Assembly: GCA_031082285.1 (NCBI GenBank)
Contig: JAVHLK010000025.1
Span: 1 to 59,057 of the forward strand
DNA: 59,057 nucleotides
Source: Desulfomonilaceae bacterium
GTDB taxonomy: Bacteria > Desulfobacterota > Desulfomonilia > Desulfomonilales > Desulfomonilaceae
Direction of reading: 5' to 3'
The notes beneath the pieces were generated by a model that ran no database searches, was not told the DNA's origin, and saw only the letters and a list, made by a program, of their open reading frames with translations. The position numbers and the translations under genes are program-made. Below are positions 1 through 59,057 of the stretch, piece after piece. How positions within the stretch are numbered: position 1 is the first letter of the stretch; each line of letters starts with the position of its first letter.

Positions 1-2
1 AG

Positions 3-62
3 AGCAAGCACCTCCCCTTCTTCAAGGCGGGCAAAGAATTGAAGGAAAAACTGAACAAATGA
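3..62 (+). CDS. HU/IHF-family DNA-binding protein, C-terminal end only
   Basis: Only the last 19 codons and a TGA stop are inside the window. The peptide reads SKHLPFFKAGKELKEKLNK, which matches the conserved C-terminus of HU/IHF proteins (a V-P-x-F-K-x-G-K-E-L-K-like motif). These are small basic dimeric nucleoid proteins that bend DNA. The rest of the gene lies to the left of the window. It is on the same strand as the following gene, 93 bases away, and no terminator is evident between them. Confidence 0.75.
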   Translation, partial: SKHLPFFKAGKELKEKLNK

Positions 63-155
63 ACACGGTTGAGCCTCGAAGGCTTCGCACGATACGATCG
101 GTCCAATTGGAAACGGGCTTGCACGACTCGCCTGTATAAGCTAACCTGAGTTCTC

Positions 156-1172
156 ATGGATATCGGAACGCGAATTGCCGGGCACAAAGGATTCAAGTGG
201 ACGGCGGCGATGTTGGGGGGAGCCGCCATCCTCTTACTGGGGATTGGATCGAGTTTCCCGAGCTCAAAAAACGCCGGATCCTATTCTCGGGCACATTACG
301 TTTTCCCGCCACAAGTCAAAGAAAAGGGACTCAAATTCGCCGGCGTACCAATTCCTCTGGACCGCAGAGATGTTGCCGAGCGCGTGGTGGACCAAATCAA
401 CTACTTGCTCATGGACAGACGAGCCGGAACGATGCAGGTGTTCGATCGAATGGCCGTGTACGGCCCCATGATGAAGAAGATCCTGCACGATGAGAAAATC
501 CCCGCAGACCTGATTTACCTTTCGGCACTGGTGAGCAGTCTCCTTCCCAATGCAACGACGCGTTCGGGAGGGGTGGGTTGGTGGGCGCTCGGATCCGCGA
601 ACCAGAAGAGCGGCCCCTCCGCGGGACAGTGGGTCTCTACCAATGACTGGGACGATCGGCGAGACCCTGTTCTGTCCACGAGAATCGCATCGACGATCAT
701 GCAGGGACTGAGAAAGAGATATAGTAATGCGGACTGGTTACTGGTCGCTGCAGCCTTCGTTGATGGAGCCGACACCATCGATGCGGTTGCCAAGAAGGCG
801 CCGGGTTTTTCGTACTGGGACATGGTGATGCCGCCCTACTCGGAGATTCTGGTTCCGCGTCTCGTTGCATTGAAAATCATCGATACCCATCGCCAATTCT
901 ATGGCGTCGATATTCGCCCCATGTCGCCGCTTCAATACGACTTCCTCGATCGGCTCAAACTGGAGAAGGACTTGCCGCTGCACGTGGTTGCCAAATGGTG
1001 CCGAACCAATCCGCGGGCCTTATGGGAAATCAACCCGGGAGTCGATCCGTCGTCGGGGGTTCTTCCCAAACCCGACAAGAGGAGCCCATCCGGATTCCCC
1101 CTGCGCGTTCCCAAGGGGAACGGCAAGACGGTCCGGATGATGCTGCAGCGGGACGGGTACCTCTCGAAATGA
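156..1172 (+). CDS. Membrane-anchored lytic-transglycosylase-like protein, catalytic Glu missing
   Basis: 338 aa. A single hydrophobic segment at about residues 15-32 makes a signal anchor, placing the rest in the periplasm. Residues 112-150 (KIPADLIYLSALVSSLLP, then NATTRSGGVGWWALG) align with the SLT core of MltD-type murein transglycosylases. In the family this reads L-x-x-V-E-S-x-x-x-P-x-A-x-S-x-x-x-A-x-G-x-W-Q-F. The catalytic Glu, five residues before the conserved Pro, is Val126 here, and the W-Q-F Gln is also replaced. The C-terminal part (about 275-330) resembles a LysM-like wall-binding module. It is therefore more likely a peptidoglycan-binding or scaffold protein than an active enzyme. 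The ATG start is chosen because the signal anchor follows directly; the RBS is weak. Confidence 0.6.
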   Translation: MDIGTRIAGHKGFKWTAAMLGGAAILLLGIGSSFPSSKNAGSYSRAHYVFPPQVKEKGLKFAGVPIPLDRRDVAERVVDQINYLLMDRRAGTMQVFDRMAVYGPMMKKILHDEKIPADLIYLSALVSSLLPNATTRSGGVGWWALGSANQKSGPSAGQWVSTNDWDDRRDPVLSTRIASTIMQGLRKRYSNADWLLVAAAFVDGADTIDAVAKKAPGFSYWDMVMPPYSEILVPRLVALKIIDTHRQFYGVDIRPMSPLQYDFLDRLKLEKDLPLHVVAKWCRTNPRALWEINPGVDPSSGVLPKPDKRSPSGFPLRVPKGNGKTVRMMLQRDGYLSK

Positions 1173-1481
1173 CCTCCTCGAGTACGACGAAGCACGCCGA
1201 TGCGTCTCTGATTTAGACTCCTACTGCATTCATGCATTCCCGTGAGAGCCTTGCGAGTGGAGAAGACCGTCTCTCCAACGGACCCCGGCGGAAGTTCGGG
1301 GCGGGCTCCGGCGGCTTGCCATTGCTTTGTCATGCGTTGACCGCGGGGGGCGCCGCGACCCTTACGCGGAATGTCATTGCGATGAGCGGGCGAATCACTG
1401 CGGTCTTCTCGTCTCCGCTTTTTGTTGATATAATTTTCATGTCCGGATGACGGCGACTCTGATACTGTACGGAACGGAACG
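1173..1481. other. Intergenic region with weak promoter candidate
   Basis: No convincing gene. A perfect TATAAT lies at 1429-1434, preceded by a poor -35 (TTCTCG, 1406-1411) with 17-base spacing. It would start a transcript about 40 bases before the GTG of the next gene. Short open frames here have shadow-type Arg/Gly/Ser-rich composition. Confidence 0.4.
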
Positions 1482-2264
1482 GTGACAAGCAGCGCACAGA
1501 CGGAACTCTCGCACTTCAACCTCGTTGCTCACCTCTCTCGTATCGAAGATCGGCAACAGCGAGGCTATGCACTTGCTGCTCGTCTCAACGAACTGGGGCC
1601 GGACGAGGCCGTCTCCATCATTAGGCTCATACGACGCAAGGCACTCGACGGCCATCAGGATTCCGTCCGGCTCTATAATGGATTGATCTTTCGAAACGCT
1701 CTGTTTGAGGTTATCGGCCGATCCAAAATGTCGGAGTTGGTGAAGGTCGCAGAGAAAAGGGGGGAGTTTGAAGTACTTGCAGTCCTTGTCGACCTTCCCG
1801 ACGAAACGGACGGGGAAAGGCCTCATCAACCGTATCTGGACATTTCGCTCAGAGAGATTCCTTTGGGAATGAGAAAGACGCTTGCGAAATCACCCGATTT
1901 CAAACTCATTCAGCGAGTTGCAAGAGATCAGGACTATCGGGTAATCGAACACCTCTTGAACAACCCGAGACTCACCGAAAGGGATGTCGTACGTATCGGT
2001 TCCACCCGGCCGACCTCTCCCAAGGTCCTTGAAGTCATATACAATCACCCGAGATGGATATCTCGCTATTCGGTGAAGAAGACCATCGTATGCAATCCAT
2101 ATGCGCCGATTTCACTCGCCCTGAGGTTGCTGACGTTTCTCACTCTCCAAGATCTGGAACTGGTCTGCACCATGACGGAACTTTCCCCGCTCCTCGTTGC
2201 CGAGGCCGAGAAGGTTCTGCAGAAAAAGGGGGGGAATCGAACGGTCGAGTATCGATTGGAATGA
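1482..2264 (+). CDS. Hypothetical helical-repeat (HEAT-like) protein
   Basis: 260 aa, starting at GTG behind a GGAACG-like Shine-Dalgarno. I do not recognise the family with certainty. The sequence is helix-rich, with repeated units of roughly 30 residues around L/I-x-x-L-x-x-N/P-x-L-T (for example RVIEHLLNNPRLTERDVVRI, and then VLEVIYNHPRWISR). This is typical of alpha-solenoid proteins related to HEAT or DUF2336. There is no signal peptide or membrane segment, so it is probably a cytosolic protein-protein interaction module. The next gene starts 13 bases downstream with its own strong RBS, so the two are probably co-transcribed. Function unknown. Confidence 0.6.
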   Translation: MTSSAQTELSHFNLVAHLSRIEDRQQRGYALAARLNELGPDEAVSIIRLIRRKALDGHQDSVRLYNGLIFRNALFEVIGRSKMSELVKVAEKRGEFEVLAVLVDLPDETDGERPHQPYLDISLREIPLGMRKTLAKSPDFKLIQRVARDQDYRVIEHLLNNPRLTERDVVRIGSTRPTSPKVLEVIYNHPRWISRYSVKKTIVCNPYAPISLALRLLTFLTLQDLELVCTMTELSPLLVAEAEKVLQKKGGNRTVEYRLE

Positions 2265-2277
2265 GCGGGAGGCCCAT

Positions 2278-2841
2278 ATGGCGCACTATATTATCGGCAC
2301 GGCAGTAATCGTCCTGATCTACTTCTGCTTTTTCATAGTCATTTTTTCACCGACCATTTACGCGTTCTGGATCTACCTGGTGGGCAAGAAGGTAAAGCTC
2401 AGGAAGAAGGGACTGTTCAGGACCGCGCTGATGACCCTGTGCATTAACGTGGTCGTGGCCTATTTTCTCACTCACTTGGCTTTCGATTACTTCCTCGTGT
2501 CCAAAATGGCCGAGAAACAGGCTCTCGCGGAACAAGCATTGCGAAGCGCCGTCGTGTCACAGAAGGAGTACTTTAGCTCCCACGGACGGTACTATTCGGT
2601 GGGGCCGGTCCGAGGCCCCTATCGGGACGACCACGGTCTCACAGTGCACAAGGACGTGATCGTGTCGGTGGAGCCTCAATGGGACAGGCACCGGAAGAAG
2701 GAAACATTCCAAGCCTATGCACTTCACGTCTGGGGGAGAGACGTCATAACCGCCACACAAGACGGCAAGGTCGTTCAAGTCCCTGAAGACTCGGCCGTTT
2801 CCGCATCCGTGCGTTCCAAACTTATCAACAGCACAAGATAA
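2278..2841 (+). CDS. Hypothetical two-TM membrane protein with pilin-like C-terminal region
   Basis: 187 aa from the ATG at 2278, which has GAGCGGGAGG upstream; a longer in-frame extension from 2197 would overlap the previous gene and is rejected. Residues about 3-28 (IIGTAVIVLIYFCFFIVIF) and 45-67 are transmembrane. The following stretch EQALRSAVVSQKEYFSSHGR-YY resembles the segment after the N-terminal helix in type IV pilin-like proteins (A-x-x-A-Q-x-x-Y-x-x-x-x-x-Y). Beyond that is a small beta-rich periplasmic domain. No prepilin peptidase site (G-F-T-L-x-E) is present. Function unknown. Confidence 0.6.
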   Translation: MAHYIIGTAVIVLIYFCFFIVIFSPTIYAFWIYLVGKKVKLRKKGLFRTALMTLCINVVVAYFLTHLAFDYFLVSKMAEKQALAEQALRSAVVSQKEYFSSHGRYYSVGPVRGPYRDDHGLTVHKDVIVSVEPQWDRHRKKETFQAYALHVWGRDVITATQDGKVVQVPEDSAVSASVRSKLINSTR

Positions 2842-2937
2842 CTGCAAAGCGGGCTCATTTGCGCCTTGAAGCTTGATCTTCGATGTACTATAATCCGGCA
2901 TCCCTTGGGACCTACGTTTCGCGCTGAGACACGAACC

Positions 2938-5592
2938 ATGAAACGATTCCTTGAGAAGTATCTCAAAATCTATGTGCACGAGTCCTCCCGGTTCCTCTGG
3001 CTGGCGTCGATTTTCTTCGTGATCTTCTTCGTCACCGCGATCTTTCGTACTTACGTCGACGCCGCATTCCTCAAACGTTATGGTCCCCAGTATATCCCTT
3101 GGATGCTCGTCATCAACGCCCTGATGACCTTCGTCGTCTTCGCCGTCGCGGAGAGACTTGGACGACGATTCGTCGATCATGTTCTTCTCTCCGGTTTTCT
3201 CATGGTGTATGCCGCATCGGTCATCATTCTGTTCTTCATGGTCACTGCAGACATCTCAATTGCCTACCCTATTTTGTATCAACTTCTCTACCTGCTGGAT
3301 TCCGTCCTGCTTGTCTATTTGTGGAATATCGCCGGCGACTTGTTCGATACTCGTCAGGGAAAACGGATCTTCCCCATGGTCACATCCAGTCAGGTGCTGG
3401 GAACGACCCTGGGAAGCTTCGCGACCAAGCCGATCACGCTTCTTATCGGAGAAGACCCGACGCTGATTCTGTTCGGAGTCGTATGCCTTGTGACCGCACT
3501 GTATCTTGCCAAGACCGGAGCGCAAGTAGTCGGACACGCGGTACCGAAGGCCGCCACTGCGAAATCCGCGTCCAGGAAGCTGACCGAAGTCCCGGGACTC
3601 ATGGCAAAGTATCCCATCATTCGATACTTGATTATCACCGGCATCGCGCCGAACTTGCTTTTGCCCATATTCTTCTATCAATTCAGCATAATAGCCAACA
3701 ACACCTTCACCTCGGAACAGTCTCTCATATCCTTCTTGAGTATATTCCGAGGCATAACCACGCTTACCACCTTTGTGCTCCTGTTTTTTGTGGGAAGGAT
3801 GTATCAGTCGATCGGACTCACCAATTCCTCACTCGTACATCCAATTAATTTCTCCCTGATTTTCGCTTCCTTGACCGCCTTCTTCAACATCTATGTCGCG
3901 TGTTACGGCCAATTCACGGTGATCCTTATCCAGCGTGCCATCGCCGGACCCGTGAACAAGGTGCTCTTCAACGTAATTCCGGCGGACCTGGCGGTGTGGA
4001 GTCGAACGTTCGTCCGCGGGACCGTGCTCAAGATAGGCATGTTGACCGGTTCCATACTGATGATCGTCCTCAAACCCGTTTTGAGCGCCCAGTATTTCTC
4101 CGTCATCGCTTTTGCGGTCGCCGTATATTGGGTGATAGAGACCCTGATCTTCAGGAAACACTACAAGCGAATCCTCAAACAGGTGATCGTCGAGAAACAG
4201 ATAGACTTCGACCAGGTTGAATCCGTTCGGACATTCGACAGCGGCGGCGCGGCCATGGAATTGGGGCCTGTTTCCGTGGAGGACAGAAAAGAGGAAAGGG
4301 CGCCCGCCGCGGCCAGAATGCTGCCGGAGATGGAGCCTGAAGTGGCCCTGAAACTGCTCGATGACCCCAACCCGTCAACCCGGGCCGAAGCAGCTGCAGC
4401 GTTCATCGCCAATAAGGACATTCGGGCTGTGGCCAAGTTGGTCAGGTGCCTCGAAGATACGGACGGTGATGTCCGAGAGGCGGCCATGGAAGCCTTGATG
4501 GGGTATCAGGAGAAGATCCTTCCATTTTTGGAGGCGTCGCTGGTTGAGGCTCGCCCGAGGACCAAACAGGGGATTCTCGAAGTCATCAGGCTTGCCGGTC
4601 TCAAGGAATTCGAGATGATACCGTTTCTCGGCAAGGAATTGGAGCAGGCCTACGCCAACCTGGTGGCGATTCGGCGTCTGGATGCCATGGAACCCACCGA
4701 AAGTGTGAAGTTGCTCAAACAACATCTCAAGGAACTCAACGAGGAGACGCTGAGTCTCATCTTCTATGCCCTGTGGGTCTCGGTGGCCGACATGAGACTC
4801 ATGTACCTGGCCTTGAAGTCCGAAACGGCCTCCATCGCGATCGAACTCGTGGAGAATTCCATATCCAAAGAGATGTCGCCTTATCTGATTCCTCTCATCG
4901 AGGACGTTCCGCTCAATGAGAAGATCGAGAAAGGCAAGTCGGTCTTTCCCTTGATCCGCAAGGAAACGGACGAACGAGTACTGACGTACCTGGCGGGTTC
5001 CCAAGACCCCGTTGCGCGAATGCTTGCTCTGTTTGTCATGGCGGAGATCCGGGATGGGAATACCTATGTTCCTATTATCGAGACCTTATTGAACGATGAG
5101 TTCGGCTATGTGCGGGAGCTTGCCGATTACGCCATGAAGCGGACCATGAACGAGGTAGTTGACATGCCCGATGTTATCTCAAGGATCAACACATTGAAGG
5201 ACTTCGGCATCTTTGACGGGATGGGAATCCGTGAACTCCACGCCATCGCGTCGGTAGTGAACGTTGAGACCTTCAAGCCCGGAGACGTTATGATTCGTGA
5301 AGGCGAGGAAAACTCGTCGATCTATCTCGTTGTGACCGGCAAGGTGACTATCTTCACGGGATTCGGCACTGAAACTCAGAAGGAGAAAGTGACCATAGGG
5401 AGCGGATCGTTTCTGGGCGAACTGAGCCTCTTCACCCGATTGGCGCCAAATGCCACGTGTGTCGCAGCGGAGGAGACCGTAGCCTACGTGCTGCGCCACC
5501 ATCAATTCCAGGAGATAATGAGGGTCTATCCTCAAATAGGCATCAATCTGTGCCGATTCTTCACAATGAAACTGAGACAGACTTCCTACTGA
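2938..5592 (+). CDS. ATP/ADP-translocase-like membrane protein fused to HEAT repeats and a cyclic-nucleotide-binding domain
   Basis: 884 aa from the ATG at 2938 (an upstream in-frame ATG at 2866 adds 24 non-hydrophobic residues and has no RBS). Residues 15-400 form about 12 membrane helices and resemble the NTT/TLC nucleotide transporter fold (IFFVIFFVTAIFRTYVDAAF, later YGPQYIPWMLVINALM). Residues about 461-740 contain HEAT-like repeats (ALKLLDDPNPSTRAEAAAAF; CLEDTDGDVREAAMEAL). Residues about 755-880 are a CRP-type cNMP-binding domain with the phosphate-binding-cassette-like stretch GSGSFLGELSLFTRLAPNAT. In NTTs of intracellular parasites this fold swaps ATP for ADP. In free-living bacteria the substrate is unknown, and a sensory or regulated transporter is a fair inference. 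The next genes converge on it. Confidence 0.75.
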   Translation: MKRFLEKYLKIYVHESSRFLWLASIFFVIFFVTAIFRTYVDAAFLKRYGPQYIPWMLVINALMTFVVFAVAERLGRRFVDHVLLSGFLMVYAASVIILFFMVTADISIAYPILYQLLYLLDSVLLVYLWNIAGDLFDTRQGKRIFPMVTSSQVLGTTLGSFATKPITLLIGEDPTLILFGVVCLVTALYLAKTGAQVVGHAVPKAATAKSASRKLTEVPGLMAKYPIIRYLIITGIAPNLLLPIFFYQFSIIANNTFTSEQSLISFLSIFRGITTLTTFVLLFFVGRMYQSIGLTNSSLVHPINFSLIFASLTAFFNIYVACYGQFTVILIQRAIAGPVNKVLFNVIPADLAVWSRTFVRGTVLKIGMLTGSILMIVLKPVLSAQYFSVIAFAVAVYWVIETLIFRKHYKRILKQVIVEKQIDFDQVESVRTFDSGGAAMELGPVSVEDRKEERAPAAARMLPEMEPEVALKLLDDPNPSTRAEAAAAFIANKDIRAVAKLVRCLEDTDGDVREAAMEALMGYQEKILPFLEASLVEARPRTKQGILEVIRLAGLKEFEMIPFLGKELEQAYANLVAIRRLDAMEPTESVKLLKQHLKELNEETLSLIFYALWVSVADMRLMYLALKSETASIAIELVENSISKEMSPYLIPLIEDVPLNEKIEKGKSVFPLIRKETDERVLTYLAGSQDPVARMLALFVMAEIRDGNTYVPIIETLLNDEFGYVRELADYAMKRTMNEVVDMPDVISRINTLKDFGIFDGMGIRELHAIASVVNVETFKPGDVMIREGEENSSIYLVVTGKVTIFTGFGTETQKEKVTIGSGSFLGELSLFTRLAPNATCVAAEETVAYVLRHHQFQEIMRVYPQIGINLCRFFTMKLRQTSY

Positions 5593-5744
5593 CATCGCAT
5601 TCGGTCGGTGTGACCACGATCGCCGGATCTACGTCCCGCACCCCCCTCGCCCGGGCGGCGTTGAGTATAACCCAATACGCCCATGGGACGAGTCCTCTTC
5701 AGGCCTCATTTTCCCTTCCCGGCGGCCATTCCGATCCGTAACGA

Positions 5745-6932
5745 CTATTGCACCCTGCAAGCCGCGTCGAGAAACTCTTTGCCGAACGGCGAAAGTTCTC
5801 TGAGAAATTCTATAATTCCGGGAAGTTCTGCGATCACGTACGAAATCTCGTCGTCCGTCGTGTACCTGGACAAGGAAAAGCGTATCGATCCATGCACCGC
5901 GGTAAAAGGGACGCCCATTGCACGCAGGACATGGGAGGGCTCCAGGGAGCCGGACGTGCACGCCGATCCCGAGGATGCACAGATCCCCTTGTCGTCCATC
6001 CTCATCAGGATCGCTTCGCCTTCGACGAACTCGAACGCGATATTAAGAGTATTGGGAAGTCTGGAACCAATCTTACCGTTCACCCGTGCGGAAGGAATTG
6101 TCTGCAGGAGGCCTTCCTGCAGTCGGTCCCTCATGGCCCCAACGCGTTGGTATTCATCATGGATCGCGGCCAGGGCCAACCGTGCCGCCTCGCCAATACC
6201 GACCACTCCCGGTACGTTCGTGGTACCTCCACGACGGTCCGCCTCCTGGTGTCCGCCGATGACGAAAGGGGAAAACCTCGTGCCCTTCCTCACATAGAGT
6301 GCTCCGATGCCTTTTGGCCCGTGGAACTTGTGACCGGACAGTGCGAGGAGGCTCACGTCCGTCGATGCCAAATCCATGGGGATCTTGCCCACCGCCTGAA
6401 CCGCATCGGTGTGCATGAGTGCGCCGTGTTCCGCGGCCGCCTCCGCAATCCGCTGAATCGGGAATATCACGCCGGTTTCGTTGTTCGCCCACATGACGGA
6501 GACCACCGCGGTTTGGTCCGTGATCTTGGATCGCACTTCGTCCATGTCCAGCATCCCGTCCTTGTCCACGGAAAGCCAACGGACAGTGTAGCCCTTGAAA
6601 CGTGCCAGGTGTTTGCAAAGATTCAATATTGCGGGATGTTCAACCCGAGTGGCGACGATCTCCTTCCGGTGAGGCATGGTTGCCAACGCACTGAGAATTG
6701 CCGTCGAGTCGGATTCCGTACCTCCCGACGTGAAGACGATCTCCTGAGGAGCGGCCCCCAGCAGCGCTGCAACGTGCTCTCGCGCCCTGGCCACGTCGCG
6801 GGCCACGTTTCCGCCGAAGGAGTGCATACTTGACGGATTGCCGTACCGCTCCGAAAAGAACGGTGCCATCGCGTCAAAGACTTCGGGAGCCACCATCGTG
6901 GTCGCATTGTTGTCGAGGTAAACGGTTTTCAT
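5745..6932 (-). CDS. nifS: Cysteine desulfurase NifS
   Basis: 395 aa, a PLP enzyme that takes sulfur from L-cysteine for Fe-S cluster building. Visible signatures: N-terminal YLDNNATT; GGTESDS (69-76); His99 in RVEHPAI; the PLP lysine K202 in LSGHKFHGPKG; and the persulfide cysteine C325 in SSGSACTSGSLEP. The short Cys loop and SGSACTSG sequence mark the NifS/IscS group rather than SufS. Its ATG overlaps the end of nifU by 4 bases (ATGA), so the pair is translationally coupled. Full length for the family. Confidence 0.95.
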   Translation of the reverse strand: MKTVYLDNNATTMVAPEVFDAMAPFFSERYGNPSSMHSFGGNVARDVARAREHVAALLGAAPQEIVFTSGGTESDSTAILSALATMPHRKEIVATRVEHPAILNLCKHLARFKGYTVRWLSVDKDGMLDMDEVRSKITDQTAVVSVMWANNETGVIFPIQRIAEAAAEHGALMHTDAVQAVGKIPMDLASTDVSLLALSGHKFHGPKGIGALYVRKGTRFSPFVIGGHQEADRRGGTTNVPGVVGIGEAARLALAAIHDEYQRVGAMRDRLQEGLLQTIPSARVNGKIGSRLPNTLNIAFEFVEGEAILMRMDDKGICASSGSACTSGSLEPSHVLRAMGVPFTAVHGSIRFSLSRYTTDDEISYVIAELPGIIEFLRELSPFGKEFLDAACRVQ

Positions 6933-7777
6933 CCGGCCACCTCCTCAACGATCAGGTCGGGATGCACCAATTCCCTCAGCTTAGACTCAATACCCGATTT
7001 CGTCAGTTGAGAGCTTGGACAGGACGTGCACATGCCCCGCAAGGCAACCGACACCGTGTTCCCGTCCACATCCACAAGTTCCACATCCCCTCCATCCCGC
7101 TGAAGCAATGGTCTGATCTCGGCCTCCACGACTTCCTGGATCTTCGCTATCTTCTGAATATTGGTCATCGCCTTGACCGGTTTGCGTACCTCGGCTCCTT
7201 CCTTCCCGTGTTCCCCTCGGACTTGGGCAATGAGTTCCTCGATCTTTTCGTGACACAGGCCGCAACCTCCGCCCGCCTTCGTGTAATGAGTAACCTGCTC
7301 GACCGTGGTAAGATTGTTCTCCCTCACCTCTTTCTTGATCTGCTCGTCGGTGACGCCAAAGCATTCACACACCAAGTTCCCCTCCAACTGTTCTCTTGGA
7401 GTCGGCTCGTCTCGGTAACATGCGACCGCGGCATGGAACGCGTCGCGGCCCATGACGGAGCAGTGCATCTTTTCCTCAGGCAGTCCTCCCAGAAACTCGG
7501 CAATATCCTGGTTGGTGATCTTCAAGGCTTCGTCAACGGTTTTCCCTTTGATCATTTCGGTCAGCGCACTGCTCGACGCAATCGCACTTCCACATCCGAA
7601 TGTCTGAAATCTGGCGTCGACTATCTTATCGGATTCGGGATCGATCTTGAGAAAGAGCTTGAGCGCGTCTCCGCAAGCCAACGACCCCACTTCCCCGACC
7701 GCGTCGTAGTCCTTGATTTCCCCGACATTGCGGGGATGAAAGAAATGGTCCTTGAGTTTTTCGCTGTATTCCCACAT
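6929..7777 (-). CDS. nifU: Fe-S scaffold NifU (IscU, BFD-like and Nfu domains)
   Basis: 282 aa from the ATG at 7777, which follows AAGAGGTGG; a 24-aa extension to 7846 lacks an RBS. Three domains in order. IscU scaffold, 1-125: cluster cysteines C35 (GSLACGDAL), C61 (FGCGSA), C105 (MHCSVMG). Central [2Fe-2S] BFD-like domain: C136, C138, C171, C174 (CECFG and GGGCGLC). C-terminal Nfu domain with the C249-x-x-C252 motif (RGMCTSCPSS). This is the full nitrogenase-type layout, although no nif structural genes are nearby. In many anaerobes NifUS serves general Fe-S biogenesis, which fits an organism with several ferredoxin-type enzymes. Confidence 0.95.
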   Translation of the reverse strand: MWEYSEKLKDHFFHPRNVGEIKDYDAVGEVGSLACGDALKLFLKIDPESDKIVDARFQTFGCGSAIASSSALTEMIKGKTVDEALKITNQDIAEFLGGLPEEKMHCSVMGRDAFHAAVACYRDEPTPREQLEGNLVCECFGVTDEQIKKEVRENNLTTVEQVTHYTKAGGGCGLCHEKIEELIAQVRGEHGKEGAEVRKPVKAMTNIQKIAKIQEVVEAEIRPLLQRDGGDVELVDVDGNTVSVALRGMCTSCPSSQLTKSGIESKLRELVHPDLIVEEVAG

Positions 7778-8328
7778 GAGCCACCTCTTGTTGCTTTTGT
7801 CTTGCTTACACGCATCACACCGGATGTCTGCACACCGCGTCGTCACCGCGGCTCATCCCTGCTCGAAGGATCTCAATAAAAAGATGCGCACACGGCCTGA
7901 AAGGTTCAAGTCATTTCTGAGGCTCACGGCGAAATAGAGGCCGACGAAGTCGCCGCTCGGAAATTGTTCGGAACTTTTCCCCCACCGGGAGCCTCTCATC
8001 AGAAAGGATGGGACAGTTCGTACGCCTGAAGTCTTTGGACCGGCCCAAGTTGATTTGTGTGGCCTCGAATGCTAAAGTGGCTTGTTCGCCGGTGCGAAGA
8101 CATGGTAATAGTTATGGGCCGTGAGCGGCGCGGGAGGTCTAATTGGTGCGGCGATGCCGCGCGAGAGGTGCGGACGATGCGGTCGGGATCGCCCGCATGG
8201 AGCGAGACTTCTCTATAAAGGGGCCGCAAGACTTGTCAATTGCGCTATCTTGACGTCACATTGGTACGGCAGCCTCAGCGGACTCGGCCGAGACCCGGTC
8301 AATAAAATCCGGAAGCGCAGCGAATGTC
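7778..8328. other. Divergent intergenic region, no gene seen
   Basis: 551 bases between the divergent nifU and a lipoprotein gene. It must hold both promoters, but I see no consensus-quality -35/-10 pair and no IscR-like palindrome. Short open frames here have no protein-like composition. Confidence 0.4.
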
Positions 8329-9162
8329 ATGGGTTTCTTGCTCATCAAGAAATTGAGAGACGTGTTCCTCGTCATCTTCAGCCTGACGGTTGTTCTAGCC
8401 TGTTCTTCATCCGCTCCATTTAAGCAGAGCGACTTGGAGACCGTCATGGAGGAGATGGAGCGAAAAGCGTACCTTGTGAGACAGTTCACCGTGCAATTTG
8501 TCAAGACGCGCTCGTCTCCCATCTTCGAAAAAGAACTGAAGGTCGACGGCCGTCTGGTCTTCCAGAAGCTTTCCAAGACATGGCTTACGTTGAAGGGGGA
8601 TGTCAATGTGGAGGTCCTCTCAGACGGTCGATTCATCAAGATCGTTCACGACGACACCGATGAGGAGATATTCAGCGTACGCGGGCACCGCGATATGACC
8701 AGGTTCGCGGACCCGTTGATGATCCTGATCGACAGCCTGGGGAACGGCGGCCTCCGAGATCTTGCCATTGTGCAGACCGTGCGGAATCATGATTCCAGAA
8801 TGGTGGAAATCGATCCTTCAAAGGAGAACCGCATGGAAAGAATTGAAAGAGTCTTCCTGTGGTTGTCGCATTACGGCGAGATCGAGAGAGTCCGCATCCT
8901 GTTCAAAGACGGCGGAACCGACGACACGGTATTCAAGTCTTGGTCCGTGCTGTCGGAGGACGCACCTGAGATCGGCGAGCTCAACCACAGGCTGAAGACC
9001 GTATCCGTCATACGGGGTCCCGGAATTCGTGGAGACGGGGAAAATACGATGCAGGCGCTCGCAAGAGAAGATCCTTTCGCCGAACCTCTTGCCCTGCACA
9101 AACCGATCACGGTGGACGATTTCGGCTTGAACGTCGGCACCGGTGTGCTGACGCTTCCGTAG
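8329..9162 (+). CDS. Predicted lipoprotein, LolA-like outer-membrane carrier fold
   Basis: 277 aa. The signal sequence ends in a lipobox, VVLAC with the acylated Cys at residue 25, so the mature protein is membrane-anchored and periplasm-facing. The mature N-terminus (DLETVMEEMERKAYLVRQFTVQFVKTRSSPIF, interrupted here only for description) matches the pattern of LolA/DUF4292-type proteins: a helix, then a beta-sheet 'F-x-Q-x-K' strand and G-R-L-x-F-x-K. That fold binds lipid acyl chains. A specific lipoprotein or lipid cargo is an inference from fold only. The extra 45 residues at the C-terminus (after SVIRGPGIRG) are not part of LolA. Confidence 0.55.
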   Translation: MGFLLIKKLRDVFLVIFSLTVVLACSSSAPFKQSDLETVMEEMERKAYLVRQFTVQFVKTRSSPIFEKELKVDGRLVFQKLSKTWLTLKGDVNVEVLSDGRFIKIVHDDTDEEIFSVRGHRDMTRFADPLMILIDSLGNGGLRDLAIVQTVRNHDSRMVEIDPSKENRMERIERVFLWLSHYGEIERVRILFKDGGTDDTVFKSWSVLSEDAPEIGELNHRLKTVSVIRGPGIRGDGENTMQALAREDPFAEPLALHKPITVDDFGLNVGTGVLTLP

Positions 9163-9192
9163 TGCTCGGCATCTTGGTGCTGTGTGGCGCAA

Positions 9193-9237
9193 ATACGGTG
9201 TCGAATTCACGGCAATTATTCGTGATTTGGCAGCGCC
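9193..9237. repeat. Dispersed intergenic repeat A, copy 1
   Basis: Shares ACGGTGTCGAATTCACG, then (n)nAATTAT and TTGGCAG...CGCCGG, with the copy at 9953-10000. The two copies bracket the two small genes at 9477-9924. Confidence 0.6.
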
Positions 9238-9255
9238 GGCGTCCGTGCCGGTTTG

Positions 9256-9308
9256 GTAGGGGTAGGCCCCCGCGCCTACCCTGGGCACCCACAGGGGGGT
9301 GCCCCTAC
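9256..9308. repeat. Imperfect palindromic GTAGGGG...CCCCTAC element
   Basis: Bounded by a perfect 7-base inverted repeat (GTAGGGG / CCCCTAC). Inside are two nested hairpins, GGGTAGGC / GCCTACCC and GGGCACCC / GGGGTGCCC. Elements of this look are scattered through intergenic DNA of many deltaproteobacteria. It lies just after the lipoprotein stop, so it may also act as an mRNA 3' structure. Confidence 0.6.
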
Positions 9309-9476
9309 ACACGTGCCCGACATGCAGATGTCCATGTCTTTGCCGGGGAAACCCTGCCTTAATACTCGCTTTCTACGCCTTCGCGAGTCCGGAGGATTTC
9401 TCGCTGCAAAGCTTGGGAACCGTGCTTCAGGTATCGCTTGCTTTTCCCGGCGGCAGCGATGATTACGGTCGAGGAT

Positions 9477-9701
9477 TCAACCGCGGTCCGGCAGGTACTG
9501 CACCGCGAGATCCATGTTGACGAATCTCCACGATGTTCCCACGAATACTGAGTGATCCCAACCCGACCTTTCGGATCTCGCCCAGACCCCCTGCCTTGGA
9601 GCCGCGATTTCCTCCGTGTCGGGAAAAAACTCGCCCTTGCGAAAGAAACGCGCCTCCCATTTCTCCCCATTCAGGTTGTAGAATCGACTCTGTATCAACA
9701 C
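9477..9701 (-). CDS. Small hypothetical protein
   Basis: 74 aa from a GTG at 9701 with CGGAG six bases upstream, starting one base after the stop of the preceding small gene. The sequence looks like a real soluble protein (LIQSRFYNLNGEKWEARFF; WDHSVFVGTSWRFVNMDL), with aromatic and acidic residues not expected in a shadow frame. I recognise no family. It lies between two dispersed repeats, and the frame after its TGA stop turns Arg-rich. It could be a decayed end of a longer gene. Confidence 0.4.
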   Translation of the reverse strand: MLIQSRFYNLNGEKWEARFFRKGEFFPDTEEIAAPRQGVWARSERSGWDHSVFVGTSWRFVNMDLAVQYLPDRG

Positions 9702-9702
9702 A

Positions 9703-9924
9703 TCACTCCGAGCGCTTCTGATACCACGGCAGTTTCGGCCGGGCTGCGGCCTGTTCGCCATACACGATCGTACTGACTATCCATGGAATCGCGGGCACCA
9801 GTAAAAGCAGCGACACTATGAAGACTATTACCGCAACCGGAATCATTGCCGCGAGAAAAAAAACCGTTCTGATCCGTGGCGCAGCCGAAGACCAGTGGGG
9901 AATGTTCACCATGTGCATTTCCAT
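9703..9924 (-). CDS. Small hypothetical membrane protein
   Basis: 73 aa. One long or two tightly packed membrane helices, residues about 17-53 (TVFFLAAMIPVAVIVFIVSL, then LLLVPAIPWIVSTIVYG). The C-terminal tail is short and basic. Three ATGs are possible (9924, 9918, 9912); the best RBS (GATGGAA) precedes the second. It is followed one base later by the 74-aa gene, so the two form a mini-operon. Family and function are not recognised. Confidence 0.4.
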   Translation of the reverse strand: MEMHMVNIPHWSSAAPRIRTVFFLAAMIPVAVIVFIVSLLLLVPAIPWIVSTIVYGEQAAARPKLPWYQKRSE

Positions 9925-9952
9925 CGCCGGTTTCGTGCTCCATGGGGCTGAG

Positions 9953-10000
9953 ACGGTGTCGAATTCACGATAATTATGCCTGCCTTGGCAGAGACGCCGG
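9953..10000. repeat. Dispersed intergenic repeat A, copy 2
   Basis: Second copy of the GACGGTGTCGAATTCACG...AATTATG...TTGGCAG...CGCCGG repeat, in the same orientation as copy 1 about 760 bases away. It lies immediately upstream of the 73-aa membrane protein gene (minus strand). Confidence 0.6.
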
Positions 10001-10052
10001 GACGCTGCCGATCGCTTGACGAAACACGTGACTGTACTCATGTGTTCTTGCG

Positions 10053-10442
10053 CTACGGAACGTCCAGACGGACGGTCCCGGTAAACCATCGAACTGCGTG
10101 ACGGGCCAAACGAGTCGCTGGTGCGGGCTCTCCCGAGACCAGAACCCCGAATCGTCCGTCTGTGGTCTTCACAACGACCAGGGGTGCTCTCATGTCGATC
10201 GACTTTCCCGCCTTTTCCAGCCGCGCGGTACCGTTTTTCATGACGAAGACGGACTCGCTATCCCGTTCGCCGATAGCCAGGGCAGCGGTTTGCATCAGCC
10301 CGAGGAGAAGATGCCTGTCGGGCTTGGGAAGCCCTTCCGCACTGAACACTTCGGGAAGAAGCCCCTCGGCGATCAGGATGACGATCTCCAATTCCTCGCT
10401 CAACTGGGGAATCGATGGGGTCGGGTCTATGCAGAGTCTCAT
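10053..10442 (-). CDS. Conserved-looking hypothetical protein coupled to rlmB
   Basis: 129 aa starting [20 protein letters not shown]. Its ATG overlaps the rlmB stop (ATGA, 10439-10442), which decides the start; longer frames upstream are rlmB shadows. The protein has a short N-terminal region, a helix-rich middle (HLLLGLMQTAALAIGERDSE) and a beta-rich C-terminal part (APLVVVKTTDGRFGVLVSGE). No signal peptide or membrane segment. I do not recognise a family. Its position suggests that it is translated with the omega subunit and the rRNA methyltransferase. Confidence 0.65.
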   Translation of the reverse strand: MRLCIDPTPSIPQLSEELEIVILIAEGLLPEVFSAEGLPKPDRHLLLGLMQTAALAIGERDSESVFVMKNGTARLEKAGKSIDMRAPLVVVKTTDGRFGVLVSGEPAPATRLARHAVRWFTGTVRLDVP

Positions 10443-11233
10443 CTGATGTCGCTCGGCGCCGATTGTTTCGTCTCGTGATGAAGTTCCATTCTTCGACGCA
10501 GGCAATCGGCCAGCAAGATCGACGCGGACTGGGATACGCTCAATGACTCGATCGACCCCACCATTGGTATGGATACGGCGAGATCGCACTCTTCTCTCAC
10601 TAGGCGCCTCAATCCCTTGCCTTCGGAACCGAGCACCAACGCGATCATGCCGGACAGATCCACGGAATAACAGATGTCCCCTCCTTTGGAATCCGCCGCG
10701 TACACCCAGAATCCCGTCTCTTTGAGCAGGCCGATGGTTCGCACAAGGTTCACCACCCTCACCACCGGCACATGAGCCGACGCTCCCGCCGAAGCCTTTT
10801 CCGCCACCGGTGTTACGGGTGCGGCACGGTCCTTGGTGAGGACGACTCCTTGCGCACCCAGACATTCCGCGCTGCGGAGAATCGATCCCACGTTGACCGG
10901 GTCCTGTACCTCATCCAAAAGAATTATGGGTCCCCTTCCCGGGGCCGGTTCCTCGATAATGCTCTCGAAATCGACATAGGGAAATGACCCTACCCGAGCG
11001 GCCACTCCCTGGTGATGCGGTGATCCCGTCAGGGAACGCATATCGTCGGCCGATACGTGAGTGAGCGGAAGCGTTGAATCCGCGGACAGAGACCTGAGTA
11101 CCGGCGGGATTGCAGCTCCCCTCGCAAGGTAAACCTCGTCAATCCGCCTTCTCCCCGCTTTCAACGTTTCAACAACGGGGTGAACGCCGTAAATGACGGT
11201 CCGACCACGCTCGGACGATTTCTTCCTGGTCAA
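10439..11233 (-). CDS. rlmB: 23S rRNA 2'-O-methyltransferase RlmB (SpoU/TrmH family)
   Basis: 264 aa. An L30e-like substrate-binding domain (residues 13-80, starting [20 protein letters not shown]) is followed by a SPOUT domain (98-250). SPOUT motifs are visible: motif 1 [20 protein letters not shown], motif 2 [15 protein letters not shown], motif 3 [21 protein letters not shown]. RlmB methylates G2251 of 23S rRNA in E. coli. It overlaps rpoZ upstream by 4 bases and the 129-aa gene downstream by 4 bases. A close paralogue such as TrmH cannot be excluded, but the N-terminal extension favours RlmB. Confidence 0.85.
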
Positions 11234-11475
11234 GACGATTTCGAGTCTATGACGACTTCAGGTCCTTCCTCGGGTATTTCCCGACTCGGTTCTCTCGCGG
11301 TGACGTGCCCCCTTGATATTTCTCTCAATGCCATGACCACTTCCCTGTTATCTCTGTCATGGACCATGACGGGAGCTCCACGCTTGAGTTCCTTGGTCCT
11401 CTTCGAGGCCAGGATCACCAATGCGAAACGATTCTCAACCTTGTCCAGACAATCTTCAACCGTTACACGTGCCAT
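11230..11475 (-). CDS. rpoZ: RNA polymerase omega subunit
   Basis: 81 aa, full length. The omega signature [22 protein letters not shown] is followed by [12 protein letters not shown] and the conserved (N)[10 protein letters not shown] helix. Omega helps fold and hold the beta-prime subunit. It follows yicC by 16 bases and overlaps rlmB by 4. In most proteobacteria gmk lies between yicC and rpoZ; it is absent here. Confidence 0.93.
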
Positions 11476-11491
11476 TTGAAACGTCTTTCTA

Positions 11492-12367
11492 TCATTCGAT
11501 GTTCTGCGTTTGTTCGCGGATCTTTTCCAGTTCCGCCTTGATGGTTACCACTTTTCCGGCAATATCGGTCGAGGCCGACTTCGACCCAACGGTATTAACC
11601 TCTCTATTGAGTTCTTGCAAGAGAAAATCGAGTTTTCTGCCCAAGGGCGAGCCCTGCTCGCCGAAAGAAAGAAACTGACCGATGTGGCTTTCCAGCCTGA
11701 TGAGTTCCTCGGTAATGTCCGAACGATCGGCAATCAAAGCCACTTCCTGAAGAAGCCTGTCCTCGTCGAGGCCGGTTCCTCCGGTCAAGTCCCTCACTCT
11801 CCTTTCCAATCGTTCCTTGGCCGCAACGGTGACTTGCCCCACCAGCGGCGCTATTTCCCCAGCGGTTTGTCGGATTACGGCCAGCATCTCTTCGATGTTG
11901 CGCCACAGAGCAGCCCCCTCTGCCGATCTCATCCGATCGATCGCATCAAGGGCATTGTTCAGGCTCGTCTCTATGATCGGCCATTCCTCTTCAACCGCAT
12001 CCTCCTTTTCAACGGGAATCACGATTTCTTTGAGCGTCAGCATGTCGGATACCGTTATCGTGCCCTCCAGCCCCAACGATTCTCTCATCCGAGACAGGCA
12101 TGCATAATAGCTTGTCGCAAGACCCGTGTCGAGGGTCACGTCCATGAGCCCCGATTTACCCCCTACTCGCGTCACGAGCACATCCACTTTTCCTCGGTGG
12201 ATCTTCTCGGAAATTAACCGTCGTACCCTCGGTTCAAAGCCCGCGTACATCTTGGGAATCCGCAATGAGATGTCCAAGAAACGGTGATTCACCGACCTGA
12301 TCTCGCTCGTTACCTCCACATCGCCGGCCGAGTGCCGTCCTCGACCGAAACCGGTCATGCTTTTCAC
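11492..12367 (-). CDS. yicC: YicC-family endoribonuclease
   Basis: 291 aa, the usual YicC length. The start is a GTG at 12367 giving (M)KSMTGFGRG, the classic YicC N-terminus, 8 bases after the DUF4416 stop. The N-terminal YicC domain ([16 protein letters not shown]) is followed by the C-terminal DUF1732 region ending [26 protein letters not shown]. YicC proteins are recently described ribonucleases, and this gene commonly lies beside gmk and rpoZ. The alternative ATG at 12358 would cut off the conserved Ser. Confidence 0.88.
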
Positions 12368-12375
12368 GGATCCGT

Positions 12376-12909
12376 TTACGTGGCTTCCCGGGTCAACTTG
12401 CATTTGTACTTCTCTCTCAAGGCGTTCAGAATGTCGATCAGTCGCGTGTCCGCGTAATCCGGATACGTCCATTCCAGTGGACGGTACGTCCCGGACCGAT
12501 AGATGAGCGTCAAGTCTCCGAAGATCCCCTTGCCCAGGTAAATCCTGTGGGCATTGTTTTTGCCGGTCGCCAGCACGAAATTTCCCAAGGTCATGAGTCC
12601 CGGATCGAGATTGAAGGCCCTGCAACCGTCTTCGGAATACTGCTGCTCCAATTCATTGGAGAACAGTTTGATTTCGACCAGATCCGCGGCGTCCACGAGG
12701 TTTGAAAAGACCCATAGCCGGCGCTTTATGCCCGTTCCCATTTCCTTATCGTAATACGACGTAAAATCGAACGGTAACGGACCGATCTCCTCCTCGAGAG
12801 GCCCGAGTTGCTCCGTCAGCTTGGGTCGCACAGGATCCAGCCGCGCCTCGTCTACGGCCAGTATGCTGACGATCAATCGAGCAGGCTCCGGTATTCGAGG
12901 AACACTCAT
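12376..12909 (-). CDS. DUF4416 family protein
   Basis: 177 aa from the ATG at 12909 with GGAGAG six bases upstream. The sequence (PARLIVSILAVDEARLDPVR; DFTSYYDKEMGTGIKRRLWVF; NLDPGLMTLGNFVLATGKNN; W-x-YPDYAD) matches my memory of DUF4416, a small cytosolic family found mainly in Deltaproteobacteria and related lineages. Function unknown. Its repeated place ahead of yicC and rpoZ suggests a housekeeping role in translation or RNA metabolism. Confidence 0.7.
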   Translation of the reverse strand: MSVPRIPEPARLIVSILAVDEARLDPVRPKLTEQLGPLEEEIGPLPFDFTSYYDKEMGTGIKRRLWVFSNLVDAADLVEIKLFSNELEQQYSEDGCRAFNLDPGLMTLGNFVLATGKNNAHRIYLGKGIFGDLTLIYRSGTYRPLEWTYPDYADTRLIDILNALREKYKCKLTREAT

Positions 12910-13229
12910 CACGACTCTCCGCTCGTACCGACCCGGATGACGCGCGACGAGCGAATCGGGACCTTCCCTGCGGGTTTCCGGTCTCTGAGGAGCACGGCAC
13001 CGGGACTTGTTGGGGAACATCTCACAGGACCGTTACCGAGCAGCCGGTGGAATACCCTGACCCTCGTCGTTCGTTCCACGCATGCGGTCAACTATCCGTG
13101 GTGCAGCGATTGTTTTCTTGCGGTTCGCGCGGGACTCTCACCAGACGGATCAGCGGAATGTCTTTGCGAAGAGCTCAGCGACGAAAAAAGCTCAACGGCA
13201 AGACAAGTGCGGCCAACCCCTGCATCGGA
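12910..13229. other. Intergenic, no gene seen
   Basis: 320 bases between the 322-aa hypothetical gene and the DUF4416 gene on the minus strand. Only shadow-type frames; no clear promoter or terminator. Confidence 0.35.
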
Positions 13230-14198
13230 TTACTCGTCGAACGGACCTTCAAAGTCCTCTTCCGGGTTAACTTTTACACCCTTCAGCATTGCCTTGGGAA
13301 CTCCGCTTGCAACAGTTTCGAGAACTTTGGGGGCTTGTTCTCCCCGTCTTCTGATGACCTTGAGAAGTATGGGAGCGCGAGGCACCGCGGGGGGCCGGGC
13401 TTCGACCGTGGAAGATCCGTCCCGGACTCTGCAGGCAGCGGACTTGACCGTCTCCGTGTGTTCGTTGTGTTGATTTCCTCTGCGGACGGCCGGTGATTGA
13501 GGGGTGTTTCGACTCGAAGCAGGCGAAGGCGAAGGCTCTTCCCGCCGAACCGAAGCCGCCAATCGTCTTTCCAGGAGCGCGGAAACGGAGGACCGGTCTT
13601 CCGCCGGCACCTGCGCCGGTGACGAGTCCTTTGCTCCCGCGGACTCCGATGACGGTGCTTTTGGCGCAAGGGAATCCGCCAATCGCTTCTCCAACAAGAT
13701 GGAAACGACAGAGGACCTGTCCGTCGCGGCCGGAGTCGATGAACGCTTCTTTCCCGGTGCACGAGTCGATGAAGTTTTTTCCGTCGGGACCGACGCCGGC
13801 GAACGCCTTTGCCTTGGAGCGGCAACGGGAACCGTCTCTTCCTCGACCGCAGGAGTAAGGTAATCCTCCGTGTCGCCGGAAATCCTCGGCACCCGTCCCT
13901 TTTGCGTAACTTTTGTCTTGCTCAGCCGCGGAATTGTCAACGGTACCAAGCCGGTTGACTTCTTGATGTCTTCCACACCTATTTCTCCTGCTGACGAACA
14001 GTTGGAAAGGGATTCCGAAGACCTGAAACCGATGGGTCGCATCAGCCGATTGCCGTCGCTGCCCATATCGGGGTATCCAACCGAAACGAGGCCCGGCGAA
14101 CCGCCTCGCGTGACCGACCTCAGACGGGAACGCCGCAACCGATTGGTCTTCTTCGAGAATGTGAGCATGCCGTATCCGGACGGTTCCCCCATTCCCAT
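13230..14198 (-). CDS. Low-complexity hypothetical protein with a duplicated DRSSV motif
   Basis: About 322 aa, depending on the start (TTG 14204, ATG 14198 or ATG 14192; none has a strong RBS). The protein is rich in Ser, Pro, Arg, Glu and Ala, and appears largely disordered. Two copies of a 20-residue amphipathic helix unit, 41 residues apart, stand out: DRSSVVSILLEKRLADSLAP (about 160-180) and DRSSVSALLERRLAASVRRE (about 201-220). The C-terminus has a more ordered segment (PAVPRAPILLKVIRRRGEQAP) and an acidic tail ending EEDFEGPFDE. No signal peptide. I do not recognise it. It lies within the dksA-to-rlmB run, so it may be co-expressed with those genes. Confidence 0.55.
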   Translation of the reverse strand: MGMGEPSGYGMLTFSKKTNRLRRSRLRSVTRGGSPGLVSVGYPDMGSDGNRLMRPIGFRSSESLSNCSSAGEIGVEDIKKSTGLVPLTIPRLSKTKVTQKGRVPRISGDTEDYLTPAVEEETVPVAAPRQRRSPASVPTEKTSSTRAPGKKRSSTPAATDRSSVVSILLEKRLADSLAPKAPSSESAGAKDSSPAQVPAEDRSSVSALLERRLAASVRREEPSPSPASSRNTPQSPAVRRGNQHNEHTETVKSAACRVRDGSSTVEARPPAVPRAPILLKVIRRRGEQAPKVLETVASGVPKAMLKGVKVNPEEDFEGPFDE

Positions 14199-14350
14199 TT
14201 CCAATGCTCTGTAGTTATCATTTCTTGCGCCAAATAATTATATCCCGTATCGCATTTCTTTTCAACATCATGAAATGCGTGCAGCTTGCTTTTCTTGAAG
14301 ACTCCGCCTCAGCCTGCCGAACAACGTTCGGCTCCGGCCGTTGCCCCATG

Positions 14351-14725
14351 CTAGACTTTCCGAATCTTCTCCTCTTCTTCCGCGGATGTCTTGCAGTCTA
14401 TGCAATGCGTCGTGACCGGACGCGCCTCGAGCCTCTTGAATTCTATCGGTTCACCGCAAATTTCACAAAAGCCGAAGGAGCCGTCTTCGATTTTCTCGAG
14501 AGCTTTCTTTATCTTGTTGATGAGCTTCCGTTCTCGGTCCCGTATTCTGAGCTCGAAATTCCTGTCCGATTCCATTGCCGCTCGATCGGTAGGGTCGGGG
14601 AAGACGGCCCCCCCTTCGGATCCCGTCATCTCTTCCACCGTCCTGCCCGCTCCCTTGACCAGGTCGTCCAAGTGCTTCTGGAGGATACCCTGAAAGTACT
14701 CCAGATCTTCCTTCTTCATTTTCAT
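14351..14725 (-). CDS. dksA: DksA/TraR-family zinc-finger transcription factor
   Basis: 124 aa from the ATG at 14725, with CGGAGG seven bases upstream. It has a coiled-coil N-terminal part (residues 1-80) with the DksA-like D-P-x-D-x-A motif (PDPTDRAAMESD) and a C4 zinc finger FCEICGEPIEFKRLEARP...HCIDC. DksA enters the RNA polymerase secondary channel and, with ppGpp, tunes rRNA and amino-acid promoters. The finger C-x2-C-x17-C-x2-C is complete. It could be one of several DksA-like paralogues; the symbol is by family. Confidence 0.85.
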   Translation of the reverse strand: MKMKKEDLEYFQGILQKHLDDLVKGAGRTVEEMTGSEGGAVFPDPTDRAAMESDRNFELRIRDRERKLINKIKKALEKIEDGSFGFCEICGEPIEFKRLEARPVTTHCIDCKTSAEEEEKIRKV

Positions 14726-14879
14726 CGTTGTCCTCCGTGCATCTGAATACGTACTGTTCCGGAACGTAACGGTACTCGATGCCCCCATCTCCAAAAGTAA
14801 GGCTGAAGAAACGCCTGCCCGGATTCACGTTTTCTTCATGGTGTCCCTATTCAAGTCCGGGGTCTCTCATCTCACGTTC

Positions 14880-15881
14880 TCACACGCCGATCCGGACCTG
14901 TCCTCGACCGAGTAGGTCATGCAGGTGAATGATTCCCACAAGCCTGTCCGCTGCATCCACCACGGCCAACGCGGTGATGAGTTTGTGTTCCATAATCTCC
15001 AAAGCTTCCGCCGCGGTTCGGTCGTCACGAATAGTAAGCGGATTTCGGGTCATGAGATCTTCGGACGTGCAGCCGTAGATGTCCGTGCCGCGTTCCAAGG
15101 CCCTTCTCAGGTCCCCGTCCGTAATGATGCCCAGCAGGCTGTCGCCGGCCGTCACCAAGGTGAATCCCAGATTTTGCCGGTTGATGCTCGCGATCACGCG
15201 GCTCAGGCCGGCATCCGATGACACTCTCGGAATCGCCTGACCGTCCAGCATCATGTCGCGCACTTTCAGACTCAGTCGTTCGCCCAGACTTCCCGCGGGA
15301 TGATGCCTCAGGAAATCCTCCCGGCCGAACCCTTTGCGCACCATCAGGGCTATTGCCAGAGCATCCCCGAGAGAGAGCACCGCGGTCGTGCTGGCCGTGG
15401 GAGCCATGTTGAGAGGGCAGGCTTCCCTCTCCACCCGGCAATCGAGGACCAGGTCGGCCATCCGGGCCAGGGTCGAAGACGTTCCTCCCGTCAAGGCCGC
15501 CACGAGGGTTCCACGCCGTTTAATGGTGGCCGTCAACGATGTGATCTCCGGCGTTTCTCCGCTGTTCGAGATCGCAATCAATGCATCGTCCCGACCGACG
15601 ATCCCCACGTCGCCGTGGAGCCCTTCCACGGGGTGAACGAATATGGCCGGCGATCCCGTACTCGTCATCGTCGCGGCAATCTTGCGGCCGACAAGCCCCG
15701 ATTTCCCCACGCCCGTTATGATGATGCGACCACGCAGGGAGTAGAGAAGCCGGACGCATTCGTCAAACTTGTCGTCGAGTCGCTCCATCACGGAACGTAT
15801 TCCCTCGATCTCAATATTGAGGACCAGTCGGGCGATATCCCCGGCTCGTCCGTTCAAGTCAAAGATTTCTGGAGATTGCAT
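14880..15881 (-). CDS. kdsD: D-arabinose-5-phosphate isomerase (KdsD/KpsF)
   Basis: 333 aa: a SIS sugar isomerase domain (about 40-180; [45 protein letters not shown]) followed by two CBS domains (about 205-265 and 275-330). It converts ribulose-5-phosphate to arabinose-5-phosphate, the first step to KDO for lipopolysaccharide. Its start overlaps the end of glmM by 23 bases, so the two are co-transcribed. Both supply envelope sugar precursors. Confidence 0.92.
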
Positions 15882-17211
15882 CCGCCACCATCTCGACGAC
15901 TTGTTTCACGTCATCCTGGTCGTCGCCTTCCGCCATTACCCGGCACATCATCTGCGTACCGGAATAACGGACCAGAAGCCGCCCCGTATTGCCCAACCGA
16001 ACTCGACCGTCGCGGATCACCGCGTGTACTTCAGGAACTTCGTCAAGGTTCTTCCTGGAGCAGACTTCAACATTCTTCAGCACCTGTGGGCGCTTCTTGA
16101 CTATCTCGGCCAACTCGGACAACGGCTTACCGGTGTCCCGCATTACTTTGAGCACCTGGAGCGCCGAAAGGATTCCGTCGCCCGAGGAGTTGCGATCCAG
16201 AAAGATCATATGACCGGACTGTTCTCCGCCGAAATTGTATCCGCCGGACACCATCTTCTCGACAACGTAGCGGTCGCCCACCGGCGTCCGAACGAGGGCC
16301 CCGCCCATCTCCTTCATGGCCGTCTCCAGGCCGATATTGCTCATCACCGTGGCAACCAGCGTGTTGTTTCTGAGTTCTCCCCTCTTGATCATGTCATGAG
16401 CGATAAGACCCATGATCTGGTCGCCGTCCACTACTTCGCCGTGTTCATCGGCAAAAATGGCTCGATCCGCATCCCCGTCGAGCGCGACTCCCAGGTCCGC
16501 GGACGTTCGCCGAACCTCCCGGCACATTGATTCGGGGTGTAACGAACCGCAATCCTTGTTGATATTCGTGCCGTCCGGATTCACCGCCAGCGCCGTGACG
16601 CTCGCGCCGAGTTCCTCGAATACCAGCGGCGCCGCCCTGTATGCCGCGCCGTGTGCACAGTCGAGGACCATGTTGATGCCGTCCAGATTCATTTCACGAG
16701 GAAAAGAGTTCTTCACAAACACGACGTAGCGTCCGAGCGCGTCTTCGATGCGCACCGCCCGGCCTATTCCTTCCGCGGTGGGGCGCACCTCGTCGATTGC
16801 GGTCGAGAACATCAGTCTCTCGATCTTCTCTTCCTGATCGTCCGAGAGTTTGAAGCCGTCGCGGGAGAAAAACTTGATGCCGTTGTCTTCGAAGGGGTTG
16901 TGGGAGGCGGAGATGACTGCGCCGGCGTCACATCTCATGTTTGCGGTGAGGAACGCGATGCCGGGCGTGGGCATGGGCCCGACGAGCAGGGCATCGGCAC
17001 CCGTGGAGCAAATCCCCGCGGTTAATGCGGTTTCCAACATGTACCCCGAGACACGCGTGTCTTTGCCCACAAGTATTCTGTGCCGCCGACCCGGATGTTC
17101 CAATGCCGAGTAAGCGATGGCGCGGCCCAGTTTGAGAGCGGTTTCAGCCGTCATGGGCTCTCTGTTTGCCACGCCCCTCACACCGTCGGTCCCGAAGAGT
17201 TTCTTGCTCAT
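15859..17211 (-). CDS. glmM: Phosphoglucosamine mutase GlmM
   Basis: 450 aa from the ATG at 17211 ([16 protein letters not shown], the diagnostic N-terminus); 41 in-frame residues upstream are not family-like. The phosphoserine S103 lies in [15 protein letters not shown], the metal loop is [11 protein letters not shown], and the C-terminal phosphate-binding loop is [15 protein letters not shown] (normally R-x-S-G-T-E; here T-Q). It converts glucosamine-6-phosphate to glucosamine-1-phosphate for UDP-GlcNAc, feeding peptidoglycan and LPS. The Glu-to-Gln change after SGT is unusual but outside the catalytic serine. Confidence 0.93.
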
Positions 17212-17761
17212 GATCGTCAAGCCGGGGATAGCGTGAGATCCCTTTTTCCGTGTACATCCCGGGGTTATGCGCGGGGCGCTTCCCCAGGGGCTCTGATTTT
17301 TTAGAAACAAAAACCATACCAGTGTTTGTCCCATCAGTCAACTTTTTTCTACTCCTCAGGGTAAGCATTCACCCTGTACGATCCGTCATTGCGAGGAGCG
17401 AAGCACCGAGGCAATCTCTCCTTGTTCCCGCCTAAATCAACGCCATTGTATCGCCTGCAATGACGACTTGGTCGATGAGTTCTTCTCCCGCAGAAGTGGA
17501 ATGCTCACACTAATAGTGAATGTTCCACGTCCGATCGGACGGAATCTTGACGAGCATGGAGTGGCCGGGACGGGGGCAGTCCTTGAGTTCCCGTCAGATT
17601 GCGGGAACGAGGCATGAACATTGAGCCGGCAACGGGATTTGTGCCGGAATTGTTTTCGGGTCCGGACGAGCCGCGATCCCGTGGTTGACCTACCTCCTTT
17701 GTAGTGAGGTTGACGGACGAGTGTGCTCAAGGTTACGTAGCCGGACTCACGCAACGCAGTC
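17212..17761. other. Intergenic region with repeat B copy
   Basis: 550 bases between two minus-strand genes. The only recognisable content is the repeat at 17384-17466; no protein-like frame. Confidence 0.45.
17384..17466. repeat. Dispersed repeat B (CGTCATTGCGAGG...) copy 1
   Basis: Starts CGTCATTGCGAGGAGCGAAG, continues with GAGGCAATCTC and ends TGCAATGACGA, so its ends form an inverted repeat (GTCATTGC / GCAATGAC). The same family occurs in the opposite orientation at 44844-44930 and 46566-46650. This 'TCATTGCGAG.. GAAGCAATC' type of element is widespread in intergenic DNA of deltaproteobacteria and other phyla. Confidence 0.75.
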
Positions 17762-20515
17762 CTAATGGCTCCCAAGCCAGGTAAAGAATCTGTTGACGAG
17801 TTTGTTGGCGAGCGTTTGTTCGCCGCCCGCTTGCAGGAATATGACTTGCTGTAGAGGCTTGATCGCCTTTCGCGCCGCTGCGATGAATGTGTCCCTCGAC
17901 TTGTGTGTGAATTGTGTCTCGTCCATGTATGCACCTGTCATGTATAGCAGATTTCCGAAATAGTCGTCTGCATCCAGTCCGTAGTGTGTGAACATGCTCA
18001 GGACCACCGGCACGTTGAGCCACGGCCGGTACGGATTGGGATCTCCCTTCAGATGGATCTCCGGTTTTCCAAAAGCTTTTACGGCAAGCTCCATGTACTT
18101 GCTGATCTTGGGATCGATCCCCATCTTTGTTGCTCCGATCCAATCCACGGCAACGAGGTCCTCGCCGCCGATGATCGTATTGGTACGATTCGGCTCCGGG
18201 TCGGCGAAAATTCCGAAAGGACCGTCGGCGCTCAAATGGGCGTCGATCAATCCGTAATGAATCGGGAACGCCCTCAGGTATTCCATGGTCGTGTGATAGA
18301 TGTCTCTTCCTGTGTGGTATTCAGAGAATTTGTCCGCAAGAGGCAGGGCTCCATATATGTTCTTGAGTGTTAAGGTGTAATAGGAGTAGCAATGGGTCTT
18401 ATTCTTTGCAAACGAGATGCGGAAGTCGGCATTCTTCCACGTGAGCGGAACCCGATGAAGCCCCAGATGCGGGCCCAGGTGCTGCTCCTCGTGGGCGTCT
18501 TCGGTAAGGTCCACGAGCCTATACCCATCGCGGATTGCGTCATAACCGAGGTATCCGGCCACTGCTTCCACGCTCCTATTGTTGAAATACTCGCCGTAGG
18601 TGCTCTGCGCCTCTACAACCGTTACGTTTGAGTACTCGCGGCCCGGCTCCTTTAGTCGCCCTATAAGGTGCGCGACCAGTTCCGGATCCGTGTATGTGCT
18701 CTTATCCGCCTTGTTGTAAGCGAACATGAAGTTAGGCTTGATCACGATGGAGAAAGCAGCCTTCGATTTTCCGAGATTGTGCCTCTTGCTTTCCAGAATG
18801 TCCCAGAATGCGGTCTCTTCGAGTACCGAGTCGAGGGCCGCTCTCTTGTCCTGATTCCTTATGGAAGCAACGACGGTCTCCCGGTTGGAATTCTGAGCTT
18901 CTCGCCTCATCAGGTCCATGTCCTCTTCCAGGGCGAGGCATTTCTCGCCGGAAGGATCTTGCACTTCGATGATTCGGCGTTGGAAAACCGCCGTGGGGAA
19001 ATGATCGTTGTTCACTTCCATGACGGGATCGCCGAGCTTCTCAAAGACGGGCCGGCCTCCGGTGGGAGGCTCATCCCTCGGTGCAGCGTCTCGTATCGTG
19101 ATGCGACCACCTTCCATGAGCATCTCCTTGGAAACGACTCGTGCTATGATCGCTCCCAGAAAGGCGTCTATCTGGTCTTTCACGAGCCTCTGGCGATCGT
19201 TGCGCAATGAGTTTGCATGGATCTGCACGCGGGCTACCCGTGTCTCCGGCTGGACGGCACAGATGTACCCGTAGAGCATGGTCGGTTCTTTGATGTTCCT
19301 CAGAGTTGACCTTTCCGCTTCTCCGAAGGTCCTCTCCGCGACGACTTGCAGCTCCGTAGACTCTCGTCCTTTTCTGATGGTAAACCTGCCGTGGTTGACC
19401 GTCACGGTATGCGGTGAAATGAAGATACCGAGAATGTGCTCGGACGGGAACACACTCCGGAGCAGTAGTTTCAAGCCGGTTGCCGCCCCGGCCAGGACAT
19501 GGTTTGCCATCAGAAATGGAAGTGGAGTGGTCTTGTAGTGTGTGGCCACGAAACTGATCTCGAAATCAGCCTCGCATTCAACAAGCGTGGCCTTCTTCGT
19601 ACGCATATCGGAGAAAGATGCTCTGAAGCCTTCGGTCAATTCAAAGATGGGACCCTTGTATCGATAGGTCCCTTCTTGCACGTTGAGTTCCAAGCCATCC
19701 AGCACGCGGTCGGTTATGCAGTATTTCTTGTACCCGGTTGTACCGTCACCGATTGCGAGTAGGGCATCCCAGAATATTTCCCCATCTCCCCAAGGAAAAT
19801 CCTTGTCGTGGACGCCCGACACCAGAAAGAAATCTTTGCGCGCTCCGTCCTCTTCAACCTGACCGGAAAGGACGAGGTTTTCATACTCCGAGTCATAAAG
19901 GGGATTCACGTCGCGGAAATATTCCTGCCGTATGGCGCCCCATGCGAACGACATAAACGCGACTCTGGCCTGGATCTGTTTGTGCAACCACCGAGTCCCG
20001 GTCACCTTCATGGAGGCTATCAGTGCGGGGGCATCTTTCATGTCGAAAAAGAGCTGTCCGGCCGCGTACAGGGGCGCGTTCTTGTTTCCACCATCATGGA
20101 CGGCGGTGAAGAGAGTCGTCATGTCCTCGACCAGATCGAAGCCCGGATCGTCTTTGATCTCCTTGTGTCCGTGGAGAAAGTAGACTTTTCCGTCGGCTGC
20201 GGTGAACCTGAAAGAGTAGCTCATGTGCCGCATGCCACTGGTCGCGTCCACGGAGAACAGATTAAACTTACCATCTTCTATGGGCAGGTTATCCCCGAGA
20301 GGGGTAAAGGTGACATTGCCGACCAGCCGGGCTTTGTGATCTGAGAGATTCATGAAACGGTCAAGGTCATCGATGACGATCTTGACGGTGAAGCTTATCG
20401 CGCAGTTCTCCCGTTGACCGAGCACTCTACCCTCGACGTAATCGGTTTGACCTTTGCCTACCCATCCCGACATGGTCTCGTCGAACTCAAACCCCAGGCC
20501 CTGCAAACTGTTCAT
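17762..20515 (-). CDS. Large DUF362-domain protein with N-terminal domain shared with cholesterol-oxidase-type proteins
   Basis: 917 aa from the ATG at 20515, chosen because of a perfect AAAGGAGG eight bases upstream. Residues about 590-830 form a DUF362 domain (FSIVIKPNFMFAYNK; EYSNVTVVEAQSTYGEYF; ISFAKNKTHCYSYYTLTLKN; EDLVAVDWIGATKMGIDP), a family of unknown function often linked to Fe-S proteins, but with no Cys-rich ferredoxin here. The N-terminal 330 residues (VKIVIDDLDRFMNLSDHKAR; YFLHGHKEIKDDPGFDLVED) resemble, from memory, the extra domain seen in GMC/cholesterol-oxidase-like proteins. No signal peptide. The fusion is uncommon; a lipid- or sterol-related role is only a suggestion. Confidence 0.65.
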   Translation of the reverse strand: MNSLQGLGFEFDETMSGWVGKGQTDYVEGRVLGQRENCAISFTVKIVIDDLDRFMNLSDHKARLVGNVTFTPLGDNLPIEDGKFNLFSVDATSGMRHMSYSFRFTAADGKVYFLHGHKEIKDDPGFDLVEDMTTLFTAVHDGGNKNAPLYAAGQLFFDMKDAPALIASMKVTGTRWLHKQIQARVAFMSFAWGAIRQEYFRDVNPLYDSEYENLVLSGQVEEDGARKDFFLVSGVHDKDFPWGDGEIFWDALLAIGDGTTGYKKYCITDRVLDGLELNVQEGTYRYKGPIFELTEGFRASFSDMRTKKATLVECEADFEISFVATHYKTTPLPFLMANHVLAGAATGLKLLLRSVFPSEHILGIFISPHTVTVNHGRFTIRKGRESTELQVVAERTFGEAERSTLRNIKEPTMLYGYICAVQPETRVARVQIHANSLRNDRQRLVKDQIDAFLGAIIARVVSKEMLMEGGRITIRDAAPRDEPPTGGRPVFEKLGDPVMEVNNDHFPTAVFQRRIIEVQDPSGEKCLALEEDMDLMRREAQNSNRETVVASIRNQDKRAALDSVLEETAFWDILESKRHNLGKSKAAFSIVIKPNFMFAYNKADKSTYTDPELVAHLIGRLKEPGREYSNVTVVEAQSTYGEYFNNRSVEAVAGYLGYDAIRDGYRLVDLTEDAHEEQHLGPHLGLHRVPLTWKNADFRISFAKNKTHCYSYYTLTLKNIYGALPLADKFSEYHTGRDIYHTTMEYLRAFPIHYGLIDAHLSADGPFGIFADPEPNRTNTIIGGEDLVAVDWIGATKMGIDPKISKYMELAVKAFGKPEIHLKGDPNPYRPWLNVPVVLSMFTHYGLDADDYFGNLLYMTGAYMDETQFTHKSRDTFIAAARKAIKPLQQVIFLQAGGEQTLANKLVNRFFTWLGSH

Positions 20516-20798
20516 CGGATTCCTCCTTTGCGCGCCTCCTCGGTGCACCGGAAACATGGCTGCCATATGTTGAAGTGGGTTCCGTTCTTGTGAACGGCTC
20601 TGCAGGTTCCCTTGATCTTCGGGCAATCCGCCCTTTGCTCGCGTTCCTCAGGTACACACCCGATTCCACCAACCCATTCAACTCCCTGCTCGATCGCTTA
20701 CCGACCTCCACTTGATCTCCGGGCTCTCGTATCAAACGACCCCGCCCCATTCGATGCACACGTCCAATTGTCGCAGGTTGAAGTGCTCGTCTGAGTGG

Positions 20799-21830
20799 TC
20801 ATTGACCGAGCAAGGGAAACAACCGCGAAGGCTGGAACTTGGGCGTATAAGGGCGGAAGTACCGGCTCACCTCCCCACACACGTCGGCGTCCATGTCGAC
20901 GGCACTCTGAGAAAGTCCTGAAGAGAAGTCCACCGAATTGAAGTCCACGTAGCGGACCGACGGATTCTTCAAGCTGCGAAAATAGTATTTCTTGCTCGTG
21001 TGATCCCGTACGACCGTCCACAAACTGGGAATTCCCGAGCCCGCGGATTGAGCCACGGTCTGAATGAGACTGAACGCATAGGCTACGGCGTCGCCGGCCG
21101 TATGGGCTTCAGGCAAGATTCTCAGAAAATGCGCTCCCCGAACGAATCTGGAACCAGACCCTGTATCTCCCGGTAACGGTTCGTTCCCACCAAAGCCCTC
21201 GTACCGCTTCAGATTCTGCAATTGTTCCTTATACGGCGGACCGTTCGCGAGCACGTTCACATCCCTGGAATGGTGTATTTTGAGTTGGCCCTCCAGGTAA
21301 TCCAGGACCGCGGAATCGCCGGATGCGTCATGAAGTACGACATGGAGCGGCCATGTCCGTCCTCCGATCGGCACGGCAACGACTCTGAACTCTGGAGCTT
21401 TGTTCACGGCCTCTGCAACGGTCTTGCAGGTATCAAGGAAGTACTGGACCCAATGGCCGTAGTTCACTGCGGGTCTGGAATCGCGAGCGGGATACTTGGT
21501 TTCCGCAAGTACGAGGTTTGCACCCGACAAACCATGTTCGTTCATGCCTTCCGGTCCGCCGTCCTGGTCAAACGCGTTTACCGTGACACTTCCGTAGGCC
21601 GCGATCCATTGCAGAGGCACATCTTCCGGAAGCAGATCGGAACTCCGACGGGAGATACCTCTCGGATTGATCACGACTTTGGAATCGACCTTGTCGAGAT
21701 CGAGGGTGCGGGCCGAAATTGTGTACGATCCTTTCGTGATGAAGAGATCGGTACACGGGTGAGCTGGAGGACATGCAAGAAGAACGAGCATCGCCGTGAC
21801 AACATACGCGAGACTTCGTCGAAGCGCCAT
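20799..21830 (-). CDS. Exported choloylglycine hydrolase / penicillin V acylase family protein (Ntn hydrolase)
   Basis: 343 aa. A signal peptide (residues 1-25) is followed directly by the nucleophile-type Cys26 in HPCTDLFI. After signal cleavage this Cys would be the free N-terminal nucleophile of the Ntn-hydrolase fold. Other family positions are visible: Arg41 in SARTLDLD, the Asn-bearing strand YGSVTVNAFDQDGGPEGMNE and NGPPYKEQL. The family hydrolyses amide bonds in bile salts, penicillin V or N-acyl homoserine lactones; for an environmental anaerobe an acyl-amide or signal-molecule substrate is likelier. A lipobox-like VLLAC (C20) leaves open a lipoprotein, but this would block the catalytic terminus. 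Confidence 0.8.
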   Translation of the reverse strand: MALRRSLAYVVTAMLVLLACPPAHPCTDLFITKGSYTISARTLDLDKVDSKVVINPRGISRRSSDLLPEDVPLQWIAAYGSVTVNAFDQDGGPEGMNEHGLSGANLVLAETKYPARDSRPAVNYGHWVQYFLDTCKTVAEAVNKAPEFRVVAVPIGGRTWPLHVVLHDASGDSAVLDYLEGQLKIHHSRDVNVLANGPPYKEQLQNLKRYEGFGGNEPLPGDTGSGSRFVRGAHFLRILPEAHTAGDAVAYAFSLIQTVAQSAGSGIPSLWTVVRDHTSKKYYFRSLKNPSVRYVDFNSVDFSSGLSQSAVDMDADVCGEVSRYFRPYTPKFQPSRLFPLLGQ

Positions 21831-21976
21831 TCGACCACCTCACCATTATCAACCCTGTGACCGGGCGATACTCACACCTCGGATCGTCGTCTAGGACACT
21901 AACATAGTAGTTTCTCCCTGACAAAACCGGTTCAGCCTTTCCGTTTTCCTCCGCCCATTCTCTGAGGCTTTCTTGG

Positions 21977-22270
21977 CTATTGTGGAAACACTCTCTTCAT
22001 GCCACTGCGGCCATCCACAGGGAATGCAATAGCCCGAACACGGTTCATGTCAACAATAGTGCATTGATATACTCCTGGAGCAAGGTCTATCCTAATACGG
22101 CCAAACTTATCGGTCCGTCCGAGAAGGACGTTGCCATGTCTAACGTCAGCATGTGCAACATAATAACCGCGCTGACCATCCACTACTTGAAAGTCGTCCG
22201 AATATGCGGCTGTTCCGATTACAAGAAGCACCAACAGACCAACTCCCATACGGCACGCCATTTTGCACAT
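21977..22270 (-). CDS. Small exported protein
   Basis: 97 aa from the ATG at 22270, with GGGAGGTGG just upstream. A signal peptide (MACRMGVGLLVLLVIGTAAYS) is followed by a mature domain of about 75 residues with a beta-sandwich-like run GNVLLGRTDKFGRIRIDLAP, then GVYQCTIVD. That resembles the 'G-x-T-D-x-x-G-x-F-x-F-x-L-x-P-G-x-Y' motif of carboxypeptidase-regulatory or transthyretin-like domains. It follows the 188-aa membrane protein gene by 22 bases, so the two form an operon. Base composition is lower in G+C than the surrounding core genes. Confidence 0.55.
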   Translation of the reverse strand: MCKMACRMGVGLLVLLVIGTAAYSDDFQVVDGQRGYYVAHADVRHGNVLLGRTDKFGRIRIDLAPGVYQCTIVDMNRVRAIAFPVDGRSGMKRVFPQ

Positions 22271-22292
22271 TGCCACCTCCCTACCATGCATC

Positions 22293-22859
22293 CTAATAGA
22301 GTTCAACCTGCATCGGCTTGTACTTCCGAGTCATTTTCCCCGCCGTTTCAACCTTTGACGTCGAGTCGCCATTCTTGAACTTTGTCCATTCGACAGCAGG
22401 GCAGAGATCAACCATACGAAAATCAGCATGAGAAATTTCGATACTGTCTATTGCATTCTCGAACGTATCGCCATGCAGCACTTTGGCCGTAATTCTCACA
22501 TTCCCGAATCTGTCAACTTGGCCTCTCGCCTTAGGGGGCGGAACAAAGGTGACATCCGCGTCTTCGAAATTGATTCTCCTGTCGGTTCCATTGAGCAAAC
22601 GACCTGTAATCGTCCAATCGACCTCGTTGGTCGGGGGCACAAGACACTTTGTCATGGCTACTAAAAGTGCTACAGCTCCCAAGAACACAAAGACAAGTGC
22701 AGGGATGTTTGTCCCTATCTTACCCAACAAGGGAAGCTCCACTTGAGTCGGCATGCCAGTTTCAGAATCTAGGTAAGTCTTCTGCTTTAGCAAGGCGACA
22801 AATCCCAGAATAATGCACATGGCAGCGAAGAAATAAATCAGGTAACATTGGATCTCCAT
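22293..22859 (-). CDS. Hypothetical membrane protein with periplasmic beta domain
   Basis: 188 aa from the ATG at 22859 (GGAGG seven bases upstream). Two transmembrane helices, residues about 4-22 (QCYLIYFFAAMCIILGFVALL) and 51-72 (NIPALVFVFLGAVALLVAMT), precede a C-terminal beta-rich domain (ITGRLLNGTDRRINFEDADV; FVPPPKARGQVDRFGNVRI). The 'GRLLNGTDRRI...VRFGNVRI' pattern recalls the domain of the downstream 97-aa protein, so the two may act together at the cell surface. Family not recognised. Confidence 0.55.
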   Translation of the reverse strand: MEIQCYLIYFFAAMCIILGFVALLKQKTYLDSETGMPTQVELPLLGKIGTNIPALVFVFLGAVALLVAMTKCLVPPTNEVDWTITGRLLNGTDRRINFEDADVTFVPPPKARGQVDRFGNVRITAKVLHGDTFENAIDSIEISHADFRMVDLCPAVEWTKFKNGDSTSKVETAGKMTRKYKPMQVELY

Positions 22860-23187
22860 AACTTTACCTCCGTTCCTCCGCGCTTCGCTTCGCATTGACC
22901 ACTTTGATCTCTGGTCGGCCTACACCGCAATGAGTCGTCATCTTCGTTCTCAACCTTCCATTACCTTCAAGCTAACGATCACCCTGTTGCTGTCGGTCAG
23001 ACTCCTGTGAAAGTCCTTTCTATCCAACGTCTTATGCTTGGCCATCCGAAACTAGGATACATTGAATTCGTGCCGATCCTTCGGAGTACACATCCCGTCA
23101 AGAAGTCGGTCAACCTGTCGTTTGACGTTCCGATGGTTCTCTCTATGAGGACAAAGAAGTTCTATGCCACGGTTTCGTGCGCAAACA
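22860..23187. other. Intergenic, no gene seen
   Basis: 328 bases of relatively AT-rich sequence between two minus-strand genes. No clear promoter pair, terminator or repeat that I can support. Confidence 0.35.
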
Positions 23188-26100
23188 TCATAACGTCACC
23201 CAATTGGTCTGCTCGGCATCCACTGCCGCTGCTACGCGATTCTCCTTTATGTTCAAATCGAGCCTGGGCTTCCACACGTTCCAATTCTTCAGCGCTTCAA
23301 GGTTAATCGGCATTTCGATGCTTCTCTTGATCCAGTTCTGAATCTCCGGTATCCAGAAGATCCCTTCCATAATGTTCTTGGCGACCTTCACCCCTTCTTC
23401 GTCTTCACCCGCCATTTCAGATAACTGGGACATGGGGATTGGCGGGAGATGCTGAATCGGATGCCACAGGTAATACTCATCGGGCTCAACTTCCGCCGAG
23501 CCCGATGAACTGTTGTAACCGAAAGAGAAACGGGCGATTATGCGAATAGACGCTTGAGCATCCACGAGGAGATCGAGTTCTTCGTGACGTTTTTCCGAAA
23601 GTGGTCCAATATCTACTCCATACGAATACTTCAGGTAGACGCCCGCACGCTTCGTTCCCCCCGTGAGAACCACAGCCACATGTTGTTCGTCGGATAAGCC
23701 CTCGTAGATACCCTCCAAGGAAACGTCTCTTGGGTCGAGTCTCACACCGAACTCGTCGACCGAGAACAATGATAGTGCTCCGGCATCGAGATCGGGAAAA
23801 GACTCTTTCATCTTGCAATAGATGAATGCTGCTGCGACATACGGATTGCTTGCCGCCTCAGGGTTTGTTTCGACGATCTTTTCGAGTATAGGACGGGCAA
23901 CTTGGCAAAACTCAATGTCTGCGTTCGGTGGATTCTCAAAAACGTGAGGAACTATGAGTTGGCGTGTGAAAGCGAGTTGCAAAAGAATCCTATCCTTTAG
24001 AGATCGCCGGCTCTCTGAAAACGGCGCACCGTACGTCCGAACGTGAAGGCCGACCTGTAACTCATCGAGAGGCATTTCCGGCGACGGGGATACCCAGACC
24101 GACTTTGGCGCTCGAATTCGGACTGATAATGCAGGATCGGCCGAGTGATCAACCGTGGAAACACGTAACAGGTTGTCGGCACCGGGCTTCATGCTGATAA
24201 TGGGACCATCGAGATCCAACTCCCCCTCTGAGAATGCATGATCCAGTGTTGCGCCGTTTACAAGGACGGCTCCTTGAGGAAGTGGAATGGTGACGCCTTG
24301 AGCCTCAAACAGTTGCGCTCCCGTACTGTGAAGTCCAAGGAGTACGGTTATTTTCGGGATCGCAATGCCGTTCAACCGCGTGCAGGTAACCGAAACTCGG
24401 TCAATATCAACAGAGCCGCTCAGCGTGCCGTCAAACGCACTGCCGACGAGCTGGAAATTACGACAGTGCAGTCCAGCCTCGAAGACCTGAAGTGTGGGCA
24501 TGCACGCGATCTCCGAGAGATCTACCGGCTGAACCGATGAGCATTCGGAGATCGCTAATCTCAACGACTCTGATCGAGTGTACTGAGAGAAAACCTCTTC
24601 GCTCTCCCACCAGGCCACTGTTTGGAAATGACGCCCAACAAGCTCCCACGGATCTCCAAGTGTTAACCGGACAGGATTGCTTGAATCGCCGCCGTTGAAG
24701 CTCGGCGTGGATAGCTTCAGCGTGCCCGGCCCTCCTGACAAACGTAACAACTCGCAATGAATAAGGTGTTTCCCCCCTTCAAAGTACTCGAGGGCAACGA
24801 AACCGGATGCGTCCAGATTAGGGGAATTGAGATCAAGGCCGGCCTGATCGGCCGGTAGGAATGCCATGTGAGAAGTGGAGCCCGCGGCAATCTCGAAATT
24901 CAAATGAAAGTGCTCCGGACCGAAACTGCCGTCCTTGACAATGAGCAACGCGAGGTCGAACTTACACTTCAGGAACAGGTTGTCGTACATGCAATCACTG
25001 AGTTGGATTGCCGCGGCTTGAAATGTGCCGGAGGTATTATCCTCGACCGTCGAATCCGGCTCCCGACCAGTTTGTGAGTAAAGAACTTGAGCACGTAAAG
25101 AAAAGTCGTGGGTTTCGAGAGGATGAGAGGGCGTCAGTCGCCAGCTTTGATCCAACACAAAGGCATCTTTCCAGATCGAAGCATTCCGTGCAGATATGCT
25201 CTGCAATCCTGTGACTCGGAATTCCGTTTTCTTGGGACTCGAAGGCATCACCGTGGCGGTGTCTTGCAACATCTGCAGCCGTACCACCACCTCATCGTGC
25301 AATTCGATGATCGTGGGACCTGAGTGCGGACTCTGCTGAGAGTACGATCCCTTGCGTGCTTGGAGAGCAGCTTCGATGACGTGTCCCTCCGCGATCTCAG
25401 TCCTGTCCTTCCATTCGTCCGTGTGATTCTTCAGCCTGACCGAACCGGTAAACTGCATCTGGACGGTCACGTCTTGAAGTTTGAGTGGAGTCCCGTCGGG
25501 ACGTTGTTCCAGGAACTCGTCGCAACTTCCTTTGAGTTCTAATGTGAATTTCACAAAATCGCGAGTAAGAACCACATCAGTAAAATGAGCGCGGCCGGTA
25601 AATTCTGTTAGGCGAAAACATCCAAGGTCCAGGACGGAATAGTTTGCCGAGATCCACAGGAGATCTGAGATCACACCGAGTTTCAAGACTCGTGAAACGG
25701 TTGTACCGGCAGTATCGACTCCGTCGATGCTTCCTGTACGACCCGTGAACGTTCCCAAAACCGCGTTGATTGAATCGTCTTTAATATCCTGAGCTTCCAG
25801 ATCTGCTATTCCGTTGACCAGCCCTGAGATGGTTATCATGGGTTGGCTTTCATCGGGTAACCCAGTGGTATCGATGGAGAAAAGCCCGTTTTTCCACTCA
25901 CCAACCGCCGACTTGGTATCCAGCCCGACAGACCACAGTTGTTCGCGATATGAACCTGGGTGGGGTGCATGTTCCTTCAGCGCGATCTCCGTGACTTGAA
26001 GGCGTGAAGGACTCACGATTAACCCATAATCATCTCGTCTCCTGATACGGGCCGACAGATCCGTGTTGTTCACAAGCATGTTTGCTTGGACAGGCATCTC

Positions 26101-26196
26101 CATTATCGAGTCTGCGTCGTCCTCGAAGAAAAGGCATGCCTTGACGGTGTCGAACCGGGTTTTCGAGAGCATTGTAATGACAGAAGTGTAGTCCAC
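23188..26196 (-). CDS. Very large protein of unknown family
   Basis: 1002 aa from a GTG at 26196 with CGGGGGTGA upstream (an internal ATG at 26172 is the alternative). There is no signal peptide, transmembrane helix or lipobox. The sequence is rich in short beta-strands alternating with turns (VLDLGCFRLTEFTGRAHFTD; QLSDCMYDNLFLKCKFDLAL; CRNFQLVGSAFDGTLSGSVD), suggesting a long beta-helix or stacked-sandwich protein. The C-terminal 250 residues change character (ILEKIVETNPEAASNPYVAA; YYLWHPIQHLPPIPMSQLSE). I recognise no domain. Lower G+C and isolation from core genes suggest horizontal acquisition. The neighbouring small exported proteins may be partners. Confidence 0.6.
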   Translation of the reverse strand: MDYTSVITMLSKTRFDTVKACLFFEDDADSIMEMPVQANMLVNNTDLSARIRRRDDYGLIVSPSRLQVTEIALKEHAPHPGSYREQLWSVGLDTKSAVGEWKNGLFSIDTTGLPDESQPMITISGLVNGIADLEAQDIKDDSINAVLGTFTGRTGSIDGVDTAGTTVSRVLKLGVISDLLWISANYSVLDLGCFRLTEFTGRAHFTDVVLTRDFVKFTLELKGSCDEFLEQRPDGTPLKLQDVTVQMQFTGSVRLKNHTDEWKDRTEIAEGHVIEAALQARKGSYSQQSPHSGPTIIELHDEVVVRLQMLQDTATVMPSSPKKTEFRVTGLQSISARNASIWKDAFVLDQSWRLTPSHPLETHDFSLRAQVLYSQTGREPDSTVEDNTSGTFQAAAIQLSDCMYDNLFLKCKFDLALLIVKDGSFGPEHFHLNFEIAAGSTSHMAFLPADQAGLDLNSPNLDASGFVALEYFEGGKHLIHCELLRLSGGPGTLKLSTPSFNGGDSSNPVRLTLGDPWELVGRHFQTVAWWESEEVFSQYTRSESLRLAISECSSVQPVDLSEIACMPTLQVFEAGLHCRNFQLVGSAFDGTLSGSVDIDRVSVTCTRLNGIAIPKITVLLGLHSTGAQLFEAQGVTIPLPQGAVLVNGATLDHAFSEGELDLDGPIISMKPGADNLLRVSTVDHSADPALSVRIRAPKSVWVSPSPEMPLDELQVGLHVRTYGAPFSESRRSLKDRILLQLAFTRQLIVPHVFENPPNADIEFCQVARPILEKIVETNPEAASNPYVAAAFIYCKMKESFPDLDAGALSLFSVDEFGVRLDPRDVSLEGIYEGLSDEQHVAVVLTGGTKRAGVYLKYSYGVDIGPLSEKRHEELDLLVDAQASIRIIARFSFGYNSSSGSAEVEPDEYYLWHPIQHLPPIPMSQLSEMAGEDEEGVKVAKNIMEGIFWIPEIQNWIKRSIEMPINLEALKNWNVWKPRLDLNIKENRVAAAVDAEQTNWVTL

Positions 26197-26913
26197 TGGT
26201 CACCCCCGCGATGGACATCATTTGAAATGAGGCTGATTCCTCAATACGGACACGGTGAGCGCGGTCATGACGCAGTCCTCAAGGATCGTCACTTACGATG
26301 CAGATCCCGATGCGGGACCGGACGCGTCATTCTCCCCTGCGCCTACGCGCTCGGCGGTTCACGCATTCCTTAACGAGCCGGCTAAAGTGTCCGGTTGCAG
26401 CAGAGACACTCGATTCCCAGGCTTATTGCCCCCTCCCGTCACTCTGTGAGGCGCTCGGCGCCTTGCCTTGAATTATCCTTTGTTGATGCGGACCGAGAAA
26501 AGTCAACTGACCGATTGTGACTTCTCATTCTCGCCGGTGGCGAGTGAAGCAGTGGGCCGCGCACGCCCAAGAGAGACACCGGCCCTACCGACACGGTCAT
26601 CGTGACGTCCAGGCAACCCGGTCGGCTTGCTTCCCACGTCCATGCGGGACCCCCAATCGTGAATTTGCACAAGAAGTAACCGCTTATGACCGTACTATAC
26701 CATATTGAGATGGAGTCGCAAGCAAAATTATGAGAAAATCGTCCATTGCGATCTGTGAAGAATTCACTGCGCAAATGCGTCTTCAAGCCTGCCGGCCGTT
26801 CCTGAGCGCATCAGGAAGAGAATTCTTTCCAAATCATACCCGTCCTGATATAACAAGGTTTCATGAGAGACCCGGACGGTCTCATATCAACGAAAGCACA
26901 AAGGAGGGGGGTC
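26197..26913. other. Divergent intergenic region with a small inverted repeat
   Basis: 717 bases with no protein-like frame. A 6-bp inverted repeat GAGACC-CGGAC-GGTCTC lies at 26867-26883, between a TATAAC (26849-26854) and the RBS of the metallophosphoesterase gene. It could be an operator or a 5'-UTR hairpin. No good -35 is visible. Confidence 0.4.
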
Positions 26914-27720
26914 ATGTCCAGGCAGGTCATAATCCATTTGAGCGATCTTCATGTCGGACAGGGACAGAAAGAAACGGTGCGAGTTCAGCGCTTGTTTGAG
27001 GGGGTATCCAAGAGGCACCCGGGTGTCCCGGTCCTGATCACGGGGGACATCACGGATAACGCTTCTGAAGTGGAATTTGCCGAGGCCAAGCATCTCTTCA
27101 CCGATCTGGCTCGAACCAATCCCATACTGGCGGTTCCGGGCAATCATGATTACGCGTGGAAGGGCAATTTGATGTTTGATCCGGATTCATGGTCCAAATG
27201 GTTGGAGTATCTCGGATCGCCGCTGGGGTGGGAGGAACAATCCGGGAAGTGGCTGGAAAGGGATTCCGAACCAGCGGGAGTAGACGGACTCGGCATATGG
27301 CGGCATAACGACTGCGCCTTCATCGGCATCGACTCGGGAGACCCGGACGACAAAGTGATTTCCGCGCGGGGCTACGTGAGCGATACCCTCTGCCGGGGAT
27401 TGAAAGGGCTGCTGAAGGCCAATGCCGGCAAGACCAGGATCGTAATGCTCCACCATCATCCATTCACCGAAGGCTTCTTCTGGGCTCTGAAAGGTGCCGA
27501 TCGGTTCCTTTCCACGGTAAAGAACAACTGTGAGATTCTGCTCTTCGGTCACGACCATAACTACGGCATCTGGTACGAACGCGGCGGGATACCCCTTATG
27601 GTTGCCTCCCACAAGTGTACGTCTCGGGTGTCCGGGGATTGTCTCATGTGCACCGTCATCGAGATTCACGACCCCGGAACCGAGAAGTCTTTGATATCCC
27701 ATCGCCTTGAGGTCGTGTGA
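26914..27720 (+). CDS. Calcineurin-like metallophosphoesterase
   Basis: 268 aa from the ATG at 26914, which follows AAAGGAGGGGGG; an upstream in-frame ATG at 26863 lies within the inverted repeat and has no RBS. All five metal-binding blocks are present: HLSDLHVG (8-15), ITGDITD, PGNHDYAW, MLHHHPF and FGHDHNYG. The family hydrolyses phosphomonoesters or diesters using two metals, and the 3',5'-cAMP phosphodiesterase (CpdA) branch is a plausible relative. No signal peptide, so cytosolic. It lies alone on the strand. A second member at 37198 has a changed metal motif. Confidence 0.85.
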   Translation: MSRQVIIHLSDLHVGQGQKETVRVQRLFEGVSKRHPGVPVLITGDITDNASEVEFAEAKHLFTDLARTNPILAVPGNHDYAWKGNLMFDPDSWSKWLEYLGSPLGWEEQSGKWLERDSEPAGVDGLGIWRHNDCAFIGIDSGDPDDKVISARGYVSDTLCRGLKGLLKANAGKTRIVMLHHHPFTEGFFWALKGADRFLSTVKNNCEILLFGHDHNYGIWYERGGIPLMVASHKCTSRVSGDCLMCTVIEIHDPGTEKSLISHRLEVV

Positions 27721-28327
27721 ATGGCAGGGAAACGCTTCCGACATCCTGCGGAATACCGGATCGCGTGCATACCCGACTGCTCGGTCCCCATTCCGGAATT
27801 CCGCGGCCCGGTTTCCGCGGATGTCGCCATAGCGTGTCCCAGGTCTTGACGAGCCGTTACGTCCGGCCCGATACGATGGGGACTCACGGCCACGGTTTCC
27901 CATTATCTTCTTCGAGCGATTCAACCCTGAAAAGAGACCTCACGCCGAGATCTCAGGCTCTTTGCCCCGCGTCCTCATCGCAGCCGGCCGAGGTCTCGAC
28001 ATCCCCCGCACGAAAATGATTGCTTGTTGTCTGCCGCACAGAGGGGCCGGCATCCGCTGCGTCGACTCCGCGCCTTGAGGTCCCACGTCTTCACGAGAAC
28101 TTTCGGTTGCCTGATGTGTCTGAACGGTTGCTCCGTATCAGGTAGCCTTCAAGCGCTTTTTCCTTTCAAATGACGGGACGGGCTGCTATACAAGGTCCAC
28201 AAAGTTGAGTCCCCGACGGGGCGCGATGAGAATTCGCCGAGCCGTCGCACGGTTCTCTCATGAGCCGTTTTTTTGCCGGAACGGCTTTCCGTCGATTGAA
28301 CTCAACGATGCGTAACCGGCTGGAGGT
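27721..28327. other. Intergenic, no gene seen
   Basis: 607 bases; only shadow-type open frames. No terminator or promoter that I can support. Confidence 0.35.
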
Positions 28328-29416
28328 ATGATGACGAAACCAATGACCGTTCTTCTCACCGGCGGGACCGGGTTCCTGGGTGAGTATCTTCTCGAGGAGT
28401 TGCTCTCCAGAGGGCACCGAGTCTGGGCCATGTATCGGAATGAGTCCCGCATGCTCGACACCGTGCGTTTTTTGGGCAGGCTCGGCTTGCCGAGAAGCGC
28501 GGACAGCCTGAACTGGTTCAAGGGAGAGGCCCTCGACGCGGACGAGAAGTGGGAAGAATGGTGCCGCCAGTACCCGGGACTCGAGAACGTCGATACGCTC
28601 TTGCACAGCGCCGCGTCCACAAGACTCCATATGGATGAATTCGGAGAGCCCCGCAAAACGAATCTGGGCAGTGCAAAGACCTTATACAACCTCACCCGAC
28701 GCAAACCGATGCAGTGTCACCTTATCAGCACCGCGTATGTCTGCGGCCTGGTTCAAGGCCGACTGGTCAAGGAGGAGAATCACCCCCGAGGGGATTTCGT
28801 CAACGTGTACGAGGAAAGCAAATGGGAGGCGGAACAGCTCTGGATGGGCAACGGGACCCTCCTCAGGCCCGCCATCATTGTCGGACATTCTGAAACGGCT
28901 CGCTGCACTTCGTTCAGCGGGTGGTACATCCTCGTGCAGGCGGCGCATCTGCTCGACCGTCTCATGCGAGACGTGCCCGAAGAGCAGCGACTCAACCTGA
29001 ACATCAACGTCCCCGCGTATCCCGACGCCACCGCGAACATCATTACCGTGGATTACGTGGCCGGAGCCGCGGTTCGCATCATTGAGCGTCCTGAGAATCA
29101 CAACGGCATCTTTCATCTTACCCACCCCAATCCCCCCACCCATCAGTGGACCCTTGATTGGATCACTCGCCGGTTCCGAATCGGCGGATTGAATTTTGCC
29201 GGAGCAGGAGCTCCCTTCACTCAACCGCGCAACACCATCGAGCGGATGGTGTGGCGACAGATGCAGACGATCCTTTTCCATTTCTCCAACAATCCTATTT
29301 TCGACAGGACCAATGTGGATAAGGCCCTACCGGACCTCGAGGTACCCCCCATTTCCGAAGATCTCGCCGACAGACTGGTCGACTACGCCATTGAATGGGA
29401 TTGGGGTCAATCGTAG
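28328..29416 (+). CDS. Extended SDR / thioester-reductase-like NAD(P)-binding protein
   Basis: 362 aa. A Rossmann fold with TVLLTGGTGFLGEYLLEELL (residues 7-26), the extended-SDR Y-x-x-x-K catalytic pair in VYEESKWEAE, and a conserved H-L-I-S-T-A-Y-V-C-G strand before it. The pattern fits the NAD_binding_4 group (male sterility / carboxylic acid reductase R-domain), which reduces acyl thioesters to aldehydes. There is no adenylation or carrier domain attached. GGAGG is very close to the first ATG; the second ATG at 28331 is better spaced. Substrate unknown; fatty acyl-CoA or a polyketide-like intermediate is possible. Confidence 0.75.
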   Translation: MMTKPMTVLLTGGTGFLGEYLLEELLSRGHRVWAMYRNESRMLDTVRFLGRLGLPRSADSLNWFKGEALDADEKWEEWCRQYPGLENVDTLLHSAASTRLHMDEFGEPRKTNLGSAKTLYNLTRRKPMQCHLISTAYVCGLVQGRLVKEENHPRGDFVNVYEESKWEAEQLWMGNGTLLRPAIIVGHSETARCTSFSGWYILVQAAHLLDRLMRDVPEEQRLNLNINVPAYPDATANIITVDYVAGAAVRIIERPENHNGIFHLTHPNPPTHQWTLDWITRRFRIGGLNFAGAGAPFTQPRNTIERMVWRQMQTILFHFSNNPIFDRTNVDKALPDLEVPPISEDLADRLVDYAIEWDWGQS

Positions 29417-29603
29417 ACTTCTCGGGCCGACGTGGAATAACGGGAAGCCGTACCCATTGGTTCACGCAACCCTGGTTTTCGGAGCGGAGGGTCGTTACGC
29501 TCACGCGCAGCGTGGATGCGAGGCGGCCCGCATTCCGCGGGTCCTTCGACGGTCCGACTAGGCGGGGTTTCACGAAGGGCTGAGCCGAACAATCGGTTGC
29601 GGA

Positions 29604-30653
29604 CTACAGGATTTCCAGTCGGCCCTCCTGATCGGAATCATAGACGGATCCTATCACCGCGGCAATTTCGACCCCCTCTTCGCGCAGCGCGGCCGTGAAA
29701 TCCATCGACCGATCGGAGGGTATACCGATGACCAGCCCGCCCGATGTCTGAGGATCGTACATGAGGTCCACGGTCTCCGGGGATATTCCCGCGTCAATCG
29801 TTGTCCACGCGCCGAAAAATCCGCGATTGGACCGCGCACCCGCGGGAACCAGTCCCATGGACGCGGCTTCCATGGCTCCGGACAGCACGGGGACATCACG
29901 AGCGTGTATTCGCACGCGGCATCGGGAAGCTCGAGCCATTTCGACCAGGTGACCGGCCAAACCGAATCCGGTCACGTCGGTACATGCCCGCACGCCGAAC
30001 CGGACCGCGACTTCCGATGCGGTCTTATTGAGCGTGCACATGGAGTCTACAATGGCCTTCTCCGACTCGGGCGCGGCCAGTTGCACCTTGAGAGCGGTGG
30101 CAACCAGCCCCGTACCCACCGCCTTGGTAAGCACCAGGCTGTCTCCCGGTCGAAGAGACGAGTTGGTCATCACCCGGTCGGGATGTACCAGGCCGGTAAC
30201 GGAAAGCCCGTACTTGGGCTCATCGTCCTCTACGCTATGGCCTCCCACCAGCGCGGTGCCCGCTTCCCTGAGGATCTCCAGGCCTCCCTCAAGGATGCTG
30301 CGCAACGTTGCGATTCCCAGTTTCTTGATCGGAAAACAGACGATGTTCAAGGCCGTGAGCGGCCGTCCGCCCATCGCGTACACGTCGCTCAGCGAGTTCG
30401 CCGCGGCGGCGCGTCCGAAATCTCTCGGATCGTCAACGATGGGCGTAAAGAAGTCAACGGTTTGTACGAGCGCGGTGGAGTGGTCGAGGCGGTACACGCC
30501 CGCATCCTCGGATCCGAGAAACCCGGTGATCACATTCGGGTCGTGCGGCACGTCCACTCCGCACAGTGCCTGGTCCAGGTCCCCTGGACCCATTTTTGCC
30601 GCTCAACCCGATGTCTTGCTGAAACTGGTCAGCCTTGCACTCTTTTCCGACAT
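29604..30653 (-). CDS. selD: Selenophosphate synthetase SelD with in-frame UGA (selenocysteine) at residue 17
   Basis: 349 aa if the UGA at 30603-30605 is read as Sec. From the ATG at 30653, preceded by GAGGAG eight bases upstream, the frame reads MSEKSARLTSFSKTSG-U-AAK and continues MGPGDLDQAL. This matches the family's N-terminal motif with Cys/Sec17 and Lys20 (as in E. coli C17, K20). A gene call that treats UGA as stop would start at 30593 and lose both catalytic residues. Downstream motifs are typical: TVDFFTPIVDDPRDFGRAAA, SLSDVYAMGGRPLTAL and GGHSVEDDEP. The enzyme makes selenophosphate from selenide and ATP for Sec-tRNA. A hairpin follows the UGA (separate entry). Confidence 0.88.
30572..30590 (-). 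promoter_or_regulatory. Candidate bacterial SECIS hairpin in selD
   Basis: Starts 12 bases after the UGA. A perfect 8-bp stem GGTCCAGG / CCTGGACC with apical loop GGA. Stem position, and a G in the first loop positions, fit bacterial SECIS rules (loop about 20 bases after the UGA). It lies within coding sequence, as bacterial SECIS elements do. Confidence 0.75.
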
Positions 30654-31168
30654 TGATTCTCCTCAGTGATCCTCTTCCCCGATTCCGTACCTGCAATCCG
30701 GCTCTCCGGACACACGGGTTGAATGCCTGATCCGTCGGCGGCACTCCGATCTTCCTTCACGCGCGGCATCTTTGCCTTCCCCGTGCCGGCGATACTCGGG
30801 AGGGGGCGCGTCAATGGTTTACCGTACGAACGAAACGGATTGTCAACCAATTGCGATTGTTCGGGAATCCCGCGGCACCCTTGTTCGGAGCGCTGCCGTC
30901 CGCCTCAGCTCTCATAGAGCATGCCTATCAATCTTATATATACACCATATACTAAAAAGGGTCGAGTTGCAGATCGAGGCGGGAGGTTCTTTCGTGTGAC
31001 GCGCCGACGAAAGTGCAGGCGGGCCGGCCAAAGGCACGGCCCCTCGTGTTCACCGGGTCGAGGTCATGTCTCGACTGATTCCGGATTCGTTTCGGTCACC
31101 GCACGATGCCCGCGTGCATGACCGTACGCACGAAACTTCGCTTAGTCAGTGAATCCTGCGGTCCGTCT
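30654..31168. other. Intergenic, no gene seen
   Basis: 515 bases between selD and the L,D-transpeptidase gene, both on the minus strand. I looked for a selC-like tRNA (long variable arm, TCA anticodon) and found none. An AT-rich patch at 30930-30955 could hold a promoter. Confidence 0.35.
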
Positions 31169-32239
31169 CTATTTCACGAGATTGAGCCGTATGGGAGATT
31201 TGAGAAGCACAAAGGATCCATTCACCGATTCCAGTCGATCCAAGGTACCCACGTGCTCCTTGATCAATTCCGCGACCTGCTTAACGTCTTTCGGCAGCAT
31301 CCTCACGCACCCGTGGGATTGATTTCGTCCTATGCTCCGGGGCGCGTTCGTTCCGTGGAACCTGTACCCGTAGTCCTCCAGCCTTACTTGCCCTTCAATC
31401 TTGTCCTCCGAGCCTTCCGAAGGGTTGCCCCGGGTGCGGACAGACCTTTTCTTCAGGAGCGGAGCCATGACGCCTCCGTACACTTTGCGGCTGGGAGACT
31501 GCCCGGCCGCCCAGGCTCTGTTGGGAGGCGGTATCCACCACGGGTCTTGGTCGTACACGTGGGTAACGAAGTATACTCCGACGGGTGTGGGAAATTCGGA
31601 TGACCCCAGACCGACGCGACACTCGTGAAGAACCTGCCTTCTGCCGGAAAACGACTCACCGATAAGCTTGAGATGGTGGCCCGAGTGACTCACCTCTATT
31701 TCAAGCCTTCTGAACCTGTCCTCCAGGGAAGTGGGAATGTTCCCCACGGAACCGAGGTGGTCCCCGGGCATGATCAGGGCTTGCATATTATCCCGGTCGA
31801 CCAGAGACGGTGAACGAAATACATTCCGAGGGTTTCGAGGAGACTCCATACCGACTATCGGGTCCATTGCGTCGTCCGGCGTGCCCTTGAGAAGGACCTG
31901 ACCGAGGGAGCCCGGGAGAGGGTTCTCATGGACACGTTGCCCTGCCGGCTGCAGGCCGTTCGTCGCGGAAGCCGCCATGAGGGGGACACGTCCGAGTGTC
32001 CCTGTTGTGCGAGCGGAATCCCGCCGGAGACCTTGCTCCTGCGCATGCGACGGTCGGCGTTCGGGAAACGTCGCGGCCAATAGCCCATCAAGTTTGGTGG
32101 GAACCGGACTCGGGACTTCGGCCTCACTCTGGTGTGTCCGAGAAACAACCGGCAAAGACTCCTCCCCGACCGCGGGCAGAGAAAAGCAAAGGGAACATGC
32201 AATCGCCGCTGCCGGCAGCATCACAAGAATACGCACCAT
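31169..32239 (-). CDS. L,D-transpeptidase (YkuD domain), exported
   Basis: 356 aa. A signal peptide (residues 1-25, AAAIACSLCFSLPAVG) is followed by a long, probably disordered linker (30-170) and a YkuD catalytic domain (about 178-350). The catalytic motif is complete: His295 in YRFHGTNAP, then SHGCVRM with His309 and Cys311. These enzymes make 3-3 peptidoglycan cross-links or attach proteins to the wall. The ATG at 32239 has GAGGG six bases upstream, and that RBS is inside a predicted hairpin (separate entry), suggesting translational control. Confidence 0.88.
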   Translation of the reverse strand: MVRILVMLPAAAIACSLCFSLPAVGEESLPVVSRTHQSEAEVPSPVPTKLDGLLAATFPERRPSHAQEQGLRRDSARTTGTLGRVPLMAASATNGLQPAGQRVHENPLPGSLGQVLLKGTPDDAMDPIVGMESPRNPRNVFRSPSLVDRDNMQALIMPGDHLGSVGNIPTSLEDRFRRLEIEVSHSGHHLKLIGESFSGRRQVLHECRVGLGSSEFPTPVGVYFVTHVYDQDPWWIPPPNRAWAAGQSPSRKVYGGVMAPLLKKRSVRTRGNPSEGSEDKIEGQVRLEDYGYRFHGTNAPRSIGRNQSHGCVRMLPKDVKQVAELIKEHVGTLDRLESVNGSFVLLKSPIRLNLVK

Positions 32240-32597
32240 ATCGATCCCTCAACACGCATTCAAAGTATAGAAATAATGCGTAAATTTAGCATGTTGAGGC
32301 AGAAAAGGCAAGACCGAAATTGCAGTTCCATTAATATGAGCAACAATTACAATAGAATGTTTAGTTTATCTCACACTTGACTCGAAGTCTGCGGCTTCTT
32401 GATCGCGCCGGCGAGTTCACGACGGCTTGAGAGGACTCCCAAGAGCAGTCGTCGGCCTTGCCGTGAATTCATGATGATGAACTCGTTTTACTCCGTGTCG
32501 TGGTCGGATGAAATGCCGAAACCCGCTTCCTAAAACATCTGTTGAGTAGCCGCGGTGGATTTCCCGAGGGTACCGTTTTCCTTCTTTGCTGAAATTC
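32240..32597. other. Divergent intergenic region, AT-rich
   Basis: Between the L,D-transpeptidase gene and the iorAB promoter. The stretch 32265-32385 is strikingly AT-rich and probably carries the minus-strand promoter. A 20-codon frame (32471-32533) has one Phe, one Tyr and one Trp but no RBS and is not annotated. Confidence 0.4.
32247..32299 (-). promoter_or_regulatory. RBS-occluding hairpin or palindromic operator upstream of the L,D-transpeptidase gene
   Basis: On the minus strand, 5' arm CCTCAACA (32299-32292) and ACGCATT (32281-32275) pair perfectly with AATGCGT (32260-32254) and TGTTGAGG (32254-32247); one base is shared. The result is a stem of about 14 bp with a 10-base bulge and a 14-base loop. 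The 3' arm contains the GAGG of the Shine-Dalgarno, six bases before the ATG. Confidence 0.5.
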
Positions 32598-32626
32598 TTG
32601 ACACGACTTCGGAGTGGCATTAGGAT
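32598..32626 (+). promoter_or_regulatory. Sigma-70-type promoter for iorAB
   Basis: TTGACA (32598-32603), 17-base spacer, TAGGAT (32621-32626). The predicted transcript begins near 32633, after any ATG that could extend iorA, which supports the GTG start at 32713. A small hairpin (CTCCGG-TCAGT-CCGGAG) lies in the leader at about 32675-32691. Confidence 0.6.
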
Positions 32627-32712
32627 GGATTGGATACGTTCCTGTTTTTCAGACAACCCCAGAGGGTGAATCTTCTCCGGTCAGTCCGGAGGCAACGAGA
32701 GGTGAGGCAGCC

Positions 32713-34494
32713 GTGAAAGAGCTACTGTCGGGAAATGAAGCCATAGCGCGCGGGGCCGATGAATATGGTGTCCGATTGGCCTCGGCATATCCCGGGACTC
32801 CCAGCACTGAGATCCTGGAGTACATCGGGAAGCGGTACCCAAAAATAAAGGCCGGATGGGCGCCGAACGAGAAGGTGGCCTTGGAGGTCGCGGCGGGCGC
32901 GGCGTACGGCGGATCGAGATCCATAGCCGTGATGAAACATGTCGGGCTCAACGTGGCGGCGGATCCCTTCATGACGCTTTCTTACACGGGAGTCAACGGC
33001 GGCCTGGTGATCGTGGTGTGCGACGATCCGGAGATGCATTCGTCTCAGAATGAGCAGGACACCCGCAACTATGCGAAGTTCGGCAAGGTCCCTTGTCTCG
33101 ATCCGTCGGACAGCCAGGAAGCCAAGGACATGATGGGTGAGGCCTTGAATATCAGCGAAACCTTCGATACTCCGGTGATCCTTCGCAGCTGCACTCGCGT
33201 GTCGCATTCCATGTCGATGGTGGAGTTGAAGGACCGTGTCGAGGGACCGAAGGAGCTGGGTCTGAAGAAGGACCCCATGAAGTTCGTGATGCTGCCGGCA
33301 ATGGCGCGGCGAAGACACCCTCTGGTTGAGCAAAGGCTCAAAGATATCGCAGCGTTCGCTGAAACCTTTCCGTTCAATAAGGTGATGATGGGGGACGAGT
33401 CTCTCGGGATCATTACCGGGAGCGTGGCGTACCTGTACGCCCGAGAGGCGATGCCCAACGCGTCCTTTCTCAAACTCGGCATGGTCTGGCCTCTTCCCGA
33501 ACAGATGATTCGTGATTTCGCGTCCCGGGTGAAACGGTTGGTGGTCATCGAGGAATTGGATCCCTTTATCGAAGAGGCGGTTCGCCTGATGGGCATCCAG
33601 GTTGAGGGAAAGAGCCTCACGGGATTGTGCGGCGAGCTTTCGCCGGAGAAGGTGGAGAAGGCCCTGACGGGGGCTTCCACGGCGAAGAGCATCGGCGGCA
33701 TCGACATGGAACTGCCGCTCAGGCCTCCCAACATGTGCCCGGGCTGTCCTCATCGCGCGACATTCACGGCATTGAAGAAGAACAAGGTGTACGTGGCGGG
33801 CGATATAGGATGTTACACCCTTGGCGCGCTCCCTCCTATCGGAATGCTGGACAACTGCCTCTGTATGGGTGCGGGCATAGGGATTGCCGCGGGTTTGGAC
33901 AGGTCTTTGGGCGACCTTGCCAAGGGCAAGGCCGTTGCGGTGATCGGCGATTCCACCTTCTTCCACTCAGGGATGACGCCCCTGCTGGAGCTGGCATACA
34001 ACGGCGGCTCGACCACGGTGGTGATCATGGACAACCGAATAACGGCCATGACCGGCGCACAGAACCACCCCGGCACCGGATATACGCTCCGGGAAGATCC
34101 AACCATCAGCGCGGACATGGAAAAGCTGGCCGAAGCTTTTGGTTTCAGAAGAATACGCACGGTCAATCCGTACCACGTCAAGGAGCTCCAAGACGTGGTG
34201 AAGGAAGAGCTGTCCGCGGACGAGCCGTCGCTCATCATTGCACGCGCACCGTGTGCGCTGCTCAAGACGGAACGAATCCTTCCCGACAAACCCCTGAGAA
34301 TCGACGAGAACGTCTGTATTGGATGCAAGGCGTGTATAAACACCGGCTGTCCGGCTCTGGAGTTCGTCAAGATAGAGCAACCCGCCGAAGGGGACAAACG
34401 GAAGGGGTATTCGAGGATCAATGAAGCGCTGTGCGTGGGATGCCGAACCTGCTTCGAGGTGTGCAAGTCCGATGCTGTCAAGGAGGCGTCATGA
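32713..34494 (+). CDS. iorA: Indolepyruvate ferredoxin oxidoreductase, alpha subunit
   Basis: 593 aa from the GTG at 32713, with GAGAGGTGAGG upstream. The N-terminal pyrimidine domain starts KELLSGNEAIARGA, with the typical YPGTPSTEILEY. The central TPP-binding domain has GDSTFFHSG and the GDI..-type GDIGCYTLGALPP. The C-terminus carries two [4Fe-4S] ferredoxin motifs (CIGCKACINTGCP and CVGCRTCFEVCKS). With IorB it oxidatively decarboxylates aryl pyruvates (from Trp, Phe, Tyr) to aryl-acetyl-CoA, reducing ferredoxin, and can run in reverse for aromatic amino-acid synthesis. In the first ferredoxin motif the spacing after the third Cys is C-I-N-T-G-C-P, as usual for IorA. It overlaps iorB by 4 bases. 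Confidence 0.93.
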   Translation: MKELLSGNEAIARGADEYGVRLASAYPGTPSTEILEYIGKRYPKIKAGWAPNEKVALEVAAGAAYGGSRSIAVMKHVGLNVAADPFMTLSYTGVNGGLVIVVCDDPEMHSSQNEQDTRNYAKFGKVPCLDPSDSQEAKDMMGEALNISETFDTPVILRSCTRVSHSMSMVELKDRVEGPKELGLKKDPMKFVMLPAMARRRHPLVEQRLKDIAAFAETFPFNKVMMGDESLGIITGSVAYLYAREAMPNASFLKLGMVWPLPEQMIRDFASRVKRLVVIEELDPFIEEAVRLMGIQVEGKSLTGLCGELSPEKVEKALTGASTAKSIGGIDMELPLRPPNMCPGCPHRATFTALKKNKVYVAGDIGCYTLGALPPIGMLDNCLCMGAGIGIAAGLDRSLGDLAKGKAVAVIGDSTFFHSGMTPLLELAYNGGSTTVVIMDNRITAMTGAQNHPGTGYTLREDPTISADMEKLAEAFGFRRIRTVNPYHVKELQDVVKEELSADEPSLIIARAPCALLKTERILPDKPLRIDENVCIGCKACINTGCPALEFVKIEQPAEGDKRKGYSRINEALCVGCRTCFEVCKSDAVKEAS

Positions 34495-35081
34495 GCGAGG
34501 ATCGTGTGTACAATGTGCTCATAGTTGGTGTGGGAGGTCAGGGCATCATCCTGGCCAGTGACGTACTGGGAAAGGTGGCCGCTCGCCACGGATACGACGT
34601 GAAGAAGAACGAGATTCACGGAATGGCACAGCGCGGCGGGTCGGTTTCCAGCCATGTCCGTTTCGGCAAGACCGTGAGTTCGCCCATCATCAAGATGGGA
34701 GAAGCCGATGTTCTGCTCTCGTTCGAGCAGATAGAGACGCTTCGGTACTTCCCCTTCTTGTCCGTAGACGGCAACGTGATCGTGAACGATCAGAAGATCC
34801 TCCCCCCCGCGGTGTTCACGGGAAAACAAGAGTATCCTCCGGACGTGCTGGAGAGGATCAGAGAGAAGGTTCCCAACGCGGTGGTGGTCGACGGGATTCA
34901 TGTGGCGGAGAACCTCGGCAATCCCAGGGTGGTCAACGTGATATTCCTCGGCATCCTCTCAAAATACCTGGACATTCCCGCGTCCACTTACGAGGAAGTG
35001 CTCAAGGAGTCTCTCAAACCCAAACTTGTGGACATTAACCTCAAGGCCTTTCACGAAGGGCGAGCCCTGGCAGCGTCATAA
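34491..35081 (+). CDS. iorB: Indolepyruvate ferredoxin oxidoreductase, beta subunit
   Basis: 196 aa. The ATG overlaps the iorA stop (ATGA). The gamma-type domain of 2-oxoacid:ferredoxin oxidoreductases is clear: VLIVGVGGQGIILASDVLGK at residues 9-28, then KKNEIHGMAQRGGSVSSHVR and the VVNVIFLGILSKYLDIP helix. It is the partner of IorA. The organism's strict anaerobic metabolism is implied, since the enzyme is oxygen-labile. Confidence 0.93.
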   Translation: MSEDRVYNVLIVGVGGQGIILASDVLGKVAARHGYDVKKNEIHGMAQRGGSVSSHVRFGKTVSSPIIKMGEADVLLSFEQIETLRYFPFLSVDGNVIVNDQKILPPAVFTGKQEYPPDVLERIREKVPNAVVVDGIHVAENLGNPRVVNVIFLGILSKYLDIPASTYEEVLKESLKPKLVDINLKAFHEGRALAAS

Positions 35082-35453
35082 GGGGCGCCCAGCCTGTCAT
35101 CGAAACGTGCGTCTTCGGACCCATCGTCTACTCCTCTCCTCCGGTCCGAGGACGCCGCTCGTCTCACCACGTGCAGCGAGTGTATTCAGCCACGGCTTCA
35201 CAGGTACATTGTCGCGTAAGTCCGATGGGGTGTATTCTCGCGCTCGGACCGCGTCGTCGCTCCAATCCTCGCAAAGAAATTACCGACGTCATCGACGTGG
35301 CTCAGCCCACGGAAATCTGGGCACAGGCCCCCGAAAACCGTCAACGTACTCGTTGTTGCGGAGCGCCGGCTTACCGCTCAACGAACAACGCGGTTCCTGA
35401 AAACCTCAACTCATGGCATTATGGCCGATATGGCGGACCGAAAGGAGATATGA
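35082..35453. other. Intergenic, no gene seen
   Basis: 372 bases after iorB. Open frames are shadow-like (Arg, Ser, His rich). The next gene has its own RBS. No terminator recognised. Confidence 0.35.
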
Positions 35454-35681
35454 ATGTCTGAGAAAAAGAAGTGGGATGCCGAAAAGGTACACCAAGAAGT
35501 CTACGATGCACGTACAAGAATGTTCGTCGTGCTTAAGGTCCTGGAGACCGAGAGTCTCCAACTCAAGGAACACCCCGAATGGGCCCTCCTGATAAGACCG
35601 CTCTTGAATGAAATCATCGAGTACGCGCAGAGTATTCGCGCCATGGCTGAGGAGGGGCTCGAAAGCGGAGCGGAGACCTGA
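35454..35681 (+). CDS. Small helical hypothetical protein
   Basis: 75 aa, ATG with AAAGGAG nine bases upstream. The N-terminus is charged (MSEKKKWDAEKVHQEVYDAR) and most of the protein is predicted to be two amphipathic helices (LKVLETESLQLKEHPEWALL; LLNEIIEYAQSIRAMAEEGL). Cytosolic, no motif recognised. Good RBS and protein-like composition make it likely to be real. Confidence 0.6.
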   Translation: MSEKKKWDAEKVHQEVYDARTRMFVVLKVLETESLQLKEHPEWALLIRPLLNEIIEYAQSIRAMAEEGLESGAET

Positions 35682-35865
35682 CGAACCGGCCCTTGCAGGT
35701 AGGGTACGGGGGCGCTCTCACGAAGTTCCGCCCCTCGTCGTCGGGCACGGGTGTGAGCACGAGGAATTCCTCGATCGTACGTGCGCACGACCGCGACGGG
35801 GGACACGGCGCACAAAAACCGCCGGCAGCCCTCGACTTGGACGAACGCCGGAGACGCATACGGAA

Positions 35866-35896
35866 AGGGGCTCCCTGTGTATGACAAGGAGCCCCT
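35866..35896. terminator. Hairpin, possible bidirectional terminator
   Basis: Perfect 9-bp stem AGGGGCTCC / GGAGCCCCT with a 13-base loop, placed between the 75-aa gene (+) and the end of the YGQ-repeat gene (-). On the minus strand it is followed by a short CTTTCC, so the U-tract is weak. Confidence 0.5.
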
Positions 35897-35930
35897 CACC
35901 GGTTTTGAATTGTTTCAGCTTGGACAGGTA

Positions 35931-37007
35931 CTATTCGGACTTGCCCCATTGAAATTTTTTCTTGGGGGATTCCGCCCTGACCTGCACCTGAGGGGATCCC
36001 TGCGACGAAGCCGGCGTCTCTACAACTGCGGCCGGTGATGAGCTGCCGGGTTCCGACCCCACAATCGCGGGTCTTTCCGGCTTCCCCCACACGATGCCTC
36101 TCTTGGATTCCGGTTTCTCCGCTTCTTCAGGCTTGCCCCACGTTATGCTCGATCGATCTGGAGGATCGGGCGTCCGGGAGCCGGTACGGGTGACGTTGGG
36201 CCTGGTTTGACTGCGGGTCTCCTGCACCGGGGCCGGTCTCGGCTGGGGCAGCGCCTCTCTTGCGATCGGCTGCGCCGCAGGGGCCTGGCGGACTTCCATC
36301 ACGGGAGCCTGCTCGCTTGCGGTCTCGTCCTCAACCACGTATCGACCGTCCCAGTAAATCGACTTGGACGTCGGCTCGTCCTTGCTCAGCACCACGGTCT
36401 CCGATTCCCGTCTGTTTTCCGAGGATGCGGTCGTTGCCTGGGGCGCGGCCGTCTGAGTCGCCGCCGGCGTCGCCACCGGTTGGGCGGTCACAACGGGAGT
36501 CGAAGTTCCGTAACCTTGCCGGCCGTAATTTGCGTATTGTCCATATCCCTGGCCGCCGTAGCCCTGTTGCTGACCGTAGGCTCCGTAGCCCTGTTGCTGA
36601 CCGTAGCCGCCGTACCCCGGTTGAGCGTACCCTTGTGCCTGACCATAGGCCTGCTGTTGACCGTAACCCTGAGCCTGACCGTACGCTCCGTAGCCCTCGT
36701 AGCCCGGCTGAGCGTACCCTTGCGGTTGGCCGTACACCATTTCCTCGTAACTCTGCGGTTGACCGTACGCGCCATAGCCGCCGTACCCCTGTTGAGCGTA
36801 CCCTTGCGGTTGACCATAGGCCTGCTGATCGTAACCCTGTTGCTGACCGTAGGCTCCGTAGCCGCCGTACCCCGGTTGAGCGTACCCTTGCGGCTGACCA
36901 TAGGCCTGTTGGCCGTAGGCCCCGCCCGTCCAACCCTGGCTAAATGCGGTCCCGGCCACCACAAGCACTGCCATCGCTATTCCGCAAGCGAAAACCAACC
37001 CTTTCAT
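35931..37007 (-). CDS. Secreted Tyr-Gly-Gln repeat (prion-like) protein with C-terminal WGK motifs
   Basis: 358 aa, ATG with GAAGGAG upstream. A signal peptide (residues 1-24, [13 protein letters not shown]) is followed by a low-complexity region (30-167) of only Y, G, Q, A and P. It has four tandem units of about 28 residues beginning at Y36, Y64, Y92 and Y121 (core [20 protein letters not shown]). Residues 168-285 are Thr/Ala/Pro rich. The C-terminal part has three copies of a short motif ending [12 protein letters not shown] (W290), GIVWGKPER (W307) and KFQWGKSE (W354, the very end). No known enzyme domain. The composition resembles eukaryotic FUS/EWS-type prion-like domains and adhesive structural proteins. 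Surface matrix or fibre formation is an inference. Confidence 0.75.
36558..36902 (-). repeat. Tandem coding repeat (about 84-base units)
   Basis: Four in-frame units encoding the [18 protein letters not shown] core within the secreted repeat protein. Unit starts are at residues 36, 64, 92 and 121. Units differ by a few substitutions and one small insertion, so they are old enough to have diverged. Confidence 0.8.
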
Positions 37008-37103
37008 ACTTGAACTCCTTCGTTCCCCTCAAGGAGATACTACTCGCTCCCGGGAAACTTGAATGATAACTACCCAGTATCAGAACGAAAAAAAAGTTCT
37101 TGA

Positions 37104-37132
37104 GATTCTAGCCAATTCCGTCAAAAAAATCA
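37104..37132 (-). promoter_or_regulatory. Promoter of the YGQ-repeat gene
   Basis: On the minus strand TTGATT (37132-37127), 17-base spacer, TAGAAT (37109-37104). It gives a 5' UTR of about 90 bases with an A/T-rich start, then GAAGGAG before the ATG at 37007. Confidence 0.6.
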
Positions 37133-37197
37133 AGCTACTTTTTGAAACTGCCCTACTGCATTGACTTCGTGAATCGGTGAGTTTATCCTCACGCGGC

Positions 37198-38007
37198 ATG
37201 AAAGTAGCTCACCTCTCGGATCTACATTTTGGCCGTCATGTGTCCAACGAGCAACTGGAGGCCTTGAGATACGACCTGATTTCTCGTGGCCTCGATATCA
37301 TTGTCATTTCAGGAGACATCACCGATCGCGGCACGGTGTCTCAATTTCGATGGGCACGAGATTTCCTCCAGGATCTCAATATACCATTCATGAGCGTCCC
37401 CGGAAACCGAGAAATCAGTGTGACCGCTTTCTGGGAATGGATGTTCCCCGGATTGGCCATGAGGCGTTATGGCCGGTTTTTCGGAAGCCCCGACAGAATC
37501 CTTCATCGTAGCAACGGCTCCGACACGGTCTTTTTCGGACTCAACTCAGTCCACCCGTTCCCGTCATGGCCGGGAACCATAAGAAGAGACACGCGGCACT
37601 GGCTGAGAGAGCAGGCCGGCCGGTTCCCCGACTGCAGTAAAGTCCTTGTTCTTCATCATCCCGTCTTGCCCGTGGTGCGCAGCTCGTCCTTTTGGGCACA
37701 TACCCTGTCCGATGCAGGGGAAGTGCTCAACATCTGTTCCCATGTCGGCATTACATTGATCTTGCAGGGACACAAGCACCGGTCGTCCATCATGGAAATC
37801 CGAATTCCCGAACGCAACACCTCAGTCGTCGTCTCCGCATCAGGCGCGCCTTTGGTGCCTCACTGGGATCCCACCTATCACGTCATCGACATATCCGCCA
37901 CTATAATCGTTGCCGAGCGCCGAGAGTTTTCGGCCCACGGTTTCGTCGAGCGAGGGACCTACGGCTTCTCCTTCCCCGAAGGTGCCACAAGAGGATCCGG
38001 CACGTGA
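37198..38007 (+). CDS. Metallophosphoesterase-like protein with altered GNHD motif
   Basis: 269 aa from the ATG at 37198 (an upstream GTG at 37177 is possible; neither has a clear RBS). Calcineurin-type blocks HLSDLHFG, VISGDITDRG, VLHHPV and LQGHKHRSS are present. The third block, normally G-N-H-D/E, reads VPGNREIS, so the metal-ligand region is changed (His to Arg). Activity may be lost or shifted. It is paralogous to the protein at 26914-27720 but shares only the motifs. No signal peptide. It stands alone, divergent from the YGQ gene. Confidence 0.75.
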   Translation: MKVAHLSDLHFGRHVSNEQLEALRYDLISRGLDIIVISGDITDRGTVSQFRWARDFLQDLNIPFMSVPGNREISVTAFWEWMFPGLAMRRYGRFFGSPDRILHRSNGSDTVFFGLNSVHPFPSWPGTIRRDTRHWLREQAGRFPDCSKVLVLHHPVLPVVRSSSFWAHTLSDAGEVLNICSHVGITLILQGHKHRSSIMEIRIPERNTSVVVSASGAPLVPHWDPTYHVIDISATIIVAERREFSAHGFVERGTYGFSFPEGATRGSGT

Positions 38008-38148
38008 AGATCCATGCGTCGTCGATGTTCGGCAATGCGACGTGTACAAGCCTTGCACGCACCCATCGGCCGAGATGCTCGTTCTACATCCCTCGACGCC
38101 GGCAGTAAACCGGTGAGACTCGTAGTCGTCGGTTGATTGAGCGCGGTG

Positions 38149-38847
38149 TCAACCGTTCTCCCGCAATGCAATGACGCGGGTTCGGTTGACCTCGGCATCC
38201 GATCGCCTGATATAGTGAGGAATCAGAGCATGGACGAGGCCGGGATCTCCCCGCTTGAGGCGCTCCTGAGCCAGAAAAGCACAGTCCGCCGGGGACGGTT
38301 CTTCGACGAAACTCTTCACCAGGTTGGATCTTGATTCGACGAATGCATCGGCAACACGATCTCCGCACACCACCAGAGGATCGGAATGACGATCCAGGAA
38401 TCTCGGGAAGTCCTCCAAACTCATCAGATGCGGTCCTTCCACCACGGAGACATCATCCCCCGCTCTTCTATACACCGCGGTGTAGACCTCATGCCGTCGC
38501 GCATCGATCACCGGCACGACAAGCTCGGCACGACGTGTTGCCTGCCAGGCGATCACATCGAGACTGGACACTCCGACGGCCGGCTTCTTCAACGCCAACG
38601 CCAGTCCCTTCACCACGGCAAGCCCGACTCGAATCCCGGAAAAAGTGCCCGGTCCCGTAGCCGCCGCGAACCCATGTATGTCTTCAAGGTGAATTCCCGT
38701 CCTCTCGGTCAAATCCTCGATGGCAGGCACCACGTTCTCGAGATGTTCACGCGACGGAGGCCGCGTTAACTGCCCTAGAATATCAGGGCCTTTTGTAATC
38801 GCAACGCCGAGGCGAGGAGTAGTTGAGTGTATTGCGAGGACGATCAC
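38149..38847 (-). CDS. tsaB: tRNA threonylcarbamoyladenosine biosynthesis protein TsaB
   Basis: 232 aa, GTG start. An ASKHA-fold protein: LAIHSTTPRLGVAI at the N-terminus, then SREHLENVVPAIEDL and FAAATGPGTFSGIRVGLAVV-KGLALAL, the TsaB signature. It has the shortened C-terminal domain of TsaB rather than the metal-binding TsaD. With TsaC, TsaD and TsaE it makes t6A37 in ANN-decoding tRNAs. rseP lies 180 bases upstream on the same strand. Confidence 0.9.
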   Translation of the reverse strand: MIVLAIHSTTPRLGVAITKGPDILGQLTRPPSREHLENVVPAIEDLTERTGIHLEDIHGFAAATGPGTFSGIRVGLAVVKGLALALKKPAVGVSSLDVIAWQATRRAELVVPVIDARRHEVYTAVYRRAGDDVSVVEGPHLMSLEDFPRFLDRHSDPLVVCGDRVADAFVESRSNLVKSFVEEPSPADCAFLAQERLKRGDPGLVHALIPHYIRRSDAEVNRTRVIALRENG

Positions 38848-39027
38848 TTGTATCCGTTCCCTCGGCGAGTCCCGGAGGACGGACCTTCCGGTTGCGCCGT
38901 ATGGACGTCGGTCGCTGCATCAACGGGCGTGGCCATTGCGCTTGCATGCAGCGCTCTCGCGTGCGGGCACAGGGTCAAGGAGTTCACGCCGCCTGCCGTG
39001 GGCCGTCGGCTGGGATTGCCTGAATGA

Positions 39028-40110
39028 TTACGGTCCCGGCGCGAGAGACCAACCCTGGGTAATGATCCGGGAGATGTCGTTGTAGATGACGAGGCCCATG
39101 AGGAACACGATGAAGAGGAATCCTGCCTGGACGGCAACTTCTCTTATTCTTCCGGTAACGGGTCTCCTGATGACGGCCTCGATTGCGAAGAACATGAGAT
39201 GGCCGCCGTCCAGGATCGGGATCGGAAGCAGGTTGATGATGGCCAGGTTGATGCTGATATAGCTCAGAAGAAAGACGAAGTTGAACAATCCGGCCCGAAA
39301 ACTCTCGCCCGACGCCTGAAGGATGGTTATGGGCCCACTAAGAGCCTTGGCGCTGACCTTGCCTCGCACGAGATTCACCAGGGTAACCACAACGAGTCCG
39401 GTCAACTCGCCGGTGAAGCGAGCACCCTCGTACACGGCCTCCACCGGCCCCAACGTCACGGTCGTCCCGGCAGGTCCCACTCCGATTCGGCCGATGGGAT
39501 CGCCGAAAATGCCGGGCTGATCGGAGAGTTCGGGAGTGATCCTCAGATCCTTTTCCAGGCCGTCTCTGTCGATCTTGACGCTCAGTTCCCTCCCGGGGCT
39601 TTTCTCTATCATCCGGCGCATGTCCTGCCAACGCCACACCGAATGCCCGTCAATGGCCGTGATCCGGTCTCCGGACTTCAGGCCCGCTTCCTTGGCGGGG
39701 GTTCCGTCAACCACATTGCCGATATCACTCGTCAGCACCGGCCATCCCGCCATATAGCCCGCACTGAGCAGTACAACGGCCAGCAGATAGTTGGAAAGCG
39801 GTCCTGCGATGACTATGGCGACTCTCGCCCACAACGGTTTGGAGGTAAATGCCCGAGGCTTTTCTTCCTCCGGCACGGTCTCGTCCGACTCCGGGTCCTC
39901 GCCCAGGAGTTTTACGTACCCGCCCAATGGAAGCCAGCCGATCATGTATTCGGTTTCCCCCCATTTCCGCTTTACTATGGAGGACACAAACCCGAGAGAG
40001 AACTTGAGAACCTTGACTCCGACCAGTTTAGCGATGATGAAGTGACCGAACTCGTGAACAAAGATTAGGATACCGAGAAGGACAATGAATCCGATAAAAT
40101 AGTCCACCAA
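39028..40110 (-). CDS. rseP: Site-2 intramembrane metalloprotease RseP
   Basis: 360 aa, with TTG (40110) or GTG (40107) as start behind GGAGG. The first membrane helix carries the zinc site HEFGH (residues 19-23); the third zinc ligand is in the C-terminal LLPIPILDGGH. Between lie a PDZ domain (about 125-200; VVDGTPAKEAGLKSGDRITAIDGH) and four membrane segments. RseP releases envelope-stress sigma factors by cleaving anti-sigma factors and also clears signal-peptide remnants. It diverges from nadD. Confidence 0.93.
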   Translation of the reverse strand: MVDYFIGFIVLLGILIFVHEFGHFIIAKLVGVKVLKFSLGFVSSIVKRKWGETEYMIGWLPLGGYVKLLGEDPESDETVPEEEKPRAFTSKPLWARVAIVIAGPLSNYLLAVVLLSAGYMAGWPVLTSDIGNVVDGTPAKEAGLKSGDRITAIDGHSVWRWQDMRRMIEKSPGRELSVKIDRDGLEKDLRITPELSDQPGIFGDPIGRIGVGPAGTTVTLGPVEAVYEGARFTGELTGLVVVTLVNLVRGKVSAKALSGPITILQASGESFRAGLFNFVFLLSYISINLAIINLLPIPILDGGHLMFFAIEAVIRRPVTGRIREVAVQAGFLFIVFLMGLVIYNDISRIITQGWSLAPGP

Positions 40111-40159
40111 CAGAGCCTCCGGGGAGCAATTGGGTTGGAATCGCGCATTGACATGGCAA

Positions 40160-40187
40160 TTGCTCTTTCAATTTCTTCTGATAGAAT
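40160..40187 (+). promoter_or_regulatory. Weak promoter candidate for nadD-rsfS
   Basis: TTGCTC (40160-40165), 16-base spacer, TAGAAT (40182-40187), 13 bases before the nadD ATG. The short leader makes this tentative. Confidence 0.35.
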
Positions 40188-40199
40188 ATAGGATCTTTT

Positions 40200-40880
40200 A
40201 TGGTGAAAACAAGCCCTTTCTTCCGCAGTGGTAGACTCTTGAAAATAGGAATCCTGGGAGGGACGTTCAATCCGCCGCACTTTGGTCACCTGCGCCTCGC
40301 AGAAGAGGTCGCGTACACGCACCGACTCGACCGGATCGTGTTCGTCCCCAGCTACATACCGCCACACAAGGCACTGAGCGAAATCGCGTCTCCAACGGAC
40401 CGCATGAATATGACGTCATTGGCATGCGAAGGAAACCCGGCGTTTGCGGTTTCGGACATGGAGATCGCGGCGGGAGGGCCTTCGTACACGGTGGACACGC
40501 TCGAAGCGCTGGCCAATGAGCGAAGCGGCGAGATCTTTTTCATCCTCGGAACCGATGCGCTGCGTGAGATTTATACGTGGAAGAATTACGAACGGCTCTT
40601 CTCACTTTCGCATTTCATCGCGGTCACTCGCCCCGGTTCGGACTTCCGATCCGCGTGGGATGATCTGCCCGAACACTTCAGGGCGAAATTCCGGGAAGAG
40701 CTCGGCTGCCTTGTTCATGCCGGCTCGGCGCGTGTCATCCCTTCGACGGTGCGAGGATTGGAAATCTCCGCAACCATGATACGGGACCTCCTGAAAGCCG
40801 GCAACAGCATTCGTTACCTGGTCCCGGATTCCGTCCGAACGTACATTATGGATACACAACTCTACAGGATCGACTCTTGA
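40200..40880 (+). CDS. nadD: Nicotinate-nucleotide adenylyltransferase NadD
   Basis: 226 aa. The nucleotidyltransferase motifs GGTFNPPHFGHL (H-x-G-H) and LEISATMIRDLLKAG are present, together with FVPSYIPPHK and the FILGTDAL strand. It adenylates nicotinate mononucleotide in NAD synthesis. The first 13 residues precede the usual family start, and a TTG at 40239 would give the canonical (M)KIGILGGTFNP; I keep the ATG because of its position. Its stop overlaps the rsfS TTG start, so the genes are coupled. Confidence 0.92.
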   Translation: MVKTSPFFRSGRLLKIGILGGTFNPPHFGHLRLAEEVAYTHRLDRIVFVPSYIPPHKALSEIASPTDRMNMTSLACEGNPAFAVSDMEIAAGGPSYTVDTLEALANERSGEIFFILGTDALREIYTWKNYERLFSLSHFIAVTRPGSDFRSAWDDLPEHFRAKFREELGCLVHAGSARVIPSTVRGLEISATMIRDLLKAGNSIRYLVPDSVRTYIMDTQLYRIDS

Positions 40881-41338
40881 AAAAGCACCCCTCCCGAGAC
40901 GAAGCGCCGACATTGACTCCCAAGGAGACGGCCGAAATCCTCCTGCGTGCGGCTTTGTCCAAGAAAGCCGGCAATCCTGTTCTGATACGTCTCCAAGGAT
41001 TGACCACTCTGGCGGACTACTTCCTTATCGTGTCAGGTCGGTCGAGCAAGCAGGTGAAGGCCATAGCCGAGGCCGTCCTCACGGAAGCGAAGAAACACGG
41101 CATAGAGAGGTTGTCCGCCGAGGGCACGTCTCACGGCCATTGGGCACTTCTCGACTACGGTGATGTGATCGTACACGTCTTTCACACGCCGGTCAGGGAA
41201 TTCTACGACCTGGAAGGACTGTGGGCCGAAGCTCCTCGTGAGCAATTCACCGGAGACCTGGCCCGTGAGATTGAGGCGAGTGAGAAAAGCCTTGACGAGG
41301 ATGAAATCGAAGATGAGGACGACTTCCCCGACTACTGA
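40877..41338 (+). CDS. rsfS: Ribosomal silencing factor RsfS
   Basis: 153 aa, with a TTG start overlapping the nadD stop (TTGA). Family motifs: DYFLIVSGRSSKQVKAIAEA, EGTSHGHWALLDYGDVIVHVF, and REFYDLEGLWAEAPR. RsfS binds ribosomal protein L14 and blocks subunit joining in starvation. The C-terminal 25 residues are an acidic tail (DEDEIEDEDDFPDY). nadD-rsfS is a conserved pair. Confidence 0.92.
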   Translation: MKKHPSRDEAPTLTPKETAEILLRAALSKKAGNPVLIRLQGLTTLADYFLIVSGRSSKQVKAIAEAVLTEAKKHGIERLSAEGTSHGHWALLDYGDVIVHVFHTPVREFYDLEGLWAEAPREQFTGDLAREIEASEKSLDEDEIEDEDDFPDY

Positions 41339-41371
41339 TTCACGTCCGTTTCTCCACGAGCATCGATCGGG

Positions 41372-41671
41372 TCATTTGAGATTCTTGAACAAATCTTCGA
41401 GCTTGCGTTTAGCTTGGGCAGCCTTGTCCCGCGTTGTCGACGCGACCTTTGCCTCACGCAAATTAAAGTAGTCACAGAAGTTCCGCCGATCCTTGACCGA
41501 CACCTTCTCGGCTTGCGGTTCTCTGCACTGGTTGGGGGCCGATTCATCGTACTCGGTACAATTCAGGCAGCAGTGAACATCCGAACCGCAGTTGGTACAC
41601 GTATCGTTTCTGAATACCTTTTCCGAGAATTCAAGGCGAGTACCGCAGTGGTGACAGTGTCCTATTCTCAT
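41372..41671 (-). CDS. Small zinc-ribbon protein
   Basis: 99 aa, ATG with GAGGTAACCA directly upstream. Nine cysteines, with C-x2-C pairs at 6/9 (CHHC) and 25/28 (CTNC), a CCLNC cluster at 34-38, and further Cys at 49 and 66. This fits two or more zinc knuckles. The C-terminal half is helical and basic (KAAQAKRKLEDLFKNLK), suggesting nucleic-acid binding. Conserved proteins of this look are common in deltaproteobacteria; no function known to me. It converges with rsfS. Confidence 0.7.
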   Translation of the reverse strand: MRIGHCHHCGTRLEFSEKVFRNDTCTNCGSDVHCCLNCTEYDESAPNQCREPQAEKVSVKDRRNFCDYFNLREAKVASTTRDKAAQAKRKLEDLFKNLK

Positions 41672-41982
41672 TGGTTACCTCTCGAAGCATCGTCCTGTGC
41701 CGCACACCCGTAGGCGGCTGCACGTCCTCGACGGACCGAGACCGTGGATTACGGGTTCCGTCCATTGCGTGTGTCCGCGCCGACCGCGATTCTGAAACCA
41801 TTCGCAATGATAACCGAAATCAAGCCGTCCGTGAAGATCTCGCAATGGTTTTGCGCGCCGGCGTCGCACAAGTGACTTCTTGGAAAACCCGTTTGGTATT
41901 ACACTGGATACCTTCGTCTGCCGGGCATCCGTCAAGCTGCGGCAGCGACGCGAAATCAACCACGAGAAAGGAGCGCGTCATC
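41672..41982. other. Divergent intergenic region, no gene seen
   Basis: 311 bases between the divergent zinc-ribbon and PPC-domain genes. No strong promoter pair recognised. Confidence 0.35.
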
Positions 41983-42414
41983 ATGGCGGATTCATTTCTG
42001 GTTCGCTTGCCCAAGGGCATGGACCTTCTCGAGGCCATTGCCGAAGAGTTTCGGAAGCGATCCATCAGTAAGGCTTCGTTCAGTCTGGTCGGAGCAGTGG
42101 AGCGGGCCGTCGTCGGGTTTTACGACCTCGGCAAGAAGGAATATAAGAACACGACCCTGGAAGGAGACTACGAAATCGCGGCATGCATGGGCAACGTGTC
42201 GATTAAGGACGGAGAGGTCTTCGTGCATGCGCACATCACACTGTCGGGAGACGACTATCGCGCGTTCGGCGGTCATCTCATGCCGGGCACGGTGCTCTTT
42301 GCCGCGGAACTGTGCGGCACCCCGCTTCCCGGAGATCCGCTCGTCAGGGAGTTTGACGAGGCCACAGGGCTCTATCTCTGGGGAGGCACGCGTCCGGAAA
42401 AAGAGTCGGAATGA
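41983..42414 (+). CDS. PPC/DUF296-domain protein
   Basis: 143 aa from the ATG at 41983 with AAAGGAG ten bases upstream. The sequence follows the PPC (DUF296) pattern: SFLVRLPKGMDLLEAIAEEF, SFSLVGAVERAVVGFYD, then H-A-H-I-T-L-S-G-D-D and GGHLMPGTVLFAAEL. The conserved histidines in VHAHITLS and GGHL are present. Plant relatives add an AT-hook and bind DNA; the stand-alone bacterial form is a trimer of unknown function with a possible metal site. Confidence 0.85.
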   Translation: MADSFLVRLPKGMDLLEAIAEEFRKRSISKASFSLVGAVERAVVGFYDLGKKEYKNTTLEGDYEIAACMGNVSIKDGEVFVHAHITLSGDDYRAFGGHLMPGTVLFAAELCGTPLPGDPLVREFDEATGLYLWGGTRPEKESE

Positions 42415-42718
42415 GCCCTGCGTGTACGACATGATCGTGCAGCCGCGGTGGGGGTGAGAAGCGGAGACAGCGACACGCCGAACCGACGTCTTACGCGGGT
42501 GGGGAGACAACCTTTCGGTTGATACCGCCGGCCGATTCGGCTACCCTTAGCGGAAAGACCGGTTCCACTAGGTACGTCATGAAACACCTTCTCGCTTCAG
42601 GCCCACGTACGCGGTGCTCGTCCGTTGACGGGCTCTGTCGTTCCATCTCGAACCGACCCTCCATAGGGTGTTCGTCCGCCCGGGACCGTCGGAAAAAGAC
42701 TCGCTGCGGACAGGATGT
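42415..42718. other. Intergenic, no gene seen
   Basis: 304 bases with shadow-type frames only. Confidence 0.3.
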
Positions 42719-43651
42719 ATGAGGCTCAACGATCTGATCCTGTTCGGCGTGGTCTTTGGTTCCATGAGTTGGGCGATCTTCTTTCCGACCACGGGGGAAG
42801 CCTTTCAGCCTTTGCTCCTCCCTTTCATGATGACTCTCCTGTTCTTGAGCTTCCTGGGGATAAAGTTCAACGCGCTGATGGACACATCACGGGCCGCACT
42901 GAGTCGGCTGGGGATGCTCGCCGCGGTGAAACTCGTCATTCTTCCGGTGGCTCTTTACTGGGCGGCGGCAATCTTCGTGCCCGATTTCGCGCTGCCGGTA
43001 CTGCTGCTCACCGGGATCTCAACCGGGGTCGTTGCTCCGTTCATGGGGAGTCTCGTCAATGCCGACCCGACCACGATCGTTCGTATGGTCATCGTCACGT
43101 CGGTGCTCGTACCCTTCACGTTGCCTCCGCTGGTAAAGATACTTGCCGGAGCTTCGCTCACCATCCCGGTTTCGGTTATGATGCGAATGCTTGCCGTGGT
43201 GATTTTCCTCCCCATGTTCGCCGTGTGGATAATGAGAAGATTCGCTCCGGGATTTCTCGACAAGGTGCGCGCTCGTCAGTTTCCCATTGCCATGTTCTTG
43301 TTCGCGGCGGTGAACCTGGGCGTGTTCTCCAAGTATTCCGAATTCTTCTTCGGTCATCCCGGCCAACTGGTCATGGCGGTGGGAATTGCGTACCTCCTTG
43401 CAATCATTTACTATCTTACGGGATTCATTCTCAGCCCCAAACAGGAGGTAAAAGAGCAGGTTGCGGCGGGCGTCAGCCTGGCGATCGTGAACAACGTGCT
43501 CGTGATCGTATTCTCATCCGAGTTCTTCGGTCCTCTTTCCCCCACTGTTGCGGCCATGTACATGTTCCCCTATTACACGCTTATCGTCCCTGTCAAACTG
43601 TTGGCACGGCGCCTGGACAGAGGGACGCGAGAGAGGAAGCTGACAGGATGA
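42719..43651 (+). CDS. Bile-acid:sodium symporter (BASS) family transporter
   Basis: 310 aa from the ATG at 42719, behind an AGGA. About ten hydrophobic helices. The BASS-type helix-break motifs are visible in PVLLLTGISTGVVAPFMGSL and in GVSLAIVNNVLVIVFSSEFF (crossover helices). Bacterial members carry organic anions such as bile acids, pantoate, oxo-acids or arsenite-like ions with sodium; this substrate is unknown. Its stop overlaps the apbE start by 4 bases. A second ATG at 42715 begins a long open frame that is a shadow (see rejected list). Confidence 0.8.
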   Translation: MRLNDLILFGVVFGSMSWAIFFPTTGEAFQPLLLPFMMTLLFLSFLGIKFNALMDTSRAALSRLGMLAAVKLVILPVALYWAAAIFVPDFALPVLLLTGISTGVVAPFMGSLVNADPTTIVRMVIVTSVLVPFTLPPLVKILAGASLTIPVSVMMRMLAVVIFLPMFAVWIMRRFAPGFLDKVRARQFPIAMFLFAAVNLGVFSKYSEFFFGHPGQLVMAVGIAYLLAIIYYLTGFILSPKQEVKEQVAAGVSLAIVNNVLVIVFSSEFFGPLSPTVAAMYMFPYYTLIVPVKLLARRLDRGTRERKLTG

Positions 43652-44790
43652 GGCGTCAATGGCTGTCCCGCATTGCCGTACCGGCTTGCATGACGGTTCT
43701 GTTCTGCTCTTGTACGGGGGGACCATCCGGTGACTTGCACAAAGAGACCCGTTTTCTCATGGGAACCTTTGTGGAAGTGACCGTCAAGGGTCCGGCTCAA
43801 GAGGCCAAACGAGCCGTTGGAGCGGTGTTCGACGAAATGAAGCGAGTGGAGGAGTTGACGTCTTTCCACACGTCGTCGGGATTAACACAGGTCAACGCGT
43901 CGGCCGGTCAAGGGAGCGTGCAGGCCGATCCCGAACTGGCAACACTGGTCGGTGAGAGTCTCTCGTTTGCCAGGGAAACCGACGGAGCTTTCGATCCCAC
44001 CCTGGGGCCGCTCGCAAAACTGTGGAATTTCAGCGCGGGAGAGCCCCGCCTTCCCGAAGATTCCGAGATCAAAGCCGCTCTGGACAAGAGGGGGTGGCAA
44101 CACGTGACGGTGGACGCATCCAGCGGGACCATCACCCTCCCCCGGGAACAGATGTCACTGGATCTGGGCGGCATCGCAAAAGGCTACTCCCTGGATCGCG
44201 CCCGCCTGGTACTCGTGAAACTGGGAGTTCAGTCTGCGCTCATCAATGCAGGCGGAGACATTCTGGCAGTCGGAGAGAAAAGTCCGGGACATCCGTGGCG
44301 TATCGGGGTTCAGGACCCGCGCAATCCAAACGGATTGGTGGCCGTGGCCACACTCCGCGATCGAGTGATCGTCACGTCGGGGGATTACGAGAGGTTCTTT
44401 GTCCACGAAGGCAAACGGTACCACCACATTCTCAACCCTGAGACGGGTTATCCTGCCGGCGGACTGCGTTCCGTCACGATTATCGCGGCCGACGGGGTGC
44501 GGGCGGACGCAATGGCCACGGCGGTCTTCGGCCTCGGGGCAAAACGGGGCCTGGAATATGTGGAAAAAACTCCCGATGTGGAAGGATTCTTGATCGATGC
44601 GAATGGTGAAATGTTCTTTACGTCGGGAGCGGCGGACTTGATCCAAACGACCGACGGACAACCGCCCAAACCGAACCGGGTGAACACGAGTTCCCGCTCC
44701 GGGCAACCATTCCCTTTCGCGGGGACGGAACTCATCGACCACTTACTCGTTGCGATTCCGTGCCTGAACCAAAGGAAGCAATCGGGTTGA
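43648..44790 (+). CDS. apbE: FAD:protein FMN transferase ApbE, probable lipoprotein
   Basis: 380 aa, ATG overlapping the previous stop (ATGA). A signal sequence with a Cys-rich end (TVLFCSCTGG) suggests a lipoprotein. ApbE features: ETRFLMGTFVEVTV near the N-terminus, LDLGGIAKGYSLDRA (flavin-binding lysine), ALINAGGDILAVGEK, YHHILNPETGYPAGG and the magnesium-binding DAMATAVFGLG. It attaches FMN to threonine in exported flavoproteins such as the RNF or NQR subunits. The last 45 residues (after GAADLIQT) go beyond the normal end and may come from loss of the original stop. Link to the BASS protein unknown. Confidence 0.92.
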   Translation: MRRQWLSRIAVPACMTVLFCSCTGGPSGDLHKETRFLMGTFVEVTVKGPAQEAKRAVGAVFDEMKRVEELTSFHTSSGLTQVNASAGQGSVQADPELATLVGESLSFARETDGAFDPTLGPLAKLWNFSAGEPRLPEDSEIKAALDKRGWQHVTVDASSGTITLPREQMSLDLGGIAKGYSLDRARLVLVKLGVQSALINAGGDILAVGEKSPGHPWRIGVQDPRNPNGLVAVATLRDRVIVTSGDYERFFVHEGKRYHHILNPETGYPAGGLRSVTIIAADGVRADAMATAVFGLGAKRGLEYVEKTPDVEGFLIDANGEMFFTSGAADLIQTTDGQPPKPNRVNTSSRSGQPFPFAGTELIDHLLVAIPCLNQRKQSG

Positions 44791-44843
44791 TTTGACTGAG
44801 TGCTCTGTGGCATAAATACGGTCGCACATTTCTTCCGCGTCGA

Positions 44844-44930
44844 GATTGCTTTCCCGCGTTCTGCGCGGGACTCGGCGCCTCGCAATGACGTATTTGGTTC
44901 GACGGCCGCTCAAAGTGAATGCCGACTCCC
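44844..44930. repeat. Dispersed repeat B, copy 2
   Basis: GATTGCTTTCCCGCGTTCTG, then CGCGGGACTC...CGCAATGACG, followed by TTTGGTTCGACGGCCGCTC. It is nearly the same as 46566-46650 and is the reverse orientation of the 17384-17466 copy. It contains an internal CCCGCG-ttctg-CGCGGG hairpin. Just upstream, TGTGGCATAAATACGGT resembles the start of repeat A near 9181. Confidence 0.75.
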
Positions 44931-44945
44931 CATGGGCTTTTTGCC

Positions 44946-44974
44946 TTGATCATTCCCGCGTAAAGAGGTAGAAT
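44946..44974 (+). promoter_or_regulatory. Promoter of the small lipoprotein gene
   Basis: TTGATC (44946-44951), 17-base spacer, TAGAAT (44969-44974). About 30 bases before the ATG; GGTGAGAG serves as RBS. Confidence 0.6.
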
Positions 44975-45004
44975 GCGCTACGATGTCCAGTCGGTGAGAG
45001 TTCT

Positions 45005-45241
45005 ATGAAAGCTTGTTTCAAGATCTGCTTACTCGGTGCAATTTTGATCGGGCTGCTTGCCGCGTCCGGATGCGTGAGCTGCCTGCCGCAGTATACGGCT
45101 CCGTCCCATGCGCCGGTATCCGGCTCATACCCGGTTGGGCACGACCCGTACATCCCCATGGACCACAACCCTTCCCCCCTCAATTTCTGGGATAGCCTGG
45201 CCTCCGTGGCCGCACCGTTTCTCTACGGCCCTCCCCGGTAG
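45005..45241 (+). CDS. Small proline-rich lipoprotein
   Basis: 78 aa. Signal sequence with a clear lipobox, LLAASGC (Cys22), then a Pro/Tyr-rich mature part (CLPQYTAPSHAPVSGSYPVG; DHNPSPLNFWDSLASVAAPF). The final LYGPPR and the 'FWDSLASVAAPF' amphipathic segment recall the C-terminal part of the exported 147-aa protein at 46715 (GYLWSYMPAPVRG). Probably anchored in the outer membrane. No family recognised. Confidence 0.6.
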   Translation: MKACFKICLLGAILIGLLAASGCVSCLPQYTAPSHAPVSGSYPVGHDPYIPMDHNPSPLNFWDSLASVAAPFLYGPPR

Positions 45242-45366
45242 TCTCATTCGCGCGCGGATCCGTAACCGGGCACGGCCCAGGGGGCCTGAGCCGGGAACGA
45301 ACACGGATCGGATACCGACCTCATGAGAGTGACTTCGGAGATGCACGTAAGGGGAGACCGCTGTGT

Positions 45367-45939
45367 TCAAGCCCTGTTTTGTACGGACCTGAACGCTTTG
45401 TAGAGTTCCGTATACCGTTTCTGAATGCGTTTGCGGGCGTTGAGTACCGCGTGGGCGTAGCCTCTCGCCGCACCCGGGTGATCGCTGTTGTAGGCACTCA
45501 GTGCAGGGATCACGTACTTGTACGTCTCCAGGTAGTACTTGAACACCTGCACGCCGATGTCGGCATTCGTCTCCACGTGGAACAGGTCCGAATACCTGAC
45601 GCCGAACTTGCGAGCCCATGACGGTGCGTGAATCTGAAACATGCCGCGACAGTTGTAATGATTCACGACGTTCTTCTTGAATCCGCTCTCAATGTAGGCA
45701 ATGGCCATGTACAACCACATGTCGCCGCAGGTTACCCTCCCGAAGTGCCTGTTCCCCGCCTCGGCAATGGCCAAGGAGATCTTTCTGGCCTCGGTGGCGC
45801 TCACTCTTCCTTCGGTCAGTTCAGTGATGATAATGGCACATATGGATATGGCATTGTGATGGACGGTCGCCGCGTTGGACACGGGAACACACATGAGGCA
45901 CACCGCCGTCAGGCATACCAGTGGGACTACTCCATTCAA
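45367..45939 (-). CDS. Exported SLT-type lytic transglycosylase / lysozyme-like protein
   Basis: 190 aa. I take the TTG at 45939 as start because GGAGGG lies seven bases upstream and the next residues form a good signal peptide (NGVVPLVCLTAVCLMCVPVS, then NAA); an ATG at 45972 lacks an RBS. The SLT core has the catalytic Glu84 in MAIAYIESGFKKNVVNHYN, followed by CRGMFQIHAPSW and ALSAYNSDHPGAARGYAHAV (the A-Y-N-x-G-type motif). It would cleave peptidoglycan. Unlike the protein at 156-1172, its active site is intact. Confidence 0.8.
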   Translation of the reverse strand: MNGVVPLVCLTAVCLMCVPVSNAATVHHNAISICAIIITELTEGRVSATEARKISLAIAEAGNRHFGRVTCGDMWLYMAIAYIESGFKKNVVNHYNCRGMFQIHAPSWARKFGVRYSDLFHVETNADIGVQVFKYYLETYKYVIPALSAYNSDHPGAARGYAHAVLNARKRIQKRYTELYKAFRSVQNRA

Positions 45940-45958
45940 AATACACCCTCCCTCGGCA

Positions 45959-46000
45959 GGGAGCCCCGGCATTTATGTTTTCATTGCCGGCGCGGGCTCC
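45959..46000. repeat. GC-rich inverted repeat between two exported-protein genes
   Basis: Outer arms GGAGCCC / GGGCTCC and inner arms CCGGCA / TGCCGG around an AT-rich loop. It lies 37 bases after the stop of the 112-aa gene and just before the RBS of the SLT gene, both on the minus strand. No U-tract on either side, so it is more likely an mRNA-stabilising or attenuating structure than a terminator. Confidence 0.5.
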
Positions 46001-46036
46001 CCGCTTATCCCCCAATAGATCCGGTTCTCAAAGAAG

Positions 46037-46375
46037 CTATTGCTTTGGAAGTTCCGGTTTCTTGGGCACCGGCACGCCGGAACGTTTCGTCGCCGTTCGT
46101 TTCTTGGCCTTGTCCAGGTAGGTGAAGGGGTACTCGATCGGTGCAAGCACGATGCTTGTACAACCCTTCACGATATCCAGACATGGGTTGAACAGGCTGA
46201 ACGTACCCTTCAGCACTCCCCCGATCAGACATTCAGTCTGCTCCAGTGCCGAAACGCCCCCACGGTAAACCTTGTACGCGGCGGAGTCGTTCGACCGGGC
46301 GCCCGCGACGGCCGGGTAGGCCGCCACCACGACGATCGCCAGCGTTAAGGCAATTATTTTCGCCATATTGATCAT
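46037..46375 (-). CDS. Small exported protein
   Basis: 112 aa, ATG with GGAGG eight bases upstream. A signal peptide (IIALTLAIVVVAAYPAVAGA) precedes a short mature chain with two Cys-containing hydrophobic stretches (ALEQTECLIGGVLKGTFSLF; NPCLDIVKGCTSIVLAPIEY). These could insert in a membrane. It ends with a basic Lys/Pro tail. The pattern 'G-x-x-x-x-x-P-F-x-Y-x-D' resembles exosortase-associated or TIGR04073-like small proteins, but I am not sure. A strong promoter lies upstream. Confidence 0.6.
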   Translation of the reverse strand: MINMAKIIALTLAIVVVAAYPAVAGARSNDSAAYKVYRGGVSALEQTECLIGGVLKGTFSLFNPCLDIVKGCTSIVLAPIEYPFTYLDKAKKRTATKRSGVPVPKKPELPKQ

Positions 46376-46408
46376 TGGGAGAACCTCCGTCTACATTTGA
46401 AGTCCGTA

Positions 46409-46438
46409 ATTATTTCACATTTTTGACTGTTTTGTCAA
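46409..46438 (-). promoter_or_regulatory. Promoter of the 112-aa exported protein gene
   Basis: On the minus strand TTGACA (46438-46433), 18-base spacer, AATAAT (46414-46409). The -35 overlaps a small palindrome TTGAC-aaaaca-GTCAA, a possible operator. Confidence 0.6.
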
Positions 46439-46565
46439 GCGTGAAACGGCCTTCACGGCAGCCCTTCGCTCCTGCGCGGACGGAACTCCACGATCGTTAC
46501 CTCATTGCGACTCCGGACGTGAACCGGCGCACGCAATATCGCTGATTGAGCTGCGCGGGAAGACA

Positions 46566-46650
46566 GATTGCGTTCCCGCGTTCTGCGCGGGACTCCGCTC
46601 CTTGCAATGAGGTACTTGGTTCGAAGGCCGCTCGAGACGGATTCCCTAAT
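46566..46650. repeat. Dispersed repeat B, copy 3
   Basis: GATTGCGTTCCCGCGTTCTG, then CGCGGGACTCCGCTCCTTGC and AATGAGGTACTTGGTTCGAA, then GGCCGCTCGAGACGGATTCC. Aligned base for base with 44844-44930 with few mismatches. Same orientation as copy 2. Confidence 0.75.
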
Positions 46651-46714
46651 CCTTTATTTTCCGGCGAGATTGTGTTACAGATAGGTATTATAGCATCACT
46701 ATCGAGGTTCGGTC

Positions 46715-47158
46715 ATGAATGCGAAGATTGCCGTCATCGTGTTGGTGCTGGTGATGGCGGGACACGCGGCCAACGCTCAAACCCCGCCGTTATACGTACC
46801 TCGCCAGGCACCGGCGACGCCGCAGTATGCGCCGGCCGCGGCGCCCCCTGCTCAGCCTGTTCACGTTCAACCCGTGCCCCAACAACCGACTCAAATGTAC
46901 GACAAATCGTACAAGGGGCCGTACAATATGTACGGCCAGCCGGTCATTACGGGGTACCAACGACAACAGAACATGCAACAAGACCAATCACAAATGGTCC
47001 ACAACGGACTCCTCCCGAGGGTACTGCGGGGGGCCGAAGGTCTGGGAGGCTATCTGTGGAGTTACATGCCGGCGCCGGTACGAGGCGTTGGTTCGCCTTA
47101 CGATGTGGCCCCGGGTGAAGCGCAGCACACCGTGACCGTCGTTCCCGGATCCCCATGA
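46715..47158 (+). CDS. Exported Pro/Gln-rich protein
   Basis: 147 aa. Signal peptide (IAVIVLVLVMAGHAANA), then a Pro/Ala/Gln-rich region (PATPQYAPAAAPPAQPVHVQ) and a Tyr/Met/Gln-rich middle (MYDKSYKGPYNMYGQPVITG). The C-terminus has an amphipathic part (LLPRVLRGAEGLGGYLWSYM) and ends in a polar tail. The composition is related to the YGQ-repeat protein and to the small lipoprotein at 45005, so these may be a set of surface or matrix proteins. No known domain. Confidence 0.6.
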   Translation: MNAKIAVIVLVLVMAGHAANAQTPPLYVPRQAPATPQYAPAAAPPAQPVHVQPVPQQPTQMYDKSYKGPYNMYGQPVITGYQRQQNMQQDQSQMVHNGLLPRVLRGAEGLGGYLWSYMPAPVRGVGSPYDVAPGEAQHTVTVVPGSP

Positions 47159-47218
47159 CCGCAATCAGCCGTTTTTTTCGCTTCGCGGTGCAGGCCTGAC
47201 TCTGCCGGATTCCTACCA

Positions 47219-47623
47219 CTACCGTGGACGGATCGTCACCCAATACGTCGCCTCCTGTGAAGCGTACGGCTCCCAAGGGCGCTTGTAGAGAAGCCGAAGC
47301 CGCGTTCGTCCGGTCTTGAGAGGTACGAACACGAGCGTTGCGTGCCCGCCTACCCCAACCCAGTCCTTGGGCTTCGATGCGTCCCGCAGGTACGTCTTGC
47401 TCTTCAATGAAAGAAATTCCTTGTCGTAATCGGCTACCCACTCGAAACCCGTCGTGGGATTCGCCTTCACCGTGATCTCGAACGGCGTGTCGACCACGAC
47501 GGACTTCGTGCGCCCCCCCTCGCTTGCCTCCACGCCCCAGGATACGACCAGTACCGCAAGTATGCTCGCTAAGGCCGCGCACTTCTCCCGAACTCTCATC
47601 TTCCTTGTGATTAACGGGAACAC
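47219..47623 (-). CDS. Chagasin-family (I42) cysteine protease inhibitor, exported
   Basis: 134 aa from a GTG at 47623 behind AAAGGAG; the ATG at 47599 is the alternative. A signal peptide (ALASILAVLVVSWGVEA) is followed by the chagasin fold with its three inhibitory loops: NPTTGFEW (BC loop), GVGGHATLVF (DE loop) and RPWEP (FG loop). All are intact. These proteins block papain-family proteases, and bacterial versions are periplasmic or lipoproteins. The natural target here is unknown; a papain-type protease encoded elsewhere is possible. Confidence 0.88.
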   Translation of the reverse strand: MFPLITRKMRVREKCAALASILAVLVVSWGVEASEGGRTKSVVVDTPFEITVKANPTTGFEWVADYDKEFLSLKSKTYLRDASKPKDWVGVGGHATLVFVPLKTGRTRLRLLYKRPWEPYASQEATYWVTIRPR

Positions 47624-48149
47624 GACGCATCTCCTTTGCTTATATCCGACAGTTCCTTTTCCCTCAGTGTGCCCGCTTTCCTCGGCTCTGTCATCAAGAA
47701 TCTGATTCCCGGATCGTACGACCAAGATGTCGGATCGGTGAACCGCCATGTCCAACAGTCACGACTGAACACGATCGTCCTCGCGATCTCCAGGCCAATG
47801 TTCCTCGCTAGGAAAAGGAGAGAATTTTCAGATGCAGTCCGGGCTGAGCCCGGTGGACAGGCGTTCCCAGGCAGGAGCCTTGGAACGAGAAGTAACGGGA
47901 GTGCCCAGGCTGCGCGAATCGGTGAGGTTTCCCTCAGTGCAGGCTGAATCGTAGGAAGCACCAGCAAACTGATGCAGAGGTGGTAGATCACCTCAATAGC
48001 TGACGGGAAGCCCTTTCTCGAGCATATATTAAAGGCTTTTCTAGGTTTTTGATATAAATAGTTAAACTTCTGCGTTTTTTTCTTGACATTTTCTGAAATG
48101 TAGCTAATCTCCCCAATCACCAGACATCAGAACCCTGAGGGAGGGTGTT
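47624..48149. other. Intergenic region, AT-rich near its right end
   Basis: 526 bases. No gene. The stretch 48020-48110 is AT-rich and contains the promoter of the beta-barrel gene. Confidence 0.45.
48083..48110 (+). promoter_or_regulatory. Promoter of the outer-membrane protein gene
   Basis: TTGACA (48083-48088), 16-base spacer, TAATCT (48105-48110), within an AT-rich block with a T-run just upstream. About 40 bases before the ATG, with GGGAGGG as RBS. Confidence 0.5.
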
Positions 48150-49136
48150 ATGTTAATAAGATCCGAAAAATACTGGTTTCTCTTCGTCATATTCGCCTTG
48201 ACCATCGTGGCCGCAACCGCTTCTCCAGCGGCCGCTGATTCACTCTTCGGCTTTAGCGAAGGATATAAGGGCGTCTCCAAGATCCGGCCGTCCTCCTCCG
48301 AGGACGTGCTGAAAGTGAAGCCCTGGGGCGTGTCGGCAGGACTTCGAGGCTTGTCGAGTCTCAATCCGGCCACTTGGGGTCTCAACTGCTTCCTTCCCAC
48401 TCCGGCGAAGGGACAGTTCATGGTGTATCCCGAGATCCTGTTCGCGAGAATCGGAGGTGAAGCGCGGCGAGGGGTTACTATGACCGGGTTGGAGCAGCCG
48501 CATGTGGATTTCGACGACAACCTGGGATTCAGCAAGGGCGGGCACACCGTGTGGTCGGTAAACGCTCTGTATCAGTTCAGACCCCGTTTCGCCCTCACCT
48601 ACTCATTCATGCCCATGACGATGGAGGCATCGGGGACGTCCTTGACCGGGTTCCAATTCGGCGGCCAGTCGTTCATGGCCGGGGCGCAGTTGAATTCCAA
48701 GTGGGAACGGTACGCCCACCGGGCCGGCATCAACTTCAACGTCATTCGCAGGGCCAATGCGTCCACAAGTCTGTTCGCTCAGTGGCTCTACCTGCAGGAC
48801 AGACTGTCTATTCGCGACGGGGCGGGGACTTCCCCCGGCGTATCCTGGGATGACGACAAGAACCTGGCGGTCTTGGGAATTCGCTTTGACAAATGTCTCA
48901 GGAATTATCGCGGAAACACGCTCGCGCTCAATATCGCGGGAGGAGTGGCATTCCTCGACGACACCATGGGCTATGAGGCCGATGCGGGTCTGAGTTACCT
49001 GATTCCCATCAAGAAGGGGCGCTTCGGATTCGTCAAGGGCGGGTACAAGTACTCGTATTTGAAGAAGGAAAACGATCTTGAGATGTTGGGAACCACAATG
49101 GACGGAGCGTACCTCCAGCTCGGGTTCCTTTTCTGA
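48150..49136 (+). CDS. Outer-membrane beta-barrel protein
   Basis: 328 aa, ATG with GAGGGAGGG upstream. The signal peptide (FVIFALTIVAATASPAAA) is followed by alternating amphipathic strands (VWSVNALYQFRPRFALTYSF; HRAGINFNVIRRANASTSLF; LALNIAGGVAFLDDTMGYEA; FGFVKGGYKYSYLKKENDLE) and a terminal strand ending in Phe (AYLQLGFLF), the usual BAM-recognition signal. Probably 12-14 strands. The family was not recognised. It may be abundant, given the strong promoter and clear terminator. Confidence 0.75.
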   Translation: MLIRSEKYWFLFVIFALTIVAATASPAAADSLFGFSEGYKGVSKIRPSSSEDVLKVKPWGVSAGLRGLSSLNPATWGLNCFLPTPAKGQFMVYPEILFARIGGEARRGVTMTGLEQPHVDFDDNLGFSKGGHTVWSVNALYQFRPRFALTYSFMPMTMEASGTSLTGFQFGGQSFMAGAQLNSKWERYAHRAGINFNVIRRANASTSLFAQWLYLQDRLSIRDGAGTSPGVSWDDDKNLAVLGIRFDKCLRNYRGNTLALNIAGGVAFLDDTMGYEADAGLSYLIPIKKGRFGFVKGGYKYSYLKKENDLEMLGTTMDGAYLQLGFLF

Positions 49137-49361
49137 TCCTGCGAGAGCTTTCTGCGGAGGGACCGGAGTTCGGAGTTGAGATGCGACCCGTTCCCTGTGA
49201 CGCGGACCGTCAATCCGGCACGGGAATCCGCGGCGAGCCCTTGAAAACCCTACCCCAAAGGCGTTCGTGCTCTGATTGAAGGCAGATTGTCACGGTATGA
49301 GATTTGCCGGTTATCCCCTCACGCTCCCCCGAGATATTCCTTTGTGGGATGGATGCCCCCC
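49137..49361. other. Region between the beta-barrel gene and its terminator
   Basis: No gene seen. Probably a long 3' UTR of the beta-barrel mRNA. Confidence 0.35.
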
Positions 49362-49390
49362 GCCCGACCGGGATACCGGTCGGGCCTTTT
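49362..49390 (+). terminator. Rho-independent terminator
   Basis: Perfect 10-bp stem GCCCGACCGG / CCGGTCGGGC with GATA loop, followed by CTTTT. It lies 226 bases after the beta-barrel gene and before the convergent GNAT gene. Confidence 0.85.
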
Positions 49391-49464
49391 GCTTCCACGC
49401 ATCGTACGGACGGCGGCACCGAGACGCCCCTGTGTGGCTCACAGTGAACACTCGACAGAGTACC

Positions 49465-51057
49465 TTACGCGACCCAAACGGATTCCACGTACGATCCCCC
49501 GAAGTCCACGACGATCTTGGGTTGGTTGGCTTCAAGATTCCACGATACGAAAAAGCTGAGTCCTTGCAATAACGGTTCCTCTTCCGGACGGCAGTGCGCG
49601 TGCACCCATTCGGAGCTCTTCCGAACCGTGGTCGTTATCAGCTTGTCCACCTTCACCGACGCGTTCATCGCGCGCAGGGACGGACTGCTTTGCAATTGGT
49701 CAACCGCCTCTTCCCAATGAATTCCTTCCACTTTTCGCCGCAACACGTACGCGTTCCCACGATCTCGTATAATCAAGAGGGGGGGGGTGGTTCCGATTCT
49801 TGCATTCTTCACCCGCATTCCTCTTGTTTCCGATTCGATCCGATGGAGAAAATCCATACGTTTGTGCAATTCGGGAATCATTCGGGCCTGAGCTCTCTCG
49901 AAAATAAAATTTTCGCCTTGGAGGCTGATCTCCTTCAAGCGTGTCGGGTCGAACCCCATGTCGAAGAGGTCCCCTATGGTGAGCGTGTGCGCGGACGATC
50001 TTCCTTGCTCTTCCAACCAGGCCACGAGCCTGGGTCTGCGGTAGTTGGGCAGAGACTCTATCATCCGAGCCGGGTGCTTCTTGAAAACCTCGGGCAGATG
50101 CAGCCAAAGTTCCCTGTCGCCTGCGACAAAAGACGGCTGATCCGCAAGATCACGCGGAGCGTACGACTGTGCCGGCAAAGCTCGGATCTCGGGATGCAGA
50201 ACGATCTGACCGAGCGATTCACCGCCCGTGTACCCGAGGAGTTGCGAGATCCTCCGTTTGAAGCCGAGGAGCTTTGTCACGTACCGTGTGAACATGAACC
50301 TCATCAGGGAATCGGATTCTCCGCTGAAGATTCTCTCCTCGAAATACGTTAAGAGTGCGGAATAGAGATCCTTGAATTCCTCGATGGTGCGTCGGACCAT
50401 GAGTTCGTTGTCGCGCATGTCGATGACGTGTCGCTTGCGCTTGAGGTGGTAGACGAGTTTGGAGATCGCGTCCTTGATCTCTCTTCCCTCGAGGTTGCGG
50501 GGCACGTACGCCATGTAGAGCCCTTCCGCGTCCCTGGGCGTGACGCCTGTGAACTCCTCGACCGGTTTCCAGTCGAGTTTGCGATAGATGTCGTACGTGG
50601 GATCGTCTTGGGGAATGATGTTGTCCAGCAGACCTACCGAGGATTTATCATCCAGGAAGTCTCGAAAGGCTTTGAGAATTCGGTTCCCCAGCCCCTTGTT
50701 GCGGTACGGTGCGGCCACCTCGACGTACACGAGGTAGTAACACGGAATCGGCTTGTTCAGGTAGAGCATGTTCAGCCTGGCGAGGTTTTCGCCGGTTTCC
50801 GCGTTGATCTCAAGGACCTTGAACCCGTTTCGATAGTCTCCGGAGGTGAGACGGTCGATCTTGGCACCAGAAACGGTCGCATCCACCAGGTTCCACAATT
50901 CGCTGAAAAGGTCGGCCACTATGGGCGAATCGGCTGACCGCCGGCGTGCACCTTCACTGATCAAATCTATGAGAGCGAGTCGGTCATTGAGCCCGAGTCG
51001 CTTCTCTTCATGAATGTTGTCGTCGTTGGAGATGGATTCGATTGAAGATGTCCCCAT
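49465..51057 (-). CDS. GNAT-domain fusion protein under apparent Phe/Tyr attenuation
   Basis: 530 aa from the ATG at 51057 with AAAGGACGG upstream. Residues about 95-190 are a GNAT acetyltransferase domain: VYVEVAAPYRNKGLGNRILK has the acetyl-CoA loop R119-N-K-G-L-G124, and DPTYDIYRKLDWKPVEEF is the last strand-helix. The remaining 340 residues are not recognised; they are helical around 215-300 and beta-rich at the end (LSFFVSWNLEANQPKIVVDF). No signal peptide. The N-terminal 90 residues (LNDRLALIDLISEGARRRSA) are acidic and helical. Upstream are a promoter, leader peptide and terminator. I know of no aromatic amino-acid gene with this structure, so the control suggests an unrecognised link to Phe/Tyr or to translation. 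Confidence 0.75.
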   Translation of the reverse strand: MGTSSIESISNDDNIHEEKRLGLNDRLALIDLISEGARRRSADSPIVADLFSELWNLVDATVSGAKIDRLTSGDYRNGFKVLEINAETGENLARLNMLYLNKPIPCYYLVYVEVAAPYRNKGLGNRILKAFRDFLDDKSSVGLLDNIIPQDDPTYDIYRKLDWKPVEEFTGVTPRDAEGLYMAYVPRNLEGREIKDAISKLVYHLKRKRHVIDMRDNELMVRRTIEEFKDLYSALLTYFEERIFSGESDSLMRFMFTRYVTKLLGFKRRISQLLGYTGGESLGQIVLHPEIRALPAQSYAPRDLADQPSFVAGDRELWLHLPEVFKKHPARMIESLPNYRRPRLVAWLEEQGRSSAHTLTIGDLFDMGFDPTRLKEISLQGENFIFERAQARMIPELHKRMDFLHRIESETRGMRVKNARIGTTPPLLIIRDRGNAYVLRRKVEGIHWEEAVDQLQSSPSLRAMNASVKVDKLITTTVRKSSEWVHAHCRPEEEPLLQGLSFFVSWNLEANQPKIVVDFGGSYVESVWVA

Positions 51058-51103
51058 GATCACCGTCCTTTTGTCGATCTCACGTGCCGGGGGCCGCCGG
51101 CAA

Positions 51104-51132
51104 TAAAAAAAGCGGAGCATCTGCTCCGCTTT
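51104..51132 (-). terminator. Attenuator terminator ahead of the GNAT gene
   Basis: On the minus strand AAAGCGGAGCA-GA-TGCTCCGCTTT followed by TTTTATT: an 11-bp stem with a U-run. It lies 28 bases after the leader-peptide stop and 47 bases before the GNAT ATG. Its 5' arm AGCGGAGCA can also pair, 8 of 9 bases, with TGCTGCGCT at the end of the leader frame (51170-51162), giving a possible antiterminator. Confidence 0.85.
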
Positions 51133-51159
51133 GTATTCCGTTATGTCGATCCGTCACAC

Positions 51160-51228
51160 TCAGCGCAGCAGGGCCGTGGTTCTCCTCTGAAAATAAAAAT
51201 AAAAGTAGCTGCGGAACGTGACGCTCAT
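51160..51228 (-). CDS. Phe/Tyr-rich leader peptide of an attenuator
   Basis: 22 codons, ATG at 51228, TGA at 51160-51162, with GAGGG eight bases upstream. Residues 5-13 are FRSYFYFYF, so seven of nine are Phe or Tyr; the rest is MSVT before and QRRTTALLR after. It is followed by the terminator at 51104-51132, the classical layout of pheA or pheST-type leader attenuators. Ribosome stalling at the Phe/Tyr codons would free the TGCTGCGCT segment to pair with the terminator's 5' arm. A ribosome reaching the stop codon would cover that segment and allow termination. Confidence 0.8.
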   Translation of the reverse strand: MSVTFRSYFYFYFQRRTTALLR

Positions 51229-51249
51229 ATCTTTTCCCTCACATCTTTC

Positions 51250-51278
51250 TTTCTATCCGTTTGCAGACGCCTTGTCAA
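51250..51278 (-). promoter_or_regulatory. Promoter of the leader peptide / GNAT transcript
   Basis: On the minus strand TTGACA (51278-51273), 17-base spacer, TAGAAA (51255-51250). The start would fall near 51243, giving a leader of about 15 bases before the leader-peptide ATG. Confidence 0.7.
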
Positions 51279-51525
51279 CACCGCAGCGCAAAAAAATAAC
51301 GACCGTTCGCTCCTGCGGAGCAAGATCTCACCGACCGGTTCGTCCCTGCGAGAGAAGCGAAGCACTCTCAGTGCGAAAACTGCGCGATCGAGCGTGGGCA
51401 CGAGTACGTCCCGCATCCTGCGAAGAGGTCCATCTGCTCACGTCACGGGCCGGTTCCGAATTTCCTTGTGGACAAACGAGCCGCGGCGAGTCAAATATGT
51501 GGATACCTAGAGAGGGGTGGCAACG

Positions 51526-52860
51526 ATGATCGACCCTGTGGCAGTCACACGAGAGCTCCTGGAGAAACGGGCCCCGGGACAGTGGGAAGTGTTTCATCAG
51601 ATTTCCGACACGTTCAAGGTGGAGATCAAGGACGGAAAAGTCGATTCGCTCCATAAGGCAAGGCTTTCGGGTCTCGCGGTGCGCGTCCTGACGGACGGGA
51701 GACTCGGCTTTTCCTACACCTCCGCGTTGGACCCTGCCGGCTTGGAGGAGACCGTCCGAACCGCGGTTTCCATGGCCGGGCACATGGAAGCCGACTCCGA
51801 CACGGATTTCGCCGGCCCCGCGTTGATGCCGAGTCTTTCCGGAGACATTTTTGAGGTTGCCCTCGCCGATTTCCCTGAAAAGGACAAGAGAGAAATGGCC
51901 GAGAGCATTGAACGGACCGCGAGACGACAAGACAAGAGAATCACGACCGTGCGCAAGTCCGGGTATGCCGATGCCGTGACGACGGTGCGGCTCGTCAACT
52001 CTCTTGGCCTGGACGAGTCGGCAAAGGCGGGATTCGTACGGGCTTGGATCGAGCTTATGGCGGAAGAAAACGGCGAACAGGAAATGGGATTCTGGATGGA
52101 ACAGGCGAGGTTGCCGCACGATATCGATGTCGAAGCGGTTGGAATTACCGCGGCGCGCAGGGCTCTCGCCGGCCTTGGAGGAAGGGCCGTACCCTCCGCG
52201 TCCATTCCCGTGGTCATGGAGAACACGGTCGCGGCGGATCTTCTGAGGCTGCTCTCCCACTCCTTTCTGGGAGAAAATCATTTCAAGGACAAGGCCTCGC
52301 CGAGAATTCGGGTGGGCGAGAAACCCTTCTCCGAGAAGGTCACGATTCTGGACGACGGGCTCGACGCTCGGGGCGATGAAGCGTTCCCCTTCGACGGCGA
52401 GGGTTCGCCTTCATGTCGGACCGTTGTGGCTCAGAACGGGGTCGTCACTTCACTCCTTTTTGACCGGTACCATGCGCGGAAGTTCAAGACCGCGACCACG
52501 GGCAATTGCCGACGAGGGAGCTTCGAAAGCTTGCCGGCCGGAGGAATTACCAACCTCTCGATGGAACCGGGCCTCAGAACGCTGAAGGACATCGTCGGCT
52601 CAATAGAACAGGGCTTGCTGGTTACCGATCTGATGGGTCTGCATACCGCGAATCCCATAAGCGGAGATTTTTCGGTCGGAGCTTCGGGGTTCAGGATTGC
52701 CCACGGCAAGGTGGACCATCCCGTCAAGGGCGTGGCCGTCGCGGGCAACCTTATCGATCTGTTCGGTAAAGTGGTGGACGTGGCCGACGACTTTCGCTAT
52801 TTCGGCAATGTGGGTGCGGCGTCGTTCCTGGTGGAGTCGTTGACGATAAGCGGTTCGTGA
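51526..52860 (+). CDS. pmbA: TldD/PmbA-family metalloprotease-like protein (PmbA/TldE type)
   Basis: 444 aa from the ATG at 51526, with AGAGGGGTGG upstream. The PmbA pattern is clear: WEVFHQISDTFKVEIKDGKV near the N-terminus, then the long central helix region, and the C-terminal domain with RTVVAQNGVVTSLLFDRYHA, then TNLSMEPG, and NPISGDFSVGASGFRIAHGK. It lacks the H-E-x-x-x-H zinc motif of TldD, so it is the non-catalytic TldE/PmbA partner. In E. coli the TldD-TldE heterodimer processes microcin B17 and degrades unfolded peptides. The TldD partner is not adjacent. Confidence 0.9.
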   Translation: MIDPVAVTRELLEKRAPGQWEVFHQISDTFKVEIKDGKVDSLHKARLSGLAVRVLTDGRLGFSYTSALDPAGLEETVRTAVSMAGHMEADSDTDFAGPALMPSLSGDIFEVALADFPEKDKREMAESIERTARRQDKRITTVRKSGYADAVTTVRLVNSLGLDESAKAGFVRAWIELMAEENGEQEMGFWMEQARLPHDIDVEAVGITAARRALAGLGGRAVPSASIPVVMENTVAADLLRLLSHSFLGENHFKDKASPRIRVGEKPFSEKVTILDDGLDARGDEAFPFDGEGSPSCRTVVAQNGVVTSLLFDRYHARKFKTATTGNCRRGSFESLPAGGITNLSMEPGLRTLKDIVGSIEQGLLVTDLMGLHTANPISGDFSVGASGFRIAHGKVDHPVKGVAVAGNLIDLFGKVVDVADDFRYFGNVGAASFLVESLTISGS

Positions 52861-52893
52861 ACGCGAATCCGTTTGCACCATGCGCAGGGCGAC

Positions 52894-54975
52894 TCATCCG
52901 GAACGCCCTTGAACGCTGTGGAGGACTTCCCGACGTGCTCTTTCCAATTCGTCCATGGAAACGCGCTTCGCTGGACCAAATCTACCGTTCATGTACGTAG
53001 TCATAAACCGAAGGACGGCTTCACGGGAGTCGGGCGATCTGTCGAGGATTTCCGCGGTGTTCTGCTCGTGCCATGGATGCACCGCGGTCAAGGTTCCTTT
53101 ACCCACGAGTTGTTTCATGGTCTTGAGGTACACGGCGGACCAATCGTCGGTTTTTCGCCTCAAGGCGTAGTACGCGGTGAGCCCCGCGAGAAGGAGCCCG
53201 ACCACCAGTACTGCGGGTTTCAACACGGGGGCCGCTTTCTCGGAAAGCCGCTTCAGCAGTGAATAATCTCCGGCAAGCATCCTGCCGAGGGCTCTGATGA
53301 CATTGGCCTGATCGGCTCGGTCGAAATACACGACCTGCTTGATCCACTGATGTTCCAACGCATCGTAGAGATCCAACAGCATTGTCCAGATCCTGCTGTA
53401 CGCCCCTTCACCAACCGCGGGCGTGGCGTCGAGCGAGGTCCAGAATTTCCCGTTCACCAGGGCCTCCACCCAGGCGTGAGCTCTCGCGAACCGGACGATG
53501 TACTCATCGGGCTCATCGGTCGGCTCGGCTCCTGAAAATCCTTCAATTATCCGGGCGGGTATGCCTATGGCCCTGAGCAGCAGACACAAGGCCCCGGCGA
53601 ATTGCTCACAGTTGCCCGTTTTGCTCTCGAAGAGAAAGTACTCCAGGGGATGCGCCCCCTCGGGAGCAACGGGCGGCACAAGCGAGTATCGAAAACCCGA
53701 ACGCAACCGGGAAGTGAGCGCTGAAGCCTTTTCCCTGGGAGACTCGAATCGGTCGGTCCAATCCCGTGCAAGCTTTTCCATGCGTGGAGTTATTCCCGTT
53801 CGGTCAAGATAATACGGGTTCTTCCTGAATGAAGACGGCACCGGACGGTCCACCGTGGCAAGGGAGTACGAGTTCGCGAAGAGAAACGGCGAGTCGACGA
53901 TCACCTCGGCCGCGGAGGTTATGTAGAGCGGTTTCTGTTGTCGTCCCAGAGCTTCCACGGGGAGACCGCTGACGTAAATGGTTTTGGATTGGAGCCGGTA
54001 CGGCTGAAACTCGTACTCGAGGGTTGCGTCGGGATCGGCCCGCACGATCCGTCCCATCCCTCGCAGCCGAGTGGCCGCGATCCAGGTTCCGTTCTCGAAC
54101 TTATCAAGGACTTGTCCTCGCCAATAGGGAGAGTCGGGGAGGTCTCCCTGAAAAACCTTCACCTTGAACGCGATCCGATTCCTGCCCGCCATTCCCGTCA
54201 TGTCCCGGTAGGTGATCCGTTTCTCGAGTTCCGCGAGACCGCCTGCGTTGGCCATTGCCGTTTGCAGACCCGGAATGACGAGAAACGGCCTGGGAACAAG
54301 CACGAACATGATCACGGTGAAGGCGAGCACCCACAGAGTGTACACGGTGAGTCGTCCGTACCAGGTGCGGGAGAAAGTTCTACCGTGGGGAAGCGCAATC
54401 GGTTCTCCCAGAGGGGGGCTATTGCGAGCCACATGGAACGTGAGCAGGGTCCCCATCAGCGCGAAGAAATAAACCGGCAGTATAAGGCCGAAGACGATGT
54501 GGTTGGTGAGAATACAGTTGATCAGGATCAAGCCGAAGCTCAGTGCCGTCAGTTGCGCGATGTTCCGATCCGTGAGGGGCGACAGGACCCGAACCATCAA
54601 TATCCCGAAGGTGAAATAGACCATGAATTTGGGCAGCGTGAGCCTGCCGTGTACGAGGACCACCGCCGCGGAAAAAAGCACCACGTAGACGCAGAACAGG
54701 ACAAGCGTCGCTCGTTCGGGCCAGATGTATGGACGGCTGTAGTCGGGGCGGAAAACTGCGGCGACGACCAGGGGGAGCAGGACCAAGACGAGCGGATGAA
54801 GGCCGTTCTCGATGCACGCGGCCCCGACGGAGAGTACGAGCACCGCTGCGATGAAGTACCTGAAAGCCCGGGATTGACCCGGTGCGATGGAGAACCGGGG
54901 ACTTGAGGGAAGGGTCTTCTTTCGGTCCCTCAGCCGGTGTATCCATTTATCGAAGATGTCCGTATTGAAGCTCAT
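52894..54975 (-). CDS. TgpA-like membrane transglutaminase-domain protein
   Basis: 693 aa from the ATG at 54975 (GGAG upstream). The N-terminal 190 residues contain about six membrane helices (RYFIAAVLVLSVGAACIENG; NIAQLTALSFGLILINCILT). A periplasmic transglutaminase-like core follows, with the Cys-His-Asp triad in KTGNCEQFAGALCLLLRAIG, RAHAWVEALV and TSLDATP. A last membrane helix (VLVVGLLLAGLTAYYAL) precedes a C-terminal cytosolic segment (DUF4129-like). In Pseudomonas TgpA is essential; its substrate is unknown. It overlaps the DUF58 gene by 29 bases, forming the common moxR-DUF58-transglutaminase unit. Confidence 0.88.
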   Translation of the reverse strand: MSFNTDIFDKWIHRLRDRKKTLPSSPRFSIAPGQSRAFRYFIAAVLVLSVGAACIENGLHPLVLVLLPLVVAAVFRPDYSRPYIWPERATLVLFCVYVVLFSAAVVLVHGRLTLPKFMVYFTFGILMVRVLSPLTDRNIAQLTALSFGLILINCILTNHIVFGLILPVYFFALMGTLLTFHVARNSPPLGEPIALPHGRTFSRTWYGRLTVYTLWVLAFTVIMFVLVPRPFLVIPGLQTAMANAGGLAELEKRITYRDMTGMAGRNRIAFKVKVFQGDLPDSPYWRGQVLDKFENGTWIAATRLRGMGRIVRADPDATLEYEFQPYRLQSKTIYVSGLPVEALGRQQKPLYITSAAEVIVDSPFLFANSYSLATVDRPVPSSFRKNPYYLDRTGITPRMEKLARDWTDRFESPREKASALTSRLRSGFRYSLVPPVAPEGAHPLEYFLFESKTGNCEQFAGALCLLLRAIGIPARIIEGFSGAEPTDEPDEYIVRFARAHAWVEALVNGKFWTSLDATPAVGEGAYSRIWTMLLDLYDALEHQWIKQVVYFDRADQANVIRALGRMLAGDYSLLKRLSEKAAPVLKPAVLVVGLLLAGLTAYYALRRKTDDWSAVYLKTMKQLVGKGTLTAVHPWHEQNTAEILDRSPDSREAVLRFMTTYMNGRFGPAKRVSMDELERARREVLHSVQGRSG

Positions 54976-55978
54976 CCGTGTCTCCACGTCCCATCCACAG
55001 GAAGTCGCCCGAGTCATCTATTTCGACAAGAACCCGTGAGGAATGATCCCGGTCCGTACCCGTTTCGGGATAGTCCGGCCATCGGGCCAGAACGGTGAGA
55101 AGCTTTCTCGAGAACTCCCTCCCGGTTCCCGGTCCGATCCACAACCCCGGCCCCTCGAGGCTGACGGGCGTTCCACTCCGACCGAAGTGCACGATCAGAG
55201 ACGCTGCACGGGATATGGCACGTTCTGAGGCATTCCGCGGCAGGCGGAGAGTGATTTCGCGAGCCCCTTCTTCGGAGAGGATACGAGTCACCAGGTTGCC
55301 TGATTGTGCACTCTTCTTCCAGTCAATCAGTTTGTGGGGATCGCCGGGTACGTAATCCCGGAAGAGATAGGGCACCGTACCGAGTGGATCGACGTGTTCG
55401 CGTCCTCGTCCGGATCCTCCCAGTTGAATCGGAATGTCGTCGTCAACGGGCTGAATTCGGGGGAATACCAAGACCGACGCTTCGTCCCCACACGCCCGCG
55501 AATAGGAAGCCAGCCCAAAAGGAAACGAGGAATGAAGTGTACCCGCGGACAACCGCCAATCGCCTCGCGCGGGAAACGTGAAGTGCCCGTATTCGACCGT
55601 CGTCTCGTTCGGAAGAACACGTGAAATTCGTACTCCGTCGCTCTCGCTTTGAAGTGGAGGGCCCTCCCTGAACGAAAGGGTTACCGCGCCCCATAGCTCC
55701 TGATCCGAGCTGAACTTGTACTTAATCGAGAAAGGAGTTTCCGCGTAAATCTCATAGGGAAGCCGCCGAGTCAGGGTCACGGACTCAATGTTGCGCTTCG
55801 CCGACTTGTGAGAAACGATGACCACACCGATCATCATAATGAAAATGATGAGGAGGAAGTTGTTGGCGGTAAATACTGCGGTGAGCGGAAGCCAGAACAG
55901 GAGGAAGACCGTCATCCACCCGTACGGGGTCGGTCGGATAGCCGTCTTGTGTTGTCTCGCCGGTTTGTTCAATGTCAC
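54947..55978 (-). CDS. DUF58 family protein
   Basis: 343 aa. Two membrane helices at residues about 22-55 (WMTVFLLFWLPLTAVFTANN) precede the DUF58 region, with the family motif YLFRDYVPGDPHKLIDWKKSAQ-type sequence at about residues 205-226. It lies between moxR and the transglutaminase gene, overlapping the latter by 29 bases. Such proteins work with the MoxR ATPase in unidentified surface or oxidative-enzyme maturation. The predicted von Willebrand-like fold is known for the family but not visible here. Confidence 0.85.
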   Translation of the reverse strand: MTLNKPARQHKTAIRPTPYGWMTVFLLFWLPLTAVFTANNFLLIIFIMMIGVVIVSHKSAKRNIESVTLTRRLPYEIYAETPFSIKYKFSSDQELWGAVTLSFREGPPLQSESDGVRISRVLPNETTVEYGHFTFPARGDWRLSAGTLHSSFPFGLASYSRACGDEASVLVFPRIQPVDDDIPIQLGGSGRGREHVDPLGTVPYLFRDYVPGDPHKLIDWKKSAQSGNLVTRILSEEGAREITLRLPRNASERAISRAASLIVHFGRSGTPVSLEGPGLWIGPGTGREFSRKLLTVLARWPDYPETGTDRDHSSRVLVEIDDSGDFLWMGRGDTDELQYGHLR

Positions 55979-55998
55979 GAAATCCTGTACTGGTGTGT

Positions 55999-56991
55999 TC
56001 AGACCGGCCCCGCGATCGACTGCATGATATGCCTCAGGATCTCCTCTTTTCGTTCCCGCTCACTTCCGTCAGGCGAGCCCGACGAGAGCAGAATCCGGTG
56101 AACGGTGACCGGCAGGAACACGGTCCTCAAATCGGACGGGATCACGAAGTCCCTGCCCTCGAGCAGCGCGTTCGCCTGCATGGCCCTCTTGAGATGAAGC
56201 CCGCCTCGAGACGAGACCCCCAGCCGGATCGAGGAGGCGTCTCTCGTTGCCCTGACCAGGTCCAGAAGGTATTCCATGATGGACGCATCTACTTTGACCT
56301 CGCGCACCCGGTCCTGAAGCCGAGTTATGATCTCGGGATCGGCGACCGGTTCGATCTCCTCGGCGCGCACGTACTCCATGTCCTTTTCGTAGATCTCCAT
56401 CTCATGATCCCGATCCGGATATCCAAGACTTAACGAGACGAGAAATCGGTCCAACTGGCTTTCGGGCAGGTCGAAGGAACCAAACCGCTCGACGGGATTC
56501 ATGGTTGCCAGGACGAAAAACGGCTCTGGGAGGCGCCGCGTGATCCCGTCCACCGAGACTTTCCCCTCGGCCATGGCCTCGAGCAACGCGGATTGAGTCC
56601 TGGGCGAGGTCCTGTTTATCTCATCGGCCAGGAGCACTTCAGTGAAGATGGGACCTTCCTTGAACTCGAAATCGGCTTTCTTGGGATCGTACACGTTGAC
56701 GCCGATGACGTCGGAGGGCAAGGTATCGCTGGTAAACTGGATTCGCCTGAACCGTACCCCCATTGACCGGGCCGTCGCCAATGCAAGCAAAGTCTTACCC
56801 ACTCCGGGAATGTCTTCAATCAGCACATGGCCTCGTGCCAACAGTCCGATGAGGACGTTTCGCACCTGGCGATCCTTGCCGATGAGAACTTCGGAAATCG
56901 CGTCGACAAGGCGTTGACACACGAGTTCAGGTCTACTCGGGCGTCCTGCTCGTTCTATGGGACCTTTTGGTACCGTTGATGAAGATTTCAT
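55999..56991 (-). CDS. moxR: MoxR-family AAA+ ATPase
   Basis: 330 aa. Walker A VGKTLLALA in EDIPGVGKTLLALATARSMG, Walker B VLLADEINRTSPRTQSALLE, and the sensor 1 region FFVLATMNPVERFGSFDLPE are all present. MoxR ATPases act as chaperones that assemble metal-containing or surface complexes with DUF58/VWA partners; here the partners are the two downstream genes. GGAG precedes the ATG. It is likely the first gene of the operon. Confidence 0.92.
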   Translation of the reverse strand: MKSSSTVPKGPIERAGRPSRPELVCQRLVDAISEVLIGKDRQVRNVLIGLLARGHVLIEDIPGVGKTLLALATARSMGVRFRRIQFTSDTLPSDVIGVNVYDPKKADFEFKEGPIFTEVLLADEINRTSPRTQSALLEAMAEGKVSVDGITRRLPEPFFVLATMNPVERFGSFDLPESQLDRFLVSLSLGYPDRDHEMEIYEKDMEYVRAEEIEPVADPEIITRLQDRVREVKVDASIMEYLLDLVRATRDASSIRLGVSSRGGLHLKRAMQANALLEGRDFVIPSDLRTVFLPVTVHRILLSSGSPDGSERERKEEILRHIMQSIAGPV

Positions 56992-57279
56992 TGTGTCTCC
57001 GCACTCTCATTCCTCCAGCTGCTGCGCGGATTAGTAGAATGTGCACGCGGTTTCAATATCCATAAAACACATCCGTCTAGTCCATGTCAGCCGGCTCATT
57101 ATAGAATATCCACTTTGTCCGCCGTTGTGTCAACGCATGGTGAAGTGCGCGGGAACGCCGCGGGAACGCCTGCGGCCGGTCCGACGACCCGTTCGCTCTT
57201 TTTTCCGGCAAGCGGCCGCGGCTGTGATACTATCGAGACGGTCATACCGTGCGGACCATTTTTCTGAGGAGGAATCGTA

Positions 57280-57612
57280 ATGTATTTACCTGAAATCTTT
57301 AAGAACTTTCTGGACAAGTACCCTGACGTCGCCAACGCGCACTTCAAGGTAGGGGAACTCTGTGCTCAAGCCGGTCCGATCGATCAGAAAGGACAACATC
57401 TTATTCAGCTCGGAGTCTCGATCGGCCTCGGCTCGAAGGGTGGAGTGCGGTCTCACGCTCGTCGGGCCTTGGACGCGGGTGCGACTGAAGATGAGGTTAT
57501 CCAGACGGTCCTCCTGTCGACCACAATCGTAGGGTTCCCGGCAATGATAGCGGCCTATGGATGGGTGCGGGAAGTGTTGCCGCCGCAGGAATTGGATCGA
57601 GCCCCGGGGTAG
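57280..57612 (+). CDS. Carboxymuconolactone decarboxylase-like (AhpD-fold) protein
   Basis: 110 aa, ATG with GAGGAGG upstream. The CMD/AhpD fold signature SIGLGSKGGVRSHARRALDAGATEDEVIQTVLLSTTIVGFPAM, broken here for description, shows the H-x-x-x-A-x-x-x-G-A-x-x-x-E-I core. The redox C-x-x-C pair is replaced (only Cys28 remains in GELCAQAG), so it is not a classical peroxidase reductant. Small members of this kind occur in anaerobes with unknown role. A TACTAT sits about 50 bases upstream as possible -10. Confidence 0.8.
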   Translation: MYLPEIFKNFLDKYPDVANAHFKVGELCAQAGPIDQKGQHLIQLGVSIGLGSKGGVRSHARRALDAGATEDEVIQTVLLSTTIVGFPAMIAAYGWVREVLPPQELDRAPG

Positions 57613-57715
57613 CATAGGTACTCACACAAGTGGTTGAGTCGCCCGGCCGTTCTCTACCCGGCGCACCGATCGCAGATCCGCAGCGTTGGCTCCGTCGCGG
57701 AGAAGGGGAGAGAAA

Positions 57716-58204
57716 ATGTTACGGCTTCTGCTTGTCCTCGGCGTGTTTGGCCTCTCAGTGGCGGTTCCGGCGGACACCATGACTGAAGAATTCACGGTTC
57801 ATACCATCGGCACGGTCCAGAAGACGGGGCATCGGACCACCTTGCACATTCGCCCCGCGTACCGGGACGCGCTCCTTGGTCTCGACGGATTCTCCCACGT
57901 GATCGTGATCTACTGGTTCGACCGGAACGATACCCCTGAAAAGCGATCCATCCTGAAGGTACATCCACGAGGAGACACACGTAACCCCTTGAGAGGCGTC
58001 TTCGCGACCCGATCTCCGGTCAGGCCCAACCTGATCGGTTTGTCCGTATGCAGAATCAAGTCAATAGACAACGACGGCATTCACGTGGACGCCATCGACG
58101 CGTTTCATGGAACCCCAATCATCGATTTGAAGCCCTTCATCCCGGGCAATGATTGCGTCCCGGCGGCCGAGGTCCCCGGTTGGGTGGAGCGCGGCCGAAA
58201 ATGA
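57716..58204 (+). CDS. TrmO/TsaA-like protein with a signal peptide
   Basis: 162 aa from the ATG at 57716 (GGGGAGAG upstream). Residues 1-20 (MLRLLLVLGVFGLSVAVPAD) look like a signal peptide. The rest is a UPF0066 (TsaA/TrmO) beta-barrel: FTVHTIGTVQKTG, LDGFSHVIVIYWFDRND, RGVFATRSPVRPNLIGLSVC and VDAIDAFHGTPIIDLKPFIP. TrmO uses SAM to methylate t6A37 of tRNA in the cytosol. An exported version cannot do that, so either the start is downstream (an ATG at residue 22 gives MTEEFTVHTIG) or this is a periplasmic relative of different function. I favour the exported reading because the hydrophobic run follows a good RBS. Confidence 0.75.
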   Translation: MLRLLLVLGVFGLSVAVPADTMTEEFTVHTIGTVQKTGHRTTLHIRPAYRDALLGLDGFSHVIVIYWFDRNDTPEKRSILKVHPRGDTRNPLRGVFATRSPVRPNLIGLSVCRIKSIDNDGIHVDAIDAFHGTPIIDLKPFIPGNDCVPAAEVPGWVERGRK

Positions 58205-58361
58205 CCGGGACTCCCGGCCTTGATTGAGATACGCCGGGTACCGGTATATGATGAAGCGAGGCCCGCTGCGCGAACCGTCAGGGGCGTCGGACCGCGTACG
58301 AGGTACCGCGGTAGCCGCGGGACGCGACGCTGGTCTTGAAATAGAACCTAAAGGAGACTCA

Positions 58362-58787
58362 ATGATTACCGTCAACCCGGATTCAGTGGAACGCGTTCGA
58401 ATCGAATCCTTGGAATACAATGGCTCGGCCGCCCAAGTGAAGGATGTCACCGTGCAATGGCTCTCCAGGAGCGGGAAGGATGCTCAGGGAGCGCCGGCCT
58501 ACGGCCTCCGCCTCTTCACGGTGGGCCCGGGCGGAGAAATTCCCACCCACGACCATTTCTATGTACAGACGATGTACATCCTTTCGGGAAGCTTTGAATG
58601 CTGGGAAGCAAACTCGGACACCGGTGAAATCACTGAGCGGTCCGTCGTGGGCCCCGGTCGGGTGGTATACGTCCCCTCCATGGAGCCGCACGGAATGCGC
58701 AACATGAGCTCCACCGAAGCCGCAACGTTTCTCTGTTGCATCGGAAACGTCGACGGTGAGGGGTGCACGTCGGGGGTCTGCTATTGA
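58362..58787 (+). CDS. Cupin-domain protein with Cys-rich C-terminus
   Basis: 141 aa from the ATG at 58362 (AAAGGAGACTC upstream). The single cupin barrel shows motif 1 GGEIPTHDHFYVQTMYILSG and motif 2 VVYVPSMEPHGMRN, with the metal histidines in THDHF and EPHGM. Four Cys near the end (LCCIGNVDGEGCTSGVCY) may bind a second metal or cluster. Cupins vary in function (dioxygenases, isomerases, sensors). It lies 157 bases after the TrmO-like gene, possibly in the same transcript. Confidence 0.8.
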   Translation: MITVNPDSVERVRIESLEYNGSAAQVKDVTVQWLSRSGKDAQGAPAYGLRLFTVGPGGEIPTHDHFYVQTMYILSGSFECWEANSDTGEITERSVVGPGRVVYVPSMEPHGMRNMSSTEAATFLCCIGNVDGEGCTSGVCY

Positions 58788-59057
58788 TTTCCTCCTGCTT
58801 CCCAGGCTCTTCCTGGGAATGAGAAGGAAGAACTAACCTTCAAGACACGAGGACACCAAGAAAGAAAAGAAAGAAGAGCAGAGTCACCCACAGATGACGC
58901 AGATTGCACGGATAAAGAAATGCTCGATATCAAATGAGTTTTGCTTCTCGTTCTCGTTCCCGGGCTCCGCCCTGAGCATTACCCATATCCTCGGTCGCTG
59001 GACACCGTTCTCATGCCCTGAAAGGGCATACTATGAATAGCCATGGGTTTCAACCCG
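58788..59057. repeat. Repeat-rich intergenic region at the right edge
   Basis: At least four repeat types common in deltaproteobacterial intergenic DNA. TTCCCAGG-ctctt-CCTGGGAA hairpin at 58799-58819. Purine-rich GAGGACACCAAGAAAG, then CACAGATGACGCAGATTGCA (about 58850-58915). TTCTCGTTCCCGGGCTCCGC (about 58950). CCCTGAAAGGGCATACTATG, then AATAGCCATGGGTTTCAACC up to the window end, cut off. No gene seen. Confidence 0.6.

Follow-up and report, generated by a model that had tools for sequence, protein, structure and literature searches.

The minus strand of the 59,057-nt stretch of DNA analyzed here (the window) very probably carries a ribosome-mediated transcription attenuator for one gene of the aromatic amino acid regulon, with charged Phe- and Tyr-tRNA as its signal. 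The parts of this switch are present ahead of the gene and conserved at orthologous loci, their pairing is locus-specific, and the gene is linked to pheA through operons of related bacteria. By nearly every feature that can be tested in sequence, the switch appears to be an ordinary leader-peptide attenuator. The new part is its target, which belongs to an undescribed family composed of a GNAT domain and approximately 340 further residues.

Leader region and its predicted RNA pairings

All elements of the region lie on the minus strand. A promoter-like sequence, TTGACA-17-TAGAAA, occupies 51250..51278 (TTGACA at 51278-51273, TAGAAA at 51255-51250). A consensus promoter scan gave no sigma-70-like site for the leader region at its threshold, because TAGAAA lacks the final T. 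The RBS GAGGG (51240-51236) precedes a leader ORF of 22 codons, MSVTFRSYFYFYFQRRTTALLR, which extends from the ATG at 51228 to the TGA at 51160 (51160..51228). Its codons 8-13 (51190..51207) read Tyr-Phe-Tyr-Phe-Tyr-Phe and are the predicted site of ribosome stalling. The promoter, the RBS, and the leader frame with its Phe/Tyr run can be read directly in the sequence, as the preliminary description had reported. The controlled gene (530 aa, 49465..51057) starts with the ATG at 51057, and its upstream neighbor is divergently oriented.

Segment 1 (51208..51223) lies at the start of the leader ORF, and segment 2 (51152..51171) comprises the leader end and the nucleotides past its stop. Segment 3 (51119..51132) is the terminator 5′ arm, AAAGCGGAGC, together with the loop, and segment 4 (51102..51118) is the 3′ arm, GCTCCGCTTT, together with the U-run. 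The terminator (51132-51109) has a 4-nt loop and is followed by the U-run as described before, but its stem has 10 bp and not the 11 bp originally assigned. Segment 2 pairs either with segment 1 or, as the antiterminator, with segment 3. The pairing of TGCTGCGCT with the terminator 5′ arm had been given correctly as 8/9; when extended, it amounts to 9 pairs with one mismatch. The parts that the preliminary description had named as a complete attenuator are thus there, but it had overlooked the stem between segments 1 and 2, in which leader nt 6-21 pair with nt 60-77 (51223-51208 with 51169-51152) through 16 pairs at approximately −24 kcal/mol. Folding of the region, a check proposed at that stage, and duplex prediction both gave this protector stem for the ribosome-free leader, which an attenuator of the textbook type requires. 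All three classical pairings (1:2, 2:3, and 3:4) are therefore present at the window locus. In total folding energy, the region does not stand out from shuffles (z −0.45), so the case stands on arrangement and conservation instead of energy. The Rfam leader-peptide and T-box families gave no match above the gathering score; three weak and unrelated matches were all below it.

Stalling, read-through, and the response to Phe and Tyr are predicted from this layout as follows. When charged Phe- or Tyr-tRNA is scarce, the ribosome would stall on codons 8-13 and cover segment 1. Segment 2 would then pair with segment 3, the terminator would not form, and RNA polymerase would enter the gene. When charged tRNA is ample, the ribosome would arrive at the leader stop on segment 2, the 3:4 terminator would form, and transcription would stop near 51102. 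If the leader is not translated, 1:2 should form and the terminator should win again.

No row of six TWY codons came up in 5.9 Mb of sequence simulated with the same dinucleotide composition. Across the entire genome (5.6 Mb), this pattern is found elsewhere at two places only, and each of them seems to lie opposite a Lys-rich stretch within a longer frame. On both strands of the 59-kb window, the present locus is the only one with an aromatic leader and a terminator. A scan for five TWY codons in seven related genomes gave fewer matches than the reversed control pattern and was uninformative.

Conservation and pairing at orthologous loci

Among 395 sampled genomes of the phylum, 31 encode an orthologue of the 530-aa protein, and Desulfomonile records contain it as well; in the window's own family, 16 of 18 genomes have one. 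As a leader we counted a frame of roughly 10-40 residues in which some stretch of nine has five or more Phe/Tyr/Trp; together with a terminator, it had to lie within 350 nt of the gene. The attenuator reading passed the comparison of orthologous upstream regions that had been suggested at the outset, for which orthologues without leader or terminator had been named as the refuting outcome. Leader and terminator are kept directly upstream in 23 of 36 orthologous loci versus 3 of 337 neighboring control genes (Fisher p = 2e-24, which overstates the number of independent cases as the loci are kin). Two of the three control matches are aromatic-operon genes elsewhere, one ADTH-synthase-like and one DUF362, both in L050. 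Five more loci have the leader further upstream, one gene, one fused domain, or one operon away: it precedes a metallo-beta-lactamase gene (L009/L044), genes in which metallo-beta-lactamase and GNAT are fused (L012, L013), or the first gene of an aro operon (L017, L019). In L021 and L030, the gene is located behind pheA and the contig stops short of the operon head. Six orthologues (L008, L014, L016, L018, L020, L029) have no convincing leader at the head of the unit; four of the six keep the terminator. All 11 further same-family loci that were examined have both leader and terminator, and six of them appear to repeat L031-L036, which were already counted.

TTGACA or a near match recurs in most orthologous loci, approximately 40-55 nt ahead of the leader start. 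This recurrence argues against the hairpin being a mere terminator of a small RNA or of a stray upstream transcript, with the gene's own promoter located downstream. The negative result of the promoter scan would be in line with such an arrangement, but leader, terminator, and alternative pairing are kept jointly in several families of the phylum; the divergent orientation of the upstream neighbor also speaks against it. We give this explanation hardly any probability and prefer an attenuator that responds to charged tRNA.

The aromatic run is kept in the orthologous leaders, while the order of F and Y, the spacing, and the flanks differ freely (YYYYF, FYYYFYF, FFFFFVF). As only the run is kept and the rest of the leader varies, this fits the sensing of codons and not of the peptide. 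An arrest by the nascent chain itself, similar to TnaC or Erm leaders and in response to another ligand instead of the tRNA supply, could draw on the arginines after the run and the LR end, which several leaders have in common. However, the LR end encodes part of segment 2, and a run with such variable order, spacing, and flanks is unlike a stalling motif. Peptide arrest is hence a very improbable explanation, and codon sensing remains the preferred one.

RNAalifold recovered only the terminator, as 1:2 and 2:3 slide in register. We therefore used a swap test, which compares the 1:2 and 2:3 pairing between segments of the same locus with that between segments exchanged among loci. In group 1 (16 loci), the native segments paired better than the swapped ones, with means of −17.7 vs −13.5 kcal/mol for 1:2 and −17.5 vs −14.0 kcal/mol for 2:3 (permutation p = 5e-5 in either case). 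In a second group of seven loci, neither pairing was significantly better than swapped in the within-group comparison; most terminators of this group have a GGGCCATGGGC-type arm, and the antiterminators repeat the 3′ arm. Stem 1:2 is weak or absent in some orthologues, with L004, L010, L033, and L034 among the weak ones. The terminator 5′ arm is nearly identical across the group-1 orthologues. A G-C for A-U compensation occurs in the terminator of L003, and an extra G-C pair in those of L005, L010, and L155. The covariation that had been proposed as a check is weak when taken column by column, because the terminator hardly differs between loci and the register of the other stems shifts; for 2:3, 76% of the cells were paired and covariation was indistinguishable from the shuffle control. 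Together with the three pairings at the window locus and the conserved leader and terminator, the swap test upholds the initial view that this is attenuation of the textbook type.

The GNAT protein and its link to aromatic operons

The 530-aa protein has an N-terminal GNAT domain at approximately residues 60-190 with the acyl-CoA motif RxxGxG at 119-124, of which R119, G122, and G124 are invariant in 33 orthologues. With Pfam PF00583, the window protein scores 17.0 bits and misses the cut-off of 20.7 bits, which the L048 orthologue exceeds (25.0 bits); 31 of the 33 family members match PF00583 at E≤0.1 (best 1e-9). The intact motif and these matches agree with the earlier naming of the target as a GNAT-fusion gene. 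It shares the motif and the family match with the GNAT acyltransferases of PF00583 but differs from them by the approximately 340 extra residues and, sometimes, a metallo-beta-lactamase domain in front. These residues match no Pfam or NCBIfam family, and a profile search of solved structures gave weak matches of the GNAT domain only (best E 0.055). A model of the whole protein from seven sequences had a mean pLDDT of 53, which is too low to use, and its Foldseek matches carry no weight. The C-terminal 186 residues were modeled with a pLDDT of 75. The best listed matches of this model are mostly or all kinase-like and could be due to chance; toward kinase-like and aminoglycoside phosphotransferase structures, Z is at most 7.9 and the Foldseek E no better than 1.8e-3, which is below confidence. 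Neither this gene nor its leader turned up in a search of the open-access literature.

A metallo-beta-lactamase-fold domain is fused N-terminally to the GNAT protein in three loci (L042, L045, L065), and in L044 the metallo-beta-lactamase is a separate gene just upstream of the GNAT gene. An aromatic leader was seen ahead of the metallo-beta-lactamase/GNAT pair in L044, L045, and L065.

In four genomes of another Desulfobacterota family (G215, G192, G319, and G337; loci L048, L050, L051, and L059), the GNAT gene is located directly behind pheA. These operons include ADTH-synthase-like and DHQS-II genes, other aro genes, or trp genes. For L048, Pfam assigns chorismate mutase (CM), prephenate dehydratase (PDT), and ACT domains to pheA and identifies a DeoC-type aldolase (ADTH-synthase-like) and 3-dehydroquinate synthase II. 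Further operon genes resemble aroD, aroE, aroA, aroK, aroC, and trpE, G, D, and C; the aro and trp names were assigned by inspection and blastp among each other. The operon heads of G215 and G192 have the leaders MDQLHHLNFSSGFYFYWFFYAGICPLPRADH (FYFYWFFY) and MDQLRAFNFGSGFNFYWFYYALVYPLRLADR (FNFYWFYY), each with a terminator. The GNAT gene of G258 has its own leader, MGQPRHFDFSGGYYFYWFWYAKVYPPFLVDR, which is closely similar to these two operon leaders, as if the leader had moved together with the gene. F/Y/W leaders with terminators also precede most pheA/aro regions examined in the same genomes (L094-L106, L108), and aromatic synthesis in these Desulfobacterota seems to be under attenuation control in general. 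The DUF362 gene at L050:7570-8718 (−) has its own Tyr-rich leader, MFDYYYYLQAIHLCA, approximately 178 nt upstream and a strong terminator, and a DUF362 gene comes after the GNAT gene in the aromatic operons of L048 and L059. Hence, the DUF362 protein may be a second unrecognized member of the regulon.

Two side observations concern the same gene clusters. In L048, a nitronate-monooxygenase-family gene with no obvious role in an aromatic operon is located between DUF362 and trpE (10742-11803, +). In the window's genome, a prephenate dehydratase match (L092:9253-9777, +) is found behind a trpE-G-D-C-F cluster and away from the GNAT gene; the 18-kb stretch of L092 has no leader with at least five aromatic residues and a terminator.

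Because related bacteria keep the gene right behind pheA, we assign the GNAT family to aromatic amino acid metabolism, and count the gene as a new member of the aromatic amino acid regulon in Desulfobacterota. Its product is most likely an acyl-CoA-dependent enzyme, proposed on account of the intact acyl-CoA motif, with a part in restoring the supply of Phe/Tyr via synthesis, salvage, or uptake. A specific guess at the reaction would have a poor chance of being right. A role of the GNAT protein as a TyrA replacement was considered and dropped, as most genomes that have the gene also encode TyrA.

In two genomes with the gene and its leader, G097 and G224, no PheA/prephenate dehydratase, CM_2 chorismate mutase, or TyrA was detected; G097 has chorismate synthase. 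These could be incomplete drafts, or there could be another route to Phe and Tyr. Unless the drafts are incomplete, the two genomes are a poor fit for a helper of PheA and TyrA. They would be easier to reconcile with a real attenuator whose GNAT protein acts in translation or tRNA charging, by acetylation of tRNA or aminoacyl-tRNA, and not in amino acid supply. Such a role is favored by the known GNAT enzymes with tRNA or charged tRNA as their substrate and by pheST, a classic example of an operon under attenuation. Against it, the gene is found in the four genomes behind pheA within aro/trp operons and not beside tRNA or synthetase genes, and no synthetase-like neighbor was noticed in the loci of the family. 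A role in translation is therefore improbable. The preliminary description had left the function as aromatic amino acid- or translation-linked; the first half is supported by the position behind pheA, whereas the second has no specific support. Within the preferred assignment to Phe/Tyr supply, one tentative and rather unlikely version is that the family is an unrecognized enzyme, e.g., of an acyl-CoA-dependent salvage or alternative route, which can do without PheA and TyrA, as it would in G097 and G224, and acts jointly with a metallo-beta-lactamase-fold hydrolase in some lineages.

Two independent lines, regulation and gene order, place an uncharacterized family of many anaerobic Desulfobacterota in aromatic amino acid metabolism. 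An anonymous "GNAT family" gene thereby becomes a specific, testable hypothesis, and the family may supply a step or a control point in organisms with the alternative ADTH/DHQS-II entry to the shikimate pathway.

Comparison with known attenuators

The pheA, pheST, trp, and his operons of Escherichia coli are controlled by leader-peptide attenuators with an ORF of regulatory codons, the stems 1:2, 2:3, and 3:4, and a U-run terminator. The present region has the same short ORF rich in regulatory codons, the three stems, and the U-run terminator. It differs in the mixed Tyr/Phe run, in its undescribed GNAT-family target, and in matching no Rfam leader family.

A putative attenuator has been listed ahead of the aroA′-aroB′-aroQ/pheA-aroF-tyrA-trp supraoperon of Desulfovibrio vulgaris (PMC1173090, Table 7), likewise a deltaproteobacterium in that classification and with the same kind of aromatic operon. 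The F/Y/W leaders ahead of the aro operons described here are of the same kind. No GNAT gene is named in that entry, whereas the GNAT gene described here either has an attenuator to itself or is carried in the operon behind pheA. The uORFC-13-1 motif ahead of aroF consists of a promoter, a uORF with at least one Phe residue, and an adjacent terminator (PMC8632094). Promoter, Phe-codon uORF, adjacent terminator, and a gene of the aromatic pathway are common to both cases. However, uORFC-13-1 controls DAHP synthase and has at least one Phe, whereas the leader described here has a Phe/Tyr run.
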